DNA from: Brucella sp. BE17
GTDB taxonomy: Bacteria; Pseudomonadota; Alphaproteobacteria; Rhizobiales; Rhizobiaceae
NCBI RefSeq assembly: GCF_039545455.1
Contig: NZ_CP154468.1
Span: forward strand, 1 to 64,000
Reading direction: 5' to 3'
Length of the DNA stretch: 64,000 nucleotides
The position numbers were made by a program, and so were the translations under genes. This document shows, in pieces, positions 1 to 64,000 of this stretch (positions are counted from its first letter, which is position 1; every line of letters starts with the position of its first letter). Below the pieces are notes generated by a model. That model did no database searches and was not told where the DNA came from. It was given only the letters and a program-made list of their open reading frames with translations.

Positions 1-1197
1 ATGAATATCGCAAATTCTGCAGCAGCAACTTTATCGTTTGACGATATGATATTAGAACAGGGGAGAGAAATCTCCCGCAAGCTCAACTTGCTGCGCCATG
101 AAAACTTCCCACCAAATGCCCGAAAAAATTTGCGACAGTTCTCCATGGCGGAAGCGGCTTACTTTCTAGGTGTCTCGCCGAGCAATCTTAAGAAACTGCA
201 CCTGGAAGGTAAGGGGGTCGAGCCGATTATCCTCTCGGGAGGTCGGCGCGCCTATACGGTTGAGCAAGTACAGGAATTGCGTCAATGGCTGGACCAAAAC
301 GGCAGAGCTGAAGTAAAGCGTTACGTACCGCATCGGCGGTTGCATGAAAAAATGCAGGTTATCGGCGTTGTCAATTTCAAGGGTGGTTCAGGAAAAACAA
401 CGACCGCCGCCCATCTTGCGCAGCATATGGCGCTTACCGGTCACCGCGTGCTAGCGATTGATCTCGATCCGCAGGCATCGCTTTCGGCTTTGCACGGTAT
501 TCAGCCGGAACTCGACGAGTTCCCTTCACTGTACGAAGCTATTCGTTACGATTCCGAAAAGAAACCCATACGGGATATCATCCGTCAGACGAATTTTCCG
601 GGCCTAGATATCATTCCTGCCATGCTGGAGCTTCAGGAATACGAGTATGACACGCCTTTAGCCATGCAGAATGGCGGCGAAGGCAAGACATTCTGGAACC
701 GCATTGCCCGCACGCTGGCAGAAGTCGACGATACATATGATGTTGTCATCATTGATTGCCCGCCCCAGCTTGGATATCTGACACTAACAGCGCTGTCGGC
801 AGCCACATCGGTGCTCATTACAGTGCATCCGCAGATGTTAGATCTTATGTCCATGTCACAGTTTCTACTGATGCTCGGCGACATTCTGAAGACTGTTCGT
901 CAGGCAGGTGGGACCGTGCATCTCGACTGGTTCCGCTACCTGATTACCCGCTATGAACCTACCGATGTACCGCAAGCACAGATGGTGGGTTTCATGCAAA
1001 GCATGCTGGCTTCACACATGCTTCAGCATCAAATGTTGAAATCGACGGCTATATCAGATGCAGGGCTTACCAAACAGACACTGTATGAAGTCGAGCGCTC
1101 CTCCATGAACCGCGTAACTTATGATCGGGCAATGGAATCAATGGAATCGGTTAATTCAGAAATACGTGGGCTGATTCATGCGGCATGGGGGCGATAG
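1..1197 (+). CDS. repA: RepA, ParA-type partition ATPase of a repABC replicon
   Basis: RepA is the Walker-type ATPase that, with RepB, segregates repABC replicons and represses the operon. The 398-residue product has an N-terminal helix-turn-helix (about residues 45-75, FSMAEAAYFLGVSPSNLKK), as in repABC RepA proteins. The deviant Walker A motif KGGSGKTTTAA follows at about 129-139, and a Walker B-like stretch VVIIDCPPQLGYLTL at about 250-264. It is the first gene of a repA-repB-repC set on one strand, 64 bp ahead of repB. The ATG is at base 1 of the window, so the true start and the operon promoter may lie just upstream; the length is nevertheless normal for the family. Confidence 0.95.
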   Translation: MNIANSAAATLSFDDMILEQGREISRKLNLLRHENFPPNARKNLRQFSMAEAAYFLGVSPSNLKKLHLEGKGVEPIILSGGRRAYTVEQVQELRQWLDQNGRAEVKRYVPHRRLHEKMQVIGVVNFKGGSGKTTTAAHLAQHMALTGHRVLAIDLDPQASLSALHGIQPELDEFPSLYEAIRYDSEKKPIRDIIRQTNFPGLDIIPAMLELQEYEYDTPLAMQNGGEGKTFWNRIARTLAEVDDTYDVVIIDCPPQLGYLTLTALSAATSVLITVHPQMLDLMSMSQFLLMLGDILKTVRQAGGTVHLDWFRYLITRYEPTDVPQAQMVGFMQSMLASHMLQHQMLKSTAISDAGLTKQTLYEVERSSMNRVTYDRAMESMESVNSEIRGLIHAAWGR

Positions 1198-1261
1198 ACT
1201 GCCGTCTAAATCGGCAAATTCATAACAAGATCAAATAAATAATCCTATTGAGACCGAGAAA

Positions 1262-2251
1262 ATGGCACGGAAGAACATCTTTGAAAGCGTGATGCGCGAT
1301 GAACCAGTAGCAGAGCAGGCTGTGCCTCCCGCTGGTGCTGTTTCGCGTCGGTTCGGTGCTGCGAAATCGCTCTCTGCCTCAATTGATGAACTTGCAAAAC
1401 AGGCCTCCTGGAAACTCGACGGGGAAACCGTCGTCGAGCTTGACCCCAATGGTCTTGATGAATCCTTTGTCGCTGACCGTCTGCCCGATACGGACGATGA
1501 AGATTATAAGAGCCTTCTTGAAGTAATCCGAGAACGTGGGCAGGATAGCCCTATTCTGGTTCGCCCTCATCCGGAAGCCAGTGACCGCTATATGATCGTG
1601 TTCGGTCATCGTCGCGCACGGGTTGCTCGGGAACTTGGTATAAAGGTCAAGGCGGTCATCAAGCCGCTTGCTGATCTCGAACACATCTTGAGCCAGGGGC
1701 AGGAAAACTCAGCCCGTGCGAACCTGAGTTTTATCGAGAGGGTCCTGTTCGCGGCCCGCCTGGAAGGCCGTGGCTTCGACAGAAATGCCATTCAGGCGGC
1801 TCTGACCGTGGATTACCAAACCTTGTCGAAGATGCTGACTATCCCGAAGGCTATTCCCGAGGATATTCTTTTTTCCGTTGGTCCGGCAAAAGGAATTGGC
1901 CGTGATCGCTGGCTGGAACTGCGTAAACTCATCGAAATTCCCGGAAAGTTGGACGCTGCGCGAGAACTTCTTGCGACTGATATCTTTAGTAAAGCTACGT
2001 CCGGTGAGCGATTTGAACAACTTTACGGTTATCTTAAGGGAAGCACATCCAAAAGGCCCGTGACTAAGGCCGCATCTCGCCCTGGATCGACATGGACTGC
2101 ATCCGACAGATCGGTAAGCGCTGTCTTCAAACAAAGTGGAAAATCGGCAACGCTTGCCTTGAGTGCCACAAATGGACCGCGCTTTGCGCAATGGCTCTCC
2201 CATAATCTGGACGCACTTTATACGGCGTTTCAGGATGATGAAGAGAGATGA
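1262..2251 (+). CDS. repB: RepB, ParB-type centromere-binding partition protein
   Basis: This 329-residue protein is the DNA-binding partner of RepA. The ParB/sulfiredoxin-like nucleotide-binding domain lies at about residues 75-150, with ILVRPHPE and the arginine-rich signature FGHRRARVARELG. The segment GQENSARANLSFIERVLFAARL is the usual start of the ParB helical DNA-binding domain. The ATG sits in the 64-bp gap after repA, and length and order match repABC loci. A partial inverted repeat GGTAC-GTACC lies just after its stop (about 2265-2282) and could be a centromere-like site, although it does not match a parS consensus I can name. Confidence 0.94.
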   Translation: MARKNIFESVMRDEPVAEQAVPPAGAVSRRFGAAKSLSASIDELAKQASWKLDGETVVELDPNGLDESFVADRLPDTDDEDYKSLLEVIRERGQDSPILVRPHPEASDRYMIVFGHRRARVARELGIKVKAVIKPLADLEHILSQGQENSARANLSFIERVLFAARLEGRGFDRNAIQAALTVDYQTLSKMLTIPKAIPEDILFSVGPAKGIGRDRWLELRKLIEIPGKLDAARELLATDIFSKATSGERFEQLYGYLKGSTSKRPVTKAASRPGSTWTASDRSVSAVFKQSGKSATLALSATNGPRFAQWLSHNLDALYTAFQDDEER

Positions 2252-2334
2252 TTTTTTTGGGAGATGGTACAGGGTTCGTACCTCTGCCGCGTAGCTGAGT
2301 ATGATTACAGGCGTAAAAACAATTTAGGATAAAG

Positions 2335-2455
2335 GACAAAGCAGCAAAAGAAAAAGGCCCCCAAACGTCGCCGCGTGGAAGCCCTTCTCATTGGTTTAGC
2401 AGCTAGAGAATCGCAAATCCACGAATCACTGTCAAGTGTAATTAGCGTCATTTTT
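2335..2455 (-). ncRNA. Candidate repABC counter-transcribed RNA (incompatibility RNA)
   Basis: The 243-bp repB-repC gap is where repABC replicons encode a small antisense RNA that limits repC expression. On the minus strand a G/C-rich hairpin with G-U pairs (about 2352-2385, GGGCTTCCACG pairing with GTTTGGGGGCC) is followed by a T-run, which looks like the intrinsic terminator of such an RNA. The promoter would lie near 2430-2460. Position and terminator are visible; boundaries and activity are inferred. Confidence 0.55.
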
Positions 2456-2494
2456 GGCGGGAAGGTTTCTTTTGCCTTGTGAAAGGTAAAGAAA

Positions 2495-3679
2495 ATGGAG
2501 ATGCAATTGGCCTCGACGCCGTTTGGCAGTCGAAGGATGACGGCTGCCTTGTTTTCAGTACAGCAAAATGTTCAGCAGATGCCACAGGGGCTCAAGGCCG
2601 ATAAGTGGCAATTGTACAAATGGCTGTGCGAAGCTAAAGATAGCTATGCCGTCAGCGATCGCTCACTGGGCGTGCTCTCAGCTCTTTTATCGTTCCATCC
2701 ACAACAGGAACTGAGCGCCAGCGATCGCTTGATCGTTTTCCCTTCCAACAAGCACCTGGCTCTGCGTGCCCATGGCATGGCAGATGCCACTTTGCGTCGC
2801 CATCTTAGTGCGCTGGTCGAAGCAGGTTTCATAGCGCGTCAGGACAGCCCAAATGGCAAACGTTACGCTCGCCGCGCCAAAGGAGGAGAGATGCAGATCG
2901 CATTCGGCTTCTCACTAGCTCCGCTTCTCGCCCGCGCCCATGAGCTGGAAACTGCTGCTGAACGTGTAAGATCAGAAAAGGCAGCGCTGCGTGAATTGCG
3001 TGAACGTTTGACGCTGCTACGCCGCGATATTACCAAGCTTATCACTTTCGCCATGACCGAAAACTTATCCGGAAACTGGAATGACATTCATTCCCGCTTT
3101 CGAGCTATCGTTGAAACCATTCCGCGTCGTACACAACACAGCACACTGGTTCGTCTGGTTGAATCTATGGAAAGCCTTTTTGCTGAAATAGATAACCTAT
3201 TGAATAATAATAAGAATGTTGAAATTTTAAGCGGCAATGAATCCCAGAATGAGCGGCAGCAAATTGAATCAAAACCAGATTCTCAATATGAAGAAGTCAA
3301 CGTTAAGAATTCGAAATCGATATCTGACAAAAGGCTAGTCTCACAAGAACCGGATATTTCCCTCGACATGGTTCTCAGAGCCTGTCCAGAAATCCAGACC
3401 TATGCCAGCCATCCAATCCGGCAATGGCACCAACTCATCGAAACAGCTGAGAAAATACGAGGGTTCATCGGTATCGACACAAAGCTTTATTGTCTTGCCA
3501 ACAAGATGCTAGGAGCCTGTAACACTGCGATTACAATTGCCTACATTCTGGAACGATATGACAACATCCAGTCTCCAGGCGGCTATCTCCGTATATTGAC
3601 GCAAAAGGCCGCTCTTGGCGAGTTCACGATCAAGGCCGTTGTTGCGGGAGCCTTACATAAAAAATACCGCAGGGAATGA
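2495..3679 (+). CDS. repC: RepC replication initiator
   Basis: RepC is the initiator of repABC replicons, and the origin normally lies inside its own coding sequence. The 394-residue product has the family N-terminus, with a winged-helix region at about residues 25-130 (WQLYKWLCEAKD, then the conserved DATLRRHLSALVEAGFIARQDSPNGKRYARR). A variable linker rich in Asn, Glu and Ser (about 230-290) and a conserved C-terminal helical domain follow. The internal AT-rich stretch near 3190-3340 is where the replication origin of this family would be expected. It lies downstream of the candidate antisense RNA, in the normal position. Confidence 0.93.
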   Translation: MEMQLASTPFGSRRMTAALFSVQQNVQQMPQGLKADKWQLYKWLCEAKDSYAVSDRSLGVLSALLSFHPQQELSASDRLIVFPSNKHLALRAHGMADATLRRHLSALVEAGFIARQDSPNGKRYARRAKGGEMQIAFGFSLAPLLARAHELETAAERVRSEKAALRELRERLTLLRRDITKLITFAMTENLSGNWNDIHSRFRAIVETIPRRTQHSTLVRLVESMESLFAEIDNLLNNNKNVEILSGNESQNERQQIESKPDSQYEEVNVKNSKSISDKRLVSQEPDISLDMVLRACPEIQTYASHPIRQWHQLIETAEKIRGFIGIDTKLYCLANKMLGACNTAITIAYILERYDNIQSPGGYLRILTQKAALGEFTIKAVVAGALHKKYRRE

Positions 3680-3754
3680 CGCATTGTTTACCACTATGGG
3701 TTGCATTGACCAACAGTATAAAAGTGGGTTTGAATGTATGAAATCACAAAGAAC

Positions 3755-4507
3755 TCAAGTTTCAATCTGACCGTCTGACCGCTTGACGAGATGGTGTTCA
3801 AACGCTTGGAACAGTCCAAAAACGAGAACTGCAAGTGCAGCTACCACAAGACCACCCTGTACGATGAAGGAAAGGTTATTGGAAATAAGTCCGGCGATGA
3901 TAACTTCGCCCAGCGTCTTCGCGGCAACCGTTGATCCGATCGTCGCCGTCCCCAATCCAATAATTGCCGTCAGCCGGATTCCGGCAAGGATGATAGGGAG
4001 GGCAAGAGGCAACTCCACTTTCACCAGGCGCTGTAAGCCGGTCATACCCATACCGCGCGCTGCTTCCACAACTGGGGAGGGGAGCGTGGTCAAGCCGGTC
4101 AGCGTATTCTCGAATATAGGCAGCATACCATAGAGAAAAAGTGCGATCAGCGTCGGCTTGTCACCGAAACCGAATATCGGTACCGCAAGCGCCAAAACGG
4201 CAACTGGTGGGAAGGTCTGCCCAATATTAACGAGGCTACGAGACAGCGGCAGAAATTCAGCCCCCCATTTGCGTGTAACGAAAATCGCCATGGCAATAGC
4301 GATCACTGCAGAGCCGAGGGTTGCAATGGCTACCAATGCCAGATGCTGCAAAGTCAAGATCATCAGGTTGGCGCGGTCATAGATCACCGGCATGCCTTCA
4401 TCGACAAGGGGACGCAGCAAGGGCTCGAACAGTTGCGGCTTCACGAGAAAGAAAAGCAGTACTACAAAAAGCATGAGGCGCGGCAAAAGCAAGAAGGCTG
4501 TTTTCAT
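3755..4507 (-). CDS. yehW: Osmoprotectant ABC transporter permease, YehW type
   Basis: This is an inner-membrane permease of an osmoprotectant (betaine/choline-type) ABC importer. The 250-residue protein has about six hydrophobic segments. Its binding-protein-dependent transport motif is seen as EAARGMGMTGLQRLVKVELPLALPIILAGIR (about residues 143-173), where the EAA loop contacts the ATPase. It overlaps the upstream ATPase gene by 4 bp, so it is translationally coupled as the last gene of a four-gene operon. Gene order and lengths match E. coli yehZ-yehY-yehX-yehW. Substrate identity is taken from that similarity only. Confidence 0.85.
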   Translation of the reverse strand: MKTAFLLLPRLMLFVVLLFFLVKPQLFEPLLRPLVDEGMPVIYDRANLMILTLQHLALVAIATLGSAVIAIAMAIFVTRKWGAEFLPLSRSLVNIGQTFPPVAVLALAVPIFGFGDKPTLIALFLYGMLPIFENTLTGLTTLPSPVVEAARGMGMTGLQRLVKVELPLALPIILAGIRLTAIIGLGTATIGSTVAAKTLGEVIIAGLISNNLSFIVQGGLVVAALAVLVFGLFQAFEHHLVKRSDGQIET

Positions 4508-5442
4508 GTTTCACGCCCGGCCTGCCGCAGCAGACGATCCAGCGTCACACAACCAAGCGGTCGGTTATCACCGTCAAGAACGGGAAGCGCTTTACGCCCC
4601 GACCATAAAAGTTCGGCCAACGCATCACGCTGCGAAGCTGTGACGGAGATGGGAGAGCCGGAAGCGTCGCCCGGCTGAAGCACTGTTTTGAGATCGTTAA
4701 GCGACAAAAGCCGGAAGGGGCGTTCACCAGTGCCTATCAGCTTTTCCACAAAATCGGTGGCCGGGTGCATCAGAATCTCGGCAGGCGTTCCATATTGCAG
4801 AAGCTGGCCGTCGTCCATAACCGCAATGGTATCGCCCAATGAAATAGCTTCTTCCATGTCGTGAGTAACAAGCAGGATGGTGGTGCCAAGACGTCTTTGA
4901 ATAGACTTGAGATCTTCCTGCGCCTTTGCCCTTATCACCGGATCAAGGGCGCCGAAAGGCTCGTCCATCAAAAGAATATTGGGTCCGGCAGCAAGTGCAC
5001 GCGCCACGCCAATGCGCTGTTGCTGCCCACCCGACAGTTCATGCGGATAGCGGTCGCGATACTCCTGCGGGTCAAGTTGAAATAGATCAAGAAGTTCATC
5101 GACGCGTGCATGAATGCGCTTTTTTGTCCAGCGGAGGAGGGCAGGGACGGTTGCGATATTTTCAGCAACGCTACGGTGCGGGAAAAGCCCGTGCTGTTGG
5201 ATCGCATAGCCGATATGTCGGCGCAATTCATGGCCCGGCGTGTCGTGATTGTTTTTCCCGTCTATGCGAATTTCGCCGTCCGTGGGCTCGACCAGCCGGT
5301 TAACCATGCGCAAAAGCGTCGTCTTGCCGGACCCAGATGTGCCGACAATAGCCACGACGCTGCGCGGTTCCACGGTGAAGCTGACATGATCGACCACCGT
5401 GCGGTCCTGATAGGTTTTGGTGATACGGTCGAACTCGATCAT
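4504..5442 (-). CDS. yehX: Osmoprotectant ABC transporter ATP-binding protein, YehX type
   Basis: The 312-residue ATPase energises the importer. Walker A is GTSGSGKTT (about residues 34-42), the signature is LSGGQQQR, Walker B is ILLMDEPFGALD, and the H-loop is LVTHDMEEA. A C-terminal extension after about residue 240 resembles the single CBS-like module of osmotic-stress ABC ATPases (ending LPVLDGDNRPLGCVTLDRLL). Such modules sense ionic strength in OpuA-type systems, so gating by osmolarity is plausible here. It lies 11 bp downstream of the YehY-like permease and overlaps the YehW-like gene by 4 bp. Confidence 0.88.
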   Translation of the reverse strand: MIEFDRITKTYQDRTVVDHVSFTVEPRSVVAIVGTSGSGKTTLLRMVNRLVEPTDGEIRIDGKNNHDTPGHELRRHIGYAIQQHGLFPHRSVAENIATVPALLRWTKKRIHARVDELLDLFQLDPQEYRDRYPHELSGGQQQRIGVARALAAGPNILLMDEPFGALDPVIRAKAQEDLKSIQRRLGTTILLVTHDMEEAISLGDTIAVMDDGQLLQYGTPAEILMHPATDFVEKLIGTGERPFRLLSLNDLKTVLQPGDASGSPISVTASQRDALAELLWSGRKALPVLDGDNRPLGCVTLDRLLRQAGRET

Positions 5443-5453
5443 ACGGGTTTTCC

Positions 5454-6644
5454 CTATCCCTTTTCTTTATCGGTGATTTCGATGAGTGCGTCGAGAATGG
5501 CGCCAGCGGCAAATGCCAGAAGTACGGTCGGCAGCGCACCGAGCAGCACCAGATCCATCGCAGTCTGACCAATGCCCTGAAAGATAAAGACACCAAAACC
5601 ACCGCCGCCGATCAGTGCAGCAATGGTTGTGAGCCCGATATTCTGCACCATAACGATGCGGATACCGGTGAGAATTACGGGCAAGGCGAGCGGTAGCTCG
5701 GTCTTGAACAGGCGCTGCATCCGCGTCATGCCCATACCACGCGCCGCATCGCGGATCGGTTCGGGAACACTGGCAAGGCCTGCCACCGTGTTGGCGACAA
5801 TCGGCAGCAGCGAATAAAGAAAAAGCGCAATGAAGGCAGGGGCTGTACCGATGCCGCGGATACCGAGACTGGCGGCAAACGGAAATTGTAGCGCAAACCA
5901 GCTCAAGGGTGCGATCAGCAGGCCGAACAGCGCCATGGACGGTATGGTCTGGACGATGTTGAGGGTGTTGAGGACCAGGGCGCGCAGTTTCGGGAAGTGA
6001 TGGCAGAGAAGGCCGAGCGGAATGCCGACCAGCGTAGCGGCTGTGAGCGAGCCGAGCGCAAGTTCGATATGGTTCCGCGCTTCATTCCAGAAACTGTCTG
6101 CACGGCCTTGGTACTCCTTCATGAAGGAAATGTCATCCCAAAGGCCCGACGAAAAAAACAGGAGCAGAAGCAGTGCAGCGATTACAACAAGAGCCATGCG
6201 GATAAGCGGGCGCAAATGAAGCCGCACAAGACTGTCTGTAACGTAAAGCATCGCTGCAAAGAGAAGCAGCCAGAAGCCGGAAGCTGGAGAAACACGGGCG
6301 TAATTATTGCCTTCCGGGGCCAGATGGGATGCGGAAAGTCCTATTGTGACGAACACAACCGCAAGCATTGCAAGGCTCGCACCAAGCCTGATAGCGGGGC
6401 GTTCGCAGAAAACCGCTGCAATCAGGCTTGCGACAATGATCGCCACCAGTATTGTTGCCGCCACCATTGGCAGGGCGTCGAAAATGAAGCGCGGTTCGCC
6501 CGGCACGATGCGGTTGGCCCGGAATGTCGCGAAGGGAAGCAAAAGTCCCGCCGCGCCCAAAAATGCGAAAGTCAGCCCCAGCCGGTCTAAGCGGGGGATC
6601 GAATTTGCAGTGATGAGACGATGCGCTGCTGTGTTAGCCGACAA
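5454..6644 (-). CDS. yehY: Osmoprotectant ABC transporter permease, YehY type
   Basis: The 396-residue permease is longer than the YehW-like partner because it has an extra N-terminal set of about five hydrophobic segments (residues 20-170). The ABC permease domain with the EAA loop DAARGMGMTRMQRLFKTELPLALPVIL follows at about 280-310. This two-part organisation and length match E. coli YehY. It is the second gene of the operon, 31 bp downstream of the binding-protein gene, and pairs with the YehW-like subunit to form a heterodimeric channel. Confidence 0.86.
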   Translation of the reverse strand: MSANTAAHRLITANSIPRLDRLGLTFAFLGAAGLLLPFATFRANRIVPGEPRFIFDALPMVAATILVAIIVASLIAAVFCERPAIRLGASLAMLAVVFVTIGLSASHLAPEGNNYARVSPASGFWLLLFAAMLYVTDSLVRLHLRPLIRMALVVIAALLLLLFFSSGLWDDISFMKEYQGRADSFWNEARNHIELALGSLTAATLVGIPLGLLCHHFPKLRALVLNTLNIVQTIPSMALFGLLIAPLSWFALQFPFAASLGIRGIGTAPAFIALFLYSLLPIVANTVAGLASVPEPIRDAARGMGMTRMQRLFKTELPLALPVILTGIRIVMVQNIGLTTIAALIGGGGFGVFIFQGIGQTAMDLVLLGALPTVLLAFAAGAILDALIEITDKEKG

Positions 6645-6675
6645 CTGTCATCCACCCTGTCATCTACCTCGGTGC

Positions 6676-7599
6676 CTATTTGATAAAGCCATTCTTGGCC
6701 AGAAAATCTTCCGCCACAGCCTTTGCAGGCTCTCCGCCAAGCTGCACGCGACCGTTAAGGTCCTGCAGGGTGGCAAGGTCGAGCTTTTCAAAAACTGGCT
6801 TCAAAAGCGTTTCGATCTCCGGGTTCTTTTTCAGCGTCTCCTCACGGATGATCGGGGCTGGCTGGTAGACCGGCTGCACGTGTTTGTCGTCTTCGAGCAC
6901 CACGAGGTCCGAAGGTGCGATACCACCATCCGTACCATAGACCATGGCCGCATTTGCACCATTTGTCTGGTTGGCAGCCGCGGCAATGGTGGCTGCCGTA
7001 TCACCGCCCGAAAGGGTGATGAGCTGGTCCGGCTTGAGCGTAAATTGATAAGTCGTCTGGAACGCGGGCAGGGCTGCAGCCGAGTTCACAAATTCCGCAG
7101 AGGCTGCAAGTACGGCCTTACCCCCATCTGCCACGTATTTTCCAAAATCGCTGAGGTTCGCAAGCTTGTTTTCGTCAGCCACATCTTTGCGAATGGCAAT
7201 GCCCCAGGTGTTGTTGGCGGGCGAGGGCGCAAGCCAGACGATTTTGTTGGCATCATAATCGAGCTTCTTGGCGGATTCATAGGCCTTGGCCGGGTCTTTC
7301 CAGAGCGGATCATCCGCTTTATTGAAAAAGAAAGCGGCATTGCCGGTATATTCGGGGTAGATATCGATTTCACCTGCGCTGATGGCCTTGCGGACTACGG
7401 GCGTCGCACCAAGCTGGATGCGGTCGGTGGTCTTGATATTGTTGGCATTGAGCAAGCTAAGAATGATGTTGCCCAGAACACCGCCTTCCGTATCGATCTT
7501 GGAGGAGACCACGACCTGTGCCTGTGCGCTGGTCGCAAATCCGGCACTTGCCATCAGCAAAATGACGCCCCATTTTCTGAAAAACCCTTGATACGACAT
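6676..7599 (-). CDS. osmF: Osmoprotectant-binding periplasmic protein, OsmF/YehZ type
   Basis: This 307-residue exported protein delivers the solute to the permease pair. It has a signal peptide (residues 1-27, ending SAQA) and an OpuAC-like fold with segments typical of glycine betaine/choline-binding proteins (IYPEYTGNAAFFF at about 79-91, and GGDTAATIAAAANQTNGANAAMVYGTDG near 200). It is the first gene of the operon; the promoter should lie in the 160 bp before 7600. The C-terminus ends with a normal DFLAKNGFIK. Confidence 0.88.
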   Translation of the reverse strand: MSYQGFFRKWGVILLMASAGFATSAQAQVVVSSKIDTEGGVLGNIILSLLNANNIKTTDRIQLGATPVVRKAISAGEIDIYPEYTGNAAFFFNKADDPLWKDPAKAYESAKKLDYDANKIVWLAPSPANNTWGIAIRKDVADENKLANLSDFGKYVADGGKAVLAASAEFVNSAAALPAFQTTYQFTLKPDQLITLSGGDTAATIAAAANQTNGANAAMVYGTDGGIAPSDLVVLEDDKHVQPVYQPAPIIREETLKKNPEIETLLKPVFEKLDLATLQDLNGRVQLGGEPAKAVAEDFLAKNGFIK

Positions 7600-7866
7600 G
7601 TTTGTCTTTTGCCTCGCTCAATATAATGGCGCGTTGATCTGTACGAAACCGTCCGCACCTTTTCTGTAGAATAAAATATAGCAGACACGCGAAAAGGAAA
7701 CCGTGTCGTGTAATTCTGCTGACAACCGAACAAACAGGCGTGAATTTGGTTCCCGGTCACCTTGAATGAAATAAAGCTGGAAGCGGTCGCTTTGAGGCCG
7801 TATGAAGGTCTTCCTGAATTCACTATCGCCTATCACTCGCGAGAAATGATACCCGAATGGAACAAC

Positions 7867-8589
7867 ATGTCTGGATTTGACAGTCTTCGCTCAATCGAGA
7901 TCAGCGGGAGTGCGACGCAACCCTATACGCGTGAAAACCCGCTCAAGACGGTTTCAGGAAAGCGCCTGCTTTATGTTATGGCGGCGGAGCCCGAATATGG
8001 TCCGCATTTGCGTTCCATGTTCACACCGCTGATGACCGGCATCGGCCCCGTCGAGGCGGCAGTCAAGCTGACGCAGATGCTCGCACAATTGCGCCACGAG
8101 GGCACTATGCCCGATCTCGTCATATCGCTGGGATCGGCAGGTTCTGCGAGGCTGCCGCAGGCCGAACTTTATCAGGTTTCCTCGGTTTCCTATCGGGATA
8201 TGGATGCCTCGCCGCTCGGTTTTGAGAAAGGCAGGACGCCGCTTCTCGATCTGCCGCTCATATTGGATATGCCATTTTCGATACCGGGACTGGCAAGTGC
8301 ATCACTTTCGACTGGTGCCAATATTGTTTCTGGCACCGCCTATGCAGGAATTGATGCGGATATGGTCGATATGGAAAGTTTTGCCTGTCTACGTTCTTGT
8401 CAGACCTTTGATGTACCGCTTTTCGGGCTGCGCGGTATATCGGATGGGGCAGAGGAATTGAGCCATGTCGGCGACTGGACGCAATATCTTCACCTGATCG
8501 ATGAAAAAATGGCTGTGGCAGTGGAAAAGCTCGAAAAAGCGATAACCGAGGGTCTGCTGTGTTCTCCTGACATGGCTGTGTCAGGATAA
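7867..8589 (+). CDS. mtnN: MTA/SAH nucleosidase-like phosphorylase-family protein
   Basis: This enzyme probably hydrolyses 5'-methylthioadenosine or S-adenosylhomocysteine, in purine and methionine salvage. The core begins GKRLLYVMAAEPEYGPHLR. It contains the nucleoside-binding GSAGSARLP loop, the VDMESFA motif with the catalytic-site Glu, and the SDGAEE motif with the expected proton-donor Asp. I place the start at an ATG at 7867; an in-frame ATG at 7762 would add 35 residues without family similarity, and a later start just before the core is also possible. It is divergent from the transporter operon and upstream of guaA on the same strand. Confidence 0.75.
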   Translation: MSGFDSLRSIEISGSATQPYTRENPLKTVSGKRLLYVMAAEPEYGPHLRSMFTPLMTGIGPVEAAVKLTQMLAQLRHEGTMPDLVISLGSAGSARLPQAELYQVSSVSYRDMDASPLGFEKGRTPLLDLPLILDMPFSIPGLASASLSTGANIVSGTAYAGIDADMVDMESFACLRSCQTFDVPLFGLRGISDGAEELSHVGDWTQYLHLIDEKMAVAVEKLEKAITEGLLCSPDMAVSG

Positions 8590-8689
8590 CCGAATTTTAT
8601 ATCCCTCTCTTGTTGAGGAGGGGGGACAGAAAGTCTATAGGGCATACTTAATCGTTGCATCCCCGCCAATTTTTAACTAGATGCTGCAC

Positions 8690-10252
8690 ATGAGCACCAC
8701 CGCACATCCCGACACAATCCTTATCATCGACTTTGGCAGTCAGGTCACACAGCTGATCGCGCGCCGCGTGCGCGAAGCCAATGTCTATTGCGAAATCGCG
8801 GCCTTCCAGACTGCGGAAGACGCTTTCAAGCGTCTCAACCCCAAGGGGGTCATCCTTTCTGGTAGCCCGCATTCGACGACCGATATCGGCAGCCCTCGCG
8901 CGCCACAGGCTGTTTTCGAGGCTGGTATTCCGGTTCTCGGCATCTGCTATGGCGAGCAGACCATGTGCGAACAGTTAGGCGGCAAGGTCGAGGCTGGCCA
9001 TGACCGCGAGTTCGGTCGCGCGTTTCTCGATGTTCAGGAAGACAGTCCGCTGTTTCACGGCATCTGGGCCAAGGGGACCCGGCATCAGGTGTGGATGAGC
9101 CACGGTGATCGTGTTACAGCGCTGCCGGATGGTTTTGCGATCATCGGCACGTCACCCAATGCGCCCTATGCTGCCGTTGCCGACGAAAAGCGCAAATATT
9201 ACGGTGTGCAGTTCCACCCGGAAGTTGTGCATACGCCCGATGGTGCCAAACTGTTGCAGAATTTCGTTCACCGTATAGTTGGCGTTAAGCCCGGCTGGAC
9301 GATGGGTGCCTATCGCGAGCAGGCTGTGGAAGCGATCCGCAAGCAGGTCGGCAGTGGCAAGGTTATCTGCGCGCTATCGGGTGGTGTGGATTCTTCCGTA
9401 GCGGCCCTTCTGGCGCATGAAGCCATTGGCGATCAGCTTACTTGTATCCTTGTCGACCATGGTCTGATGCGCAAGGACGAAGCTGCCAAGGTCGTGGAGA
9501 TGTTTCGCGAGCATTACAATCTGCCGCTAATTCTTGTTGACGCCGCCGACCGTTTCATTGGCGAACTGGAAGGCGAGAGCGATCCGGAAAAGAAGCGCAA
9601 GACGATCGGCCGTCTGTTCATCGAAGTGTTCGAGGAAGAGGCCAAGAAGCTTGGCGGTGCCGATTTCCTCGTTCAAGGCACGCTTTACCCCGATGTTATC
9701 GAAAGCGTGTCGTTTACCGGTGGACCGTCGGTGACGATCAAATCACACCATAATGTGGGTGGTCTGCCCGAGCGCATGAAGATGCAGCTCGTTGAACCGC
9801 TGCGCGAGCTGTTCAAGGACGAAGTCCGCCTGCTCGGCAAGGAATTGGGCCTGCCTGACAGTTTTATTGGTCGTCATCCCTTTCCGGGACCTGGTCTTGC
9901 TATCCGCTGCCCGGGCGGCATTACGCGCCAGAAGCTTGAAATCTTGCGCGAAGCCGATGCCATCTATCTGGATGAAATCCGCAAGGCTGGTCTTTATGAC
10001 GCGATCTGGCAAGCCTTTGCTGTTTTGCTTCCCGTTCAGACAGTGGGTGTGATGGGCGATGGGCGCACGTATGAATTCGTCTGCGCGCTGCGGGCAGTGA
10101 CATCGGTCGATGGCATGACGGCTGATTTCTATCATTACGACATGAACTTCCTCGGTAATGCGGCAACGCGGATCATCAACGAAGTCCGCGGCATCAACCG
10201 CGTTGTCTATGACGTAACCTCGAAGCCGCCAGGCACAATCGAGTGGGAATAA
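8690..10252 (+). CDS. guaA: GMP synthase (glutamine-hydrolysing)
   Basis: GuaA converts XMP to GMP using glutamine and ATP. The protein of about 520 residues has a class I glutamine amidotransferase domain (catalytic Cys in GICYGEQTM, His in QFHPEV), an ATP pyrophosphatase domain with the P-loop [13 protein letters not shown] (about 230-242), and the C-terminal dimerisation domain ([13 protein letters not shown], ending [11 protein letters not shown]). I prefer the ATG at 8690 over one at 8681. The last codons form part of the island attachment site, and the gene stays intact because the repeat restores its end. An intrinsic terminator follows at 10301. Confidence 0.97.
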
Positions 10253-10272
10253 TTTGGCGTCTGGTAAAGACC
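10241..10272 (+). other. Left attachment site (attL) at the 3' end of guaA
   Basis: The 32 bases from the third-last guaA codon (GAG TGG GAA TAA) to 20 bases past the stop are repeated without mismatch at 23742-23773. An integrase gene follows immediately. Direct repeats of a gene's 3' end flanking an integrase-bearing segment mark site-specific integration; the 3' end of guaA is a known integration site for islands with this type of integrase. Confidence 0.9.
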
Positions 10273-10300
10273 GGCACCAAAGAGCATGAAATAGCAGCTA

Positions 10301-10328
10301 AGCCCGCGTAATTGCGGGCTTTTTTGTT
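10301..10328 (+). terminator. Intrinsic terminator of guaA
   Basis: An AAGCCCGC / GCGGGCTT hairpin with a short loop is followed by TTTTTTG and more Ts. It sits 49 bp after the guaA stop and is repeated with one mismatch near 23801-23827 after the second attachment site. Confidence 0.85.
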
Positions 10329-10379
10329 TTTTGGTGCTGCACTGTCTGGCATGGATTGGCACCACCAAGAAGAAATTTT

Positions 10380-10540
10380 TCATGGCATGAAAAATGGTAT
10401 TTCGCAGCCCGATGCCATGCTATCAGCGCAATACCATGACGGCAAAATCCCCGGCATCATGGTATTGAAAATGATTAAGCCACTGATATTAAAGGAAAGA
10501 AACGCTCTAATTTGCCGGTTTTTAATCATGGTATTTTCAG
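10380..10540 (+). promoter_or_regulatory. Repeat-rich integrase upstream region (possible arm sites and promoter)
   Basis: Short repeats of the type ATGGTATT and its complement AATACCAT, plus ATGGCATG/GATGCCATGC, occur at least six times between att and the integrase gene. Clusters like this often hold integrase arm-binding or autoregulatory sites. Two 11-bp copies of ATCATGGTATT (10456 and 10525) bracket 69 bp that is missing from the related copy near 23955. Confidence 0.45.
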
Positions 10541-10544
10541 AGCG

Positions 10545-11753
10545 TTGAAAGGCCGTGTCGTGCTGACAGATACCAAGCTGCGCAACCTGAAACCGCAAGC
10601 CACGCTCTACAAAGTGAATGACCGAGACGGGCTATATGTTGCCGTAACTCCTGCGGGTTCGATCTCCTTTCGCTACAACTACGCTATCCACGGACGGCAG
10701 GAGACGGTCACTTTCGGGCGCTATGGTGCGAGCGGCATCACGCTGGCCGAAGCCAGAGAGCGTCTGAACGAAGCGAAGAAACTCATCGCGGCCGGGAAAT
10801 CTCCGGCCAAAGAGAAGGCGCGAGATAAAGCACGTTTGCGTGGATCTGAGAGCTTTGCAGAATGGGCCGAGAAATGGCTACGCGGCTATCAGATGGCAGA
10901 GTCGACGCGTGATATGCGCCGTTCGGTCTTTGAGCGCGATCTCAAATCCAAATTCGGGAGCTGGAAGCTCGCAGAAATTACCCATGAAGACTTGCGCAAT
11001 CATCTCGATGCGATTGTAGAACGGGGAGCACCGGCGACAGCAGTCCATGCTCGCGAGGTTGTATCTCAGGTATTCCGTTGGGCTATCGAGCGTGGCCAGA
11101 AGTTAGAGAACCCGGCCGATTTGGTTCGCCCAAACAGCATTGCCAAGTTTGAACCGAGGGACCGCGCTTTAACCGCGGACGAGATCGGGCTGATGTACCA
11201 GTACCTTGAGCGCGTTGCGACGGGACCATCGTTCCGCGCTGCTGCCAAGCTTCTGCTGCTGACAATGGTGCGCAAAAGCGAGCTGACCAACGCCACCTGG
11301 AGCGAAATCAGTTTCAGTGATGCGCTTTGGACAATCCCTAAGGAACGGATGAAGCGCCGCAACCCGCATCTGGTTTTTCTCTCGCGGCAAGCGCTGGACA
11401 TCTTCATTGCGCTCAAGACGTTCGCGGGTGGCTCCGATTACGTCCTGCCATCGCGATATGACACTGATTCCCCCATGAGCAGCGCCACGCTGAACCAAGT
11501 GCTTACGCTGACCTATAAGGCCGCACAGAGGGACGGAACGCGGCTTACAAAGTTTGGCCCTCACGACCTGCGCCGCACCGCTAGCACGTTGCTGCATGAG
11601 GCAGGTTACAACACGGACTGGATTGAGAAGTGTCTTGCTCACGAGCAGCGAGGCGTTCGTGCCGTTTACAACAAGGCTGAGTACCGGCAGCAGCGCACGG
11701 AAATGATGCAGGATTGGGCTGACATGATTGATGAATGGACTAAGAATCAATAA
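10545..11753 (+). CDS. int: P4-type tyrosine site-specific integrase
   Basis: This recombinase integrates and excises the island at guaA. It begins with a DUF4102-type N-terminal arm-binding domain (LTDTKLRNLKPQATLYKVNDRDGLYVAVTP), then a core-binding domain (about residues 90-180) and a catalytic domain. The catalytic residues are visible as MVRKSELTNATW (first Arg), HDLRRTAST (HxxR) and the late AVYNKAEY (nucleophile Tyr). I use a TTG at 10545; GTG at 10560 (giving MLTDTKLRN) is equally likely, and an upstream TTG at 10512 less so. All catalytic residues are intact, so the element may still be able to excise. Confidence 0.9.
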   Translation: MKGRVVLTDTKLRNLKPQATLYKVNDRDGLYVAVTPAGSISFRYNYAIHGRQETVTFGRYGASGITLAEARERLNEAKKLIAAGKSPAKEKARDKARLRGSESFAEWAEKWLRGYQMAESTRDMRRSVFERDLKSKFGSWKLAEITHEDLRNHLDAIVERGAPATAVHAREVVSQVFRWAIERGQKLENPADLVRPNSIAKFEPRDRALTADEIGLMYQYLERVATGPSFRAAAKLLLLTMVRKSELTNATWSEISFSDALWTIPKERMKRRNPHLVFLSRQALDIFIALKTFAGGSDYVLPSRYDTDSPMSSATLNQVLTLTYKAAQRDGTRLTKFGPHDLRRTASTLLHEAGYNTDWIEKCLAHEQRGVRAVYNKAEYRQQRTEMMQDWADMIDEWTKNQ

Positions 11754-11789
11754 TCGTTGATGTTAATATGTTAGTGCACAAAACGTCTT

Positions 11790-12686
11790 TTGAATATTAA
11801 AGGCGAAATATCTGTTGCCTCAGGCGGGATTCTTAGTTGTGTATCGTTTACTGTGTTCTATTTGGATGTGTTGGTAGGAGATTTGGGATTGGAATATATG
11901 TTAGCGGCTTTATTACCTTTACTTTTTCTTGCTTCGCTTTTTTTCCTTCCAAATGGGATGTGGAAGGCTGGACAAACATTAAAAGGAAATCCTGAAATAC
12001 GAAAGAAAGCTGCTGAAGCCCGTCAGTCTGAGGTTGATCGCCTAAACGCGGGATTAATAAATTCGATAGGACAATTAAAAAATCAGTTGGATGGTTATTA
12101 TCAGATTGAGAAGATTTACAAAGCAATTCAATATGTGATTGCGCGGCATGATTGGTATGAAACGCAGAGGTCTGTGATCCTTGGTTATGTACTTACTATA
12201 ACTGGAATAGTATTTGCTGGAATCACCGCATATTTGGCTACGATTAACGATTTGGTACCAGAGAGATCTTTGATAATTATTGCGAGTATAGGGATGACGC
12301 TAACTATCGGTTTGTTTAACATAGTTCATCTTTACAATAAAGAACTAGATCAAGATCGGCCGTATCGTTTGATTGCTGATATAAGGCATTGGTTTTTTCG
12401 TTATTCTATGCCTGATAAGATAAAAGATTATCAAGGACGTATGGATTATACAAATATTGCTATTGATGTTATTTCTGAAAAAGAAAAATTCTTTAATAGG
12501 GTAATGGAAGTGTCCTCATTAGGGGAGTCTGTGCGAGAAGACTTGGAGCAATTGTTTATACTTCATATTTTGGTAAAGCATAAAAGTGAATCATTGCAAA
12601 AAATGAGATCAAGCTTTACGTTTTTGGTGTTTTTCTTGAATATATCGGCTGTATATTTTTTTATTTATTATAGTATTATTAAATGA
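11790..12686 (+). CDS. Multi-TM protein, first gene of a two-gene cassette of unknown function
   Basis: I do not recognise this 298-residue protein. It has two hydrophobic segments near the N-terminus (about 10-30 and 36-54), a charged helical stretch (about 60-125) ending in RHDWYETQR, a helical hairpin of two long TM segments (about 127-148 and 158-183), a hydrophilic region and a last TM segment (about 275-295). The central W-Y motif followed by a TM pair resembles the layout of SLATT-type 2TM effector domains, but I cannot confirm homology. The proposed start is TTG at 11790; an ATG at 11898 is an alternative. It overlaps the next gene by 4 bp and is markedly AT-rich relative to its neighbours, which suggests transfer. 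Confidence 0.7.
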   Translation: MNIKGEISVASGGILSCVSFTVFYLDVLVGDLGLEYMLAALLPLLFLASLFFLPNGMWKAGQTLKGNPEIRKKAAEARQSEVDRLNAGLINSIGQLKNQLDGYYQIEKIYKAIQYVIARHDWYETQRSVILGYVLTITGIVFAGITAYLATINDLVPERSLIIIASIGMTLTIGLFNIVHLYNKELDQDRPYRLIADIRHWFFRYSMPDKIKDYQGRMDYTNIAIDVISEKEKFFNRVMEVSSLGESVREDLEQLFILHILVKHKSESLQKMRSSFTFLVFFLNISAVYFFIYYSIIK

Positions 12687-13411
12687 TTTCTAATTCATTT
12701 GTTCGATCTGAAGCGTCATTTCTTTATCATTCAGCCAGCTTATGTAGAGAAGCAAAGGAGGGGAGTGATGGAGCTTGGCAAATTGCACCATATATGTGCT
12801 CAATAGATTACACGCCAGATTGCCTCGAGGTGCTAGCAGAACTGAAGCAAATGTTAGCGGAGAAATTTCCTGTACTTTCCCATTTCGGAGAGCGGCGAGC
12901 GGATCGTGCTTACGGTTCAAATTCTGGTAGTATAACTAAGCCAAATTACGTATCGCGTATCAAAAAATTTCCAATCAACGAGGTTAATCAACATAATGAG
13001 ATATTAGAGACTGCACGGCGGGAACCCTCATCCGGAGGTTTGGTTTTTTCAATTTTTAATCCGAGCGATCTAGTCGAAAAGAAGCGTCCAGGCTTTGTGC
13101 CATGTTTAATTGCAGGCTCTTTTCTTGTCCATGAGGGGCAATTACAGCTGAATGCATTTTTTCGATCTCAAAGCGTCGTTGAGTTTGGTTTATTTGATCT
13201 CGAATTTTTGAGGAGATTTCAGATTGATACTGCTGAAAGGATTAATAATCACAGCAGAAAAAAGATCGCGGTAGGAAGTTTAAATATACAATTCGGTCGT
13301 ATTATTATACAGCGCCGCCTTGCTAGGAACAGTAACGGTTTTATAAGGCGACAAGATATCATCGACGATTGGATATCTAATTTATACGAGTTTTGTTTGA
13401 AACACGATTAA
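12683..13411 (+). CDS. Divergent thymidylate-synthase-fold protein paired with a TM protein
   Basis: The 242-residue protein matches the thymidylate synthase pattern in order: YG at 77-78, a segment like the basic dimer loop, FNPSD at 125-129 (compare the WNxxD/E region), VPC at 139-141 with the likely nucleophile Cys141, L-QLNAFFRS at 153-162 with the phosphate-binding Arg161-Ser162, then GL at 169-170 and VGSLNIQFG near 197-205. In an ungapped alignment the position of TS Asn177 is Asp172; Asp there is typical of dCMP-acting relatives. The usual His/Tyr of the HxY motif are Asn/Phe, and the C-terminus is atypical. ATG overlaps the upstream stop by 4 bp, implying coupled translation. Enzyme activity is inference. 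Confidence 0.65.
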   Translation: MISNSFVRSEASFLYHSASLCREAKEGSDGAWQIAPYMCSIDYTPDCLEVLAELKQMLAEKFPVLSHFGERRADRAYGSNSGSITKPNYVSRIKKFPINEVNQHNEILETARREPSSGGLVFSIFNPSDLVEKKRPGFVPCLIAGSFLVHEGQLQLNAFFRSQSVVEFGLFDLEFLRRFQIDTAERINNHSRKKIAVGSLNIQFGRIIIQRRLARNSNGFIRRQDIIDDWISNLYEFCLKHD

Positions 13412-13456
13412 TTCGATTTTTGCATTCTATATGGGCACACTATTCGCAATTATCTT

Positions 13457-13576
13457 TGTCCGTAAAACCCCCGTTTTTCGGACAGTGGATAACTTTTGAA
13501 CCACTGAAATTAATAACCAATCAAAACATAGGCATGCGGTCATTTTTCTGTCCGGAAACTAACGTTTTACGGACAG
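13457..13576. repeat. Two inverted repeats sharing a TGTCCG core
   Basis: At 13457-13484 TGTCCGTAAAA faces TTTTTCGGACA; at 13548-13576 CTGTCCGGAAAC faces GTTTTACGGACAG. The same arm therefore occurs four times in alternating orientation in 120 bp, between the TS-like gene and the alpA gene. The spacing suggests paired binding sites for a dimeric regulator or an accessory origin site. Confidence 0.6.
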
Positions 13577-13679
13577 AAGGTATTGAAATTATTCAATAAT
13601 TTCTCACGAAATGTCTGGATTGTCCGGGCAGATGCAAGCAATAATCGAACCTCAAATCTACGCATAAGAGGTATTCGAA

Positions 13680-13913
13680 ATGAAAAAGGAAAACAGAAAC
13701 AGAGAAAAGACGCTTATTAATCGCAAGACGCTCCTCGATATAGTGCCGCTATCCGATAGAACTATTTACAACATGGAGAAGCGCGGAGATTTTCCACGTA
13801 GAATTGCTCTCACAAGCCGAAATGTTGTTTGGGTTTTGAGCGAAGTTGAGCAGTGGATCGAGGCTCGTAGAAATTCTGGTGCGCAGGCTCCCCGTCCGGG
13901 AATGGGAGCGTGA
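13680..13913 (+). CDS. AlpA-family excision/transcription regulator
   Basis: This 77-residue MerR-like winged-helix protein has the AlpA signature: LINRKTLLDIVPLSDRTIYNMEKRGDFPRRI, then VVWVLSEVEQWIEAR. AlpA proteins of P4-type elements control integrase or act as excision factors, and in alphaproteobacterial plasmids they often precede a replication initiator. Here it sits 4 bp ahead of the initiator gene, so the two are probably co-transcribed. The inverted repeats at 13457-13576 are plausible operators. A broken relative lies at 39117-39308. Confidence 0.85.
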   Translation: MKKENRNREKTLINRKTLLDIVPLSDRTIYNMEKRGDFPRRIALTSRNVVWVLSEVEQWIEARRNSGAQAPRPGMGA

Positions 13914-13916
13914 TGC

Positions 13917-15032
13917 ATGGCAATCAAGCCCGAAGGGCTTCGCCAGATTGATGCTTCCACTCTATTAGGCCGAATTGAGAGCGCTCGCGGTGCCAACGCG
14001 GCGCGGGAGCAACCCATTTCGCAGGGTGCTGGGGCAACAGGCCAGAATGAGTTTGATAGTCACGCGACTATAAATTCTTCCAACATATCGACCGTTCATG
14101 AGCAGATGGCGCGGCTTAAAGAGCGTGACAAGGCGCTCTCTCTTGTACGAAACGCACCAAAAGGTGACGATCAGGCTGACTTTTTTGTGCCTGGCTTATT
14201 TGATGTTGGCGGACGCGATAATCGTTCAATTATGGACGTAGCGCCATTTCGCCTTTCAAAGCGCGATAAGCGTGCAGGGGAGGTTATCCGCCATGAATTG
14301 CCAGACGGCTATGTTGAAGTGAAATCTGGTCCCGACGGAATGGCGTCCGTATGGGATTACGACATCGTTTTGATGACGATTTCTCATCTCACCGAAGCCG
14401 TGAACCGCTGGCGCGACTGTAAGGGTGAAAAGCCGTCCCGCACCTTCACGCCGCACGTTTCCGACATTCTGAAATTTGCCAGAAGGGGCGACGGGAGCCG
14501 TCAGGTCGAGGAACTGGAGGCCGCATTGGATCGCCTTAAAGGGACGACCATCAAAACCGTTCGTGACCGTCAAACCAGTGACGGAAAAACTATGCGGGAG
14601 GTTGAAGCCGAAGGACTTATCAGCAGCTATCGGGTTGTGTCCCGGACGGACACTAAAAAGCTTAGTATCGTTGAGATCGAAGCTCCGAAGTGGATCTATC
14701 GCGAGATTGTAGAGGGTAAAAGCCCAGACGTGCTAACCGTTCACCCCGATTATTTTCTGATAGATCCGGGCATAGGCCGGTTCTTATACAGGTTGGCTCG
14801 GCGGGCCGCAGGAAGGCGAAATGCTAAGTGGTCGTTCCGCACGCTCTATGCGCGCAGTGGCAGCACCGGTAAGTTTAAGGATTTTTCTCGTCATCTCCGA
14901 AAGGTGATAGCTGCCAATGATTTACCTGAGTATCTCCTTCGTGAGGAGCCGGGGAAAAGCGGACCACAGGTCGTAATGATTTATCGTGAAATGTCCGACA
15001 TCCAGCCGCCAAGCAGGAACGAGGGTGGTTAA
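13917..15032 (+). CDS. Plasmid replication initiator, RPA family
   Basis: The 371-residue protein belongs to the replication initiator protein A (RPA) family of alphaproteobacterial plasmids. The domain starts at about residue 80 with DQADFFVPGLFDVGGRDNRSIMDVAPFRLSK, continues with YVEVKSGPDGMASVWDYDIVLMTISHLTEA and ends near residue 345; the first 75 residues are low-complexity. The stop codon lies inside an inverted copy of the iteron (15024-15039), and four direct iterons follow 114 bp downstream, so the gene and its origin form one replicon. An island keeping an apparently intact initiator is unusual; activity while integrated is unknown. Confidence 0.9.
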   Translation: MAIKPEGLRQIDASTLLGRIESARGANAAREQPISQGAGATGQNEFDSHATINSSNISTVHEQMARLKERDKALSLVRNAPKGDDQADFFVPGLFDVGGRDNRSIMDVAPFRLSKRDKRAGEVIRHELPDGYVEVKSGPDGMASVWDYDIVLMTISHLTEAVNRWRDCKGEKPSRTFTPHVSDILKFARRGDGSRQVEELEAALDRLKGTTIKTVRDRQTSDGKTMREVEAEGLISSYRVVSRTDTKKLSIVEIEAPKWIYREIVEGKSPDVLTVHPDYFLIDPGIGRFLYRLARRAAGRRNAKWSFRTLYARSGSTGKFKDFSRHLRKVIAANDLPEYLLREEPGKSGPQVVMIYREMSDIQPPSRNEGG

Positions 15033-15340
15033 TAGACGGAAGATAACTGCGATTGATGTTCAGGTAGAGTTGATGACGGTCCTTCGGGGCCGTTTTGCAT
15101 TTGGAAAAGATTATCAGTTTAAGTGGAGAGCGGTCTGTGGATAGTCCGTCTATTAACCACCCTTTCTCCGTCTATTAACCACCGAAACCCGTCTATTAGC
15201 CACCCGATGCCGTCTATTAACCACCGGCCTCTCTCGTAACTAATTGTATATAAATGGTAATTAGGCGATTTTTTCGCCTAAATCTTTTAAAACTAATTAA
15301 AACTTATATTCTTAAAACCCGTTTGCGTGTGGATAAGTCG
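15024..15340. other. Candidate plasmid origin (oriV): iterons, DnaA boxes and AT-rich region
   Basis: Four direct copies of CCGTCTATTAACCACC lie at 15146-15161, 15168-15183, 15189-15204 (one mismatch, AGCC) and 15210-15225, at 22, 21 and 21 bp spacing, about two helical turns. One inverted copy covers 15024-15039. A perfect DnaA box TGTGGATAA is at 15328-15336 and a one-mismatch box TGTGGATAG at 15136-15144. Between iterons and the perfect box is an AT-rich stretch (15237-15318) suited to melting. This is the classic layout of an iteron origin next to its initiator gene. Confidence 0.88.
15076..15097 (+). terminator. Intrinsic terminator of the initiator gene
   Basis: The stem ACGGTCC-TTCG-GGGCCGT has a UUCG-type tetraloop and is followed by TTTTG. 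It lies 44 bp after the initiator stop and separates transcription from the iteron region. Confidence 0.8.
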
Positions 15341-15459
15341 TAAGCGCTAGACGCCGCATGGTTACCGGTTTATTCGGCCGCAACCTTTTTATGCGGTCTT
15401 ATGTGACCGTGTTATTGTCGATAGATCCATCGTGGCACTGCCTCTTCAAGAGAGTACGA

Positions 15460-15984
15460 ATGTTCGAAAAAAAGCATAAGCGCCAGCGCCAACATCTTCT
15501 TTGCGTGATTATGAGCGCGCTCTGTGCTGCATCTATAAGTATCAAATCGGTCATAGCCGAGCCGATAGACATGACGGCGGAAAAGCTTTTGGATATTTGT
15601 TCTTCATCCACTGTGCAGATTGCAGGGACAAAGGGTGACGTGCTTGGCTGGCAGAAGATGACAGATGCCGAAGGAGACGAATTACGTAGCACTTTAGGGA
15701 ATCCAAGCTCGACTGAAGTTGTGGGCTGGCGCCGCAGCGGAACCAGCCGCCCTGAGTTCCTCTGGTTTGCAACCCATGCAGCTCATGTCATGACTTGCTG
15801 GTATACAAAGCCGGACGCTACAGGCTTACTCGACAGTTTATCTGAACACCTGGGTTCCCCTGATGAACTCGATAGAAACGATGCTAGAAATAGCATCACA
15901 GCGTTATGGTTGCGAAACCAGCTCGAATATTCATTCGTCCAGTTCCGATCCTCGGCAATTGTCACGATCGGCTCACAACGCTAA
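15460..15984 (+). CDS. Small exported protein of unknown function
   Basis: I do not recognise this protein of about 174 residues. Starting at the ATG at 15460 it has a basic N-terminus (MFEKKHKRQRQHLL) and a hydrophobic stretch ending VIAEP, which reads as a signal peptide. The rest is soluble with two or three cysteines (LLDICSSST, MTCWYTK), which could form a disulfide in the periplasm. A longer reading from 15358 would lack any visible ribosome site and place the signal segment internally. It lies between the origin and the second iteron pair. Confidence 0.55.
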   Translation: MFEKKHKRQRQHLLCVIMSALCAASISIKSVIAEPIDMTAEKLLDICSSSTVQIAGTKGDVLGWQKMTDAEGDELRSTLGNPSSTEVVGWRRSGTSRPEFLWFATHAAHVMTCWYTKPDATGLLDSLSEHLGSPDELDRNDARNSITALWLRNQLEYSFVQFRSSAIVTIGSQR

Positions 15985-16114
15985 GCGATGAGCTGCGAGC
16001 CGAGGCGAAGGCCTTTCGTGAAGAAATCAGCTATGTTGGCAGGGGAGCGGCAAGCTCAGCGTTTGGGCGGTGACGTCGTGGAGATGACGATATTCCTTAG
16101 TTGAAGCAAATAAG

Positions 16115-16414
16115 TTGGCACCAAAGGAAAAGCTGGTGAGGCGGATCAGGACGACGACAGCGCTTGAGCAGGCTTTCGAGCGGAACGACAACAGCGAAGC
16201 ATTGAGGCTTCTCAGTGAAGGATATCCAATCGTCTACAGGGAGCCAGAAACGCCCATAGGGCATGTTATCCAGCGCTACCCGGACGGGAGACGCGAGCTG
16301 GTGAGCTACGAAAACGGCGAGCCGGTTGTAGTGGCCGAGCTATCGCCCGTTTCCCCGGAGCTTAAGCCCGCGAAATACGATCCCAGAGACCTGATAAGCT
16401 GCGACGACGATTAA
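16115..16414 (+). CDS. Hypothetical 99-residue protein
   Basis: This is a small acidic-tailed soluble protein, probably starting at TTG 16115 (MAPKEKLVRRIRTTTALEQAF), with no domain I recognise. The middle holds HVIQRYPDGRRELVSYENGEPVV, a short two-strand motif seen in many small plasmid proteins. Codon pattern and lack of internal stops support it, but the rare start codon and weak ribosome site make it uncertain. Confidence 0.45.
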   Translation: MAPKEKLVRRIRTTTALEQAFERNDNSEALRLLSEGYPIVYREPETPIGHVIQRYPDGRRELVSYENGEPVVVAELSPVSPELKPAKYDPRDLISCDDD

Positions 16415-16517
16415 AGCGCCTGAGAGCCACGTAGAGCCGTTTTTATGGATAGGGCGATGGTGTTGGGTAAAGTGAGGCAGAAAAGCAGCCTAAGAGCCGT
16501 ACAGGCGCGAATTTGGC

Positions 16518-16673
16518 CCGTCTATTACCCACCATCACATTCAAGGCTGACACAGCGGCTTAATCGAAAGCCCACACGGCTGTTTTATCGCGCAGATACA
16601 GTGTGTTGTCGGGTACAGGCACGACACCGCCAGACCGCGCCACAGTTGGCGTGAGGCGGTGGGTAATAGACGG
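16518..16673. repeat. Pair of variant iterons in inverted orientation
   Basis: CCGTCTATTACCCACC at 16518-16533 faces its complement GGTGGGTAATAGACGG at 16658-16673. Both carry the same single change from the origin iterons (ACCC for AACC). They lie 1.3 kb from the origin and could be handcuffing or decoy sites for the initiator, or the boundary of a second origin element. Confidence 0.7.
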
Positions 16674-16690
16674 TGTCGCTAATTTCAGGC

Positions 16691-16720
16691 ACAAAAAACC
16701 CCGCGCGTGGCGGGGTGTTT
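16691..16720 (-). terminator. Terminator of the trb-like operon
   Basis: Reading the minus strand, CCCCGC-CACGC-GCGGGG is followed by TTTTTTG. It lies about 20 bp past the stop of the last minus-strand gene of the transfer cluster. Confidence 0.8.
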
Positions 16721-16734
16721 GTTCATTGAATATC

Positions 16735-17043
16735 TTATTCTGCTTCATTTCTGCGACGGTAAGCGGCGTGCATTTTCTCCGCCATTTGCGCATGAGCTGC
16801 GGTAGCTCTTTTGCTTCCGATAAGTGGAGCGCGTGTTAGAGTTGACGCACCACTAAGAAGCGACATTCCTATCCCAAAGCGAAAGGCGTTGATCTTGTGT
16901 TCGTTGGCTTCGAGATAGGCGTTTACCCTGTCGAGTTGGGGACCATATCCAGCTTTCACCAAGATGTAACGCAGGCCGAATACACCGAAAGCGACTGCGG
17001 TGCTGACTGCGACAAAGATTGAAAATTTTATAATTGGTTCCAT
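16735..17043 (-). CDS. Small membrane protein at the end of the trb-like operon
   Basis: This 102-residue product has one clear N-terminal TM segment (about 5-30, FSIFVAVSTAVAFGVFGLRYIL) and a second weak one around 55-70 (FGIGMSLLSGASTL). The tail is basic and ends in RRRNEAE. I do not recognise it. It lies 47 bp downstream of the TrbL-like gene, before a strong terminator, so it is probably co-transcribed and may help membrane assembly of the transfer components. Confidence 0.6.
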   Translation of the reverse strand: MEPIIKFSIFVAVSTAVAFGVFGLRYILVKAGYGPQLDRVNAYLEANEHKINAFRFGIGMSLLSGASTLTRAPLIGSKRATAAHAQMAEKMHAAYRRRNEAE

Positions 17044-17090
17044 GGTCTGTCTCCTAAGTCGTTAGATGCACGGCTCGATGGCCGTATTGC

Positions 17091-18452
17091 TTATTTCTCT
17101 GGTGCCGGTTGTGCAGGACGAATGACGTTGCTGTTTTCGCTTGCTGGGTCATTGCCGGTTTCTTCCTGCCGAGGGGTGTCCTCAAAGCCGCCAGATGGCG
17201 CGGATGAAATGCTTCCGAGCGAAGACGCGCTTTCCATACCTGGAACGCTTAGAGCGACCATAGAACCAGCGGTTTTCATCGCAGCTCCAGCCAGCTTTCG
17301 TCCTTTCTCGCCGGTTTGACCGGATGTATTCGGAGCATTGGAGGAGGAGCCGCTTGAACGTGCCGGACTGCCAGCGCCTCCGGTCATAGTCGAGGCTGGA
17401 CTTGTGTCGGCATCGCTCTGAGGGCGCTGCGGAGCATTACCGGCAAGACTGGAGCCAAGACTTTTGGCTAGGCTGCCAATACCGCCACCGGCCGAACTTG
17501 CGGCACCGCCTGCGAGCGCGCCTGCCCCTACGGCGAGGCCAGCAGCACCGGCTGCACCCGCCATTGCAAGCCCGCCGATTGCAGAACCGCCGCCTAGTGA
17601 TGTTCCGTTTATCATTCCAGCGATCAATTCCGGTATCGTCTTTGTCAGATAAGCGCAGATGATCGCCAGTCCCGCAATTGTCAGGGAGGATGCGGAATCC
17701 TTCGTGTAGGCCTCGACCCATGCGTCGGCGCTGGCCGAGATCACAGAAACTATCAGCGTCAGAACAAACAGCTTTGCACCAACAGAGACGATGTATTTAA
17801 GCGGTGAAGTAGCAAACTCACGTGTCCAGGATGAGCCGCCGAAACCCATCAGAAAAACGCCTGCACAGATAATGATGTAGGATTCAACGAGCGTTACAAA
17901 CATGAATGCCGCTATGAACGTGAAGCACAGGAGCACGATCACGGACATGAAGGAGTTGAAAACGGCCGTACCCGGAGACAGGGTGAAAATGCCATCAGCC
18001 ACGGTATTGGACAACGTTACAGCGATTGCCAGCACGTCGCCGGGATAGAGCATTTTGCCCATCCCTCCCGCACGCCCTGCCGCTTCTCGGAAGCTATCGA
18101 CCATCAGCCCGCCCCAACTTGGAAGGTACGTTATCATCATGGAGAAAAACGATGTGACCATGATTAAACGTAGAAGGTCGGCGATAACGCTCCCAAGCTC
18201 CAGATTGCTATCAAGCGCCTTCAATCCAAACGTCCAGACTAGCTGGATGAGAGCAAGACTGAAAAGCAAATAGGTGGCATACTTGCCAAGTTCTCCAGTC
18301 CAGCTATTCGCCGTCTCGTGTAAGAGGTTGAGGAGCGAACTCGCTTCGGCGCTAGGGTCGGCCAGTCCAATACCTTCTGCCGCAAAAGCGCCCGTGCTCA
18401 AAATCAGAAGTAACGGCAGCGTGAGAAAAATCCAAAAGGTGTTCTTCTTCAT
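17091..18452 (-). CDS. trbL: TrbL/VirB6-family conjugal transfer membrane protein
   Basis: TrbL is the polytopic inner-membrane component of IncP-type mating channels. The 453-residue protein has a signal peptide (1-24, ending AFAAEG), a region typical of TrbL (LLNLLHETANSWTGELGKYATYLLFSLALIQLVWTFG), then about six TM segments to residue 285. A long Gly/Ala/Ser-rich tail (about 290-453) is also typical. It follows TrbJ and a TrbK-like gene in the IncP order, but trbB to trbI are absent from the window, so it cannot build a channel alone. Confidence 0.88.
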   Translation of the reverse strand: MKKNTFWIFLTLPLLLILSTGAFAAEGIGLADPSAEASSLLNLLHETANSWTGELGKYATYLLFSLALIQLVWTFGLKALDSNLELGSVIADLLRLIMVTSFFSMMITYLPSWGGLMVDSFREAAGRAGGMGKMLYPGDVLAIAVTLSNTVADGIFTLSPGTAVFNSFMSVIVLLCFTFIAAFMFVTLVESYIIICAGVFLMGFGGSSWTREFATSPLKYIVSVGAKLFVLTLIVSVISASADAWVEAYTKDSASSLTIAGLAIICAYLTKTIPELIAGMINGTSLGGGSAIGGLAMAGAAGAAGLAVGAGALAGGAASSAGGGIGSLAKSLGSSLAGNAPQRPQSDADTSPASTMTGGAGSPARSSGSSSNAPNTSGQTGEKGRKLAGAAMKTAGSMVALSVPGMESASSLGSISSAPSGGFEDTPRQEETGNDPASENSNVIRPAQPAPEK

Positions 18453-18454
18453 AT

Positions 18455-18640
18455 TTAAAACCCTCGTTTAGGGCTGCGAATAGGCTCGCGTGAAAAAAAT
18501 TTCTGGTCTGCTTTGGTGTCATTCACCGAAGCGTCACAGGTTCCGAAGCTCGCGCCAGAAACGGTCGCAATCGCTCCACCCAAAAGTGCCGAGATGAGGC
18601 ACAGGAACAAAAGAAAAATCTTTGAAATACTCATAGTCAA
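18455..18640 (-). CDS. TrbK-position small exported protein
   Basis: This 61-residue protein sits between TrbJ and TrbL, where IncP plasmids encode the entry-exclusion protein TrbK. It has a signal-like N-terminus (SKIFLLFLCLISALLGGAIA) and one cysteine (FGTCDASV) after it, though not in a clear lipobox. Its tail (ADQKFFSREPIRSPKRGF) resembles the TrbJ tail (ADEQYFERKPVRSKKVGF) closely. Its start overlaps the TrbJ stop by 4 bp and its stop lies 2 bp before the TrbL start. Role by position only. Confidence 0.6.
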   Translation of the reverse strand: MTMSISKIFLLFLCLISALLGGAIATVSGASFGTCDASVNDTKADQKFFSREPIRSPKRGF

Positions 18641-19407
18641 AAGCCTACTTTTTTACTGCGTACAGGCTTCCTTTCAAAATACTGCTCGTCAGCTGCCCCC
18701 TTGGCCGCCTCCTTTTCAGTTGTCGCCGCGAGGTAGTTGCTTTGCAGCGTAATTTGCGTTGCGGTTAGGTCTCGCAGCTTCTGGAGCTGTTGGACGTTCT
18801 GCGCTGCAATTTCGTTGCCTGCCTGAATGGCTTGTAGACGTCCGGTGGCGTTCTGCGATTGCTGCACAACGCGATTGAGTGCCCGATCTTCCTGCTCAAA
18901 CGCACCCACGTTCATTCCTGCTGCTCGTATGGCAGACGTCGCATTGTCGAAGCCCTGTTCGGACCATTTGCGCTGGCGTTCGCTGATGTTGCCGCCGTCA
19001 AACTCACCGGCCGATTTCAGATAGGTGTCGTAATCCTTGAATTGTTCACGGAAGCGCTTGTCCAAATCGCTGATGTCGCGACCTAATGTTTTTGTGTTGG
19101 TGTAAACATCTGCTACGCGTCGAAGGTCGCCGGTGAGGGACTGATAAAGGCTTTCAGGCAGGGCAATGCCTTGCTTAATCATATCGTCGTACTGGCGCAT
19201 TTGCGTTTGCAGTTGCTGCGCGGTGTTCAGCGCTGTCTCAACATCTTTCGCGTATTGCAGCGCCTGCTGCATGGTCGTTGAGCAGTTGGTGCAATAGACC
19301 GTGAATGCCTTCGCTTCCGGGGTGTAAAAAGCAGCAACCGGAATGAGAGTGGCAGTCAGCGAAACAGAGAATGCAGCGCCTGCTAAAAATCGAAGTGATG
19401 TTTTCAT
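18637..19407 (-). CDS. trbJ: TrbJ/VirB5-family conjugal transfer protein
   Basis: TrbJ is the periplasmic pilus-tip or adhesion component of IncP-type transfer systems. The 256-residue product has a signal peptide (1-34, ending AKAF), the family Cys pair CTNC near residue 39, and long coiled-coil helices (QQALQYAKDVETALNTAQQLQTQMRQYDDMIKQG and further to residue 235). It starts an operon with the TrbK-like and TrbL genes on the minus strand; the TraK-like gene lies 40 bp upstream and may be co-transcribed. Confidence 0.88.
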   Translation of the reverse strand: MKTSLRFLAGAAFSVSLTATLIPVAAFYTPEAKAFTVYCTNCSTTMQQALQYAKDVETALNTAQQLQTQMRQYDDMIKQGIALPESLYQSLTGDLRRVADVYTNTKTLGRDISDLDKRFREQFKDYDTYLKSAGEFDGGNISERQRKWSEQGFDNATSAIRAAGMNVGAFEQEDRALNRVVQQSQNATGRLQAIQAGNEIAAQNVQQLQKLRDLTATQITLQSNYLAATTEKEAAKGAADEQYFERKPVRSKKVGF

Positions 19408-19447
19408 TTTGTTCTCCTGCGTATTGGGCCTGTCACTTGAGGCCGGG

Positions 19448-19717
19448 TCATAGTGTTTTGGATTTTTCCTGACGCACGCGGCTCAGGTAAGTGCTCAGCT
19501 TGGCGGGCGTCATCTGGACGCCCCGTTTTGCGAGAATCTCGGTGATGGCTTTCAGTGGAAATCCCTTCGCCTGCAAGGATGATATTTCATCCTGTAACTC
19601 ACGAATGACGTCCATCTGGCTCATCCATTGTGGGCCGGGTGTTGCATCCGCCGCTTCCCTGAGTTGGACTCTCAAACCCTCGATCACTTTGTTAGTGATA
19701 CGCGGGGATATGCTCAT
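19448..19717 (-). CDS. TraK-like oriT-proximal DNA-binding protein
   Basis: The 89-residue protein is predicted to be helical and basic at its end. The segment LQAKGFPLKAITEILAKRGVQMTPAKLSTYLSRVRQ has the shape of the helix-turn-helix in IncP TraK and related oriT-binding proteins. It is divergent from a TraJ-like gene across a repeat-rich gap, exactly as traK and traJ flank oriT in IncP plasmids. The family match is by pattern and position, not by strong identity. Confidence 0.6.
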   Translation of the reverse strand: MSISPRITNKVIEGLRVQLREAADATPGPQWMSQMDVIRELQDEISSLQAKGFPLKAITEILAKRGVQMTPAKLSTYLSRVRQEKSKTL

Positions 19718-19739
19718 ATAAACTCACTCCTTGTAGATA

Positions 19740-20160
19740 TGAATGTTATCAAAACTCATGAAATAATCTTACAGGATTGAATATAAAAATCGAATTGAGT
19801 GGCGTAAAGTTATGTAAATCCATATATTGGATTGTGCAATCCAATGTAATTTTCTTATTTCACAATATTAATTTCGATATTATTTGCGATTAAATGCAAT
19901 AATGCGCGATTTGATGCGATAATATGCGACGATGCGCGAATAAATGCGATTTAACGGTTTTTCTGTACTAAGAATGGAAAGTGAGTTGCGCATCGCGTAA
20001 AATCGCACGCAGAACGATGGCAAGATATGTATTGTACCGGTACAGGCTGCGCCTATCCCTGTCCAATACCGTACCTTACTCGCCTGCGGCTCGACGGAAT
20101 CTTGCTCTGCGAGGCTGGCAGTCGCTACCGCGACAATGAGAAATCTGACAATTTGGAGGC
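19740..20160. other. Candidate oriT between the TraK-like and TraJ-like genes
   Basis: This 420-bp gap without genes holds five ATGCG copies and one ATGCA copy starting at about 19894, 19902, 19914, 19924, 19932 and 19944 (8-12 bp spacing). It also holds a perfect 12-bp palindrome TGTACCGGTACA at 20033-20044, and TATCCCTGT at 20054-20062, which is one inserted base away from the TATCCTGY nick consensus of IncP/R64-type origins. The left part (19740-19900) is AT-rich. Layout supports oriT; the nick position is a guess. Confidence 0.55.
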
Positions 20161-20163
20161 TCT

Positions 20164-20550
20164 ATGAAGAACGCTGCTGATCATGAAAGCACGCCTGTTG
20201 AAGCTAGAGGTGGCCGCCCGCGTAACCGGCGTATTGAGGTTTGGTTGACACCAAAAGAGGAAGCGGAATTAGCGGAGCGAGCCAACACAACCGGTCTTTC
20301 ACGCTCGGCATATCTTCGCAATGTTGGACTTAATCACCCGATACGATCAGTAGTCGATTTAAAGGCCGTAGCAGACTTGGCAAAAGTGAATGGAGATTTG
20401 GGCCGCGTCGCAGGCCTGCTCAAACTCTGGTTGGCTGAGAAGCGCGGGCAGGGCGCAAGGCCGATAGAAGTTGAAACGATGATGCAGGATTTCCGGAAGT
20501 TGCAATATCAGGTTCACGAGATTATGGGTAGAGTCGTGCATAATCGATGA
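20164..20550 (+). CDS. traJ: TraJ/MobC-like relaxosome protein
   Basis: The 128-residue protein has a ribbon-helix-helix-like N-terminus (RIEVWLTPKEEAELAERANTTGLSRSAYLRNVGL), typical of TraJ and MobC proteins that bind oriT and recruit the relaxase. The rest (DLAKVNGDLGRVAGLLKLWL, VHEIMGRV) matches the usual TraJ C-terminus. In IncP-like systems the relaxase gene follows directly, but here the next gene, 136 bp away, is hamA. The ribosome site is a strong GGAGG just before the ATG. Confidence 0.8.
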   Translation: MKNAADHESTPVEARGGRPRNRRIEVWLTPKEEAELAERANTTGLSRSAYLRNVGLNHPIRSVVDLKAVADLAKVNGDLGRVAGLLKLWLAEKRGQGARPIEVETMMQDFRKLQYQVHEIMGRVVHNR

Positions 20551-20685
20551 TGTCCAGATTAGGGGTCAAAATTTTTGATCGCACAAGTTTTAGTGCAGCA
20601 TTCATAGTTAGCCCGCAACCTCTGAAATATCAGTTGTCAGTCTACTGAATTTGTATTCAAATCTCAGTGGGATTGGGGGTGATTC

Positions 20686-21537
20686 TTGAGTGTTTACGCA
20701 GTTAAACCAGAAAGGTTTCTTGAGGATCTTGGGTCTGGAACAGCCGTCGATGTCGCATCCCACTTATATTGTGCGGGATTCGATGGCGCAAAATGGCGCT
20801 GTGATAAATTTGCCTTCCACCTAGCTGAGTGGTTACCCGACTACGCCCTCAGAGAGGATGAGTTGGCTGTGCATCACGGAAATTCGCTACTGAAACACAA
20901 TCAAGCAGCGATCCGAGTCTACACCAGCAGTAAGTATGAAAATCGCGGTGAGGTAGGTGAGATCGCCCTTCACGCTATCTGTCGCGATTTTTTCGAGACT
21001 GTCCCTATCAGTCCAAGGGTATTTTATAAATCGGCATCAAATGACGTAATCAAAGCCTTTGACATGGTCCATGCCAGATTCCCTGAAAACGGTGAATTGG
21101 AAATATGGCTCGGCGAGTCGAAAATTTATCAGAAAGGTGCAAGAGCGATAGCTGATGCTATCGGTTCTGTCCGGAAACACATAGAGGCGGGGTTTCTTGA
21201 GAACGAAAAAATACTCTTAGGCCCCCAGATTCCGAAGAGCACACCTAATTATGAGAAGCTTTCGCAGCTTTTCAAAAAAAACGCCAAACTCGATGATTTC
21301 CTTTCTGCAGCCGTATTCCCCATTGGGATAATGTGCGAAAGCCCTGCGGCCGCCATCGCTACAAAAGCAGATGCGGTGTATTTAGCTGCTGCTAAAGCCG
21401 AGCTTGATGCGCTTTCATCCGCAGTAGCTAAGTCGGACCTTATTAAAAAAATAAGGCTTGAAATCATCTACATTCCCGTACCCAAAAAATCCGATATTAT
21501 AAAAGCTTTCGACAAAAGACTGAAAGGATTGCAATGA
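20686..21537 (+). CDS. hamA: Hachiman anti-phage nuclease subunit HamA
   Basis: HamA (DUF1837) is the PD-(D/E)xK-type effector nuclease of the Hachiman defence system. The 283-residue protein shows the family core: GEIALHAICRDFF with Glu92, AFDMVHARF with Asp126, and LEIWLGESKIYQKG with the ExK pair Glu144/Lys146. The start is TTG with a G-rich ribosome site (TGGGGGTG) 5-6 bp upstream. It overlaps hamB by 4 bp. In known systems HamB senses aberrant DNA and releases HamA to cut DNA, which blocks phage spread. All catalytic positions are present. Confidence 0.9.
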   Translation: MSVYAVKPERFLEDLGSGTAVDVASHLYCAGFDGAKWRCDKFAFHLAEWLPDYALREDELAVHHGNSLLKHNQAAIRVYTSSKYENRGEVGEIALHAICRDFFETVPISPRVFYKSASNDVIKAFDMVHARFPENGELEIWLGESKIYQKGARAIADAIGSVRKHIEAGFLENEKILLGPQIPKSTPNYEKLSQLFKKNAKLDDFLSAAVFPIGIMCESPAAAIATKADAVYLAAAKAELDALSSAVAKSDLIKKIRLEIIYIPVPKKSDIIKAFDKRLKGLQ

Positions 21538-23621
21538 GCCTTTCTGAGATAGACTGGAAAAATGTTGAGCAGTTGGAGGGGGCAGCTTTAAAAAGCAAAG
21601 TATTCTCTATCATACAGGAAGCATCGTGCGCAATTCAATCGTTAGCGACTGATGATCCTTCGTTGCTCGCTGTTGTCCCGCGAGTTGCGAAACTGATAGA
21701 CGAGCACGCCGACCTAAAGGGTTTCCGGGAAATACATAGCAGTCTCGCGAGGGCTGTTGGACTGTGGAATTATATTGATACGGAAGCTGCTGATCAACGC
21801 GATCGATATATCGCAGCCTCTGCGAACGTTGAACAGCTAGGAATATCACTTCATAAAGAGCAGATCGTTGCTCTCAACAGTTTATTGAATGGGCATAACC
21901 TTATACTCAGCGCACCGACCAGTTTCGGGAAGAGTGTCCTGATAGACGCGCTTATCCTGAGTGGAAAGTACCGTCGACTTGCTATTGTTTTACCAACTAT
22001 AGCCTTACTCGATGAGTTCCGAAGGCGGCTGAGCTCCAGATTTAGAGCCGATTATGATATTATTATGCATCAAGCAGAGGTTCCCAAACGCGATCGTGTA
22101 ATATTCCTTGGGACGCAGGAACGACTAATTAACCGAAGCGACCTTGGGCGATTGGACTTGGTAGTTGTCGATGAATTCTACAAACTAGATCCATCACGTC
22201 GAGATGACAGAAGTATTACGTTAAACGCAGCCGTTTATAGGTTGTTGAGCTACGCTGAGCAATTTTTCTTCCTTGGACCAAACATTGATAATGTGGTGAT
22301 GTCATCAGATAAGAGATGGAGTTTTGAGTTTTTGCAAACTCGCTTCTCCACAGTAGCTGTTGATACATTCGATCTGCGAAAGGTTGCAGACAAAAAGCAG
22401 CGGTTGATAGAAGAGGCCTTTTCTGCCTCTAATTGGCCTGCTTTGGTTTTTGTATCTTCTCCCGACCATGCGAATTCGCTGGCCACCCATCTTGCGGAAT
22501 GCAAAAAAAACGTGGGTTCTGGTGAAGTCCTTTCCCAATGGATGGTTGAGAATTACGGTGACCGCTGGTCATTGTGTGCTGCCGTTGCAGCTGGGATAGG
22601 GGTCCATCATGGACGCGTTCCAAAAGCGTTGGCTTCGAAATTCATTAAACTATTTAATGATGGTGACTTACCAATATTGCTGTGCACCTCTACCCTTATT
22701 GAGGGAGTGAATACAGCGGCTAGATCTGTCCTTATTTTCGATAAGACAATCAATGGACGCGGATATGATTTTTTCACTTTTTCGAACATTAAAGGGAGAG
22801 CAGGGCGCCTAGGTCAGCATCATGTGGGGCAAGTTTATCTTTTTCATACCCCCCCTGGCTTCGAAGATGTAGACGTAGAGTCACCATTGTTCGGGGACTG
22901 GGAAGAGGCGCCCGATGAATACGTAGTGCATATTGAGGATAGCGACAGCACGCCGACTATAGATACTAGGATCGAAGATTTATCTACACGATCAGGACTG
23001 GATGTTGCGGATTTGAGGCGCTTTTCAGGAATTGGTATCGAAACACTCATCGAAGTGCGAACAATGGTAGCCAATCGATTGGCGAGAGGGATTCATCTAG
23101 ATTGGAACAATTGGCCTGATTATGATCAAATTGAGGCTGTCTGTGAGGTGGTGACGCATATCCGTTCTGCCCAAAAAATGGGTGCGGCCAGCTACAAGCA
23201 ACTGGCGCTTTACATCAGCGAGCTGCGTTCTCAACCAACATTAAAATCCTTTTTTCACTGGCACAATGAGAACTATCGAGGAGACCCCGAAAAGCTGGAT
23301 AATATCTTCAAGTTCCTGCGCGCAGCTGAATACAATCTTCCGGAATATTTTGCTGTTGTCGAACTCATGGTGAAACTTGCCGGATACAAAGTTTCTTACG
23401 CGTTATTCCTTGCTCAGATGCCAAGATGGTTTAGGCAAGACCCTTTGAAGATGCTTGAAGAACAGGGCGTCCCTATCCAAATCTCAGAGCGTTTCATTAA
23501 CGCGACAGACACCTTGTCTTCGTTGTCAGCACGATTGGTGAGTTTGGCTAAGCAAGCTGATCGCCGCATGTCTGCTTTCGAACGGCAGTGGGTGTTGGAG
23601 GCTCTGCCGGACTCCCCATAA
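21534..23621 (+). CDS. hamB: Hachiman helicase subunit HamB
   Basis: HamB is the superfamily 2 helicase of Hachiman. The 695-residue product has motif I (Walker A) SAPTSFGKS at about 126-134, motif Ia IVLPTIALLDEFRRR, a DExH-like box VVDEFYKLD at about 212-219, GTQERLI near 193, a second RecA domain (TSTLIEGVNTAARSVLIFDK) and motif VI GRAGRLGQHHVGQVY. A helical C-terminal domain follows. The DEFY variant matches the family. It is coupled to hamA by a 4-bp overlap and ends 120 bp before the right attachment site, so it is the last cargo of the island. Confidence 0.9.
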   Translation: MSLSEIDWKNVEQLEGAALKSKVFSIIQEASCAIQSLATDDPSLLAVVPRVAKLIDEHADLKGFREIHSSLARAVGLWNYIDTEAADQRDRYIAASANVEQLGISLHKEQIVALNSLLNGHNLILSAPTSFGKSVLIDALILSGKYRRLAIVLPTIALLDEFRRRLSSRFRADYDIIMHQAEVPKRDRVIFLGTQERLINRSDLGRLDLVVVDEFYKLDPSRRDDRSITLNAAVYRLLSYAEQFFFLGPNIDNVVMSSDKRWSFEFLQTRFSTVAVDTFDLRKVADKKQRLIEEAFSASNWPALVFVSSPDHANSLATHLAECKKNVGSGEVLSQWMVENYGDRWSLCAAVAAGIGVHHGRVPKALASKFIKLFNDGDLPILLCTSTLIEGVNTAARSVLIFDKTINGRGYDFFTFSNIKGRAGRLGQHHVGQVYLFHTPPGFEDVDVESPLFGDWEEAPDEYVVHIEDSDSTPTIDTRIEDLSTRSGLDVADLRRFSGIGIETLIEVRTMVANRLARGIHLDWNNWPDYDQIEAVCEVVTHIRSAQKMGAASYKQLALYISELRSQPTLKSFFHWHNENYRGDPEKLDNIFKFLRAAEYNLPEYFAVVELMVKLAGYKVSYALFLAQMPRWFRQDPLKMLEEQGVPIQISERFINATDTLSSLSARLVSLAKQADRRMSAFERQWVLEALPDSP

Positions 23622-23741
23622 CTAAATAGGATTTCCGTCTAATTAGTGACATTTTATTCCATGGTACTGTAAAGGGTATAGATGACGATGTATTCAACTA
23701 ACGTACTGAATTATTTTGGTATTTTCTCAATTTGAATAATT

Positions 23742-23773
23742 GAGTGGGAATAATTTGGCGTCTGGTAAAGACC
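23742..23773 (+). other. Right attachment site, shared with a second island remnant
   Basis: It is identical over 32 bases to 10241-10272, including the final guaA codons GAG TGG GAA TAA. Similarity then continues, with scattered changes, through the terminator and into an integrase fragment, so the site is also the left end of another related element. Confidence 0.9.
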
Positions 23774-23975
23774 AGCACCAAAGAGCATCATATATCATCT
23801 AAGCCCGTGTAATTGCGGGCTTTTTTGTTTTTTGGTGCTGCATTGTCTGGTACTGTTTAGCACGTCCAAGAAGAAATTTTTCATGGCATGAATAATGGTA
23901 CTTCGCAGCCCGATGCCATGCTATCAGCAAAATACCATGACGGCCAAATCCCCGGCATCATGGTATTTTCAGAGC

Positions 23976-24314
23976 GTTGAAAGGCCGTGTCGTGCTGACC
24001 GATACCAAGCTGCGCAACCAGAAACCGCAAGCCACGCTCTACAAAGTGAATGACCGCGACGGGCTATATGTTGCCGCACCTCCTGCGGATTCAATCTCTT
24101 TTCGCTACAACTACGCTATCCACGGACGGTAGGAGACGGTCACTTTCGGGCGCTATGGCGCGAGCGGTATCACGCTTGCCGAGGCGAGAGAGCGTCTGAA
24201 CGAAGCGAAGAAACTCATCGCGGCCAGCAAATCTCCGGCCACAGAGAAGGCGCGAGATAAAGCACGTTTGCGTGGATCTGAGAGCTTTGCGGAATGGGCC
24301 GAGAAATGGCTATC
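23976..24314 (+). pseudogene. Truncated, stop-containing copy of the integrase
   Basis: This stretch aligns without gaps to the first 113 codons of the integrase at 10545. It has a CAG-to-TAG nonsense change at about 24130 and several missense changes, and it ends abruptly near 24312 inside the GAATGGGCCGAGAAATGGCTA stretch of the core-binding domain. Upstream it lacks 69 bp present in the intact copy. It is the dead left end of an older island integrated at the same site. Confidence 0.88.
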
Positions 24315-24358
24315 CAGTAAGCTCTGTCTGCGCGGCAATACCGTTCCATGACCGGGAG

Positions 24359-25234
24359 TCATGGCACACTATGAAGCTCGAGGAACGTGTCACGCTCGTT
24401 GCGACGGACGAGGGTCAGCTTTGTTTCATCCAAGGTCCAGCTTGGGGTTACCCTCCAGCGATAGCTTTGGCCAAGGTCTCGCTCGATAAGTGTCTGTCCG
24501 GTGAAAGCGTCCCAGACATAGAGCCGAGCTGAAAAACCAAGGCTCGCGTAATCGAAAAGGGCGACGCGATTGCCTGATGGGGAGACCGACACACCACTTC
24601 TCAGAATATCGTTACGCCTATTTTCGAACAGGGTCGCCACCGGGTTTCCTTCGGCGTCGAGCAGTGAAACGGTATCATCGCGCTGAACAACCAGGACCCG
24701 AGCGCCGCCTGCTACAGATAACTGCACCCAAGGATCGCCGAACTTGGGGTATGTGTCGCCCGGGAAATAGATGAGATCGTCGTCGGTCTTTTGCCGTCCT
24801 TCCAGGATGGAGCCGTCGTTGACGGAGACGATCGCGGCTGTGTAGCCACCCTCGAAACATGCTGCGTCGATGCAGATGATTATAGCACGCTGGCTGTCCT
24901 CCGAGAAAATGACGTTCCAGTAGTCACCGAGAACGCGAACCGGGTGGCGAGCCAATTCTTCTCCACTTTCGAGATCCAGGTGTACCACGGCCGGATGCCA
25001 TTCATTGTTGCTATAGCCATGTCCAAAAATGCTAACCACTCCATCACCGTCGGGAGCCGATATTGCCGCCTTTCCCTGAGGGCGGAAATCAACGATCCGT
25101 ATGACCCGTTCGCAGCCGGAAATACCGAAGAGACGGTCTAGTGGCTGGCAGCTCTGGAACAGCATGAACACGCCGTATCCCGCCGCAGCCGTCACGGCAA
25201 ATATGGCTAGTAAAAATGGAAGAACTCGATTCAT
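24359..25234 (-). CDS. Membrane-anchored WD40-like propeller protein of unknown function
   Basis: From the ATG at 25234 the product has about 291 residues. It begins with a TM anchor (MNRVLPFLLAIFAVTAAAGYGVFMLF), then repeated blades of the kind VSIFGHGY, AAIVSVNDGSILEG, VSLLDAEGNPVATL, ARLYVWDAFTGQTLIERDLG, each with a strand followed by DG/EG turns. These look like a small WD40/PQQ-type beta propeller exposed outside the inner membrane. Reading starts further upstream (to 25465) add residues without similarity. The gene is immediately past the integrase remnant; I do not recognise a specific family. Confidence 0.6.
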   Translation of the reverse strand: MNRVLPFLLAIFAVTAAAGYGVFMLFQSCQPLDRLFGISGCERVIRIVDFRPQGKAAISAPDGDGVVSIFGHGYSNNEWHPAVVHLDLESGEELARHPVRVLGDYWNVIFSEDSQRAIIICIDAACFEGGYTAAIVSVNDGSILEGRQKTDDDLIYFPGDTYPKFGDPWVQLSVAGGARVLVVQRDDTVSLLDAEGNPVATLFENRRNDILRSGVSVSPSGNRVALFDYASLGFSARLYVWDAFTGQTLIERDLGQSYRWRVTPSWTLDETKLTLVRRNERDTFLELHSVP

Positions 25235-25536
25235 CGGCGACAATCCTATGCTCGCCAGTTGCATTTTTCCTAAATGGTCATACTGCAAACTCAGGGCAAC
25301 ACAATTAGCCTGACATATGTAGGACGCCAGCGCGACGCCATTCCTTGGCTGCGTTTCGCTTTTGCCCCTGTCAGCACGTGTCGCCCATGGAAGTGGACAA
25401 TGGCGGGATGGTGATCTGAAAGCGGCAAGGCGTGTAAAACGCCCGCCTTCATTGCCGCGATACACAAAGTGAGGCGATTGAGTTCCGCACTGACTGCTTT
25501 AGCATAAGCACACGCTGAAGCATCAATGCGGCACGC

Positions 25537-26103
25537 TTAACGTTGCTCCCACTCACGCCGCAGGATCGCGTACTGCAATGTGTTTTCGTAAACTGGATTT
25601 CCGGCGCTGTCGTTTTGGAACGTCACATAGTCAAGGAACAACCCCTCTTCCCGCATGCCAAGCTTCTTGCAGAGCCGCCGGGACGAGGCGTTGTGGTCCT
25701 CCACATACGCGTAGATGCGCCTCATATTTTGGTGAAAGAATAAATCGGCGCAGAGAGCTTCGGCCACCTCGAAAGCATAGCCCTTGCCACTGAAGAGTGG
25801 GTTGAAGTTCCAACCGACTGAAGCTGTGTCCGGTTGCTGAGGGCTTTCCGTGTCGTCCGGCCACACGGGATCAGGATGTACGAAAAGGTCGCCTATGAGT
25901 TTACCTGTTTCCTTAAGGCACACAGCAAGGTATTCATCTTCGTCCGCGCGCTTTAGAACCTCAGCTTCAGCTGCCTTCATATCTGCGAGCCTGAGCGAAA
26001 AGAAACAGCTTGCAGATGGCTTTTGCAAGTAAGCAAACAAAGCCTCCGCATCATCTGCGCGAAAATTCCTGATAGTCAGGCGGTCGGTTTGGATCGTTTT
26101 CAA
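25537..26103 (-). CDS. GNAT-family N-acetyltransferase
   Basis: The 188-residue protein resembles the RimJ/RimL branch of GNAT enzymes, which acetylate protein N-termini or small molecules. It starts TDRLTIRNFRADDAEALFAYL, has SVGWNFNPLFSGKGYAFEVAEAL (acetyl-CoA-binding loop, degenerate Q/RxxGxG/A with GKGYA) and MRRIYAYVEDHNASSRRLCKKLGMREEG near the C-terminus, a typical family ending. The ATG at 26103 is supported by alignment of the N-terminus to the family. Its substrate cannot be predicted. Confidence 0.85.
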   Translation of the reverse strand: MKTIQTDRLTIRNFRADDAEALFAYLQKPSASCFFSLRLADMKAAEAEVLKRADEDEYLAVCLKETGKLIGDLFVHPDPVWPDDTESPQQPDTASVGWNFNPLFSGKGYAFEVAEALCADLFFHQNMRRIYAYVEDHNASSRRLCKKLGMREEGLFLDYVTFQNDSAGNPVYENTLQYAILRREWEQR

Positions 26104-26350
26104 CTGAGCAGCTTCCTAAAATCAGACTTCAGAAAAGGTATGCAACGCATCGCGGCCTCTATGGCATGCTCGAGATGACCACTTTATGGCGGAGGTCATC
26201 AGCGCCTGATTACTAGCCGATGCAAGTGAATGCTGGCAGAATATGCATGGACGATCTGCACATTCATCCGCAAGGCCAGCGCCCTATCCGGGATCGCGGG
26301 TGAAGACCGCCCCTAGCGTTTTGCGAGCCATCCGGCCCAATCCACTATGC

Positions 26351-26762
26351 TCAATCCCAACCCGGTAGCGCGGAAGTATCCAGGCCGGGAAAAGTGAAGC
26401 GTGCGGTGTGCATCGCTCTCCCTTCGAGCCGGTAGACGATTTCAAGTTCATCGGCGTCTTGGGGCGGGAGCGTTGCGCGGACGGTTTGAGAGTCTGCGCC
26501 GTCGATCTTCAGTTCGAGGCGACAGTTGGCCGCGCAGTCGATCGCACCAAGAAGGTTATGGAGGCGAAGCTGACGACCTGCCAGTTCGCTGTACTACAAG
26601 CGCAATTCTACAGGCTGCCCATCGTCGGTCGTCCCGCGCGCTGCTGAGAATGTGGCAAGCATTTCGTCGGCACCCTCTGTGCCATATTGCCAGTCAGCAT
26701 CTCGTACCTATGCCGAAGAAGAGACGCCGACAAGGGCTGCAAACATGGTGATGCGTTTCATA
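26351..26762 (-). pseudogene. Broken gene for an exported protein
   Basis: On the minus strand ATG at 26762 opens a signal-like peptide (MKRITMFAALVGVSSSA) that runs into a stop. A shifted frame continues ADWQYGTEGADEMLATFSAARG, meets another stop after VELRL, then reads on as a long conserved-looking tail (RQLRLHNLLGAIDCAANCRLELKIDGADSQTVRA, then LEIVYRLEGRAMHTARFTFPGLDTS) to the stop at 26351. At least one frameshift and one stop codon disrupt it. Function unknown. The neighbouring stretches 26104-26350 and 26763-27127 show nothing I can support. Confidence 0.55.
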
Positions 26763-27127
26763 TCAATCTCTGCTCTCATATGAGATGACGCCGCCCGTTT
26801 AAACCTTGGTTTGGGTCACACTTGGTCTCTGGACTAAACGGGCGGCTTGAAGAAGATAGTCGTCGACGGTGCACGCAAATTTCCGCCAGACTGGTTCTCG
26901 TCCTGATAAGGTGTTTGGGCGGTGCTCATATGACGTTCCGTCGGTTCGCTGAACTCTCCATTTGCGGCGCATGTTGTTAACATCGATTTATCCTGCTTTC
27001 TTCACACAGAGCACAAGAGCCGCTCCAAATATTGGCCGCCGAAATGGCTGCGGTTTGACGTTTCACGTTCTACCAAGGTTTTCGAGGCCGGTGACGACCT
27101 AAGGGTGAATGATAATTGGATTTGGAC

Positions 27128-27763
27128 ATGTTTATTAGATTTGCAACGATCCTGCTGTTCGCTTTCAGCAATTGCTTAATGGCTCAAGGTGGCACACACT
27201 CCCCTGTGCCGATTGGCACCGACCAAGACGCGAGTGCTTTGATAGATCGCCTGAAATCGACCGGCCGGATAGCGCAGGATAGCTCCCTCGTCCCGCAGCT
27301 GATCGCTGAATTTGCCGAAGCATCGGAAGACACACAATTCGACACGCTTGCTGTGCTCGCCTTTCTTGCGAGGGATCGCGAGCAACCGCCCACCTTGTCC
27401 AGGGACAACTGGCACAGCATAATGGATTTCTGCTTCCAGATTCTGTCCAAACCGGCAGGCCGGGGGCTGCATTTAGCGGCGCGCTCGGTCTTGCTGATGG
27501 GGAATGATCTTGAGATTGCTCAACGGGCTAAGTCCCTGCTGAACCATGAGGAGGGACTTGTGCGCTATAACGGCGTTAAGTTGATTTATGGCTATGGTGA
27601 CCATATACACGTCGCTGATTTCGCAGACGAAATCACCCAAGCTGCAGATGATCCGGATCAACATGTCAGCAACGCTGCAAAGGTCCTGATCAGCCGGCTC
27701 GGCCTGGAGTACACTCCAGGCCCAGTCCGTGCCAATTCTGCCAGTGAGCCAAATGCTGAATAG
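27128..27763 (+). CDS. Exported HEAT-like helical protein of unknown function
   Basis: From the ATG at 27128 the protein has about 211 residues: a signal peptide (MFIRFATILLFAFSNCLMAQGG) and a mature part made of short amphipathic helices (LIDRLKSTGRIAQDSSLVPQLIAEFAE, FDTLAVLAFLARD, ARSVLLMGNDLEIAQRAKSLL, GLVRYNGVKLIYGYGDH, NAAKVLISRLGLEY). The repeat spacing of 35-40 residues fits a HEAT/ARM-like solenoid. It is the first of a run of exported proteins; the next gene starts within its last codons. Confidence 0.6.
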   Translation: MFIRFATILLFAFSNCLMAQGGTHSPVPIGTDQDASALIDRLKSTGRIAQDSSLVPQLIAEFAEASEDTQFDTLAVLAFLARDREQPPTLSRDNWHSIMDFCFQILSKPAGRGLHLAARSVLLMGNDLEIAQRAKSLLNHEEGLVRYNGVKLIYGYGDHIHVADFADEITQAADDPDQHVSNAAKVLISRLGLEYTPGPVRANSASEPNAE

Positions 27764-28375
27764 ATTGGTCGCACTGATTGTTAGCCTTGGCTTGCCCTGC
27801 CCGTCTGGGCTGGGGACAAAAGTGGACCCCCTTTTATCGACAAAACCTATGAAGGTCGCGTCACCCTCGAAGTTATGGCCCCCCAGAGCGAAACAGCAAT
27901 CAGCCGGAAAGCTGGAGCTGCGATAATCACCCTGTCGTCAAACGATCAGGGTTCGATCAAGGTGCTTGGTATTGCGAGCATCGGTGGGCAACAGGCGCTC
28001 AAATTCGAGAACATACTGATGCCGATGGGCGATGTTTCCTGGAGCGACGGCGACATGACCATTGCTCTGACGGGTGAGATCGAGATGTTGAAACCGACGG
28101 CAGACCATGTGGTCACAGCGGCGGGTAAGGTGTCCGACGAAGCCATGATATTGCACTTGCGTAACGCCCGCGTGAATTGGGACGGCACAGATGGAGATAC
28201 CGAGCTTGATCTTGCTTTCTCCTTTGATCTGAAGGCCAAGGGCAAACCAGACAATGGTCGCCGTGCATCCGCTAGCAATTGTCAGGTTGTGGTGTGGCAG
28301 CCAAGACCGATTGCCAATCCTTTTGGCAGCTCGATGTCGACCGTGATGGTGCCCGTATGCATGCCAGGCCGGTGA
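27756..28375 (+). pseudogene. Frameshifted gene for an exported protein
   Basis: ATG at 27756 starts a signal peptide (MLNRLVALIVS) in one frame, while its continuation LALPVWAGDKSGPPFIDKTYEGRVTLEVMAPQSE and the body (to about FSFDLKAKGKPDNG) lie in the next frame. The shift is near 27790-27800. Another disruption near 28260-28290 seems likely because the last 45 residues are unlike a normal ending. It could be a real pseudogene or a base-calling error. I do not recognise the family. Confidence 0.55.
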
Positions 28376-28538
28376 ACCCTGGCTCTAGTGTCTCACAACT
28401 CCTGTCCGGATTTGGCATGACTAGAACCAAGTTTTGCTCACGGCGCGCTGCTCGCAAAGGCTGGATAACTGTTTGCGCGGCATAGCCAAGATATCGTCTG
28501 CAGCGGACCTCATATCTCAACAAAGCGGGATAAAGGGG

Positions 28539-29017
28539 ATGAAAATGCGATGGCTAGCCGGTGGAGTTCTGATTATACTGGTCGCTGTTATATCAGTTGG
28601 CGGCTACTTCTACTGGTTTTTGAACCTCCTCGCGCCATCGGGGCGCTGACGCAGGATCTAATTGCTCATTTTGATCCTGACACGCGCAGTCCAGACCTTA
28701 CTGATACTATCGCTGCCTATGTCGATCCTGACCTGAGCATTTCCGACCAGCAACGCCTTTTCCGTGCCAATGGCTTTGATTGCTTCATAAGCGGAGTTCC
28801 GAGGACGGATAGCCAGTACCTGACGTGTCGCAGGCCCATAGAAGCTCAGCGCAATTGCGAGCAGTTTTTCTACTACATCTATAAAAACGCTGCAGGCGAG
28901 AACGTGAAAACTCTGGCAACGGTCGTTTGTCGGGGCCGTGACAGTTTTCTTGGCCGATGCATCTATGAGCCGTTTCGGCAAGACGAACTGATCGAACGTT
29001 TTCCGCACGATGGTTGA
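28539..29017 (+). pseudogene. Frameshifted gene for a membrane-anchored Cys-rich protein
   Basis: ATG at 28539 after a GGG-rich ribosome site starts a TM anchor (WLAGGVLIILVAVISVGGYFYWFLNLLAPSG). A frameshift near 28645 moves the frame to ALTQDLIAHFDPDTRSPDLTDTIAAYVDPDLSISDQQRLFRANGFDC and on to a stop at 29017. The second part has four cysteines (GFDCF, TCRRP, NCEQF, VVCRG), suggesting a periplasmic disulfide-bonded domain. If the shift is an error, this is one intact gene of about 158 residues. Confidence 0.55.
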
Positions 29018-29043
29018 GAGGCGCTTGGCCCATTTATCCTCGA

Positions 29044-29505
29044 ATGTACGGATACCTGAAGACACAAGTCCCTCTTGCCCGCCTCGCCGGCACGGCCGCG
29101 TCGACTATGGCACAGGACAGCACCCAGACGTTGCGGCAAGCCCTTGGCAACATGCCTTAAATGCTGTTGTCCAACCTTGATCCAATGCAGGTTTTCTTCC
29201 TCGATATGTACGCCTGGAGTGGCCTGGGAGATAGAACTCCGAATCAGAATTCAATAATGCGCCTCAACATCGCTCGCGATATTGCGGCGCTCGATGGTTC
29301 GGGCAGCACCGTAGGCGTGGAAGAAGCCAGCATCGTGCAGGCGATGGTCATCTCCCCCATATTTGGTCTGGAAGCGCTTGATCCGGCTTCGATACTCGGG
29401 GTGAAGCGCATAGATGAAGCGCGGGCTAATCTGGAGGCTGCAGCGCAACCAAACGCCGAAGGCATACCGCCTTTTTCGGCGGCATCATCTCCGGCATTCA
29501 GATGA
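29044..29505 (+). pseudogene. Small gene interrupted by an in-frame stop
   Basis: One frame runs from ATG 29044 (MYGYLKTQVPLARLAGTAAS) to a TAA at 29158, then without shift continues MLLSNLDPMQVFFLDMYAW and RDIAALDGSGSTVGVEEASIVQAMVISP to the stop at 29505. The frame is otherwise open on both sides, which suggests a nonsense mutation or a restart at 29161. No family recognised. Confidence 0.4.
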
Positions 29506-29529
29506 ACAATCGTCCCGGTGTTGCGGTGT

Positions 29530-29875
29530 ATCTCTCATATGCTGACTACCAGAGCGCTGATCAGCGCTGCCATTCTACTTGAGGCTCGGTGGACTGAAAA
29601 CATGAAAACCACAGCCAAAATCTCGGGGCACTCCGACGCCTATGCCGGTGGCTATTGCGCCGCGGTCGTTACTTTTGCCGGGGCGGAGGGGGAGCAGGCC
29701 AACCCTGTGCTGCGCGAAATGCTCGACGCCTTCATGGAAGGGCAGTTCAATCTCTTGCAGATTGGGATGTCCGCCCCCAATAGGCGCTGCCACCACGGTC
29801 AGCTTTGAACCGAAAGCAGGCAAGTGCTGGAAACAGGCTGGCCCGATGCCATGAAGAGCGGCCTGCGCCTCACCT
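29530..29875 (+). pseudogene. Short broken reading frame of unknown origin
   Basis: One frame reads TENMKTTAKISGHSDAYAGG and AVVTFAGAEGEQANPVLREMLDAF, ending IGMSAPNR; the sensible continuation (ATTVSFEPKAGKCWKQAG) is in another frame after about 29785, then stops near 29855-29876. It looks like a decayed gene next to the other broken ones. No function can be suggested. Confidence 0.35.
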
Positions 29876-30323
29876 AATGACTTGGTGCGAGCATCGACGC
29901 GAACACATCTGACAATGGTTCGGGAACCGCCCCCTTAGCCCATATCACTTTATGGACGCGTCCGTGCTCGGTCCGCTCGATGCCGCAATAGGGGGCGGCA
30001 ATATCTGCACTAAGCATCTCGTTAAATCCGACCCGATCCAGCATGGCGTGCCATTGGGACACGGTGTGGCGACTGTGAACGCTGCGCGTAAACTCCATCT
30101 CTGCGCCCAGCCTTTGCACGTAAAAGTTTGTTGCGCCATCCTGACTCGCTGCCACACCGCTCCGTATGCCGTCAGCCGTGACACAATAAGCATCAAGTTC
30201 ACGCACGTAGCGGCCATCGCTCATCACAGGCGAGGTCAGCACACCGCCTATGCCGATCACCATAGCTGCAAAACGCAGGCCTTTCGGGAGCTTTACATAT
30301 GCTGCACTGAATGACAGGGGCAT
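29874..30323 (-). CDS. Hypothetical exported protein, 149 residues
   Basis: The N-terminus (LRFAAMVIGIGGVLTSPVMSDG) is a signal-like hydrophobic stretch preceded by basic residues. The mature part has two cysteines (DAYCVTAD, APYCGIER) and a W-rich motif (SQWHAMLDRVGFNEML). I do not recognise it. It is the only minus-strand gene in this part of the run and is convergent with the broken frames to its left. Confidence 0.5.
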   Translation of the reverse strand: MPLSFSAAYVKLPKGLRFAAMVIGIGGVLTSPVMSDGRYVRELDAYCVTADGIRSGVAASQDGATNFYVQRLGAEMEFTRSVHSRHTVSQWHAMLDRVGFNEMLSADIAAPYCGIERTEHGRVHKVIWAKGAVPEPLSDVFASMLAPSH

Positions 30324-30476
30324 GATCTCAACCTTTCAACGCGTTCAGCAATAGGACGGTCAGCGGCAGCAAAACCTTTGCTCGAAAACGGTCCACAGGC
30401 CGCTTCACAATTCCCCAAAGCAAGACCAAGGTTCGTCGCCCGCCACGCGTCCAATCCTCAACAGCAGGAGATTGCG

Positions 30477-31418
30477 ATGAAGGCATTGGTGATTATATCG
30501 GCACTTGCAGCCGCAACGACAGGCGCTCTGGCCCAAACCACCGCCACCGAATCCAGAAAAGTGTTGGTCGATCCCGATTTCGGACTGACGTTCGAGACGC
30601 CGGCCGGCTTCGAGGCAAACATGGTGGGCCAGACGCCGGAAGGCCAGGTATTGCTCACCGTCGCGACGACCAATCCAGCCCTTCCCGCATCTGACCCCGG
30701 CGGCAAGCTGTGCGACATCACCTTTCAATACCATCCAACCTTTGGTCAGGGCGATCAGGACTGGGTCAATTCGCTCGCCGACAATACCGGCTTCTATGAG
30801 AAAATGGCGCAAGCGGTGCCTGTGCCGGGTACGCTGGATAGCAGTAAGCACTTTTCCCATCGCGGCGCGTCGGCGCACCAGTTTTACGGCCAGCATGAAT
30901 TGGGCGGCGCGTTCACGGTGGCCGCAATCCCCACCCCAGAAGGGTTTGCTCTGGTCAGTTGCATCAGTACACAGTCAGACGCGGACTGGGATGCAGTTAC
31001 GCCGGTCATCGAGGCGATCACCGTGCCGGGCCAGCTACGCCGCCATCTCGTTGCAGTCGGAGGATGTGGCGCAGACCTGGCTGCGCTTGATGCCTTAATC
31101 CCCCACGCGGGGCGCGGTACGCTAGACGCAAAAACTATTGCGTTATTGGACGCGGAGCGCGCCAAGATCGTCACCATTTGCGATGGTTTGCATGCTGAGG
31201 CCGTCATGGACCAGGCAATCGCCAGAACGGGCCATGATGGCAGTTATCGTGCACTGCGCTATGATGCGCTTGCACGAATCGGTTCCGATCTTCTGACCGA
31301 GGAACAGCACAAGGCGCTGGATGGCGGGCGTCAACAGGTGGTCGAGACCAGCGACGAGGCTTCCGGCGATCGCTACGTGAAATACATGCATTTCATTGTC
31401 GGCTTGCGCAGCCTCTGA
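30477..31418 (+). CDS. Exported protein of unknown function, 313 residues
   Basis: The ATG at 30477 has a good ribosome site (CAGGAG) and opens a signal peptide (MKALVIISALAAATTGALAQ). The first 190 mature residues begin KVLVDPDFGLTFETPAGFEANMVGQTPEGQVLLTVAT, a pattern common in exported domains of unknown function; the last 110 residues are helical (DALIPHAGRGTLDAKTIALLDAERAKIVTICDGL). It may be followed by 31445-31687 and 31708-32403 as an operon. Confidence 0.65.
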   Translation: MKALVIISALAAATTGALAQTTATESRKVLVDPDFGLTFETPAGFEANMVGQTPEGQVLLTVATTNPALPASDPGGKLCDITFQYHPTFGQGDQDWVNSLADNTGFYEKMAQAVPVPGTLDSSKHFSHRGASAHQFYGQHELGGAFTVAAIPTPEGFALVSCISTQSDADWDAVTPVIEAITVPGQLRRHLVAVGGCGADLAALDALIPHAGRGTLDAKTIALLDAERAKIVTICDGLHAEAVMDQAIARTGHDGSYRALRYDALARIGSDLLTEEQHKALDGGRQQVVETSDEASGDRYVKYMHFIVGLRSL

Positions 31419-31444
31419 ATGAAGATCGGCCATGTTCGGCACGC

Positions 31445-31687
31445 TTGTTACAGTTGGATCCGTTCGGATTTATCATCGCCCTGGCGTGGCTTGCTATTGC
31501 CGCGATCATGTCGGTTATCCCGGCAAGCCGGGCAAAGGGGGGCTGTCACGCGCGGCGTGCTGCTATCGCTGTTCTGATCTCTGTCGCCGCGTTCAGTTTC
31601 GCGCGTACCCAGGTCTATCGCGATCTTGGCTTTTCCAGCTGGAACGATATGATTGAGAGCTTCCGTGCCGACGATCCAACGCGCTGA
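31445..31687 (+). CDS. Small two-TM protein
   Basis: This 80-residue protein has a TM segment at about 7-26 (FGFIIALAWLAIAAIMSVIP) and another at about 38-55 (RRAAIAVLISVAAFSFAR), with a polar tail (SSWNDMIESFRADDPTR). The start codon is TTG, which is weak evidence. It sits 27 bp after the upstream gene and 21 bp before the next gene, as if in an operon. Confidence 0.45.
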   Translation: MLQLDPFGFIIALAWLAIAAIMSVIPASRAKGGCHARRAAIAVLISVAAFSFARTQVYRDLGFSSWNDMIESFRADDPTR

Positions 31688-31707
31688 TTTCTTAGAAAGA
31701 GTTTTTC

Positions 31708-32403
31708 ATGTCCCGCTTTACCCAACCCCTGATCGCGCTTGCCCTTGGCATCATTCCGTTCTTCCTTTTCCTCGGCACCACCGAGATGGTGCGGGTCAAT
31801 GGCGAGATCGTTTCCGATAACCGGTTCAACCTGGGCGGCCTCATCATGGCCGTGATCGGCATTTTCATCGCGTTTGGCGTGCTGCGCCCTTCGGCGCCGA
31901 AAGACATAGCGCGAAAGCTCGTCGCCGCCATCGCCGCTTTGACCTGCCTCGTGCAGCTAGCCAATTCGCTTGATGTGATCCGGATCGAGCCTCTGGACTG
32001 GATCATGCCGGACCGCAATCTGCCGGCACTGCAATATTCGGGGCTGTCGGACAACGACTACATCTATCTGTCTGTTAAAACGCCCGACGCTTATCGTCGC
32101 GCGCTGACCCGAAAGAAGGGCGATATTGTAGGTGACGCTAGGGTGCATCAGGCCTATGCCGACCTCTGCCATGGCAGCCGCTATCGGATTGACTTGGCGC
32201 GCGCCGAACAGCTGCCTGACTATTTTGATCAGTCAGAACGGGCGGAAATCGAAGCCGAGGCACTGGCCAGGCTTGGCGCGGCCACGGTCGAGTGTTCGAT
32301 GTCTCGCTCCAGCCAAATGATGGGCAAGGCTGTCGACACTCTTCGTCGCGATATGGACCTTTTTGACAGGCTGGAAGCGGAGTATCGCGCTACCGCCGAA
32401 TAG
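31708..32403 (+). CDS. Membrane protein of unknown function, 231 residues
   Basis: It has three hydrophobic segments in its first 100 residues (IALALGIIPFFLFLG, LGGLIMAVIGIFIAFGVL, LVAAIAALTCLVQLANSL) and a soluble helical C-terminus (about 120-231) with DARVHQAYADLCHGSRYRIDLARAEQLPDYF. The ATG at 31708 follows an AAAGAG ribosome-like site. The family is not known to me. It ends 7 bp before the stop of the convergent DUF1176-like gene. Confidence 0.65.
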   Translation: MSRFTQPLIALALGIIPFFLFLGTTEMVRVNGEIVSDNRFNLGGLIMAVIGIFIAFGVLRPSAPKDIARKLVAAIAALTCLVQLANSLDVIRIEPLDWIMPDRNLPALQYSGLSDNDYIYLSVKTPDAYRRALTRKKGDIVGDARVHQAYADLCHGSRYRIDLARAEQLPDYFDQSERAEIEAEALARLGAATVECSMSRSSQMMGKAVDTLRRDMDLFDRLEAEYRATAE

Positions 32404-32409
32404 GCCTGG

Positions 32410-33006
32410 TCACCAGATGTCACGTTTGAGCACGACAATCGGGTTGTCTTCGCCATCAAACGTGGCATCGACTGCGAAATAGACGATCTCGAACTTGCCG
32501 TTCTTGAATGTCCAGTGCGTCTCGGTATGGGCGTCTTGCAGCTCACGCCAGTTATTGCGCTCGACCATGGTGCGGCTGGATGGGTCGTACTGCCCATTGG
32601 CTATTTCCCGCCGATACGGCGTCTCATAGATCACTACTTTTTCAACAGTGGCGTCTGAGCCCTCGCCGGTATAGGTGAGGTCAAACTTGGGTGTGGGAAA
32701 GACGATTTCAGACACAGTGCCACGCTGGTCAGAAAGTAGATAGACTGCCGTCTGGCTATAGGCACTAAACTGGCAGGGGAACTCGACAATCAGCGCCTGA
32801 CGCGCTGCCGTATCTTCGCCAACCTGCAACTCGTAGCTCGCGGGCTCCATTTCCGTTTCTTCCGGGGTAACGCAGAGTGCAGGAAGATTGGCAGCGTGAT
32901 AATCGAGCGCCCTCCTGATGGCTTCCGCTTGCCAGTTTGATTCCTCCGCCGCTGCTGGTAGCGCCAGCAAGAACACGCTGCTAATCATGATAAAGCGAGA
33001 GCGCAT
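32410..33006 (-). CDS. DUF1176-like exported protein
   Basis: From the ATG at 33006, which has a GGAG site 7 bp upstream, the protein has about 198 residues with a signal peptide (MRSRFIMISSVFLLALPAAAEE). The pattern C-V-T-P-E-E, then IVEFPCQFSAYSQTAVYLLSDQRG, VFPTPKFDL, YDPSSRTMVE and HWTFKNGKFEIVYF resembles the C-terminal half of DUF1176 proteins, periplasmic proteins of unknown role. Longer start choices would overlap the divergent gene at 33155. Confidence 0.6.
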   Translation of the reverse strand: MRSRFIMISSVFLLALPAAAEESNWQAEAIRRALDYHAANLPALCVTPEETEMEPASYELQVGEDTAARQALIVEFPCQFSAYSQTAVYLLSDQRGTVSEIVFPTPKFDLTYTGEGSDATVEKVVIYETPYRREIANGQYDPSSRTMVERNNWRELQDAHTETHWTFKNGKFEIVYFAVDATFDGEDNPIVVLKRDIW

Positions 33007-33154
33007 TTCAGTCTCCATATCTGGTTTATCGGTGGGACGCCTGAAATGGTCATGACCTTGGTCGACCAAAAAAGATAGCTGGCCGACCAAGGTGGACGCT
33101 TTTTGTTTCGTCACATGGATACTGAAGGCTTCGGCCTCTATCGAGGAGATCAAC

Positions 33155-33742
33155 ATGTTCCGTAAGATGTTCGCAGCCGCAGCCTTGCTGGTGCTTTTTT
33201 CCGTTCCCAACGCTCTCGCTCAAGAGACGAGGGATTATCTTGGCGTACCAGGTCCAATAAAGGTCGGTGGCACAGACTACTTTTTGTCGTGGTCTTCGAA
33301 TCCGCAGGAAGGCTATTTCAAACAGGAGTACTTGCCTGAAGGCGCCGTAGCCAAAAGCTATGACAGCATGGTCATGGTGGAGTTTTTGGCGACTGACGCG
33401 CCGCTCACCGACGTTGTTTCTGCCCAGATGTCGACAATCCAGCAGCGTAAAGCGACAGATCCGGTCGCCAATATGGCCGTTTTCAACAATGCGGATACCG
33501 GCGAAATCCTACTGGATTTTCTGCTTTCAGCCAAAGATAAAAATGGCGAATATATTCTCGAATGGAATGGCTACCGCTACGTCGAAAGCAAGTTCAAAGG
33601 CCAGAGAGGTTCGATGCTGTTGGCCATCAGCGAGCGCGCCTATGGCGATAAGAATTCGGAGACCTTTCTTAAAAAACTTCGGGAATTCAAGGCCCAGCGC
33701 ACCTTGGATCTGACCCGTGCTGATCTGCCAAAACCCGACTAA
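33155..33742 (+). CDS. Exported protein of unknown function, 195 residues
   Basis: The ATG at 33155 has a strong ribosome site (CGAGGAGATC) and starts a signal peptide (MFRKMFAAAALLVLFSVPNALAQ). The mature protein (RDYLGVPGPIKVGGTDYFLSWSS, then MLLAISERAYGDKNSETFLKKLREF) looks like a compact alpha/beta domain without cysteines. It is divergent from the DUF1176-like gene, sharing a 150-bp promoter region. The family is not recognised. Confidence 0.65.
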   Translation: MFRKMFAAAALLVLFSVPNALAQETRDYLGVPGPIKVGGTDYFLSWSSNPQEGYFKQEYLPEGAVAKSYDSMVMVEFLATDAPLTDVVSAQMSTIQQRKATDPVANMAVFNNADTGEILLDFLLSAKDKNGEYILEWNGYRYVESKFKGQRGSMLLAISERAYGDKNSETFLKKLREFKAQRTLDLTRADLPKPD

Positions 33743-33772
33743 CCATCATCCACTGTTGTTGAGGGTTTGATT

Positions 33773-34490
33773 ATGAGATTATCATTTCCCCGTGCTCCAC
33801 TGTGCCCGGTTGCTCTTGCTGCCTTTTCCGCTGCTGCCGGTGGCAATCTCTGAATGGGGCGTCTCGCAGCGCCCGCTTTTGCAGGCAGTCCGAGCGATTT
33901 TATAGACGCGCTTGGACAGCGCAGATACAGGCACAATCGTGACGGAAGGCAACAAGTCGGCCTGTGACGCGCGCCACCCGAAAAGCCGACAGTCCCGGCG
34001 AGATGCTCTGGCGGGTTGGGATCACCGGGTCGGTTTGCCCGGATACCGTCGATTTTTGAACGTGGCATTTGCGACTTTGCCTGATCTTGAGGCGGATATT
34101 GAAGACAACCGGGTACGTACGGAGGCCGCGGTCTATGAAGACGTCGCGAAATATGAAGCCGCCTGTGGCAGTTTACGCACCGCGCTGAACAAGAACGCCA
34201 TCATCGATATCGAGGCCCCATCCGCTATCTGCTGCGCAATGCCAATGATGTCGGAATTTCTGTCGCCGAGTCTCCCGACGCTGCGGCAAATGAAGACAGC
34301 GAGGTAGTTCCGCTGATCGCCTTAGCCGCGTCCAGATTGCCCCGGTTGTCCGAGGTAAAAGACGTACTGGCGACCCATTCTAGAACACCTCTGCCGAGAG
34401 CCGACGTCGCGTGGGCCACAGCGGCCTCGCGTGTCGTTTCGGAAAGCCGTGCGTCGAGCGCTTCGAAGAAATCCGCCTCCACTAGGTCAC
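33773..34490 (+). pseudogene. Decayed gene for an exported helical protein
   Basis: ATG at 33773 opens a signal peptide (MRLSFPRAPLCPVALAAFSAAAGG) that meets a stop at about 33851. Other frames carry the likely remainder: AFATLPDLEADIEDNRVRTEAAVYEDVAKYEAACG, then after a shift near 34215 IRYLLRNANDVGISVAESPD and VVPLIALAASRLPRLSEVKDV to a stop near 34485. Several changes disrupt it, so it is a relic. No function. Confidence 0.45.
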
Positions 34491-34667
34491 GGTCGATTTG
34501 AGGTTTTCGCCGTTGCCAACGACGACCTCCACGGCGCGCAATTTTGTGCTCAACACGCGCGTCGTGTCGTCCTGTGCCAGCCCTAAGCCTGAAATGAGCA
34601 GGGTGCTGCCCACCATCACAATCTGCGCGACACGAAGGTGGAGGTGTCCGATCATCATCATCTCCAA
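34482..34667 (-). CDS. Possible small exported protein, 61 residues
   Basis: It has a signal-like segment (VAQIVMVGSTLLISGLGLAQ) and a short mature part (DDTTRVLSTKLRAVEVVVGNGENLKSTVT). It may be a truncated relic, because its stop falls at the end of the neighbouring decayed gene. Support is limited to the signal-like start and its 10-bp overlap with the upstream gene on the same strand. Confidence 0.3.
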   Translation of the reverse strand: MEMMMIGHLHLRVAQIVMVGSTLLISGLGLAQDDTTRVLSTKLRAVEVVVGNGENLKSTVT

Positions 34668-35194
34668 GGGTTGTTGGAACTCTTCATCTGCATATCAGAC
34701 GAAGCGGACGGCCCCGACCTTGGGACAAGCCGACGATAAGTATTCATCACCGCATCATTGGGCGCCGTCGAGAAGCTAAAGAGAGGGATAGTAGCCATCA
34801 TTCCATGGGCATAGCGGGCACGTCCCGGCATCAAAATGCTGAGCGCGCGCTGCATGAGTCCCAGCCATGGGGCATAGTGAGGCTCACATTCGCTGATAAG
34901 GAGCACAATCCGGCCCTTGTTCGACCGCTCGGAGACTTTGCTCCAGGGCGCCTCGACCTGATAGCCCACGGATTGGAACTGGACATGCGTATCGCTGAAT
35001 CCAATCGCAACATTCCAGTATTCAACACAGATGACGAGTGCCAAAAGGCCTGGCAGAGCGAAAATGAACAATGGCCACCACGGCAGCCCTGCCTGAACAA
35101 ATGTCGGCGTCGTGACTACCGCCAGGAGGATGATCAAGAGCGGAAATACGAAGGCCACAAGCCGGCGTTTGAGAGGCAGAAAATACATGATCAT
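34658..35194 (-). CDS. Two-TM protein with a PH-like cytoplasmic domain
   Basis: The 178-residue protein has two TM segments (about 13-33 and 38-58) separated by a short loop (VQAGLPWWP). A strand-rich domain follows (VAIGFSDTHVQFQSVGYQVEAPWSKVSERSNKGRIVLLISE), of the type seen in small bacterial PH-like membrane proteins. It is the last of three minus-strand genes (35921, 35208, 34658) that are 2-13 bp apart and likely co-transcribed. No specific role can be given. Confidence 0.55.
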   Translation of the reverse strand: MIMYFLPLKRRLVAFVFPLLIILLAVVTTPTFVQAGLPWWPLFIFALPGLLALVICVEYWNVAIGFSDTHVQFQSVGYQVEAPWSKVSERSNKGRIVLLISECEPHYAPWLGLMQRALSILMPGRARYAHGMMATIPLFSFSTAPNDAVMNTYRRLVPRSGPSASSDMQMKSSNNPWR

Positions 35195-35207
35195 GTGATG
35201 GTTTCTT

Positions 35208-35918
35208 TCATGGCCAATTCGGGGTTCCAGACTGTCCGTCCGGGGGCAGCAAGGTCAGTTGCTCTCGCATCGCGAGAAACCGCGTGACGGTTTCGGCATC
35301 GGCCCTCGCCTCATATTCTTCCAGAAACGCATCAATTTGGTCCCTGTGCATCTTATGACTGACCCAATTGTCCTCGGGCGGCATAATCGACCACTGTGTC
35401 TCGATATTGCGGGCTGCGGCTTGCCACACTGCATCGGAGGTCTCGTGCACCAAGGTCACATTGGCTTTGTTGCCCTCGACATAAGCGAGCATGACTCGAT
35501 CGCCCGGGACCGCTCTCGCACCATTCAGAAGATATGGCCCCAGCAGCCCGACATTACGCTGCACATAGCTTTTCCACGAGCTGCCGTCGTTCTCTTCGAC
35601 GCGCAGATCATACCTTATATTTTCGCCCAGTTGCGTAGCGCGACCGAGGTTGAAAACGTGAAAAGGCGTGACGCGCTCTATAACGGCCGTTCGATGCACT
35701 CCTGCGGTTCGCAGATAGGCGGCGTTGATATGGGGCAGCGCGACCGCTGCAACACCAGACGTGGCGAAGGCTGTAAGGACAAACAGGCTCGCCAACCGCT
35801 TTTTATTGTGACGCTGCGTCGTCCAGTAAACGAGGCGAAACAGGGCACAGACGACGATTGCCGTCACGTAGAAGTTCCAGCTAAGAAAACCAAGCATCCC
35901 AGAAAGCATCGCCGACAT
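35208..35918 (-). CDS. Membrane protein of unknown function, 236 residues
   Basis: Two TM segments (about 13-33 and 43-63) precede an extracytoplasmic strand-rich region (TAVIERVTPFHVFNLGRATQLGENIRYDLRV) and an acidic helical tail (DAFLEEYEARADAETVTRFLAMREQL). I do not recognise the family. It lies 2 bp after the upstream exported-protein gene, and 13 bp before the two-TM gene. Confidence 0.6.
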   Translation of the reverse strand: MSAMLSGMLGFLSWNFYVTAIVVCALFRLVYWTTQRHNKKRLASLFVLTAFATSGVAAVALPHINAAYLRTAGVHRTAVIERVTPFHVFNLGRATQLGENIRYDLRVEENDGSSWKSYVQRNVGLLGPYLLNGARAVPGDRVMLAYVEGNKANVTLVHETSDAVWQAAARNIETQWSIMPPEDNWVSHKMHRDQIDAFLEEYEARADAETVTRFLAMREQLTLLPPDGQSGTPNWP

Positions 35919-35920
35919 AG

Positions 35921-36286
35921 TTAGTCGATGCCCCGACGCTTCTTCATCAACTTAGCTTCTTCCTGACCTAACGCGAAAGCCTTTTGACCAATCCAGCGAT
36001 TAGCGCTTTCCTTGCCATCCCGGCGGGCGCGCCTGTTATACTCTGGGACCAGAGCCTGTATCGCAGCACGCACCCTGGCCTTGGCTGCATCGTCCAGTTC
36101 GACTTGGGCGGGCGCTGCCTTCGGGGTCCTTGAGCTGCCTGCATTTTCGCGGTCACGCTGATACTGATCATTGGGAAAGAGGTAACCGGGACTGGCCGTC
36201 GTGACGGGCGGCACGAATATATCTTGCGCAAAGACGGGGCTTTGCACGCTAACGATGGCAAGCACAATAGCGATATGTTTAAGCAT
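35921..36286 (-). CDS. Small exported basic protein
   Basis: From the ATG at 36286, preceded by GGAGACCG, the protein has about 121 residues: a signal peptide (MLKHIAIVLAIVSVQSPVFAQ), a proline-rich stretch (DIFVPPVTTASPGYLFPNDQYQRDREN) and a helical basic tail (KARVRAAIQALVPEYNRRARRDGKESANRWIGQKAFALGQEEAKLMKKRRG). It is the first gene of a three-gene minus-strand unit. A longer start at 36412 lacks a ribosome site. Confidence 0.55.
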   Translation of the reverse strand: MLKHIAIVLAIVSVQSPVFAQDIFVPPVTTASPGYLFPNDQYQRDRENAGSSRTPKAAPAQVELDDAAKARVRAAIQALVPEYNRRARRDGKESANRWIGQKAFALGQEEAKLMKKRRGID

Positions 36287-36549
36287 GGTGTCGGTCTCCG
36301 TGATTTCAGATAAGACGCATCGGGTTTTGAAAACCTTGGTATGACACCGCCCAAGATTTTCATGATACCCAACGTCAAATCTCACAAGACACCAACTGGC
36401 CCGACATTGCAAAGATGCATGTCAATCAGCATCCAAACGGGCCCCTTTATCGGCGTCCCAAAAGTACCCCCTCCTTTTAGTTGCAACGGTTAGCGCACGG
36501 GGCCCTGGAGCTCTCAATTTAGCGCAGGGGCTGCGCGTGCGGATCGTTA

Positions 36550-36692
36550 TCGTTCTTCGGCCTTAGCTTTGAGTTCGATTTTTGAAGCACCACGATTCAT
36601 TTCCAGTTTCAATGATCTCGTCATAAGCGCTGCGCATGCCGTAATGCTTCAGCGTCCTCATCATGTCGAAGATTTGGGATCGTTCCATATCA
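36550..36692 (-). pseudogene. istB: IstB fragment of an IS21-family element
   Basis: The minus strand reads MERSQIFDMMRTLKHYGMRSAYDEI, the standard IstB start, then loses similarity after about 27 codons. The rest of this helper ATPase gene is missing, so the element cannot move on its own. Confidence 0.75.
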
Positions 36693-37003
36693 GCTTGACC
36701 TTCTGAGGCTGTCGTACGCGCACAATCGGCTAGAGGCTCATGGGAAAGGCGAAGCGCATCGGGGATGGAAAGGATGGCGGTTGGCTGTGGGTCACGCTTG
36801 AGAGCCAGAATGTTGATTGCGGAGAATACGCCCTAATCAAGCGCCTCCTGGCAGGCCACCTCGACTGCAGGAAGACCGTCAATGCCGACACATTCGAGGA
36901 TCGACACCATCTGCCTGTCCTCGTCATGCATGGCCTTGAGCTTGCGGCGCACATTTTCCATGGAAGCTGGTAAAACCCAGTCATGGAATGGCGCTCCATC
37001 CCT

Positions 37004-37853
37004 TAGGGTCAGGACCTATTAAATAACTTGCACCTCTGCGGAGGCTTTGATTCATTTGGATCGAAAGGAGTTCCGCGATGAGTGAGTTACTGTTGTTTTC
37101 AGAGGTGCAGATGCGCGGCATCGAACCGTATTTTCCGCTGTCGCACGGCATTCCGCGCGTTGATGACCGTCTAATTTTGAGTGGCATCATCTTTGTTTTG
37201 CGCAATGGGCTGCGTTGGCGTGACGCACCGAGAGAATACGGTCCACACAAGACGATCTATAACCGTTTCATCCGGTGGAGTAGGCTGGGCGTGTTCAACC
37301 GCATTCTTGCCGAACTGACCGCCAAACGCGGTAAGCTCGAACAACTGATGATCGACGCCACCCACTTGAAAGCCCACCGTACCGCAGCCAGTCTGCTAAA
37401 AAAGGGGATGTTCCCAGACGTATTGGGCGGACCAAAGGCGGGCTGAACTCTAAGCTGCATGCCGTCTGCGATGATCACGGTCGACCACTCATCCTGCTTC
37501 TGAGCGAAGGGCAGATGAGCGATTATAAAGGAGCGGCAAAGATGCTTCCCGCGTTTCCCAAGGCCAAATCCTTGTTGGCTGACAAGGGGTATGACGCCGA
37601 CTGGTTTCGAGACGCCTTGGCAGCCCGTAAGATTACCGCGTGCATTCCATCTCGGGCAAACCGCAAACTCGCCATCCCGTATGACCCGGTGCTCTATAAA
37701 AAGCGCCACAAAATCGAAAACATGTTCGGCAAGCTTAAGGACTGGAGGAGAATTCATACACGATACGACCCATGCGCCCACGCATTCTTCTCAAGCATAT
37801 GCTTCGCTGCAGCCGTGATCTTCTGGCTTGGATTTAACGAGTCCTGACCCTAG
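37004..37853 (+). mobile_element. IS5-family (IS427-like) insertion sequence
   Basis: Terminal inverted repeats GGGTCAGGAC at about 37006 and GTCCTGACCC ending at about 37850 are bounded by TA on both sides, which fits the TNA target of the IS427 group. The 850-bp element encodes a transposase in two frames and sits inside the istA relic, so it arrived later. Confidence 0.88.
37078..37847 (+). CDS. IS5-family transposase, two frames joined by a -1 shift
   Basis: The first frame (37078-37446) encodes MSELLLFSEVQMRGIEPYFPL, the IS427-type N-terminus, and the first catalytic Asp in LMIDATHLKAH. At the slippery AAAAAAGGGG run near 37398 a -1 shift gives GDVPRRIGRTKGGLNSKLHAV, then the second Asp in LADKGYDADW and the Glu in KIENMFGKLKDWRRI, to the stop at 37847. 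This two-frame arrangement is usual for the group, so the element may be active. Confidence 0.85.
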
Positions 37854-39116
37854 CGCCCCCGGCTTGCGTGCCAGGACCGGAACATAATGCCATGGATTAT
37901 AGATCGTCTCGCCACGGCCAAAGCGGCGTTCATGCCGCCCGATCTAGATCCCATTTTGCCGGATGACAATGCGATCGGCATAGGCATGAATCTCGGCAGG
38001 ACGACCGACCGCGCTCGACATTACCGAATATTTGTTATTGTCGAAACGCACGAGGCAGATCTTGTCGGTAGAGGCCTGTATAGCGTGGAATCCATCGAAC
38101 TTGACGGGATATCCGACCAGAGGGGGCTTCTCCGTTTCGAACACATCCCAGATCGTGCGCTCCTTCTGATCGACATGCTTATGAACGCGCGCGTAGCTGA
38201 TGCATTTGTCCAGCAGCCAGCCGTTTAGCTCATCGTAGGATTTAAAGCGCAGGCGCGGCGTGACGAAGCGCTCCCGCACCAGATTAACCTGGTTCTCGAC
38301 CTGGCCTTTCTCCCAGCCGGACGCAGGCGTGCAAGCCACAGGCTCGGCCAGGTAATGGCTGCACATCTGCTGAAAGCGACGGTTGTATCGTCGTTCCTTG
38401 CCGACAAAGACCGTTTCCACCGTAGTCTTCATATTGTCGTAGATACCGCGTGTGCACGCCCCGCCGAAGAAGGCAAAAGCCCGATCATGTGCATCAAAAA
38501 CCATTTCCTGTGTCTCGCGCGGGTAGGCTCTGACATACATCATCGGGCTGTGGTAGAGCCGAACATGCGCAACTTTCACCTTTGTCGTCACACCGTTCAG
38601 CACGACAATCTCGTGGCTCCAGTCGAACTGGTAGGCTTCGCCCGGTGCGAGTAGAGGGGTGGGTAGGCTTCCGCTGTGACGGATCCGCGCTGCTTCGCCC
38701 AGGTGAGGGCGGAGCGCCGGACCGTGTCGTAACCACCATCGTAGCCCAGATCGCGCAAATCCTCGAATATCCGGATCAGCGTCAACCGTTAACGCGACGG
38801 CTTGGCTTCATTGGTCAGCAGCATTCCATCGAGATGATCCGGCCAGGGACCGAGCTTTGGTTGAGATTGACGGGACCGCTCGTATTTAAACTCCGTCTCT
38901 TCACTGCCCAGAACCTTCCGCACAACTTTCCCCGATATGCCAACTCACGGCAGATCGCTTTGATCGATTTACCTTGCACCCGCGCAAGCCGACGTATCCT
39001 TGAAATCGTATCCACTACAAACATCCAAATAGATAACCTCCGATTGAAAACCGAAGGTCATGTTACCCGCTAATAAGGGGGCACGTCTGGATGTAGATAC
39101 CCCTATCAAGGGGGCC

Positions 39117-39308
39117 TTATTCCACGCCGAATGACAATCGGCCAGGTCTCAAACGATACAACGTAGAGAGAGCGCAAACCGGCGGGGGAAACTCGTCACG
39201 CTGCTCCATTTCATAGATAGTGCTGTCAGCCATCGGCACCATTTCGCGCAACTGCTGCCACCGGATTGTTCTCCGAATTTGCGTAGTTTCGAACTTTGCC
39301 ATGCTCAA
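39117..39308 (-). pseudogene. Frameshifted AlpA-family regulator
   Basis: The N-terminus (IRWQQLREMVPMADSTIYEMEQRDEFPPP) matches AlpA proteins such as the one at 13680. After about residue 42 the expected continuation (RFALSLRCIV, DLADCHSAW) is in another frame and carries a stop. An AlpA relic here suggests the end of an old integrated element. I see nothing supportable in 39309-39583. Confidence 0.65.
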
Positions 39309-39583
39309 TCTCCTGCATTGCTGAGGAGATTGAGCATGATAGATGCTGATACTGGAAGCCCCTTCGGAATTCCGTGCGGTATTTTCGGGCTATAGCGTAC
39401 ACCTCGGCAGGTTCTTCTTGTTTGCTAGTTGCAGCATATGGGAAGACAGGCGCTGATGGATAAGGCGAAGGCATGGCATCTATCCTTCTCCGAAAGGGCA
39501 TGCTCGGCAATGCTGACGCCGTTCGCAGGTCGCGCAGGCTTGCCGGCTGATCGACCAGTGCCGTACCGGCAAGCCTACCGGCA

Positions 39584-40327
39584 TCAGGCGATTTCGAGCG
39601 ACGCCTGCTGCGCGCGCTCTTCGGGGTCGAACATCGGAGTGCCGCCGAGCGCATCCGTCACCGACACTTCATCTTGGAGCACATCCCAATGCTCGGCGAG
39701 TTGGCCGTTCTTGACCCGGAAAAGATCGACAACGACCTGCGGCGCCTCCGCCCACCCTCGGATGCGACCATGTATCGCGACAAAGTCGCCTTCGGCAACG
39801 ACGAGGCCGGGCTCGTAGTAGACGTCCAACGATAGGCCGCCGACGAGCGACTTCAGGGCGTCACGACCCTGCGGTATGTTTGGATTATGCTGCACATAGT
39901 CGGGTGCATAGAACCTCTCAACGGCTGCGGCGTCGCGACGCTGAAACAGCGCGGTCATCGCCTCCAGCACTAGCGCCTTGTTGCGCTCTGGTCGTGCGTC
40001 GGACAGGTCGGCGGCGGGATTGGTCACGACGATCTGGCCGGTCATTCGAAGGAGTTCGCCATCGGCGAGGGTTACGAACGAGTGCACGATGCCGCGATCA
40101 TAGTTCTGTACGTTGGTGACGGTCGCTCCGCTTTCCTCCTTCCAGCTCACGGCGAAGATGCTGTTGCCGAGCGGAAACACCTCGATCGCAACCGTTTCGC
40201 TATGCGCGAACGGTCCCTCTGCGATCACAAACGACATTTCGGTAAGCGAACGAAGTGTCAAGCTGGCTTTGAAGTTCGGATAGGTGACGTCCATTTCCTG
40301 TCCGACGGGATATCTATCAATCGACAT
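39584..40327 (-). CDS. MoaF-like/SnoaL-like two-domain protein
   Basis: From the ATG at 40327 with an AAGGAG site, the 247-residue protein has an N-terminal lipocalin-like domain (YPVGQEMDVTYPNFKASLTLRSLTEM, FAVSWKEESGATVTNVQNYDRGIVHSFV) resembling MoaF-related proteins. A C-terminal NTF2/SnoaL-like domain follows (ALVLEAMTALFQRRDAAAVERFYAPDYVQHNPNIPQGRDALKSLV, then VVVDLFRVKNGQLAEHWDVLQ). The latter pattern is typical of predicted SnoaL-like polyketide cyclase/hydrolase relatives. No reaction can be assigned. It lies near an isochorismatase-like gene on the same strand. Confidence 0.75.
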   Translation of the reverse strand: MSIDRYPVGQEMDVTYPNFKASLTLRSLTEMSFVIAEGPFAHSETVAIEVFPLGNSIFAVSWKEESGATVTNVQNYDRGIVHSFVTLADGELLRMTGQIVVTNPAADLSDARPERNKALVLEAMTALFQRRDAAAVERFYAPDYVQHNPNIPQGRDALKSLVGGLSLDVYYEPGLVVAEGDFVAIHGRIRGWAEAPQVVVDLFRVKNGQLAEHWDVLQDEVSVTDALGGTPMFDPEERAQQASLEIA

Positions 40328-40421
40328 TATATTGCTCCTTAGTCTGTTGGAGTGGGACGTCGGGATCATGACGAGATCCGCTCGCCGGAGTTCGCACGGT
40401 GTTCCCGTCGTCCGCTTTGGA

Positions 40422-41072
40422 TCAGCTTTCCGCCGATACCGGCATGTTGAGAAGCTGCTGCTCCCAGAGGTACGCGATGCCGCTGCCGGCGCAGTGATCC
40501 TTAAAGATGTCCATTAGGACGTCGGCTGTCTCCATGCGCGCCCAGTCCCGCTGCCACTCGCCCGCCAGCGCCACCCAGGTCATCACGTTTGCGCCGGCCG
40601 CGATCATGCGGTGGATCGCCACCTCATGCGCCTCGGTCGATACGCCACCGCATGCGTCGGTGATGACCGTGACATCCCAGCCTTCGCCGAGCGCCTGGAT
40701 CGCGGGCATTGCCACGCAAATCTCGGTCCACAGACCGGCGATGATAAGCTGTTTGCGGCCGGTTGCCTTGACCGCCTCCACGGTCGGCTTGTCTTCCCAG
40801 GTGTTGATGAATGTTCGGTCATAGATTTCCTGACCCGGGAATACATCGGTGACCTGTTTGAAGATATCCCCGCCGCGCGCGCCGAGCACGCTGGTCAGGA
40901 TCGTTGGCACGTTGAAGCCCTTGGCGAGCTTGGCCAGCCCAGTGGTATTGTTAACGACGGTCTGAGGATCGTGGCTGTTCACGTTAGTGAGCTGGTAGGG
41001 CTGATGATCGATCAGGACGAGGACGGAGTCCTCAGGGCGAAGGAGCGACGAGAGGCCGTTACGAAGGGTCAT
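40422..41072 (-). CDS. Isochorismatase-family hydrolase, YcaC type
   Basis: The 216-residue cysteine hydrolase-fold protein has the catalytic Asp in LVLIDHQPYQ (about 18-27), a Lys equivalent in the NTWEDKPTVEAVKATGRKQLIIAG stretch, and the nucleophile Cys in GLWTEICVAMPAIQALGEGWDVTVITDACGGVS. The closest named group is YcaC-like hydrolases of unknown substrate. ATG at 41072 is preceded by GGATA. It may form a unit with the MoaF/SnoaL gene. Confidence 0.85.
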   Translation of the reverse strand: MTLRNGLSSLLRPEDSVLVLIDHQPYQLTNVNSHDPQTVVNNTTGLAKLAKGFNVPTILTSVLGARGGDIFKQVTDVFPGQEIYDRTFINTWEDKPTVEAVKATGRKQLIIAGLWTEICVAMPAIQALGEGWDVTVITDACGGVSTEAHEVAIHRMIAAGANVMTWVALAGEWQRDWARMETADVLMDIFKDHCAGSGIAYLWEQQLLNMPVSAES

Positions 41073-41216
41073 GGTTATCCTTTCGGAAGTAGGTAGGAGC
41101 TAAGATGTTGAGGGCCCGCCTCGCTGACGATGCCCGGATGCACATTGCCAGCGCGTCTGGTGCTACGGTAGCGATGGAAACTGTCATACAGTGTCGCAGG
41201 AACTGGAACGCTAAAT

Positions 41217-41414
41217 TTAGCTTGAAGCGCTACTTGCTTTCGCTCGAGTCATGATGTCGGCGGCCTGACGGCCACTACGCGCTGCGTATAAGATTGATCG
41301 CAAGGCGGCGACTGGCGCCGCTTGAGCAGGTTCTGCCTGTCCGTAATTTGCCGATCGCCGCACTGTTTGGTTCGCGCTGACGCTCTCCGCTCCCGGTATC
41401 AACGCGGCGAGCAT
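41217..41414 (-). CDS. Possible small exported protein
   Basis: The sequence around the start (LSQLALPAAAMLAALIPGAESVSA) looks like a signal peptide, with a short mature part (RRSANYGQAEPAQAAPVAALRSILYAARSGRQAADIM). The true start may be upstream of 41414. No family recognised; it could be the 3' end of a lost gene. Confidence 0.3.
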   Translation of the reverse strand: MLAALIPGAESVSANQTVRRSANYGQAEPAQAAPVAALRSILYAARSGRQAADIMTRAKASSASS

Positions 41415-41540
41415 TGCCGCGGCGGGGAGGGCAAGCTGGCTTAATCCGGCGCTCGCGCGCTGTGGGAAGGCGTCAGCTAACGCCTATTGACCGGATGAGA
41501 GCCGCGTCACGAAATCGATTGCGTCAGATACGGCGATGAT

Positions 41541-42731
41541 TTAGGTCGATCGTGCGTCGGCAAAGGGGTAAATCAGCGTGCCTGACGCCAGGTCCAGCGG
41601 GGCCAATACGACTTGTCGCTCACCACTGCGGAACTGGTTGACGTCGTGTCCCTTGATGCCTTCAAATTGCACCTGCACCACGCGCGGGTGGGTCCATTCG
41701 CCTCGCGTCCCGAAGGCGATTCTGCCCATCACCGTCGAGAACCCCGTATTGCGGGTGAAATCGGAGAGCTTGCTGTCGTCGAGGCTTCCGGTGCGCTCGA
41801 TTGCCTCGGCGACGACCTGCAACTGAGCATAGGCGAGCGGCGCCATATAATGACCTAGCGGATCGATATCCGTTCCTGCCGTGCGCTGGCGGTACTCTTC
41901 CAAAAGCTCGGATACGCCCTTGAAGGCCAGCGCTGGTGCCGGAACCCAATATTCGTAATTCAAAATACCGTTGAGGAGAGGACCAAGATCAGCTTTCACG
42001 TCGCCATTCTGTGGACCAATCATGCTCGCACCGACCATCTTCGGACGGAACGGATGTGTACCGATTGCGCGGATCAGATCGATCGAGTCCTGAAGATAGG
42101 TGCATAGGAAGAGGAGGTCGCATTTACTGGTAGCAACATCGTCAAGGAACGGCGTGAAGTCGGTGGTCGCGAGCGGATATGCGGCCTCGTAAATAACGTT
42201 GAAGCCGTAATTCTTGGCGTTTTCATGGGCACCCAGGACAGGATTGCGCGCAAATACCGCGTCGGCCGAGAGGATTCCGACTGTCTTGGGCGTAGGGGTC
42301 TGGCGTGCGGCGATATCGAAGAATCCCTCGGTAAGCGCGACGTTGGGTTCCGGACCGGTGGGAATCATGGCGAAGTAGTTTTCGTAGCTCAGCTCGTTGT
42401 TTGCGCCGAGCGCCATGAGCGCAACAAAAAAGCGTTGCCGCGTACTGATCTCAGGCAGCGCGGCGAGGTTGGTGTTCGTTCCGTAACCGCCAATGACAAG
42501 ATCGACCTTATCCTTGTCAATGAGACGTCTGTAGAGCGCGGCGACCTGTGCCGCCTCGCCGGTGTCATCGTAGCAGATAAGCTCCACGGGGCGTCCAAGA
42601 AGGCCGCCGCGGCGGTTGATGTCGTCGCGCCAGATCTCATGCGCAAGCTTCGCCGATTTGCTGTTCCCGGAAACCGGTCCGGTCAGAGACAGGCAATAGC
42701 CGATTTTGATCGGCGACTGGTCGTATACCAT
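41541..42731 (-). CDS. Branched-chain amino-acid/urea-type ABC binding protein without signal peptide
   Basis: The 396-residue protein is a Peripla_BP_6 member: IKIGYCLSLTGPVSGNSKSAKLAHEIWRDDINRRGG, LICYDDTGEAAQVAALYRRLI, VDLVIGGYGTNTNLA. Such proteins normally bind amides or branched-chain amino acids in the periplasm. Here the N-terminus (MVYDQSPIKIGYCL) begins directly with the domain and has no signal peptide, and no permease or ATPase genes lie nearby. It may act in the cytoplasm as a ligand sensor, like AmiC, or be an orphan that lost its leader. Confidence 0.8.
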   Translation of the reverse strand: MVYDQSPIKIGYCLSLTGPVSGNSKSAKLAHEIWRDDINRRGGLLGRPVELICYDDTGEAAQVAALYRRLIDKDKVDLVIGGYGTNTNLAALPEISTRQRFFVALMALGANNELSYENYFAMIPTGPEPNVALTEGFFDIAARQTPTPKTVGILSADAVFARNPVLGAHENAKNYGFNVIYEAAYPLATTDFTPFLDDVATSKCDLLFLCTYLQDSIDLIRAIGTHPFRPKMVGASMIGPQNGDVKADLGPLLNGILNYEYWVPAPALAFKGVSELLEEYRQRTAGTDIDPLGHYMAPLAYAQLQVVAEAIERTGSLDDSKLSDFTRNTGFSTVMGRIAFGTRGEWTHPRVVQVQFEGIKGHDVNQFRSGERQVVLAPLDLASGTLIYPFADARST

Positions 42732-42811
42732 TATTTAAACCTCCGGCTAATCGAGGAAAACATGAAGAGTGCGGATGAGTCCGCCCTCTATGCGAGCGAC
42801 ATCGAGGCCTG

Positions 42812-43744
42812 TCACTGCAGGAGGGCCATCGGGCGGTCCTCCAGCCCACTGAAGACGGCCAAAACCGTGGTGCCCGAGCGCGGGTCGAATGGCCCGAAAA
42901 CTGAAATCGGGGGCATGTGGTCGAGCAGGTCCGTTACGGCCTGCGAGATGGCCGCATGATCCTCAACCGACTGGTCCTGCTCGTTCAGGAGCGCATCCGC
43001 TGCATAAAGCTCACGGATCGCCTCGAGCCTGCGCGCCGGGTCCCGTTCGCCAAAAACCCGCGACAGACTGGCTTGCATTATCGCATCGAAATCGGCTGCC
43101 AACTCAATCGGGGCAGCCTCGACGACTAGCGAAGCTAAGCGTGTCACGATGCCATCGATTTGCGACTTTGCCGCTGTGATGGCCGCTTCTCGCGCCTGCG
43201 GACCATATCCAATCCGCTCGGCATGAGCGAACACCACCTCGGTGATGCCGATGAAACTGAGAAGCTGCCGTAGGTAAGGCTTTTGAAAGTCGATCGACTT
43301 GTTTGGTCCTTCCGTATAGACGCCGCCGCGGGCTTCGATCGCGATCACGCGCTTACCGATGAGCAAGCCCTTTGGGCCATCCTCGTCATAGACGAATGTC
43401 ACGCTCGGCCGTATCACATGGTCGAACCAGACGCGGAGCGGCGTGGGAAGGCTCCAATTGTACATTGGTACGCCGAAGACGATCACGTCGGCGACACGCA
43501 GCTCTTCGATCAGCTCATCCGATAGCGCCTGCGTGGCCAGCTCATCCGGAGTGTTCGCGATCGCCCTGACACCGGCGGCTGTGGCGGGGGTTAAGTGGGG
43601 AATCGGCCCATAGCTTAGGTTACGGTGGACGATGTTACTGTCGGGTTCGGCTTCCAACAGCCGGTGAACATCGTGATCAACTAGGTTCCGAGATATCGAT
43701 GCGTCCCCCGAGACGCTGCTGTTGACGACGAGAATCTGACACAC
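42812..43744 (-). CDS. FMN-dependent NADH-azoreductase fused to a SnoaL-like domain
   Basis: From the GTG at 43744, preceded by GGGAG, the protein has about 310 residues. Residues 1-200 are an AzoR-type flavodoxin-like quinone/azo reductase (CQILVVNSSVSGDASISRNLV, VFGVPMYNWSLPTPLRVWFDHVIRPSVTF, VIAIEARGGVYTEGP, LRQLLSFIGITEVVFAHAE). The last 90 residues (FDAIMQASLSRVFGERDPARRLEAIRELYAADALLNE) look like a partial NTF2/SnoaL domain. AzoR proteins usually end near residue 200, so the fusion is unusual. It is near a LysR gene that may regulate it. Confidence 0.8.
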   Translation of the reverse strand: MCQILVVNSSVSGDASISRNLVDHDVHRLLEAEPDSNIVHRNLSYGPIPHLTPATAAGVRAIANTPDELATQALSDELIEELRVADVIVFGVPMYNWSLPTPLRVWFDHVIRPSVTFVYDEDGPKGLLIGKRVIAIEARGGVYTEGPNKSIDFQKPYLRQLLSFIGITEVVFAHAERIGYGPQAREAAITAAKSQIDGIVTRLASLVVEAAPIELAADFDAIMQASLSRVFGERDPARRLEAIRELYAADALLNEQDQSVEDHAAISQAVTDLLDHMPPISVFGPFDPRSGTTVLAVFSGLEDRPMALLQ

Positions 43745-43901
43745 ATAACACTCCCGTTGCTTTTCAAGCTGAACGGATAGCATTGCTAAATGTGCGGCAG
43801 TAGTGCCGCAGGGTGATAAGCTGTGTCGCAGAAAGCGGAACGGCCGCTTGAATCACCGTCTTGGTTCAGCGAAGAGCAGGTAGGAGTCGAGCGGAGGACT
43901 C

Positions 43902-44798
43902 TCAGTCCCGCGCAGTGCCTGCAACGTCCTGACTTTTTCCGAAACATTCGATCAACATCTCGGCGAGGATTCTCATCTTTCGAGCGGGATGCGGGCCTGG
44001 TGGCCGCACGACAAACATGCCCGCCTCGCGTACTGGGTAGCCCTCCATAACCGGCCGGAGCTTGCCCGAGGCAATATGATCTTGGACGAGGCCTTCGGGG
44101 AGCATCGCGATACCAAGGCCCGTCACCGCAGCAGAGACCAGTGCTGTGCCGTTGTCGGCCTTGAACCTCCCCTGCGGACGCGTGGTAATGATCTTCTCCC
44201 CGTCCATGAATTGCCAAGATTCAGTGCCTTGTAACAGTGCCTGATGCCCGAGAATTTCGTCCGGACTTTGGGGCGCTCCGTGAGCATCGATATATTCCGG
44301 ACTAGCGACCAACTTGCCATAGATCGGTCCCACGCGCCTGCTGATCAAGTTGGAATCTTGAAGATAACCCAGCCGGATCGCACAGTCGTAGCCTTCTGAA
44401 ATGATATCAACCACGCGATCAGTGTAGCAGGTTTGAATGTAAAGATGGGGATGGCGCCGCCCCAGCTCCGCAAATACTGGCGCAAGATGAGTCGGACCGA
44501 AGGAGAGCGGAGCGGCAATCCGCAGACGGCCGCGCAGTTCGCCGGCTGGTAAAATCGTTTCTCTCGCCGTGTCGATCTCGGCGGTGACTTTGGCCGCATG
44601 ATCTCGAAACGTCGCACCTGCTTCCGTTAGGGCAGCGCCTCGAGTTGATCGCGCGAGCAGTTGGACTCCGAGCTCTGCTTCGAGCCGCGCCAAGCGCCGA
44701 CTGACGATCGATTTGGAAACGCCCAACCTCAGCGCACCTGCTGTGACGCCTCCAGCGTCAGCGACTTCGACGAAAGTGCGTAGTTCCTCGATATCCAA
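43902..44798 (-). CDS. LysR-family transcriptional regulator
   Basis: The start at 44798 (TTG) gives a typical LysR N-terminus, MDIEELRTFVEVADAGGVTAGALRLGVSKSIVSRRLARLEAEL, a winged helix-turn-helix; an ATG at 44834 would add 12 residues. The effector-binding half (LRIAAPLSFGPTHLAPVFAELGRRHPHLYI, SYDCAIRLGYLQDSNLISRRVG) resembles the CrgA/AaeR-like branch that represses quinone or aldehyde stress genes. It sits upstream of, and in line with, the azoreductase-fusion gene. Confidence 0.85.
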   Translation of the reverse strand: MDIEELRTFVEVADAGGVTAGALRLGVSKSIVSRRLARLEAELGVQLLARSTRGAALTEAGATFRDHAAKVTAEIDTARETILPAGELRGRLRIAAPLSFGPTHLAPVFAELGRRHPHLYIQTCYTDRVVDIISEGYDCAIRLGYLQDSNLISRRVGPIYGKLVASPEYIDAHGAPQSPDEILGHQALLQGTESWQFMDGEKIITTRPQGRFKADNGTALVSAAVTGLGIAMLPEGLVQDHIASGKLRPVMEGYPVREAGMFVVRPPGPHPARKMRILAEMLIECFGKSQDVAGTARD

Positions 44799-44959
44799 AT
44801 CAGCGTTCCATCTTCCGCAACATACCTTCCACACATGAGGACTACCTTAACTCCTATAGGAACGGCAATAGCCGTGTCTGTGTCGGGTTCGTTTTGCTGC
44901 GCGTGTGGGGCCCAAAGGGCAAGGGAAGGCTCATCGCCTAATATGATCCATGACTTGCA

Positions 44960-45135
44960 CGATCTTTCATAGCCAAGGAACTCGTCGCCGAAGCCGCATA
45001 TGTTTTCAACATCGGCCGCCGCGAAGGCGAGCTCGATCAGGCCACCAAGGAGATTGAGCGAAACCTCACGCCGATTCACGGTGACGTCGCCAGCGTCAAA
45101 CACCTCGACAGGGTCTTCAACTTCAACAACCGCGG
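44960..45135 (+). pseudogene. Short-chain dehydrogenase fragment
   Basis: The plus strand reads IAKELVAEAAYVFNIGRREGELDQATKEI and NLTPIHGDVASVKHLDRVF, the second strand to the D-V motif of an SDR Rossmann fold, with no start or end. The fragment then runs into a stretch without similarity. It is a leftover of a dehydrogenase gene. Confidence 0.6.
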
Positions 45136-45189
45136 CGGGGTCACGCGCCCGCTAACGTCAGCCTGGATAGCGGTGATGTCCGCGATCGA

Positions 45190-45813
45190 TCAGGCACCCT
45201 CAAGTTCTTTCGCCAGCAGTTCACCGGAAAACCGGGCTACGGCTGCCAGCCTCTCTGGGTCGATGCCGGCATATGCCGCAGCCGAGAAGCCGCGCAACGT
45301 GGTCACGACAAAGTCCGTCAGCCTGTCGGCATCATTGGGGAGTCGGTCAGAGATTGCAGAGCGGAGCGCGCGAATCATGTGCTGGCCGATCCACAGCGCG
45401 GCTGCCCGGGCGTCGGGATCTGCAGCCCGCGCACCTTCGGTGACAAGGCAACCGGGACAGGACGTGTCGCGGCTGTACTGTTGGGCAGCCACAGAAAAGA
45501 GTTGCGCGATGGCCTGCGCGAGAGACCTGTCCTCGGTGAAGATATCCGATAGCGGCAGCGCCTCTTCAGCGACATAGCGCTGGAGCGTGCGTTCGAAGAG
45601 GCCGAGCTTGCTTCCATAGGCGGCGTAAAGGCTCGGCGGGTTGATATCGAGCGCCTCGGTCAATGCGGCAACGCCAACGCCGTCGAACCCATGCCTGTGA
45701 AACAGGGCCTGGGCTTTTGCCACGCCCTCTTCGCGATTGAACTCCCGTCGGGGGCGACGCTTTCTGTTAAGCTCCTGCACTGTTCTTCCTCCAATCTCTC
45801 GCGATAATAGCAT
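45190..45813 (-). CDS. TetR-family transcriptional regulator
   Basis: The 207-residue repressor has the TetR/AcrR helix-turn-helix at about residues 25-75 (KAQALFHRHGFDGVGVAALTEALDINPPSLYAAYGSKLGLFERTL) and a helical ligand-binding C-terminus (QYSRDTSCPGCLVTEGARAAD). Two cysteines in CPGC are common in this subgroup. It is divergent from an interrupted SDR gene (45898) with an 84-bp gap, the standard layout for a TetR repressor and its target. Confidence 0.88.
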   Translation of the reverse strand: MLLSREIGGRTVQELNRKRRPRREFNREEGVAKAQALFHRHGFDGVGVAALTEALDINPPSLYAAYGSKLGLFERTLQRYVAEEALPLSDIFTEDRSLAQAIAQLFSVAAQQYSRDTSCPGCLVTEGARAADPDARAAALWIGQHMIRALRSAISDRLPNDADRLTDFVVTTLRGFSAAAYAGIDPERLAAVARFSGELLAKELEGA

Positions 45814-45897
45814 TCGCTACAAAAAGTTCCAGCGGAGCCTTGCTAAGCGGTTGTAGTGATCGCTATTATGCCCCGATCGAAGCAAGGAGTACAGAGA

Positions 45898-46151
45898 GTG
45901 AGCACATCGGATAAAAAGATCGCGCTGGTGACAGGCGGGAGCAGCGGGATCGGTTTTGCAATCGCGCAAAAGATGGTGACGCAGGACATGCGCGTCATCA
46001 TCACGGGGCGGCGGCAAGACGCGCTCGATCGTGCGGTCGCCAACGCCGGCGGCGGGGTTCACGCGCCGCTGGGGAAGATCACCGAGCAGGACTATGACCA
46101 GCAGTTCGACACGAGTGTCAAAGGCATTGTGTTTACGGTTCCCAAGGCGTG
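45898..46151 (+). pseudogene. Short-chain dehydrogenase cut by an IS5-family element
   Basis: GTG at 45898 after AAGGAG starts [25 protein letters not shown], the NAD(P)-binding GxxxGxG motif of SDR enzymes, and continues [16 protein letters not shown] to about TVPKA. The IS element interrupts it at about 46152. The 3' half is not found after the element, so it was probably lost by deletion. Confidence 0.85.
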
Positions 46152-46965
46152 TCAAATTAGATCCAACACTCACTTTTGGAGTTCGGTGATGGATTGTGAT
46201 GCGCTTTGTGACGATCAGTGGGAACGGACCAAGAGTTTCGTGCCGGGTGGCACGAAGGTCAAACGCGGTCCGCGGACCAACAACCGTTTGTTTCTGGATG
46301 CACTGTTGTGGATGGCCCGTTCAGGTGGTCGCTGGCGTGATTTGCCTGAACGACTGGGCGACTATCGTTCGGTGAAGCGGCGTTATTACCGCCGGATCGA
46401 GATGGGCGTACTCGACGAGATGCTATCGGTACTTGCCAGAGAAGCCGATCTGGAATGGCTGATGATCGACAGCACCATCGTGCGGGCACATCATCATGCC
46501 GCTGGCGCGCGCCAGTTAAAAGGGGCGGATGCCTAAGGCCTAGGTCGGTTTCGTGGCGGACTGACAACGAAAATCCATGCCGCGACGGAGGCGCTTGGCC
46601 TTTCGATCCGCCTGATTGTCAGTCCGGGACAGCGCAATGACATCGCCTTTGCCCATGATCTTGTCGACGGCTTTCAAGTCGAGGCTGTCCTTGCCGACAA
46701 GGGCTATGATGCCGAGCATCTGTGCGAAAGGATCGCCAATACAGGAACTAAAGTCGTCATCCCGCCGAAACACAATCGCAAAGTCCAGCGTCTCTACGAC
46801 GCAATACTTTACCAAGAGCGCAATCACGTCGAGCGCTTCTTCAACAAACCCAAACAGTTCAAGCGTGTCGCGACACCATATGACAAGCTGCTCACAAACT
46901 TCATGGGCTTCGTCAAGCTGGCAGCTATCGCCATATGGCTCAAATAGTTAAATCGTCGCTACAGC
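46152..46965 (+). mobile_element. IS5-family insertion sequence with an in-frame stop
   Basis: The transposase reads from ATG 46189 ([20 protein letters not shown]) through [19 protein letters not shown] and the first Asp in [13 protein letters not shown] to a TAA at 46534-46536. In the same frame it continues GLGRFRGGLTTKIHAATEAL, the second Asp in LADKGYDAEH and the Glu in NHVERFFNKPKQFKRV to a stop near 46947. The stop replaces a codon that is usually Gln in this motif, so the gene is probably inactive. Exact terminal repeats are not clear to me. Confidence 0.82.
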
Positions 46966-46981
46966 CTAGGAACGCTGTAAT

Positions 46982-47362
46982 TCAATTTGCGAATGAAGCT
47001 GTAATCTCAATCTCTACTTTTGCACCGCGTGCAGGGATCTGGCAGATTAGGAACGTACTTGTTGGCCGAATGTCTTTGAATATCTCCCCCAGTACCGCTG
47101 TCACGGCGTCGGCGGATTCAAGATCGGTGACATACACCCGGCTTGCTACGGCATTGGCGAGGCTTGCTCCGGCTTTCTTCAAAACGCCGTCGATATCCGC
47201 GAGAGCATTACGTGCCTGTTGCGCTGCATCGGAGGGAAAAGTGCCTGTCGATTTATCGCGGCCGGTGGTGCCTGACACATAAATCGTCGTTCCATCGATA
47301 ACGGCCTTGGCGTATCCGGCAATTGCCTCCGAAGCTGCCCCTGAAAAAATTCTCTGGGCCAT
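46982..47362 (-). CDS. ridA: RidA-family imine/enamine deaminase
   Basis: RidA proteins hydrolyse reactive imines and enamines formed by PLP or flavin enzymes. The 126-residue trimer-forming protein has KAVIDGTTIYVSGTTGRDKSTGTFPSDAAQQARNALADIDGVLKKAGASLANAVASRVYVTD, matching the family over its full length. The active-site Arg position is in RPTSTFLICQIPARGAKVEIEITA. It is on the same strand as a FAD oxidase, which could supply imine products; it is the last gene of the minus-strand run. Confidence 0.88.
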   Translation of the reverse strand: MAQRIFSGAASEAIAGYAKAVIDGTTIYVSGTTGRDKSTGTFPSDAAQQARNALADIDGVLKKAGASLANAVASRVYVTDLESADAVTAVLGEIFKDIRPTSTFLICQIPARGAKVEIEITASFAN

Positions 47363-47436
47363 TTTTACGTCTCCTAATTCTCTGTGATTCGTTGTGTTTG
47401 TGAAGGAATTGCGTTGCTCCGGATGCGTCCAAATCG

Positions 47437-48708
47437 CTAGAAACGTGCCGGTGACAAACCTGATATTTCAATCGAGGATGGGCGGCCCTGAGCTAGTTCT
47501 GCCATCACTTTGCCAACCATGGGCCCCAGCCCAAAACCGTGTCCGCTGAACCCCGTGGCGACCAAAAGCCCGCTCACACTCTCGACGTGGCCCATAACGG
47601 GAACCACATCGGGAAGCGTGTCGATGATACCGGCCCAGACCGCTTCAATTTTAAGCTCTTCTATCGCTGGTAGGTAACGACGTATCTCGTCGTGGGCCTG
47701 TTGCACACGATAATATGCAGGCTCAACCGCCTCTTTTGTGGGCGCAATGTCAGCTATGGGTGCCGCTGAACGTATTGGACCAAGCTTTTGCAGCGGGCTG
47801 AAATAGTTTACGCGCGCAGCATCTGGATTGTTTTTGCGTGTTTCTCTGTAGTGACGGACGTATCGCCAGGAATCAAAACGAACATCATATTCCCCACCTG
47901 CCACTGAGAAGATGAATGCTCCGCGCGCATCTTGCCGAATGCCGGTGAGTGGCAGCGAGACGCAAGGATTGAGGGTGAGGCCCACAGCTGGGACCGTACG
48001 CGCTACAGTTGCTCGTATTCTTTCCTGCGGAAGATTGTATCCGCAAGCACGCAGCAACTTGCTGCTTTCAGTTCCTGCAGCACAAAGCACCTGTTGCGCA
48101 CGATAAAGTTTGCGATCAATCCACACGCCATTGATATGTCCAGCCTGAAGGTCCAGTTGTGTAACACGCCCCCCAAGGATCACGGAGATTCCGCATTCGA
48201 CTGCCGCTTCAAAAATGGCTCGGGTTGCGCGCCCTGGTTCGGCCCGGCCATCTGAGGCTGTAAACATCGCTCCGTGCACATCAGCTTTGTTTGAGATGAG
48301 TGGCAGTTTTTCACGCACTTGCGATTGTGTCAGCAGCACTGTGTCCAGACCGAACTCTTTGGCTTTGGACTGCCAGTCGGACTGGTTTTCAGCGTCGTTG
48401 TCGTTGGTGGCGAGCACTGCGTTGCCACCGCGAAGCCAACCGACTTTTCGACCCAGATCTAGCTCGAGCCCGTCCCATAGGTTTAAAGCTGCCATTGCGA
48501 GCGGTAACTCGCGAAAATCGCGGCCCTGCTGGCGAACAAAACCTAGATTACGGCCCGACTGTGCCGATCCCGGGGTGTCGCGTTCTACAATAAGTACACG
48601 TAATCCTGATCGCGCAGCATAGAGAGCTGTTGAACATCCCACGATACCACCACCAATAATGATCAGGTCCCATTTGTCTGAAGAATTGGCCATGCGCGCA
48701 ACGATCAT
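47437..48708 (-). CDS. FAD-dependent oxidoreductase of the DAO family
   Basis: The 423-residue protein has the N-terminal dinucleotide-binding motif (WDLIIIGGGIVGCSTALYAARSGLRVLIVER) and the usual second-domain features of glycine/sarcosine/D-amino-acid oxidase-like enzymes. The C-terminal FAD-contact motif is SGLLVATGFSGHGFGLGPMVGKVMAELAQG. Such enzymes oxidise amines or amino acids to imines. It lies directly after the ABC ATPase gene with 0 bp between, in line with an amino-acid importer and followed by ridA, so uptake, oxidation and imine clearance may act together. Confidence 0.85.
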   Translation of the reverse strand: MIVARMANSSDKWDLIIIGGGIVGCSTALYAARSGLRVLIVERDTPGSAQSGRNLGFVRQQGRDFRELPLAMAALNLWDGLELDLGRKVGWLRGGNAVLATNDNDAENQSDWQSKAKEFGLDTVLLTQSQVREKLPLISNKADVHGAMFTASDGRAEPGRATRAIFEAAVECGISVILGGRVTQLDLQAGHINGVWIDRKLYRAQQVLCAAGTESSKLLRACGYNLPQERIRATVARTVPAVGLTLNPCVSLPLTGIRQDARGAFIFSVAGGEYDVRFDSWRYVRHYRETRKNNPDAARVNYFSPLQKLGPIRSAAPIADIAPTKEAVEPAYYRVQQAHDEIRRYLPAIEELKIEAVWAGIIDTLPDVVPVMGHVESVSGLLVATGFSGHGFGLGPMVGKVMAELAQGRPSSIEISGLSPARF

Positions 48709-49473
48709 CTAGTGAACCTTGGATAAGAAGGAGCGCGTTCGCTCGAATGCTGGATTATTTAGTATCTCCGACGGAGTACCACATTCGACAATTTTACCAG
48801 CCTGCATAAATGCAATTCTGTTACAGACATCGCGCGCAAATGACATTTCATGCGTCACCACCATCATCGTCAGTCCCTCAGCAGCTAGCGAACGCATTAC
48901 ATCCAGCACTTCCCCCACCAGTTCAGGATCAAGCGCACTGGTGGGTTCATCGAAAAGCAGGACCTTGGGCTTCATCGCCAAAGCGCGGGCGATGGCAACG
49001 CGCTGCTGCTGCCCACCAGACAACATGCGGGGATAATGTTGCAATTTATCGGCGAGTCCCACGCGTGCCAATAGTTCAATAGCTTGTCTCTCGGCTTCGC
49101 GTTTTGCAATTCCCAGCACATGAATGGGTGCTTCGATGACGTTTTCGAGTGCTGTTTTATGTCCAAAGAGGTTGAAGTTTTGAAACACCATGCCGATGCG
49201 GGCACGTTGCCGGGCTATCAACTTTTCCGGAAGTTCATGCGCAAAATTGCCTTCGCGTCGGTAGCCGATCAGTTCGCCGTCAACGGTGATGCTGCCCTGT
49301 TCAATGCGTTCCAAATGGTTCACACAGCGAAGAAGCGTTGACTTTCCCGATCCGGACGGACCAATCAGGCTGATCACCTCACCAGCGGCGACTTCAAGGT
49401 TGATGTCAGTAAGGACAGTCATGCTGCCGTAATTTTTCGACACCCGGTCAAAAACAATCATGGGATCGGACAT
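48709..49473 (-). CDS. Polar amino-acid ABC transporter ATP-binding protein
   Basis: From the ATG at 49473 the protein has 254 residues: Walker A GPSGSGKST, signature LSGGQQQR, Walker B LLFDEPTSALDPE and H-loop VVTHEMSFARDVCNRIAFMQAGKIVECG, the standard pattern of the HisP/GlnQ group. An upstream ATG at 49572 would add 33 residues without similarity. It starts 1 bp after the permease stop. Confidence 0.9.
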   Translation of the reverse strand: MSDPMIVFDRVSKNYGSMTVLTDINLEVAAGEVISLIGPSGSGKSTLLRCVNHLERIEQGSITVDGELIGYRREGNFAHELPEKLIARQRARIGMVFQNFNLFGHKTALENVIEAPIHVLGIAKREAERQAIELLARVGLADKLQHYPRMLSGGQQQRVAIARALAMKPKVLLFDEPTSALDPELVGEVLDVMRSLAAEGLTMMVVTHEMSFARDVCNRIAFMQAGKIVECGTPSEILNNPAFERTRSFLSKVH

Positions 49474-49474
49474 T

Positions 49475-50389
49475 CTATCGAGCTTTCTGACGAAATAGAC
49501 GGCGCGTTGGTGTGTTATTTGTTTGCTGATTAGAGCGACCGAAATGTTGCTCAATGCGTACCTGTATGGCACTTAGGATGGTCGTTGCCGCCAGATACCA
49601 GATGCACGCCACTATCAACAAAGGAATGGTTTGAAAATTGCGGGAATAGATGGTTTGGGCCGAGTAAAGCAAGTCGGCCAAAGATATCACGCTCACCAGA
49701 GAGGATGTTTTCAGCATTCCGATCGTCTGATTTCCGGTCGGCGGGACGATAACGGGCATCGCTTGTGGTAGTATAATGCGCCACAGAGTTTTGCCGTTGG
49801 TCATACCAAGCGATTTTGCGGCTTGTTTTTGACCTGGATCGACCGACATCAAACCGCTCCGAATGATTTCGGACATGTAGGCGCCTTCGTTCAAACCCAA
49901 GCCAAGAACTGCAGCGGTTACCGGCGATATAAGTGAGTTGGTGGGAACGGAAATCCACCAGGATGTGAACGGCAGACCGATCGAGATGTCGGGAAACAGG
50001 GCGCCGAGGTTGTACCAGAAGATCAATTGAACCAGGACCGGGGTTCCACGAAAGAACCAGATATAGGCATTGGCTACTTTCGAAATGACGATGTTATTTG
50101 ACATCGCCATGATGGCTAAAATGGTGCCCAGTACAACCCCGATAATCATGGTGACCACAGTCAGCCATAGCGTGAGAGAGAGCCCCCATAGAATACGCCT
50201 ATCGAATAGATATTCTCCAACGATATTCCATCCAAAATTAGGATTGGCGGCAATCATCTGTACGCAATAAAGCATGAAGATAATAAGCAGCGTTGCAGCT
50301 ATCCGCGTGTTCCAGGCGCTGGCCGGAACGTATGTCAGCATGGGCCGGTCAGTGGGAGGCGAGGAGGCGAGAGTTGAATCATCCGACAT
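49475..50389 (-). CDS. Polar amino-acid ABC transporter permease
   Basis: The 304-residue permease belongs to the His/Glu/Gln/Arg/opine group. It has about five TM segments and the motif GAYMSEIIRSGLMSVDPGQKQAAKSLGMTNGKTLWRIILPQAMPVIVPPTGNQTIGMLKTSSLVSVIS, with the EAA-like loop and the Gly of the ATPase contact. The N-terminus has about 30 residues before the first TM. It is between the binding-protein and ATPase genes; only one permease gene is present, so it may form a homodimer. Confidence 0.9.
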   Translation of the reverse strand: MSDDSTLASSPPTDRPMLTYVPASAWNTRIAATLLIIFMLYCVQMIAANPNFGWNIVGEYLFDRRILWGLSLTLWLTVVTMIIGVVLGTILAIMAMSNNIVISKVANAYIWFFRGTPVLVQLIFWYNLGALFPDISIGLPFTSWWISVPTNSLISPVTAAVLGLGLNEGAYMSEIIRSGLMSVDPGQKQAAKSLGMTNGKTLWRIILPQAMPVIVPPTGNQTIGMLKTSSLVSVISLADLLYSAQTIYSRNFQTIPLLIVACIWYLAATTILSAIQVRIEQHFGRSNQQTNNTPTRRLFRQKAR

Positions 50390-50466
50390 AGTAGCTGTCT
50401 CTCAATCGTATTCGCATTGATGCGGCCGATGAGCCCGCTCGTGAGCTGTGTCACCGGCCGAGATTG

Positions 50467-51357
50467 CTATTTTGAAGCAGGTACTATGGCCAAGTTTATA
50501 CCTGGATCGTGTTCCATCGCCATTGGCGAGACAGTCCAATCGGCGTAGATTTTGTCGTAATCGCCGCTGGCCCTGACTTCCTTCAGCGCTGCAAGCAGCG
50601 CTTCGCCGAGATCCGTTTCATTTTTGCGAAATGCAATGCCACTTGGCATTCGTGGTAAAATGGTCATCGAAATGACTTTGACCGGGTGCGGTGCCGACTT
50701 TTGAATTTCTCCGGCAAGTGCTGCAGATGTTAAAACGAAATCGCTACGCCCGGAATAAACGGACAGCAAAGTAGCCTCGGATGTGCCGAATTCTGAGACC
50801 GTGGGTTTTTCCTTGCCCGCCGTAACGCAGGCCTCGCCAATTTCATTTGTGATCATCTCTACCCATTCGGTACCACTTTGTGCGGAACCTTTCAGTCCGC
50901 AAAGGCCAAGATGATCATTGATATCAGCGCCTTTTTGTTCAAGGACATAGGCTGAAGATGTCGTATAGCCGTAATCAACGAAACTGACGACCTTCTGACG
51001 TTCTGCATTGTCAGTAATACCTTCCATTGCGATATCCCAACGTCCGGATTGGACCCCGGGGATCAGGGAATCGAACGCCACAGACGTCACATCCATTTTC
51101 ACGTTGAGACGGGCTGCGATGGCATTCCAGAGATCGACTTCAAAACCGACCATTTCGCCAGCGTCGTTCATGGATTGAAAGGGTGGATACTTCGCATCCG
51201 TAACCAGCTTAATGACACCGGCGTCGCGATATTTCTGCGGCAGACTGTCAGCCGCAGTTTGGGCATTGACATTGCCTGTGATCATGAGAAGGCTTATCGC
51301 GGCCCCGATGGTAAGCGCGATTGCCTTTTTAGAGCGCTTTGTTTTTACAACTCTCAT
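50467..51357 (-). CDS. Polar amino-acid ABC transporter binding protein
   Basis: The 296-residue SBP_bac_3 protein has a signal peptide (basic start, then AIALTIGAAISLLMITGNVNAQ) and the family motifs GVIKLVTDAKYPPFQSMNDAGEMVGFEVDLWNAIAARLNVKM and VQSGRWDIAMEGITDNAERQKVVSFVDYGYTTSS. The ligand is unknown; the Arg of the alpha-carboxylate contact is not obvious to me. First gene of the transporter set, 91 bp downstream of the aldehyde dehydrogenase stop on the same strand. Confidence 0.9.
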   Translation of the reverse strand: MRVVKTKRSKKAIALTIGAAISLLMITGNVNAQTAADSLPQKYRDAGVIKLVTDAKYPPFQSMNDAGEMVGFEVDLWNAIAARLNVKMDVTSVAFDSLIPGVQSGRWDIAMEGITDNAERQKVVSFVDYGYTTSSAYVLEQKGADINDHLGLCGLKGSAQSGTEWVEMITNEIGEACVTAGKEKPTVSEFGTSEATLLSVYSGRSDFVLTSAALAGEIQKSAPHPVKVISMTILPRMPSGIAFRKNETDLGEALLAALKEVRASGDYDKIYADWTVSPMAMEHDPGINLAIVPASK

Positions 51358-51448
51358 TTTTCAGTTCCCCTTTTTGGCCGAGAGTGTGTACGAGCCACCC
51401 GGCCTCAAATGGCTCGCTTGTTTTTAGGCTTGGTTATATCGTTCTTTC

Positions 51449-52939
51449 TCAACCGATCACGAACGGATTTGCTATCTCCTCAGCAGTGGACAACCACACG
51501 GCCTTGGTTTGCAGGAATTCTCGAATACCTTCTATTCCGTTTTCCCGGCCTATTCCGCTCTTTTTATAACCACCAAATGGCGTGGTGTAGGACACGTCAC
51601 GGTATGTGTTTACCCAAACGCTGCCTGCTTCCAGGCTTTCGGACATGAGAATGGCGCGACGCATATCCGAAGTCCAAACACCTGCGGCCAGACCGAATTC
51701 GCTGTCATTTGCAATCGCTATAGCTTCTTCTGGCTCATCGAATGGGATCGCTGCCAGAACAGGTCCAAAGACCTCTTCACGGGCAATCCGCATGTCATTG
51801 TTCACCCCAGCAAAAATGGTTGGCTCAACGAAGTAGCCTGTAGCACATTCATCCAGATCAGGGCGTTTGCCGCCGAGGATGAGCTCCGCGCCTTCCTGGC
51901 GGGCTATATCGATATAGCCCAACACTTTTTCATATTGCATGGCATTAGCGATGGGGCCGATGCGGGTATCGAGATGCTTTGGATCTCCAATGCGCGCCGT
52001 TTTGGTAAACGCCGTCAGTTTTTCCAAAAACTCATCATGGATTTTGCGCTGTAATAACAGGCGCGAACCCGCGATACAGGTCTGACCAACCGCGCCGAAA
52101 ATGCCGCCAACGACTCCGCGGACAGCATTGTCGAGGTTGGCATCGTCGAAAATGATATTGGGCGATTTGCCACCCAGTTCCAGACTGACCCGCTTGATGT
52201 CCTTGGCGGCCAGCGCATAGAGATGCGCGCCGGTGCGTGTCGATCCGGTAAAACCAACGTGACGTGTGAGGGGATGCGTCACCAACGGCTCGCCGACTTC
52301 TGGTCCATAACCGGTGACGACATTGATCACGCCTGCGGGGAAGCCAGCTTTTTCGACGAGTTCCATCAATTTGATAGCGGTCGCTGACGTATACTCGGCC
52401 GGTTTCATCACCAGAGTGCAGCCAGCGGCCAGAGCGGGAGCAGCTTTGAGCGAGAACAGAAACAGCGGCGCATTCCACGGCACGATGCCGACACAGACGC
52501 CGAGAGGTTCGTGTCTGGAGAAGCTTAGAGCGTTCTTATCGCAAGGATGTACGGCACCTTCGATCTTGTCAGCTAGCCCGGCATAATAGTGATACCAGCG
52601 TGGAATATAGCGAATTTGATGGCGCATTTCGGCGAGAAGACGACCGTTGTCGCGCACTTCGATCTCAGCCAGCTCGTCGGCATTCTGTTCAATGAGGTCG
52701 GCGAAGCGCTGTATAATTCGTCCGCGTTCACTCGGATGCAATTTTCTCCACGGTCCGCTGGCAAAGGCATCATGCGCGGCCTTTATCGCTCTGTCAGCGT
52801 CTTCGGCATTGCCACGAGGCACCAGAGCCCATGGCTTTGCCGTAAACGGATCGATGGTCTCAATATATTGGCCCGATGACGGCTCTACCCATTCACCGTT
52901 GATATACATAGCAAGTTTCTGCAGGTCGTGGGTCGACAT
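51449..52939 (-). CDS. NAD(P)-dependent aldehyde dehydrogenase
   Basis: From the ATG at 52939 with an AGAGGAG site, the 496-residue enzyme has the ALDH N-terminus (YINGEWVEPSSGQYIETIDPFTAKPWALVPRG), the motif SLELGGKSPNIIF with the general-base Glu, and the nucleophile Cys in GQTCIAGSRLLLQ. The ending FGGYKKSGIGRENGIEGIREFLQTKAVW is typical. It oxidises an aldehyde to an acid; the substrate is unknown, but the nearby oxidase could release an aldehyde. Its promoter shares the region with the divergent GntR gene. Confidence 0.93.
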   Translation of the reverse strand: MSTHDLQKLAMYINGEWVEPSSGQYIETIDPFTAKPWALVPRGNAEDADRAIKAAHDAFASGPWRKLHPSERGRIIQRFADLIEQNADELAEIEVRDNGRLLAEMRHQIRYIPRWYHYYAGLADKIEGAVHPCDKNALSFSRHEPLGVCVGIVPWNAPLFLFSLKAAPALAAGCTLVMKPAEYTSATAIKLMELVEKAGFPAGVINVVTGYGPEVGEPLVTHPLTRHVGFTGSTRTGAHLYALAAKDIKRVSLELGGKSPNIIFDDANLDNAVRGVVGGIFGAVGQTCIAGSRLLLQRKIHDEFLEKLTAFTKTARIGDPKHLDTRIGPIANAMQYEKVLGYIDIARQEGAELILGGKRPDLDECATGYFVEPTIFAGVNNDMRIAREEVFGPVLAAIPFDEPEEAIAIANDSEFGLAAGVWTSDMRRAILMSESLEAGSVWVNTYRDVSYTTPFGGYKKSGIGRENGIEGIREFLQTKAVWLSTAEEIANPFVIG

Positions 52940-53194
52940 TGCCGCTCCTCTTGGCAGGCCTTGGTGCTGAAAGCACGGCGTGATTGCGCACTGCACAGGC
53001 CAGAATTTTTCATTTTGATGCATTAAAGACATCTTTACCTATGCAAAGTGATATCAGTTTAAAAGTCAATAGGGAAAAGAAAGGTTGCTCAAATTGGTTC
53101 GAAACGACGGTTAAAGTCCCGAAATAGCGGAGTTTTGCTGCCCCCAAAGGATTTTCTGACAAAAAACTATGGCGTATTTGAGTATCCGTGCTTG

Positions 53195-53210
53195 ATTATG
53201 ATATCATAAT
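53195..53210. promoter_or_regulatory. Palindromic candidate GntR operator
   Basis: ATTATGATATCATAAT is a perfect 16-bp palindrome 46 bp upstream of the first GntR gene, in the divergent region shared with the aldehyde dehydrogenase gene. HutC-type GntR proteins bind short palindromes like this. A partial copy (GTGATATCAG) lies near 53050. Confidence 0.55.
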
Positions 53211-53255
53211 GGGTGAAGTTCACTATCACATTGGCCTGTCATATGAGTTCATATC

Positions 53256-54008
53256 GTGAATACTGAGCAGCATCTCTACAAAAAAATCAAAAACGAAATC
53301 GATCGCCGCGTCGAAACCGAGGAATGGCCGGCAAATTTCCAGATCCCTTCAGAAAGCGATCTGGCCGCAGAGTTCGATGCTTCACAATTGACCGTACGCC
53401 GTGCGCTACGCGAGCTGCAAACAGCGGGCGTGTTAATCCGCGTGCAGGGGAGGGGTACATTTGTGTTGGGGCCGCGGATTCAGTGCGCCGTCTTCGACCT
53501 CCCCAATATCAGCGATGAGATTGCAAGCTCTGGCGGCGCGCACAGTTGTCAGGTTCTGCTCCATACAACCTTTGCGCAGGACAATCCTGCGCGTAACTTT
53601 CTGCAATCGTCTGGAGATGCGGACGTTTATTACAGCCGGTTTCTTCATTTGGAAGACGGTACGCCCATTCAGCTTGAAGAGCGTTATGTCAACGCCGCAG
53701 AAGCTCCGGGATATCTGGACCAGACCTTTTCAGAGCAAGGTCCAGAGGCGTGGTTTCGGCGAGAAACGGTGGTCACAACCGTTGATAATGCCATTCGTGC
53801 CATTCGCGCTGAAGAGGATATACGCCAGCTTTTGCAGATCGATGCTAACCAACCTTGCCTGCTTCTGGACCGTTCGACCTGGCGCGACGGGGTCCCGGTC
53901 ACGCGCAGCCGCTTTATCTATCCCGGAGACCGTTATCGGCTGCGTTCTGCGCACGATGCGCGCACCACCCGTATCGCATTCACACCCAATTTTGGCACTG
54001 TCCGCTGA
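53256..54008 (+). CDS. GntR-family (HutC-type) transcriptional regulator
   Basis: The 250-residue regulator starts at GTG 53256. Its winged helix-turn-helix (about 5-75: LYKKIKNEIDRRVETEEWPANFQIPSESDLAAEFDASQLTVRRALRELQTAGVLIRVQGRGTF) is followed by a UTRA effector domain (about 90-240, FLHLEDGTPIQLEERYVNAAEAPGYL). It is divergent from the aldehyde dehydrogenase/transporter run and 20 bp ahead of ubiD, so it probably controls both. A close paralogue lies at 56583. Confidence 0.9.
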   Translation: MNTEQHLYKKIKNEIDRRVETEEWPANFQIPSESDLAAEFDASQLTVRRALRELQTAGVLIRVQGRGTFVLGPRIQCAVFDLPNISDEIASSGGAHSCQVLLHTTFAQDNPARNFLQSSGDADVYYSRFLHLEDGTPIQLEERYVNAAEAPGYLDQTFSEQGPEAWFRRETVVTTVDNAIRAIRAEEDIRQLLQIDANQPCLLLDRSTWRDGVPVTRSRFIYPGDRYRLRSAHDARTTRIAFTPNFGTVR

Positions 54009-54028
54009 ATCCTAGAATGGAGTTTGAG

Positions 54029-55360
54029 ATGAGAGATTTTATCAAAAAGCTTGAAGAGCGCGGCGATCTGCTTGTCGTTGATCGTGAGATTGATCCTGCA
54101 CATGAACTTGCAGCTGTCACGCAGCTCGCACAGAAAAAATGGGCGAAGCCCGTGATGTTCACCAATGTTAAGGGCACACGGTTTCCGGTTGTCAGCAATG
54201 TCTACAGCACACGTGACAGAATTGCCGAAGTGATTGGCATTGATGCAAAGGATTTTTGCACCCAGTGGAGTCGTCTCGCATCTCTTGGAACGTCAGAGAT
54301 GAAAGAGCCGTTGAAACGTGCTGATCACAGCGAACTTCCGGAATATGAAGAAGTTAAACTGTCCGATCTGCCGCTGATCACATATTCAGACCGGGACGGC
54401 GCGCCTTATTTCACCTCCGCAATGTTCATCGCCAAAGATCCCGAAACCGGCGTTGGGAATCTCTCGTACCATCGCTCGATGTTTATCAGCGATCATGAGC
54501 TGCGTTGTCGCTTAGCACCTCGCCATCATCTGACGATCTATCATGAAAAGGCTGAGAAAATGGGCAAGCCGCTTGAAGCAGCAATGCTGATCGGTACGCC
54601 GTCACATGCATTTCTGACCGCAGCAGCACCTCTGCCATATGATGTCGACGAATTGGAAGTGGCGGCAATGCTGCGTGGACGTCCGATTGCCATGCGCAAA
54701 TGCAATCACATTGATCTTGAGGTTCCCGCAGAAACCGAAGTGGTTATCGAAGGCCGCTTTCTTCCCAATGAACGCCGCGCTGAAGGGCCATTTGGCGAGT
54801 TTATGGGGTATTACGTGCCCGTTGGACCTAATGCTGTTTTTGAAGTACTGGGTGTGACTGTACGTAAAGACGCGATGTTCCATTCGATTCTTTGTGGTTC
54901 GCCGGAAGAAGTGCTCACACTCGAATTATCGGTATCCGCCAATATCTATCAGCGTCTGAGTGCAGCGCTTCCCGGCATCGTCAATGTGACTTGTCAGCCT
55001 TTCGTCAATCACGCCATCATTCAGATCGAGCCGCAGTTTGAGGGGCATGCACGTCAGGTCATGCTGGCTGCTATCGGGGCCGAACCCATTTGGTCAAAGC
55101 AGATCACGGTGGTGGATACCGATGTGAACATTTACGACATGGATGATGTTCAATGGGCCATTCTAACACGGTCTCGTCCAGACAAAGATATGCTGATCAT
55201 CCCGGAGACACCATCGTTCTATCGAGATGAACAAAAGGACCATTGGGGCAGGTTGCTTGTTGATGCGACCAAGCCCTGGGGACGTGAGCAGGAGTTTGAA
55301 CGAAAGCGGCTGAGGCTTGGCGATAGTGTGAAGTCCAGCGACTGGTTCGAAGGAGCTTAA
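54029..55360 (+). CDS. ubiD: UbiD-family prenyl-FMN-dependent decarboxylase
   Basis: UbiD enzymes decarboxylate (or carboxylate) aromatic and alpha,beta-unsaturated acids using prenylated FMN. From the ATG at 54029 (MRDFIKKLEERGDLLVVDREID, with GGAG upstream) the protein has about 443 residues. The binding motif GNLSYHRSMFI holds the expected Arg, EGPFGEFMGYYVPVGPNAVFEV the catalytic Glu region, and VQWAILTRSRPDKDMLIIP the C-terminal family motif. It is 3 bp before the ubiX-like gene. The substrate is unknown. Confidence 0.92.
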   Translation: MRDFIKKLEERGDLLVVDREIDPAHELAAVTQLAQKKWAKPVMFTNVKGTRFPVVSNVYSTRDRIAEVIGIDAKDFCTQWSRLASLGTSEMKEPLKRADHSELPEYEEVKLSDLPLITYSDRDGAPYFTSAMFIAKDPETGVGNLSYHRSMFISDHELRCRLAPRHHLTIYHEKAEKMGKPLEAAMLIGTPSHAFLTAAAPLPYDVDELEVAAMLRGRPIAMRKCNHIDLEVPAETEVVIEGRFLPNERRAEGPFGEFMGYYVPVGPNAVFEVLGVTVRKDAMFHSILCGSPEEVLTLELSVSANIYQRLSAALPGIVNVTCQPFVNHAIIQIEPQFEGHARQVMLAAIGAEPIWSKQITVVDTDVNIYDMDDVQWAILTRSRPDKDMLIIPETPSFYRDEQKDHWGRLLVDATKPWGREQEFERKRLRLGDSVKSSDWFEGA

Positions 55361-55363
55361 CCG

Positions 55364-55936
55364 ATGAGCGTTCAACGCCTGGTGATAGGAATTTCTGGTG
55401 CTTCGGGTGCAGCTTATGGGCTCAAAGCACTTGAACTCGCGCGATCAGTAGGCGTTGAAACGCATCTTGTCGTTTCACGCGCAGCGCTTCTTACGCTCCA
55501 TCAGGAGCTTGGCATACAAAAATCAGAATTGGCGGAGCGCGCCGATGTCGTTCATTCAGCTGCTGATGTCGGCGCTTCGATAGCATCCGGTTCATTCAGG
55601 ACAATGGGAATGCTCGTCGCTCCGTGCTCGGTGAAAACCATGTCTGAAATAGCGTCTGGTGTGACTTCAACGCTTATGAGCAGGGCTGCCGATGTCGTTT
55701 TGAAAGAACGACGTCGACTGGTTCTCATGGTGCGGGAGACACCGCTGCATCTGGGGCATTTAAAAACGATGACTGCTTTAACAGAGATGGGTGCTATCAT
55801 CATGCCGCCTGTTCCCGCCTTTTACTCCCACCCCAAGAGTATTGATGAAATGGTCTGCCATTCGGTGGGCCGCGCACTTGACCTGTTTGGCATCGAAACC
55901 GGGACGGTAAAACGCTGGGATGGCATGAAATCCTGA
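55364..55936 (+). CDS. ubiX: UbiX-family flavin prenyltransferase
   Basis: UbiX makes the prenylated FMN cofactor for UbiD. The 190-residue protein has the flavoprotein fold with GISGASGAAYGLKALELA near the start, MLVAPCSVKTMSEIASGV (FMN/phosphate contact) and RRLVLMVRETPLHLGHLKTM, the family signature, and a normal C-terminus (VGRALDLFGIE). It is directly coupled to the UbiD gene, and this pairing is standard. Confidence 0.93.
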   Translation: MSVQRLVIGISGASGAAYGLKALELARSVGVETHLVVSRAALLTLHQELGIQKSELAERADVVHSAADVGASIASGSFRTMGMLVAPCSVKTMSEIASGVTSTLMSRAADVVLKERRRLVLMVRETPLHLGHLKTMTALTEMGAIIMPPVPAFYSHPKSIDEMVCHSVGRALDLFGIETGTVKRWDGMKS

Positions 55937-55960
55937 TCATAGGCACAAAGGCGCAATCTG

Positions 55961-56503
55961 ATGAACGGTATTGATGCACATTCAGAGCTTTGGAGCTTTC
56001 TTCTCATGCTTTATGACGAGGCGGGAATTCCCGATGCCCTACTGAGCTTGCAGGAAGGTCAGGCTATTGATGTGCCATTTTATCTGGCAGTTCTGCACGC
56101 GGTGACGACGGATCATCACATTACCCCAACAGCCATCAGTGCATTATATGCTGAGGTACAAGAATGGCGCGAAAAGGTTATTGTTCCGCTGAGAACCATC
56201 AGAAAGACGCTGAAGGTGCATTCGTGGGCAACGCGTTTTGAGAATACGGGTGCCTTCCGTGAAACTATAAAAAGCGCTGAATTAAAAGCAGAAAAAATTG
56301 AAGTCGAGGTTCTGGAAAAACTGATCCCCATCTATTTCGGTGTGCGCGTCATGGAGGGGAAGTCCGACATTTTCGCCGTTTCTCTGGCGCTATTGAATAC
56401 GTTTGGCTCTCTAGAAATAGCAAATCTTCCGGCAGAAGCTGAATTTGTAGCCAGAACGATAGCGCTCAACTATAAAGCAGGAAGGCCATCATTCAAACTA
56501 TAA
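55961..56503 (+). CDS. DUF2390 (TIGR02444) protein in the ubiD/ubiX operon
   Basis: The 180-residue helical protein matches DUF2390: HSELWSFLLMLYDEAGIPDALLSLQEGQAIDVPFYLAVLHAV, then EVQEWREKVIVPLRTIRKTLK and IKSAELKAEKIEVEVLEKL. Members are found across proteobacteria with no assigned function. It lies 24 bp after the ubiX-like gene and is probably co-transcribed, an association not obvious from the family. Confidence 0.75.
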   Translation: MNGIDAHSELWSFLLMLYDEAGIPDALLSLQEGQAIDVPFYLAVLHAVTTDHHITPTAISALYAEVQEWREKVIVPLRTIRKTLKVHSWATRFENTGAFRETIKSAELKAEKIEVEVLEKLIPIYFGVRVMEGKSDIFAVSLALLNTFGSLEIANLPAEAEFVARTIALNYKAGRPSFKL

Positions 56504-56582
56504 GTAATGACCAGGTGGGCTTGACCCGACCAGACTATGAATGTGATTATGCGCTATTAATAACATTATTTGCTGTAGAGAT

Positions 56583-57329
56583 ATGACTACGTCAGACCAA
56601 CCATTGTATGCTCAAATAAAAAACGCTATCGACAAAAAGATCGAAACAGCAGAATGGCCAGCCAATTTTCAGGTGCCTTCGGAAGATGATCTCGCAGGAG
56701 CCTTTAGTGCGTCTCGTCTAACTGTTCGAAGGGCATTACGGGAATTGCAGGCTGATGGAGTTCTCTTGCGCATTCAGGGGCGCGGAACATTCGTAATTGG
56801 GCCGCGGGCGCAATGCGCCATTTTCAATTTGCCGGACGCTTCAGAGGAAGTAATCCTGTCAGGCGGCGCCCATAGCAGCCGTATTTTGCAACATGAGGTA
56901 TTGAGTGCGGACAACCCAAGGCGCAACATGTTGCAGAGCGCGCCGGAAGACGAGGTCTTTTATTCCAAGCTTTTGCATCTTGAAGATGGCACCCCAATCC
57001 AGATCGAAGAGCGATATGTGAATAGCGCAGAAGCGCCGGATTATCTCCAGCAGGACTTCAATCTGATTACCCCGAACCTCTGGCTTTTAAGGAACACGAT
57101 TGTCACGACAGTGGATAATACGATCCGTGCCATACGAGCGGATGAAGATATCCGGGAAATCTTGCAGATTGAAATCAGCCAACCCTGCCTGCTTGTGGAC
57201 CGGCAGACATGGCGTACCGGGATACCAGTCACACGCAGCCGATTCACATATCCCGGCGATCGTTACCGGTTGCGTTCTTCACACGAGGCACGAGCCACCC
57301 GAGTGACGTCTTCCAGTCTGAGTCGATGA
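56583..57329 (+). CDS. Second GntR-family (HutC-type) regulator, paralogue of 53256
   Basis: The 248-residue protein aligns end to end with the regulator at 53256; the DNA-binding parts are nearly the same (KIETAEWPANFQVPSEDDLAGAFSASRLTVRRALRELQADGVLLRIQGRGTF), and so are the UTRA segments (SKLLHLEDGTPIQIEERYVNSAEAPDYL). The upstream 80 bp is AT-rich with a weaker ATTATG-type element. Two near-identical recognition helices suggest a shared or similar operator with different effectors or a recent duplication. Confidence 0.9.
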   Translation: MTTSDQPLYAQIKNAIDKKIETAEWPANFQVPSEDDLAGAFSASRLTVRRALRELQADGVLLRIQGRGTFVIGPRAQCAIFNLPDASEEVILSGGAHSSRILQHEVLSADNPRRNMLQSAPEDEVFYSKLLHLEDGTPIQIEERYVNSAEAPDYLQQDFNLITPNLWLLRNTIVTTVDNTIRAIRADEDIREILQIEISQPCLLVDRQTWRTGIPVTRSRFTYPGDRYRLRSSHEARATRVTSSSLSR

Positions 57330-57339
57330 ATCTCAGACA

Positions 57340-57865
57340 GAGGTGGTTCAGGAAATTCGAACAGTGGAGAAAAGTGGAATTTCTGCCTGACTCGGCTTCG
57401 CTGCCGGGAACAGGAAATACCATGACGAGACTACTGCGTCGGTATCAGAGCCAGGCCATAGGTCGCTCGAAAGGTGGAATGACGACCAAAACTCTCGCGT
57501 TGACCGGTTCACTCGGCAATCTGGTGCGATTCGAGCTTCTGCCGAGACATCGCTTTGATACGGTCGGCGTTGAACCTTTGGTTAAAGGCGTCGAGTTCGA
57601 CGGACTGATTGCCGACAAGGCATTCGACAGCGATACTATTATCAATTACCTCAACAAGCGTGGGGCCAGAATCGTTATCTCCCAGCATTCACGACGTTCA
57701 AAGCCGCTGCCTATGGACCGCGAGCTTTATAAGTGGTGGGACTTGATCGAGAATTTCTTTTGCAAACTGGAGGATTTCAAACGCGTCGCTATGAGGGTAG
57801 ACAAGACAGACGAAAGCTTTTCCGCCATCACCAGTCTCGCAGCCACAGTCATCAATTCAAGATGA
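57340..57865 (+). pseudogene. IS5-family transposase remnant
   Basis: The plus strand carries the C-terminal half of an IS5-type transposase: IGRSKGGMTTKTLALTGSLGN, the second Asp in LIADKAFDSD and the Glu in WWDLIENFFCKLEDFKRVAMR. The first catalytic Asp and the N-terminus are missing. It begins just after the second GntR gene and ends about 35 bp before the SDR gene stop. Confidence 0.8.
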
Positions 57866-57899
57866 ATCCCCACAAGCCTCAGTGCATCTTGCGCACGAT

Positions 57900-58679
57900 C
57901 TACGCTGAATGCTGCTGTACGCTCAAACCACCGTCTATTGTAAGGCACGTGGCATTCATGAAAGGGCACTCGTCTGAGATCATGAATACTGCTGCCATCG
58001 CAATTTCATGCGGCGAGGCGATGCACCCGCCGCGATGTAAGGCCATTGTTTCTGCGCGCGCTTCTTCCGGATCAGGGAAACTGTTCCAGTAATCGAGGAC
58101 TTTCTGTGTTTCGACATAGCCCGGAGCAATCGCATTCACCCGAATGTGCTGAGGCGCATACTCCAATCCCAGAGATTTCGTCATCCCTAAAAGGGCGTGT
58201 TTCGCAAGCGGATAAGGAAATGTGCTGGGAATAATGGTGAAGGCATGGGTGGAAGCGATATTGAGAATAACGCCACCGCCTTGCTCGATCAGGCCTGGAA
58301 GAACAGCCTTGCTGCAATTCCAGGCACCCTTGAGATTGACATCGAAACACCGAGCCCACTCATCATCACTCGTTTCAAGTGGCGTGCTGAAAACGTTAAT
58401 ACCAGCATTGTTAACCAGCGCATTGACGGTGCCAATTTCTTCGTTCGCTTGTATAACGGCCCTGGCAATCGCCGCTGCGTCTGAGATGTCGGCCTTCGCA
58501 AAACCAATCGTTGCACCACGCTCTCGCAGGGCAAGAGCTTCGTATGCAAGCCGTTCCTCATCCATATCAATGAGGAACAATGCGGCATCTTCGTTTACAA
58601 AAGCCTGCGCTATGGCAAGGCCAATACCCTGTGCGGCACCTGTGATAAATATGCGCTTTCCCTTAAGCCGCTCAACCAT
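57900..58679 (-). CDS. SDR-family oxidoreductase of the galactose operon
   Basis: From the ATG at 58679 the protein has 259 residues: VERLKGKRIFITGAAQGIGLAIAQAF (NAD-binding TGxxxGxG), NNAGINV, the catalytic Ser/Tyr/Lys in NIASTHAFTIIPSTFPYPLAKHALLG, and a classical C-terminus. By context it may oxidise D-galactose to galactono-lactone as galactose 1-dehydrogenase, since it lies downstream of dgoD in the same operon. The start at 58889 would add 70 unrelated residues. The gene is the last of the run. Confidence 0.85.
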   Translation of the reverse strand: MVERLKGKRIFITGAAQGIGLAIAQAFVNEDAALFLIDMDEERLAYEALALRERGATIGFAKADISDAAAIARAVIQANEEIGTVNALVNNAGINVFSTPLETSDDEWARCFDVNLKGAWNCSKAVLPGLIEQGGGVILNIASTHAFTIIPSTFPYPLAKHALLGMTKSLGLEYAPQHIRVNAIAPGYVETQKVLDYWNSFPDPEEARAETMALHRGGCIASPHEIAMAAVFMISDECPFMNATCLTIDGGLSVQQHSA

Positions 58680-58692
58680 GACCGTATCTCCC

Positions 58693-59841
58693 CTACCATT
58701 CCGCCAAACTGCCGTCCGCATGACGCCAGATCGGATTGCGCCAGTCATGGCCGGTTTTCGCGCGTTCTCTGACATATTCCTCGTTGATCTCAACACCGAG
58801 ACCCGGGCCTTGCGGGATCGCAACGTAGCCGTCGCTATACTCGAAAACCTCGCGGTTTGTGATGTAGTCGAGGATATCATTGCTTTCATTATAGTGAATG
58901 TTCAGGCTCTGCTCCTGAATGAAAGCGTTGTAGCTGACTGCATCCACTTGCAGACATGCGGCAAGCGCGATCGGTCCCAGTGGACAATGCGGCGCCAGGG
59001 CCACGTCATAGGCTTCAGCCATCGCTGCGATTTTACGGCATTCGGTAATACCGCCGGCATGTGACAGATCTGGTTGAATTATATCAACATAACCACCACG
59101 GAGGATCGATTTGAAGTCCCAGCGGGAATAAAGCCTCTCACCGAGCGCTATAGGCGTTGCAGTATGATTAGCAATTTCAGCCAGCGCTTCGACATTTTCC
59201 GACAGCACCGGCTCCTCAATGAACATCAACTTGAATTGGTCCAGTTCGCGGGCAAGAACTTTTGCCATCGGTCGATGAACACGGCCATGGAAATCTACCC
59301 CGATACCGATATGCGGGCCGACGGCTGCACGTACTGCACCAACAGTTTCCACGATGGCATCGATTTTGTCGTAGCTATCAACAATCTGTAATTCCTGTGC
59401 ACCGTTCATCTTTAGTGCTGTGAATCCTTGATCAACCATCCCGCGTGCATTTTTTGCCACATCAGATGGACGATCTCCGCCAACCCAGGAATAAACTTTG
59501 ATCCGGTCGCGACACCGTCCACCAAGCAACTCATTTACCGGGACGCCGAGTGCCTTGCCCTTGATGTCCCACAATGCCTGATCGATGCCAGCAATCGCAC
59601 TCATCAGGATAGGCCCGCCCCGATAGAACCCACCACGATACATTACATTCCAGTGATCCTCAATCAGACGCGGATCTTTGCCGACGAGATAGTCGGACAA
59701 TTCGTGCACGGCTGCCTCAACTGTCCGAGCGCGTCCTTCAATGACCGGCTCTCCCCAACCACAGACCCCTTCGTCGGTTTCAATTTTCAGGAACAGCCAG
59801 CGCGGCGGAACGATATAGGTTGTCAGCTTGGTAATTTTCAT
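58693..59841 (-). CDS. dgoD: D-galactonate dehydratase (enolase superfamily)
   Basis: DgoD converts D-galactonate to 2-dehydro-3-deoxy-galactonate. The 382-residue protein begins [38 protein letters not shown], as in DgoD, and has the enolase-superfamily metal ligands in [18 protein letters not shown] and [12 protein letters not shown]. The acid/base residues are seen in [16 protein letters not shown]. Length is normal. It lies 10 bp after the epimerase-like gene. Confidence 0.93.
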
Positions 59842-59850
59842 TTGTATCGC

Positions 59851-60759
59851 TCAATTCTCGACGGTGGGGGATGCGGATATGGTGAGACGGATTGATCCAG
59901 ACAAAACTTCGCCCGGAGCGAGACTGCGTAAGTTGCCAAGATCGGGACTGTTGTGTCCGTTAGTCCTGTGCGTCATCGGCTCAAGACAAAAGAAATCCGG
60001 CATGCTCGCTTTGGAATTTTCAATGTAGGGAAGATATAAAAACACATGAGCAAAAGCAGGATCGCAGTGCATTTCCAATGTTAGCCCAGCTACAGGCCAA
60101 TAAACGTACGCAGTTCCCTGAAAATCGCTAAAGCCATTATTGATCCAGCGCTGGGGCAATGAACGTGGCGCTCTAAAATCGAAAGGCTCGCTTAACTTCA
60201 GCTCCTCGCCGGGCAGGCATCCTTCAGCTTCCGTATAAAATTTTTTCGCTTCAAACTTGATCAAGGTATCAGAACGAAGTGGAAAATAGGGATGCCAACC
60301 AAGCCCAAACGGCAATTCATCGGCACCCTCGTTGGTGACTGACATTTGCAGGTTGAGCCCATGCTCGTCGAGGTTAAAAACCTGACGCGCGGTATAGTTA
60401 TACGGGCTTTTGCCGTCGCCTGGATGGCGATAACTGAGCACCAGAGAATGTTGTAAGTGCTCTACAGTGTCCCATTGCGCCAGCCAACCGTCACCGTGCA
60501 GATAAAGTGGATCGAGCGAAGTATTTGCGGAGAGATGATAAATACGATCCCGAAACGCAAAGCCGTTCCCTCCCAGCCTGTTAGCGAAAGGCACCATCGG
60601 AAAGGCTGCGCTATCCATCGCCGCAACATTGTCATGTGCAGCCGGTCGCAACAATGGGATCTGCGTACCATCTTCGTGCAGCCACCACAGGCCGAGCACT
60701 ACCCCGCCCTGGTTGGAGATACTGGCAGACAGACGTTTTGAACTGATGCACAAAGCCAC
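59851..60759 (-). CDS. Aldose 1-epimerase family protein
   Basis: The 302-residue galactose-mutarotase-like protein has the family motifs FPMVPFANRLGGNGFAFRDRIYHL, the His in LYLHGDGWLAQWD, and the second His in LPFGLGWHPYFPL, with a C-terminal Glu in CLEPMTHRTNGHNSP. It interconverts sugar anomers, fitting a galactose-dehydrogenase route. It lies between dgoA and dgoD on the same strand. Confidence 0.88.
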   Translation of the reverse strand: MALCISSKRLSASISNQGGVVLGLWWLHEDGTQIPLLRPAAHDNVAAMDSAAFPMVPFANRLGGNGFAFRDRIYHLSANTSLDPLYLHGDGWLAQWDTVEHLQHSLVLSYRHPGDGKSPYNYTARQVFNLDEHGLNLQMSVTNEGADELPFGLGWHPYFPLRSDTLIKFEAKKFYTEAEGCLPGEELKLSEPFDFRAPRSLPQRWINNGFSDFQGTAYVYWPVAGLTLEMHCDPAFAHVFLYLPYIENSKASMPDFFCLEPMTHRTNGHNSPDLGNLRSLAPGEVLSGSIRLTISASPTVEN

Positions 60760-60836
60760 CGATCTCTCCCCGTTAGTGGATGTTGCACTTAATCGTAGCC
60801 ACTACGCGCTCTATCGCTTCGTTTTCGGGCGTGCGG

Positions 60837-61469
60837 CTAATGAAAAACCCGGTCATAAGCAGCAATGGTACGGCGTGCATTGGCTCTCACAATCTCCGCC
60901 GTATCACCGGGCCGATAAAGGCTCGTTCCAAGTCCAAAAGTGCGTACACCCACCTTCTCGTAATCAGCAAAGCTTGCATCGGAGACACCACCGACTGCTC
61001 CAACCACGGTATCTTTCGGGAGAATGGTTTTGATTGCAGCAATGCCGGATGGGCCGAGTGATCCTGCTGGAAAGAATTTCAGTGCCGATGCGCCGCTTTT
61101 AAGAGCTAAAATAGCTTCCGAAGCCGTGTAACAGCCCGGCATGGAATACAGTCCGCGTACGGCCGCTGCCTTGATAACATCCGCGTCAGTATTAGGGCTG
61201 ACCATGATGCGCCCACCAAGATCGGCGAGTTGCGCAACATCGTCTAAGGTCAGAACTGTCCCGGCACCAATCAGTGCCTTATCGCCAAACAGCTTGACCG
61301 CCTTACTGATAGACCCCCACGGCTGCGGTGAATTCAGGGGAATCTCTATCGCCTCAAATCCTTCTTCCACCAGCACGGTAAGAATTGGCTCAACTTCGTC
61401 GTTACGAATGCCGCGAATGATTGCCACAAGCGAGCGTTGCAGCGATGGCCAGATAGGGGTGATATTCAT
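60837..61469 (-). CDS. dgoA: 2-Dehydro-3-deoxy-6-phosphogalactonate aldolase
   Basis: This class I aldolase splits KDPGal into pyruvate and glyceraldehyde-3-phosphate. The 210-residue protein from the ATG at 61469 has SLVAIIRGIRNDEVEPILTVLVEEGFEAIEIPLNSPQPWGSI, the Glu/Lys layout of the KDPG/KDPGal group with ASALKFFPAGSLGPSGIAAIK (Schiff-base Lys) and VGAVGGVSDASFADY. The PLNSPQP variant is typical of DgoA. It starts 1 bp before the dgoK stop. Confidence 0.93.
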   Translation of the reverse strand: MNITPIWPSLQRSLVAIIRGIRNDEVEPILTVLVEEGFEAIEIPLNSPQPWGSISKAVKLFGDKALIGAGTVLTLDDVAQLADLGGRIMVSPNTDADVIKAAAVRGLYSMPGCYTASEAILALKSGASALKFFPAGSLGPSGIAAIKTILPKDTVVGAVGGVSDASFADYEKVGVRTFGLGTSLYRPGDTAEIVRANARRTIAAYDRVFH

Positions 61470-61470
61470 C

Positions 61471-62403
61471 TTATGCTCCAGGCTGGGAATGGATTGATCG
61501 TGCGGCGGCGAAGAGCCCCGATCTGACGACTTCTTCACCGTCAAAAAGCTGGACGCTGAAACCGGCCTGCTCCATGACCGGCTGGTAAAGCCTATTCAGT
61601 CGTTCGGACGCCACCAGCCCGACTTCTCCTGCACCATAAATTCGCCGCGCCGCGCCGACTTCTGCTCCGATCAGTAAACCGGAAAGATGGGCCGAACCTT
61701 CAGCGTGTTGTTCTAAACCCAGAAGTTGGCTTGCGCGGACTTCAAATAGCATAGCCAGCGCCTGTTCCGGCAATTTCAGACTACGCTCAACAGCTCTCGA
61801 AAAGGCTGGCGTATCAGCATCAAAGGTTCTTTCGGGATTAATTGCATGTGCAAGGATCGAATGCTGCGAGAGCACGGCATAAAGCTCACCCGTCATGAAA
61901 CTGGTAAAACCAGCGACTTTGCGTTCAATGATGCTTACCCATTTGCAATGGGTGCCCGGCATGCAGACAAGTCCGTCTGGTAAAGTGTTAATTATTCCAG
62001 CAAGCTGCGTTTCCTCGCCACGCATCACATTGGGAGCATCGTCCCGGATTTGAGCGACACCGGGAATAACGCGGACATCCCGCTTGTATCCTTTTACCCG
62101 AACTGCGCAATCAGCCAGGCTGTCCAGGTATGTTGGAACTGGTAGATAGGGTGCTTCCACCCAGCCCTGACGTGCTCCAGCCATTCCACTGATCAACACA
62201 GGGAGATCGGAAGGAGCTCCAAGTTTAATAAGATGGTTTTCCAGAATGGCGGCAAATCCGATTTTTGCCGCCTTCAACATTCCTTCATCACTCTTGCTCT
62301 CACCGAGCACTATACCGTGCTCATCGACAAGCCAAAGCCGGAAACTGGAAGTACCCCAATCGGCAAGCGCATAGAACACGTTATTTACCATTCGTGCAGC
62401 CAC
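61471..62403 (-). CDS. dgoK: 2-Dehydro-3-deoxygalactonokinase
   Basis: DgoK phosphorylates KDGal. The 310-residue protein has the DgoK N-terminus (VFYALADWGTSSFRLWLVDEHGIVLGESKSDEGML), VLISGMAGARQGWVEAPYLPVP and the substrate/ATP region VCMPGTHCKWVSI (with the GTHSKW-type motif, Ser replaced by Cys). It overlaps the permease gene by one base, with an AGAAG site before a GTG; an ATG 12 bp further is an alternative. Confidence 0.92.
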   Translation of the reverse strand: MAARMVNNVFYALADWGTSSFRLWLVDEHGIVLGESKSDEGMLKAAKIGFAAILENHLIKLGAPSDLPVLISGMAGARQGWVEAPYLPVPTYLDSLADCAVRVKGYKRDVRVIPGVAQIRDDAPNVMRGEETQLAGIINTLPDGLVCMPGTHCKWVSIIERKVAGFTSFMTGELYAVLSQHSILAHAINPERTFDADTPAFSRAVERSLKLPEQALAMLFEVRASQLLGLEQHAEGSAHLSGLLIGAEVGAARRIYGAGEVGLVASERLNRLYQPVMEQAGFSVQLFDGEEVVRSGLFAAARSIHSQPGA

Positions 62404-63353
62404 TAGCTTCTAAATGCGATGGTTGACGAACGAAGGTTGTCGAGAAGAACAGCTAGCAGCAGGATAAAGCCGCGCACGACATATTGGTAAAATGCCTGGA
62501 TATTCAGCAGGTTCATTACATTTTCTGCAATGCCCATGATCAGAACACCCACAATCACACCGGTCATTGCTGCACGTCCTCCTGCGAGCGAAACGCCGCC
62601 AAGTACGCATGCCGAGATAACGGACAGTTCCAGACCGGTTGCAGCATTCGGCTGGCCCGAAGTTATACGCGATGCCAGTAGAATCCCGGCAATTGCACAG
62701 ATCAAGCCTTGAAGAGCGAATATCCATACCCGCATGCTTACGACATTCACGCCCGCCAGACGGGATGCCTCCGGGTTACCACCGATTGCCAGTGTGTTCT
62801 TTCCGAAAACCGTGCGGTTCAAAATAAACCCGAACACGATGAACAAAGCGATCATCACCCAGATTGGCGTCGGAACGCCAAGAAACTTTGACAGTGCGAC
62901 CTGATAGAACGAAGGGTCATTGATACCGACGGCCCGGCCATCGGAGGATATCAGCGCAAGACCTCGCACAATTTGCATAGTGGCAAGCGTTGCGATCAGC
63001 GCATTAATTTTAAAGCGTGCAATAACGATGCCGTTGAAAAGCCCCACAAAAAACCCCGCAGCCAGTGCAGCTAAGAGGCCTACAATGATCGAGCCGCTCA
63101 TGTTGGAAGCCATGACCGCAATCATTCCGGTAAAGGCCACGTTGGAACCAACCGAAAGGTCGAAGTCGCGTGAAGCAAGACACAACATCATTGTGCAGGC
63201 AACAATTCCGATTGTTACAACTGATTGCAACAAACCCAACAGGTTACGTTCGGTAAGAAAATTGGGCACCGTCAATGCCACCACTGCGAAAGCAATAGCG
63301 AAAATAACGACTAGCCCCTGTTCGCCGAGAAGGAGTTTTTTCAAAGAGTTCAT
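62403..63353 (-). CDS. Sugar ABC transporter permease, RbsC type
   Basis: The 316-residue polytopic permease of the ribose/galactose/rhamnose group has about nine hydrophobic segments and the motifs FDLSVGSNVAFTGMIAVMASN, GLFNGIVIARFKINALIATLATM, IGGNPEASRLAGVNV and ACVLGGVSLAGGRAAMTGVIVGVLIMGIAENVMNLL, as expected. It overlaps the ATPase gene by 4 bp. The sugar is suggested to be galactose or a galactoside by operon context. Confidence 0.9.
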   Translation of the reverse strand: MNSLKKLLLGEQGLVVIFAIAFAVVALTVPNFLTERNLLGLLQSVVTIGIVACTMMLCLASRDFDLSVGSNVAFTGMIAVMASNMSGSIIVGLLAALAAGFFVGLFNGIVIARFKINALIATLATMQIVRGLALISSDGRAVGINDPSFYQVALSKFLGVPTPIWVMIALFIVFGFILNRTVFGKNTLAIGGNPEASRLAGVNVVSMRVWIFALQGLICAIAGILLASRITSGQPNAATGLELSVISACVLGGVSLAGGRAAMTGVIVGVLIMGIAENVMNLLNIQAFYQYVVRGFILLLAVLLDNLRSSTIAFRS

Positions 63354-64000
63354 CGTGGCGCAACCTTCTGACTGTCAAACTGAATAGATGCCGTGCGGTC
63401 CGGCAGAGCCGCTGCAAGAATAGTGCGCTCGTTAAAGTCAGCGCGTTCAACTGAAGCGGCGATTCGACCCTCGCACATAACGAGAATACGGTCCGAAATG
63501 CCCATGACTTCTGGCAATTCGCTCGAAACCACAACAATGGCCATGCCGCTGTCAGCAAGGCCGTAGAGCGTTTCATAAATTTCGGCTTTTGCGCCGACAT
63601 CGATGCCACGGGTTGGCTCGTCGATCATCAGCACCTTGACATTTTGCTCCGAAAGCCAACGCCCGAGAATGACTTTCTGCTGGTTGCCACCCGATAAATG
63701 AACGATATCCTGCTTGCGTGACGGCGTGCGCACGCGCAGCTGCTTGATACTGGCTTCGGCAATACCGGCTTCTTTGCGCGGATTGATAATCCCCATCGGA
63801 GAAAAATGCCTGCGGGTAGAAATCGTGATGTTTTCTTCGATGGAGCGACTTTGCAGAATGCCATCCGCCTTACGATCTTCCGGGCATAACATAATACCCG
63901 CCTCTATCGATTTTCGAGGGTTATTTGCAGGTGCTTTCACGCCATCGACTTCCACGCTGCCGCTATGGCGGGTGTCGGCGCCATACAGAAGGCGCAGCAT
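63350..64000 (-). CDS. Sugar ABC transporter ATP-binding protein (partial)
   Basis: Only the C-terminal 216 residues lie in the window; the gene continues past base 64000. Visible are GIMLCPEDRKADGILQSRSIEENI, the signature LSGGNQQKVILGRWL, Walker B VLMIDEPTRGIDVGAKAEIYETL, and VSSELPEVMGISDRILVMCEGRIAASVERADF. This is the second nucleotide-binding half of an RbsA/MglA-type duplicated ATPase. The remaining N-terminal half, and probably the binding-protein gene, lie outside. Confidence 0.92.
   Translation of the reverse strand: MLRLLYGADTRHSGSVEVDGVKAPANNPRKSIEAGIMLCPEDRKADGILQSRSIEENITISTRRHFSPMGIINPRKEAGIAEASIKQLRVRTPSRKQDIVHLSGGNQQKVILGRWLSEQNVKVLMIDEPTRGIDVGAKAEIYETLYGLADSGMAIVVVSSELPEVMGISDRILVMCEGRIAASVERADFNERTILAAALPDRTASIQFDSQKVAPR

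What the first reader, a model, noticed from the sequence alone, without database searches (positions are those of the whole stretch)
11790..13411. Two-gene cassette pairing a multi-TM protein with a thymidylate-synthase-fold protein
The genes overlap by 4 bp, are AT-rich against their neighbours and lie right after the integrase, where cargo sits. The second product has the TS landmarks in order (YG, FNPSD, VPC with Cys141, RS at 161-162, GL at 169-170), but the Asn that selects uracil nucleotides aligns ungapped to Asp172 and the HxY pair is Asn/Phe. Asp at that position is known in dCMP-hydroxymethylase-type relatives. A nucleotide-modifying enzyme tied to a membrane protein whose W-Y plus TM-hairpin layout recalls SLATT effectors would make a plausible, undescribed nucleotide-signal or nucleotide-depletion defence pair. 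The island already carries Hachiman.
Basis: partly seen in the sequence, partly recalled or inferred. Interest (0 to 1): 0.88.

Follow-up and report, generated by a model that had tools for sequence, protein, structure and literature searches.

The report
Thymidylate-synthase-fold and membrane protein pair
Two overlapping bacterial genes, one for a membrane protein and one for a relative of the DNA-building-block enzyme thymidylate synthase with an altered active site, travel together as a small accessory unit that sits where anti-virus defence genes sit, and look like an undescribed defence system, although no function has been tested.

Summary
The pair is real, and the second protein has the thymidylate synthase (TS) fold: Pfam 2.5e-5, NCBIfam 2.3e-6, structure matches to TS and cytidylate hydroxymethylases. 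It is a family of its own. It keeps the nucleophile Cys141, phosphate Arg161-Ser162 and a cytosine-type Asp172, but has lost the cross-subunit Arg pair (Gly-Gly), HxY and, in this copy, the catalytic Glu. The host has its own ThyA.

The pair was together in 4 of 4 loci found, and is rare and accessory. Here it is first cargo of a 13.5-kb element at guaA bounded by a 48/50-base repeat; Hachiman is the last. In a genome of another family it fills a variable slot which in ten relatives holds a retron RT-Toprim, McrBC, two catalogued candidate defence genes, other genes, or nothing.

SLATT identity of the membrane protein is not supported; a faint Pycsar-type 2TM resemblance remains. Best reading: a two-gene defence module in which a TS-fold nucleotide-binding protein controls a membrane effector. 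Mechanism is inferred; no phage test exists. A TS domain has been validated in an E. coli defence system, so TS in defence is not wholly new.

The parts
10238..10287 (+). attL: 3' end of guaA and following bases, left copy of the direct repeat
   Evidence: 48 of 50 bases identical to 23739-23788
10512..11753 (+). tyrosine integrase of the element
   Evidence: Pfam Phage_integrase 5.2e-23 and Arm-DNA-bind_3 3.9e-20
11790..12686 (+). membrane protein gene; likely real start TTG 11889 or ATG 11898 (about 265 aa): N-terminal TM, a TM hairpin after the RHDWYExQR motif, a soluble part with REDLEQ, a C-terminal TM
   Evidence: ORF; hydropathy peaks in all three intact members, with one extra N-terminal peak in the long form of this ORF and one extra weak peak in L006; homologues 36% and 46% identical; weak PADLOC 2TM match 0.016
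12683..13411 (+). TS-fold protein gene, 242 aa; C141, R161, S162, D172, Y89, Q103 kept; GG118-119, V64, S164, L142 replace TS residues
13680..13913 (+). AlpA-type regulator
   Evidence: Pfam Phage_AlpA 5.8e-13
13917..15032 (+). replication initiator protein A (RPA)
   Evidence: Pfam RPA 7.7e-65
20686..21537 (+). HamA of Hachiman
   Evidence: PADLOC HamA 9.7e-106, Pfam HamA 4.3e-39
21534..23621 (+). HamB helicase of Hachiman
   Evidence: PADLOC HamB 5.8e-189
23739..23788 (+). attR: right copy of the direct repeat, end of the 13.5-kb element

Best explanation
A two-gene anti-phage (abortive-type) module carried by mobile DNA. The second protein is a thymidylate-synthase-fold nucleotide-binding protein, probably for a deoxycytidine-type nucleotide (Asp172 as cytosine selector, Ser162 as in the deoxyribose-using enzymes, Arg161 for the phosphate, Cys141 able to add to C6 of the base). 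It no longer looks like a normal methyl-transfer enzyme. It is made together with, and I infer controls, the membrane protein: while its ligand or partner state is normal the membrane protein is silent; when phage infection changes that nucleotide pool, or supplies a modified nucleotide, the membrane protein disrupts the inner membrane. SHOWN here: fold, residue pattern, pairing, accessory nature, defence-type neighbourhood in two of four loci. INFERRED: ligand, control of one protein by the other, membrane damage, phage as trigger.
Against: No phage or toxicity data. In Pelagibius marinus (L005, 8 kb viewed) and the MAG (L006, 3.9-kb contig) no defence gene was recognised by eye beside the pair. 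In the slot, 6 of 10 relatives hold nothing, CYTH-CHAD or genes not catalogued as defence. No established effector domain was recognised in the membrane protein. Pfam TS is weaker for other members: 0.0031 for L005 and not listed for L003. Foldseek TM-scores are modest (about 0.5-0.64 by query length, rmsd 6 to 12). The nucleotide ligand is inferred from alignments at 10-19% identity. With the Arg pair gone a 5'-monophosphate may not be the ligand.
Confidence: 0.42

Rival explanations
1. Addiction module: the membrane protein is a toxin and the TS-fold protein a protein antitoxin that binds it; the module stabilises the mobile element, and any phage effect is secondary.
For: Gene overlap and constant pairing; location next to an integrase in the window; broken membrane gene beside an intact TS-like gene in G210.
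Against: The pocket segment 154-178 is 25 of 25 identical between the window and L003 and 21 of 25 with L005, more than a mere binding antitoxin needs; in three of four loci no integrase was recognised by eye in the stretches viewed.
Confidence: 0.2
2. Signal synthase plus receptor: the TS-fold protein is an active enzyme that makes a modified cytidine nucleotide on infection, which opens the membrane protein, in the manner of Pycsar or CBASS.
For: Cys141, Arg161, Asp172 kept; best single structure match is a hydroxymethylase; faint 2TM/PycTM-type similarity of the membrane protein; an acid stands in the catalytic Glu column in the other three members.
Against: That column is Val64 in this copy; HxY, the Asp after Arg-Ser and the His after Cys are lost, and the folate-closing C-terminus is replaced; no signal-binding domain was recognised in the membrane protein.
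Confidence: 0.16
3. Ordinary metabolic or transport pair: a membrane carrier with a nucleotide-modifying enzyme (as in MilA-type antibiotic pathways), without a defence role.
For: A MilA chain is the top structure; two loci lie among metabolic genes (named by eye).
Against: No nucleoside-pathway gene was recognised by eye in the stretches viewed; four TM segments with a large soluble part is not a usual carrier layout (inference); slot shared with defence genes.
Confidence: 0.14
4. Degenerate cargo with no present function: a decayed TS relative and a passenger.
For: Loss of catalytic residues; membrane gene broken in G210.
Against: The TS-like frame is open in all four members (L006 runs off its contig) and the same unusual residues are kept at 46-55% identity.
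Confidence: 0.05

Closest known systems
MilA, CMP 5-hydroxymethylase of mildiomycin biosynthesis (PDB 5b6d/5b6e/5jnh)
   Different: 17% identity; other MilA entries score 16.6-16.8, level with ordinary TS; MilA keeps Glu68, His216, Tyr218 (PMC5175136, passages) that this copy lacks; no membrane partner is known to me (recalled)
T4 gp42 dCMP hydroxymethylase
   Same: Same fold, cytosine-type Asp179, Ser of the deoxyribose type, no long folate-closing tail (PMC6400193, passages)
   Different: gp42 keeps Glu60, Arg123-Arg124 and HxY; this family has Val64 (in this copy), Gly118-Gly119 and no HxY
TS-domain defence system of DefensePredictor (PMC13092281)
   Same: A TS domain in an anti-phage transcription unit validated in E. 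coli (section 5)
   Different: Its gene layout is only in a figure and supplement that could not be read; whether it is related to this pair is unknown
Panoptes OptS/OptE (PMC12657218) and Pycsar (PycC/PycTM)
   Same: Two-gene logic: a nucleotide-handling protein plus a membrane effector (passages; Pycsar abstract in listing); 2 of 3 intact membrane proteins match a PycTM-like PADLOC 2TM profile weakly
   Different: The nucleotide protein is not a cyclase or mCpol; no S-2TM-beta barrel or other receptor domain was recognised in the membrane protein

Membership tests
Thymidylate synthase superfamily (fold and homology) | TS fold | tested here: met
   and 98 (model without TS rows)
Thymidylate synthase superfamily (fold and homology) | Nucleophilic Cys and Arg-Ser of the phosphate strand | tested here: met
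   C141, R161, S162 in the 3 of 4 members that reach that far; L006 is cut after residue 140
Active ThyA (EC 2.1.1.45) | Asn for uracil, catalytic Glu, Arg pair, HxY | tested here: not met
   D172, V64, GG118-119, no HxY; only the place of HxY is ambiguous
dCMP/CMP hydroxymethylase | Asp in place of Asn (cytosine) | tested here: met
   D172 aligns ungapped with gp42 D179
dCMP/CMP hydroxymethylase | Catalytic Glu and ribose-binding His/Tyr | tested here: not met
   Glu column Val here, Asp/Glu/Asp in the other three
dCMP/CMP hydroxymethylase | Turnover of a cytidine nucleotide | not testable with these tools
   needs biochemistry
SLATT effectors | Match to SLATT profiles | tested here: not met
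   no Pfam SLATT model listed (filters drop most matches above 0.1); hhalign with four SLATT_5 proteins probability 0.4%; shuffles reach the real score in 41, 119 and 45 of 300. Only SLATT_5 was compared by profile; no fold comparison was possible
PycTM / 2TM effectors | Match to the 2TM (PDLC00700) or PycTM profile | tested here: inconclusive
   PDLC00700 0.016 (window), 0.0047 (L005), none (L006); shuffles 5, 11, 163 of 300; hhalign 0.3%; no Pfam PycTM match listed
Anti-phage defence system | Location in mobile or defence loci | tested here: met
   2 of 4 loci (104-106, 125-127); not seen in the other two
Anti-phage defence system | Protection against phage | not testable with these tools
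   no experiment

The most novel reading that the evidence does not exclude
A new class of nucleotide-guarding defence: a TS-fold pseudo-enzyme that reads the deoxycytidine nucleotide pool (which phages change by degrading host DNA and by making modified cytosine) and releases a membrane-disrupting partner. A core enzyme fold of DNA metabolism, which phages themselves use to hide their DNA, would be turned into the alarm.
Probability: 0.22. Interest if true: 0.85.

Novelty: new variant of a known kind. Interest (0 to 1): 0.62.

Why it matters
Known two-gene systems of this logic pair a cyclase, polymerase or TIR protein with an effector. A TS-fold partner with a cytosine-type pocket but a dismantled catalytic set would add a fold to nucleotide-based immunity and suggest direct sensing of the pool that phage dCMP hydroxymethylases act on. 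It gives a small, testable unit with an intact relative in a marine bacterium.

Full report
ANATOMY. Two ORFs, 11790-12686 and 12683-13411, share an ATGA overlap. They are AT-rich: GC 34.8% and 40.2%, GC3 30.4% and 34.2%, against 55.6% and 63.0% for the integrase just upstream. The first product has hydrophobic segments near its N-terminus, as a hairpin after the motif RHDWYExQR, and at its C-terminus, with a long soluble part between. Its start is more likely TTG 11889 or ATG 11898: AGGAGA lies at 11876-11881 and the two complete homologues are 264 and 275 aa.

ELEMENT. A direct repeat, 48 of 50 bases, lies at the 3' end of guaA (10238-10287) and at 23739-23788, so the pair belongs to a 13.5-kb integrative element. 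It holds integrase, the pair, AlpA regulator, RPA replication initiator, then genes I take from recall as VirB6-, VirB5- and MobC-like (not tested), and Hachiman HamA-HamB as last cargo. The pair and Hachiman sit at opposite ends.

ACTIVE SITE (roles from PMC6400193, PMC5175136 and PMC6005164, passages only). Kept: Cys141 nucleophile; Arg161, the column of E. coli Arg166, described as fundamental for thiolate formation besides nucleotide binding; Ser162, the residue that in TS and gp42 goes with deoxyribose (Ala in MilA); Asp172, the column of gp42 Asp179, the cytosine selector; Tyr89 and Gln103. Lost or changed: the cross-subunit Arg pair is Gly118-Gly119 in 4 of 4; the catalytic Glu column reads Val64 here and Asp, Glu, Asp in the other three; the Asp after Arg-Ser is Ser164; the His after Cys is Leu142; HxY is gone whichever way the C-terminus is aligned; the C-terminal folate-closing segment is replaced by a predicted helix. 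A natural TS with one Gly at this Arg position still works with weaker affinity (PMC6005164). I conclude that a cytidine-type ligand is plausible and normal methyl transfer is unlikely, above all in this copy.

DISTRIBUTION. The TS-like protein was found in 0 of 34 congeners; in 1 genome, G210, besides the window's own among 397 of the order, at 57% (a third hit, G275, was taken as ordinary TS); in no genome but the window's own among 385 of the class and 398 of the phylum (samples overlap); and in 2 loci from a pattern scan of a collection of 84,980 species, which is a lower bound: Pelagibius marinus (L005) and a Phyllobacteriaceae MAG (L006). Plasmids, phages and viral contigs gave no family member. 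In all 4 loci the membrane gene lies directly upstream. Searching 297 genomes of the order with the membrane family found it only in the two genomes with the TS-like gene. In G210 the membrane gene carries an in-frame stop and a frame change, while the TS-like frame is open.

SLOT IN G210's FAMILY. There the pair lies between a MarC gene and an AcrB-type transporter gene, near gyrA (recalled naming). None of the 19 other family members searched has it. I examined 10 of those 19: the eight in one or two contigs, plus G119 and G184. All 10 have the MarC flank. Contents of the slot: nothing in 2 (gaps of 197 and 100 bases); CYTH-CHAD in 2 (one scanned, the other alike by eye); retron RT-Toprim I-C (PADLOC 2.5e-178); FRG protein, PADLOC PDC-S15 (2.8e-33); DUF2971 protein, PDC-S31 (6.2e-94); McrB and McrC (PDB 7.1e-71 and 1.6e-18; PADLOC gave only REase_II 9e-18 for the first); an HNH-like protein (Pfam 0.0052, under cut-off); an FHA protein with a likely TM (FHA 1.7e-14). 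So 4 of 10 relatives hold a known or catalogued candidate defence gene where G210 has the pair. This, with Hachiman in the window, is the case for defence; the stretches viewed around the other two loci show no such neighbour.

MEMBRANE PROTEIN. No Pfam family and no credible NCBIfam family. PADLOC 2TM profile PDLC00700 matches at 0.016 (window) and 0.0047 (L005), not L006. Five genomic hits of that profile all match Pfam PycTM. A profile of those five scores two members above most local shuffles (5 and 11 of 300 shuffles reach the real score) but not the third (163 of 300), and profile-profile comparison finds nothing. A SLATT_5 set of four gives nothing. It stays an unclassified membrane protein with a faint Pycsar-effector flavour.

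MECHANISM AND RANK. Best reading: the TS-fold protein reads a deoxycytidine-type nucleotide and controls a membrane effector, in the logic of Pycsar or Panoptes (PMC12657218, passages). Fold, pairing, accessory nature and context are shown; ligand, control and membrane damage are inferred. That defence proteins may sense phage-modified nucleotides made by TS-superfamily enzymes has been proposed for DndF (PMC10853773, one passage). DefensePredictor (PMC13092281; sections 5 and 7 and passages) reports a validated E. coli unit with a TS domain; its layout was not readable here, so relatedness is open and the claim of a first TS in defence cannot be made.

Noticed in passing
window 23740-24100: Just right of attR lies DNA like the start of the element again (108 of 120 bases from the repeat on), with what looks by eye like the 5' part of a second integrase gene: a remnant or neighbour element at the same guaA site.
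   Followed up: partly
window 20686-23621: Complete Hachiman (HamA-HamB, 4-base overlap) as the last cargo before attR.
   Followed up: yes
L227-L236, L245 (between MarC and AcrB-type transporter genes): A variable slot near gyrA in one rhizobial family that holds a retron RT-Toprim, McrBC, FRG, DUF2971, HNH-like, FHA or CYTH-CHAD genes, or nothing: a compact defence-exchange site worth its own survey.
   Followed up: partly
L227:2379-2918 and L228:1652-2716: An FHA protein with a likely TM and an HNH-like protein in the same slot, without a PADLOC match: further candidate defence genes.
   Followed up: no
window 12683-13411 and homologues: Cys21 and Cys39 are invariant in all four TS-like proteins besides Cys141 in three; no known TS role comes to mind.
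   Followed up: no
window 37944-38603: A transposase-like ORF (IstA-type by recall) in the metabolic part of the window.
   Followed up: no
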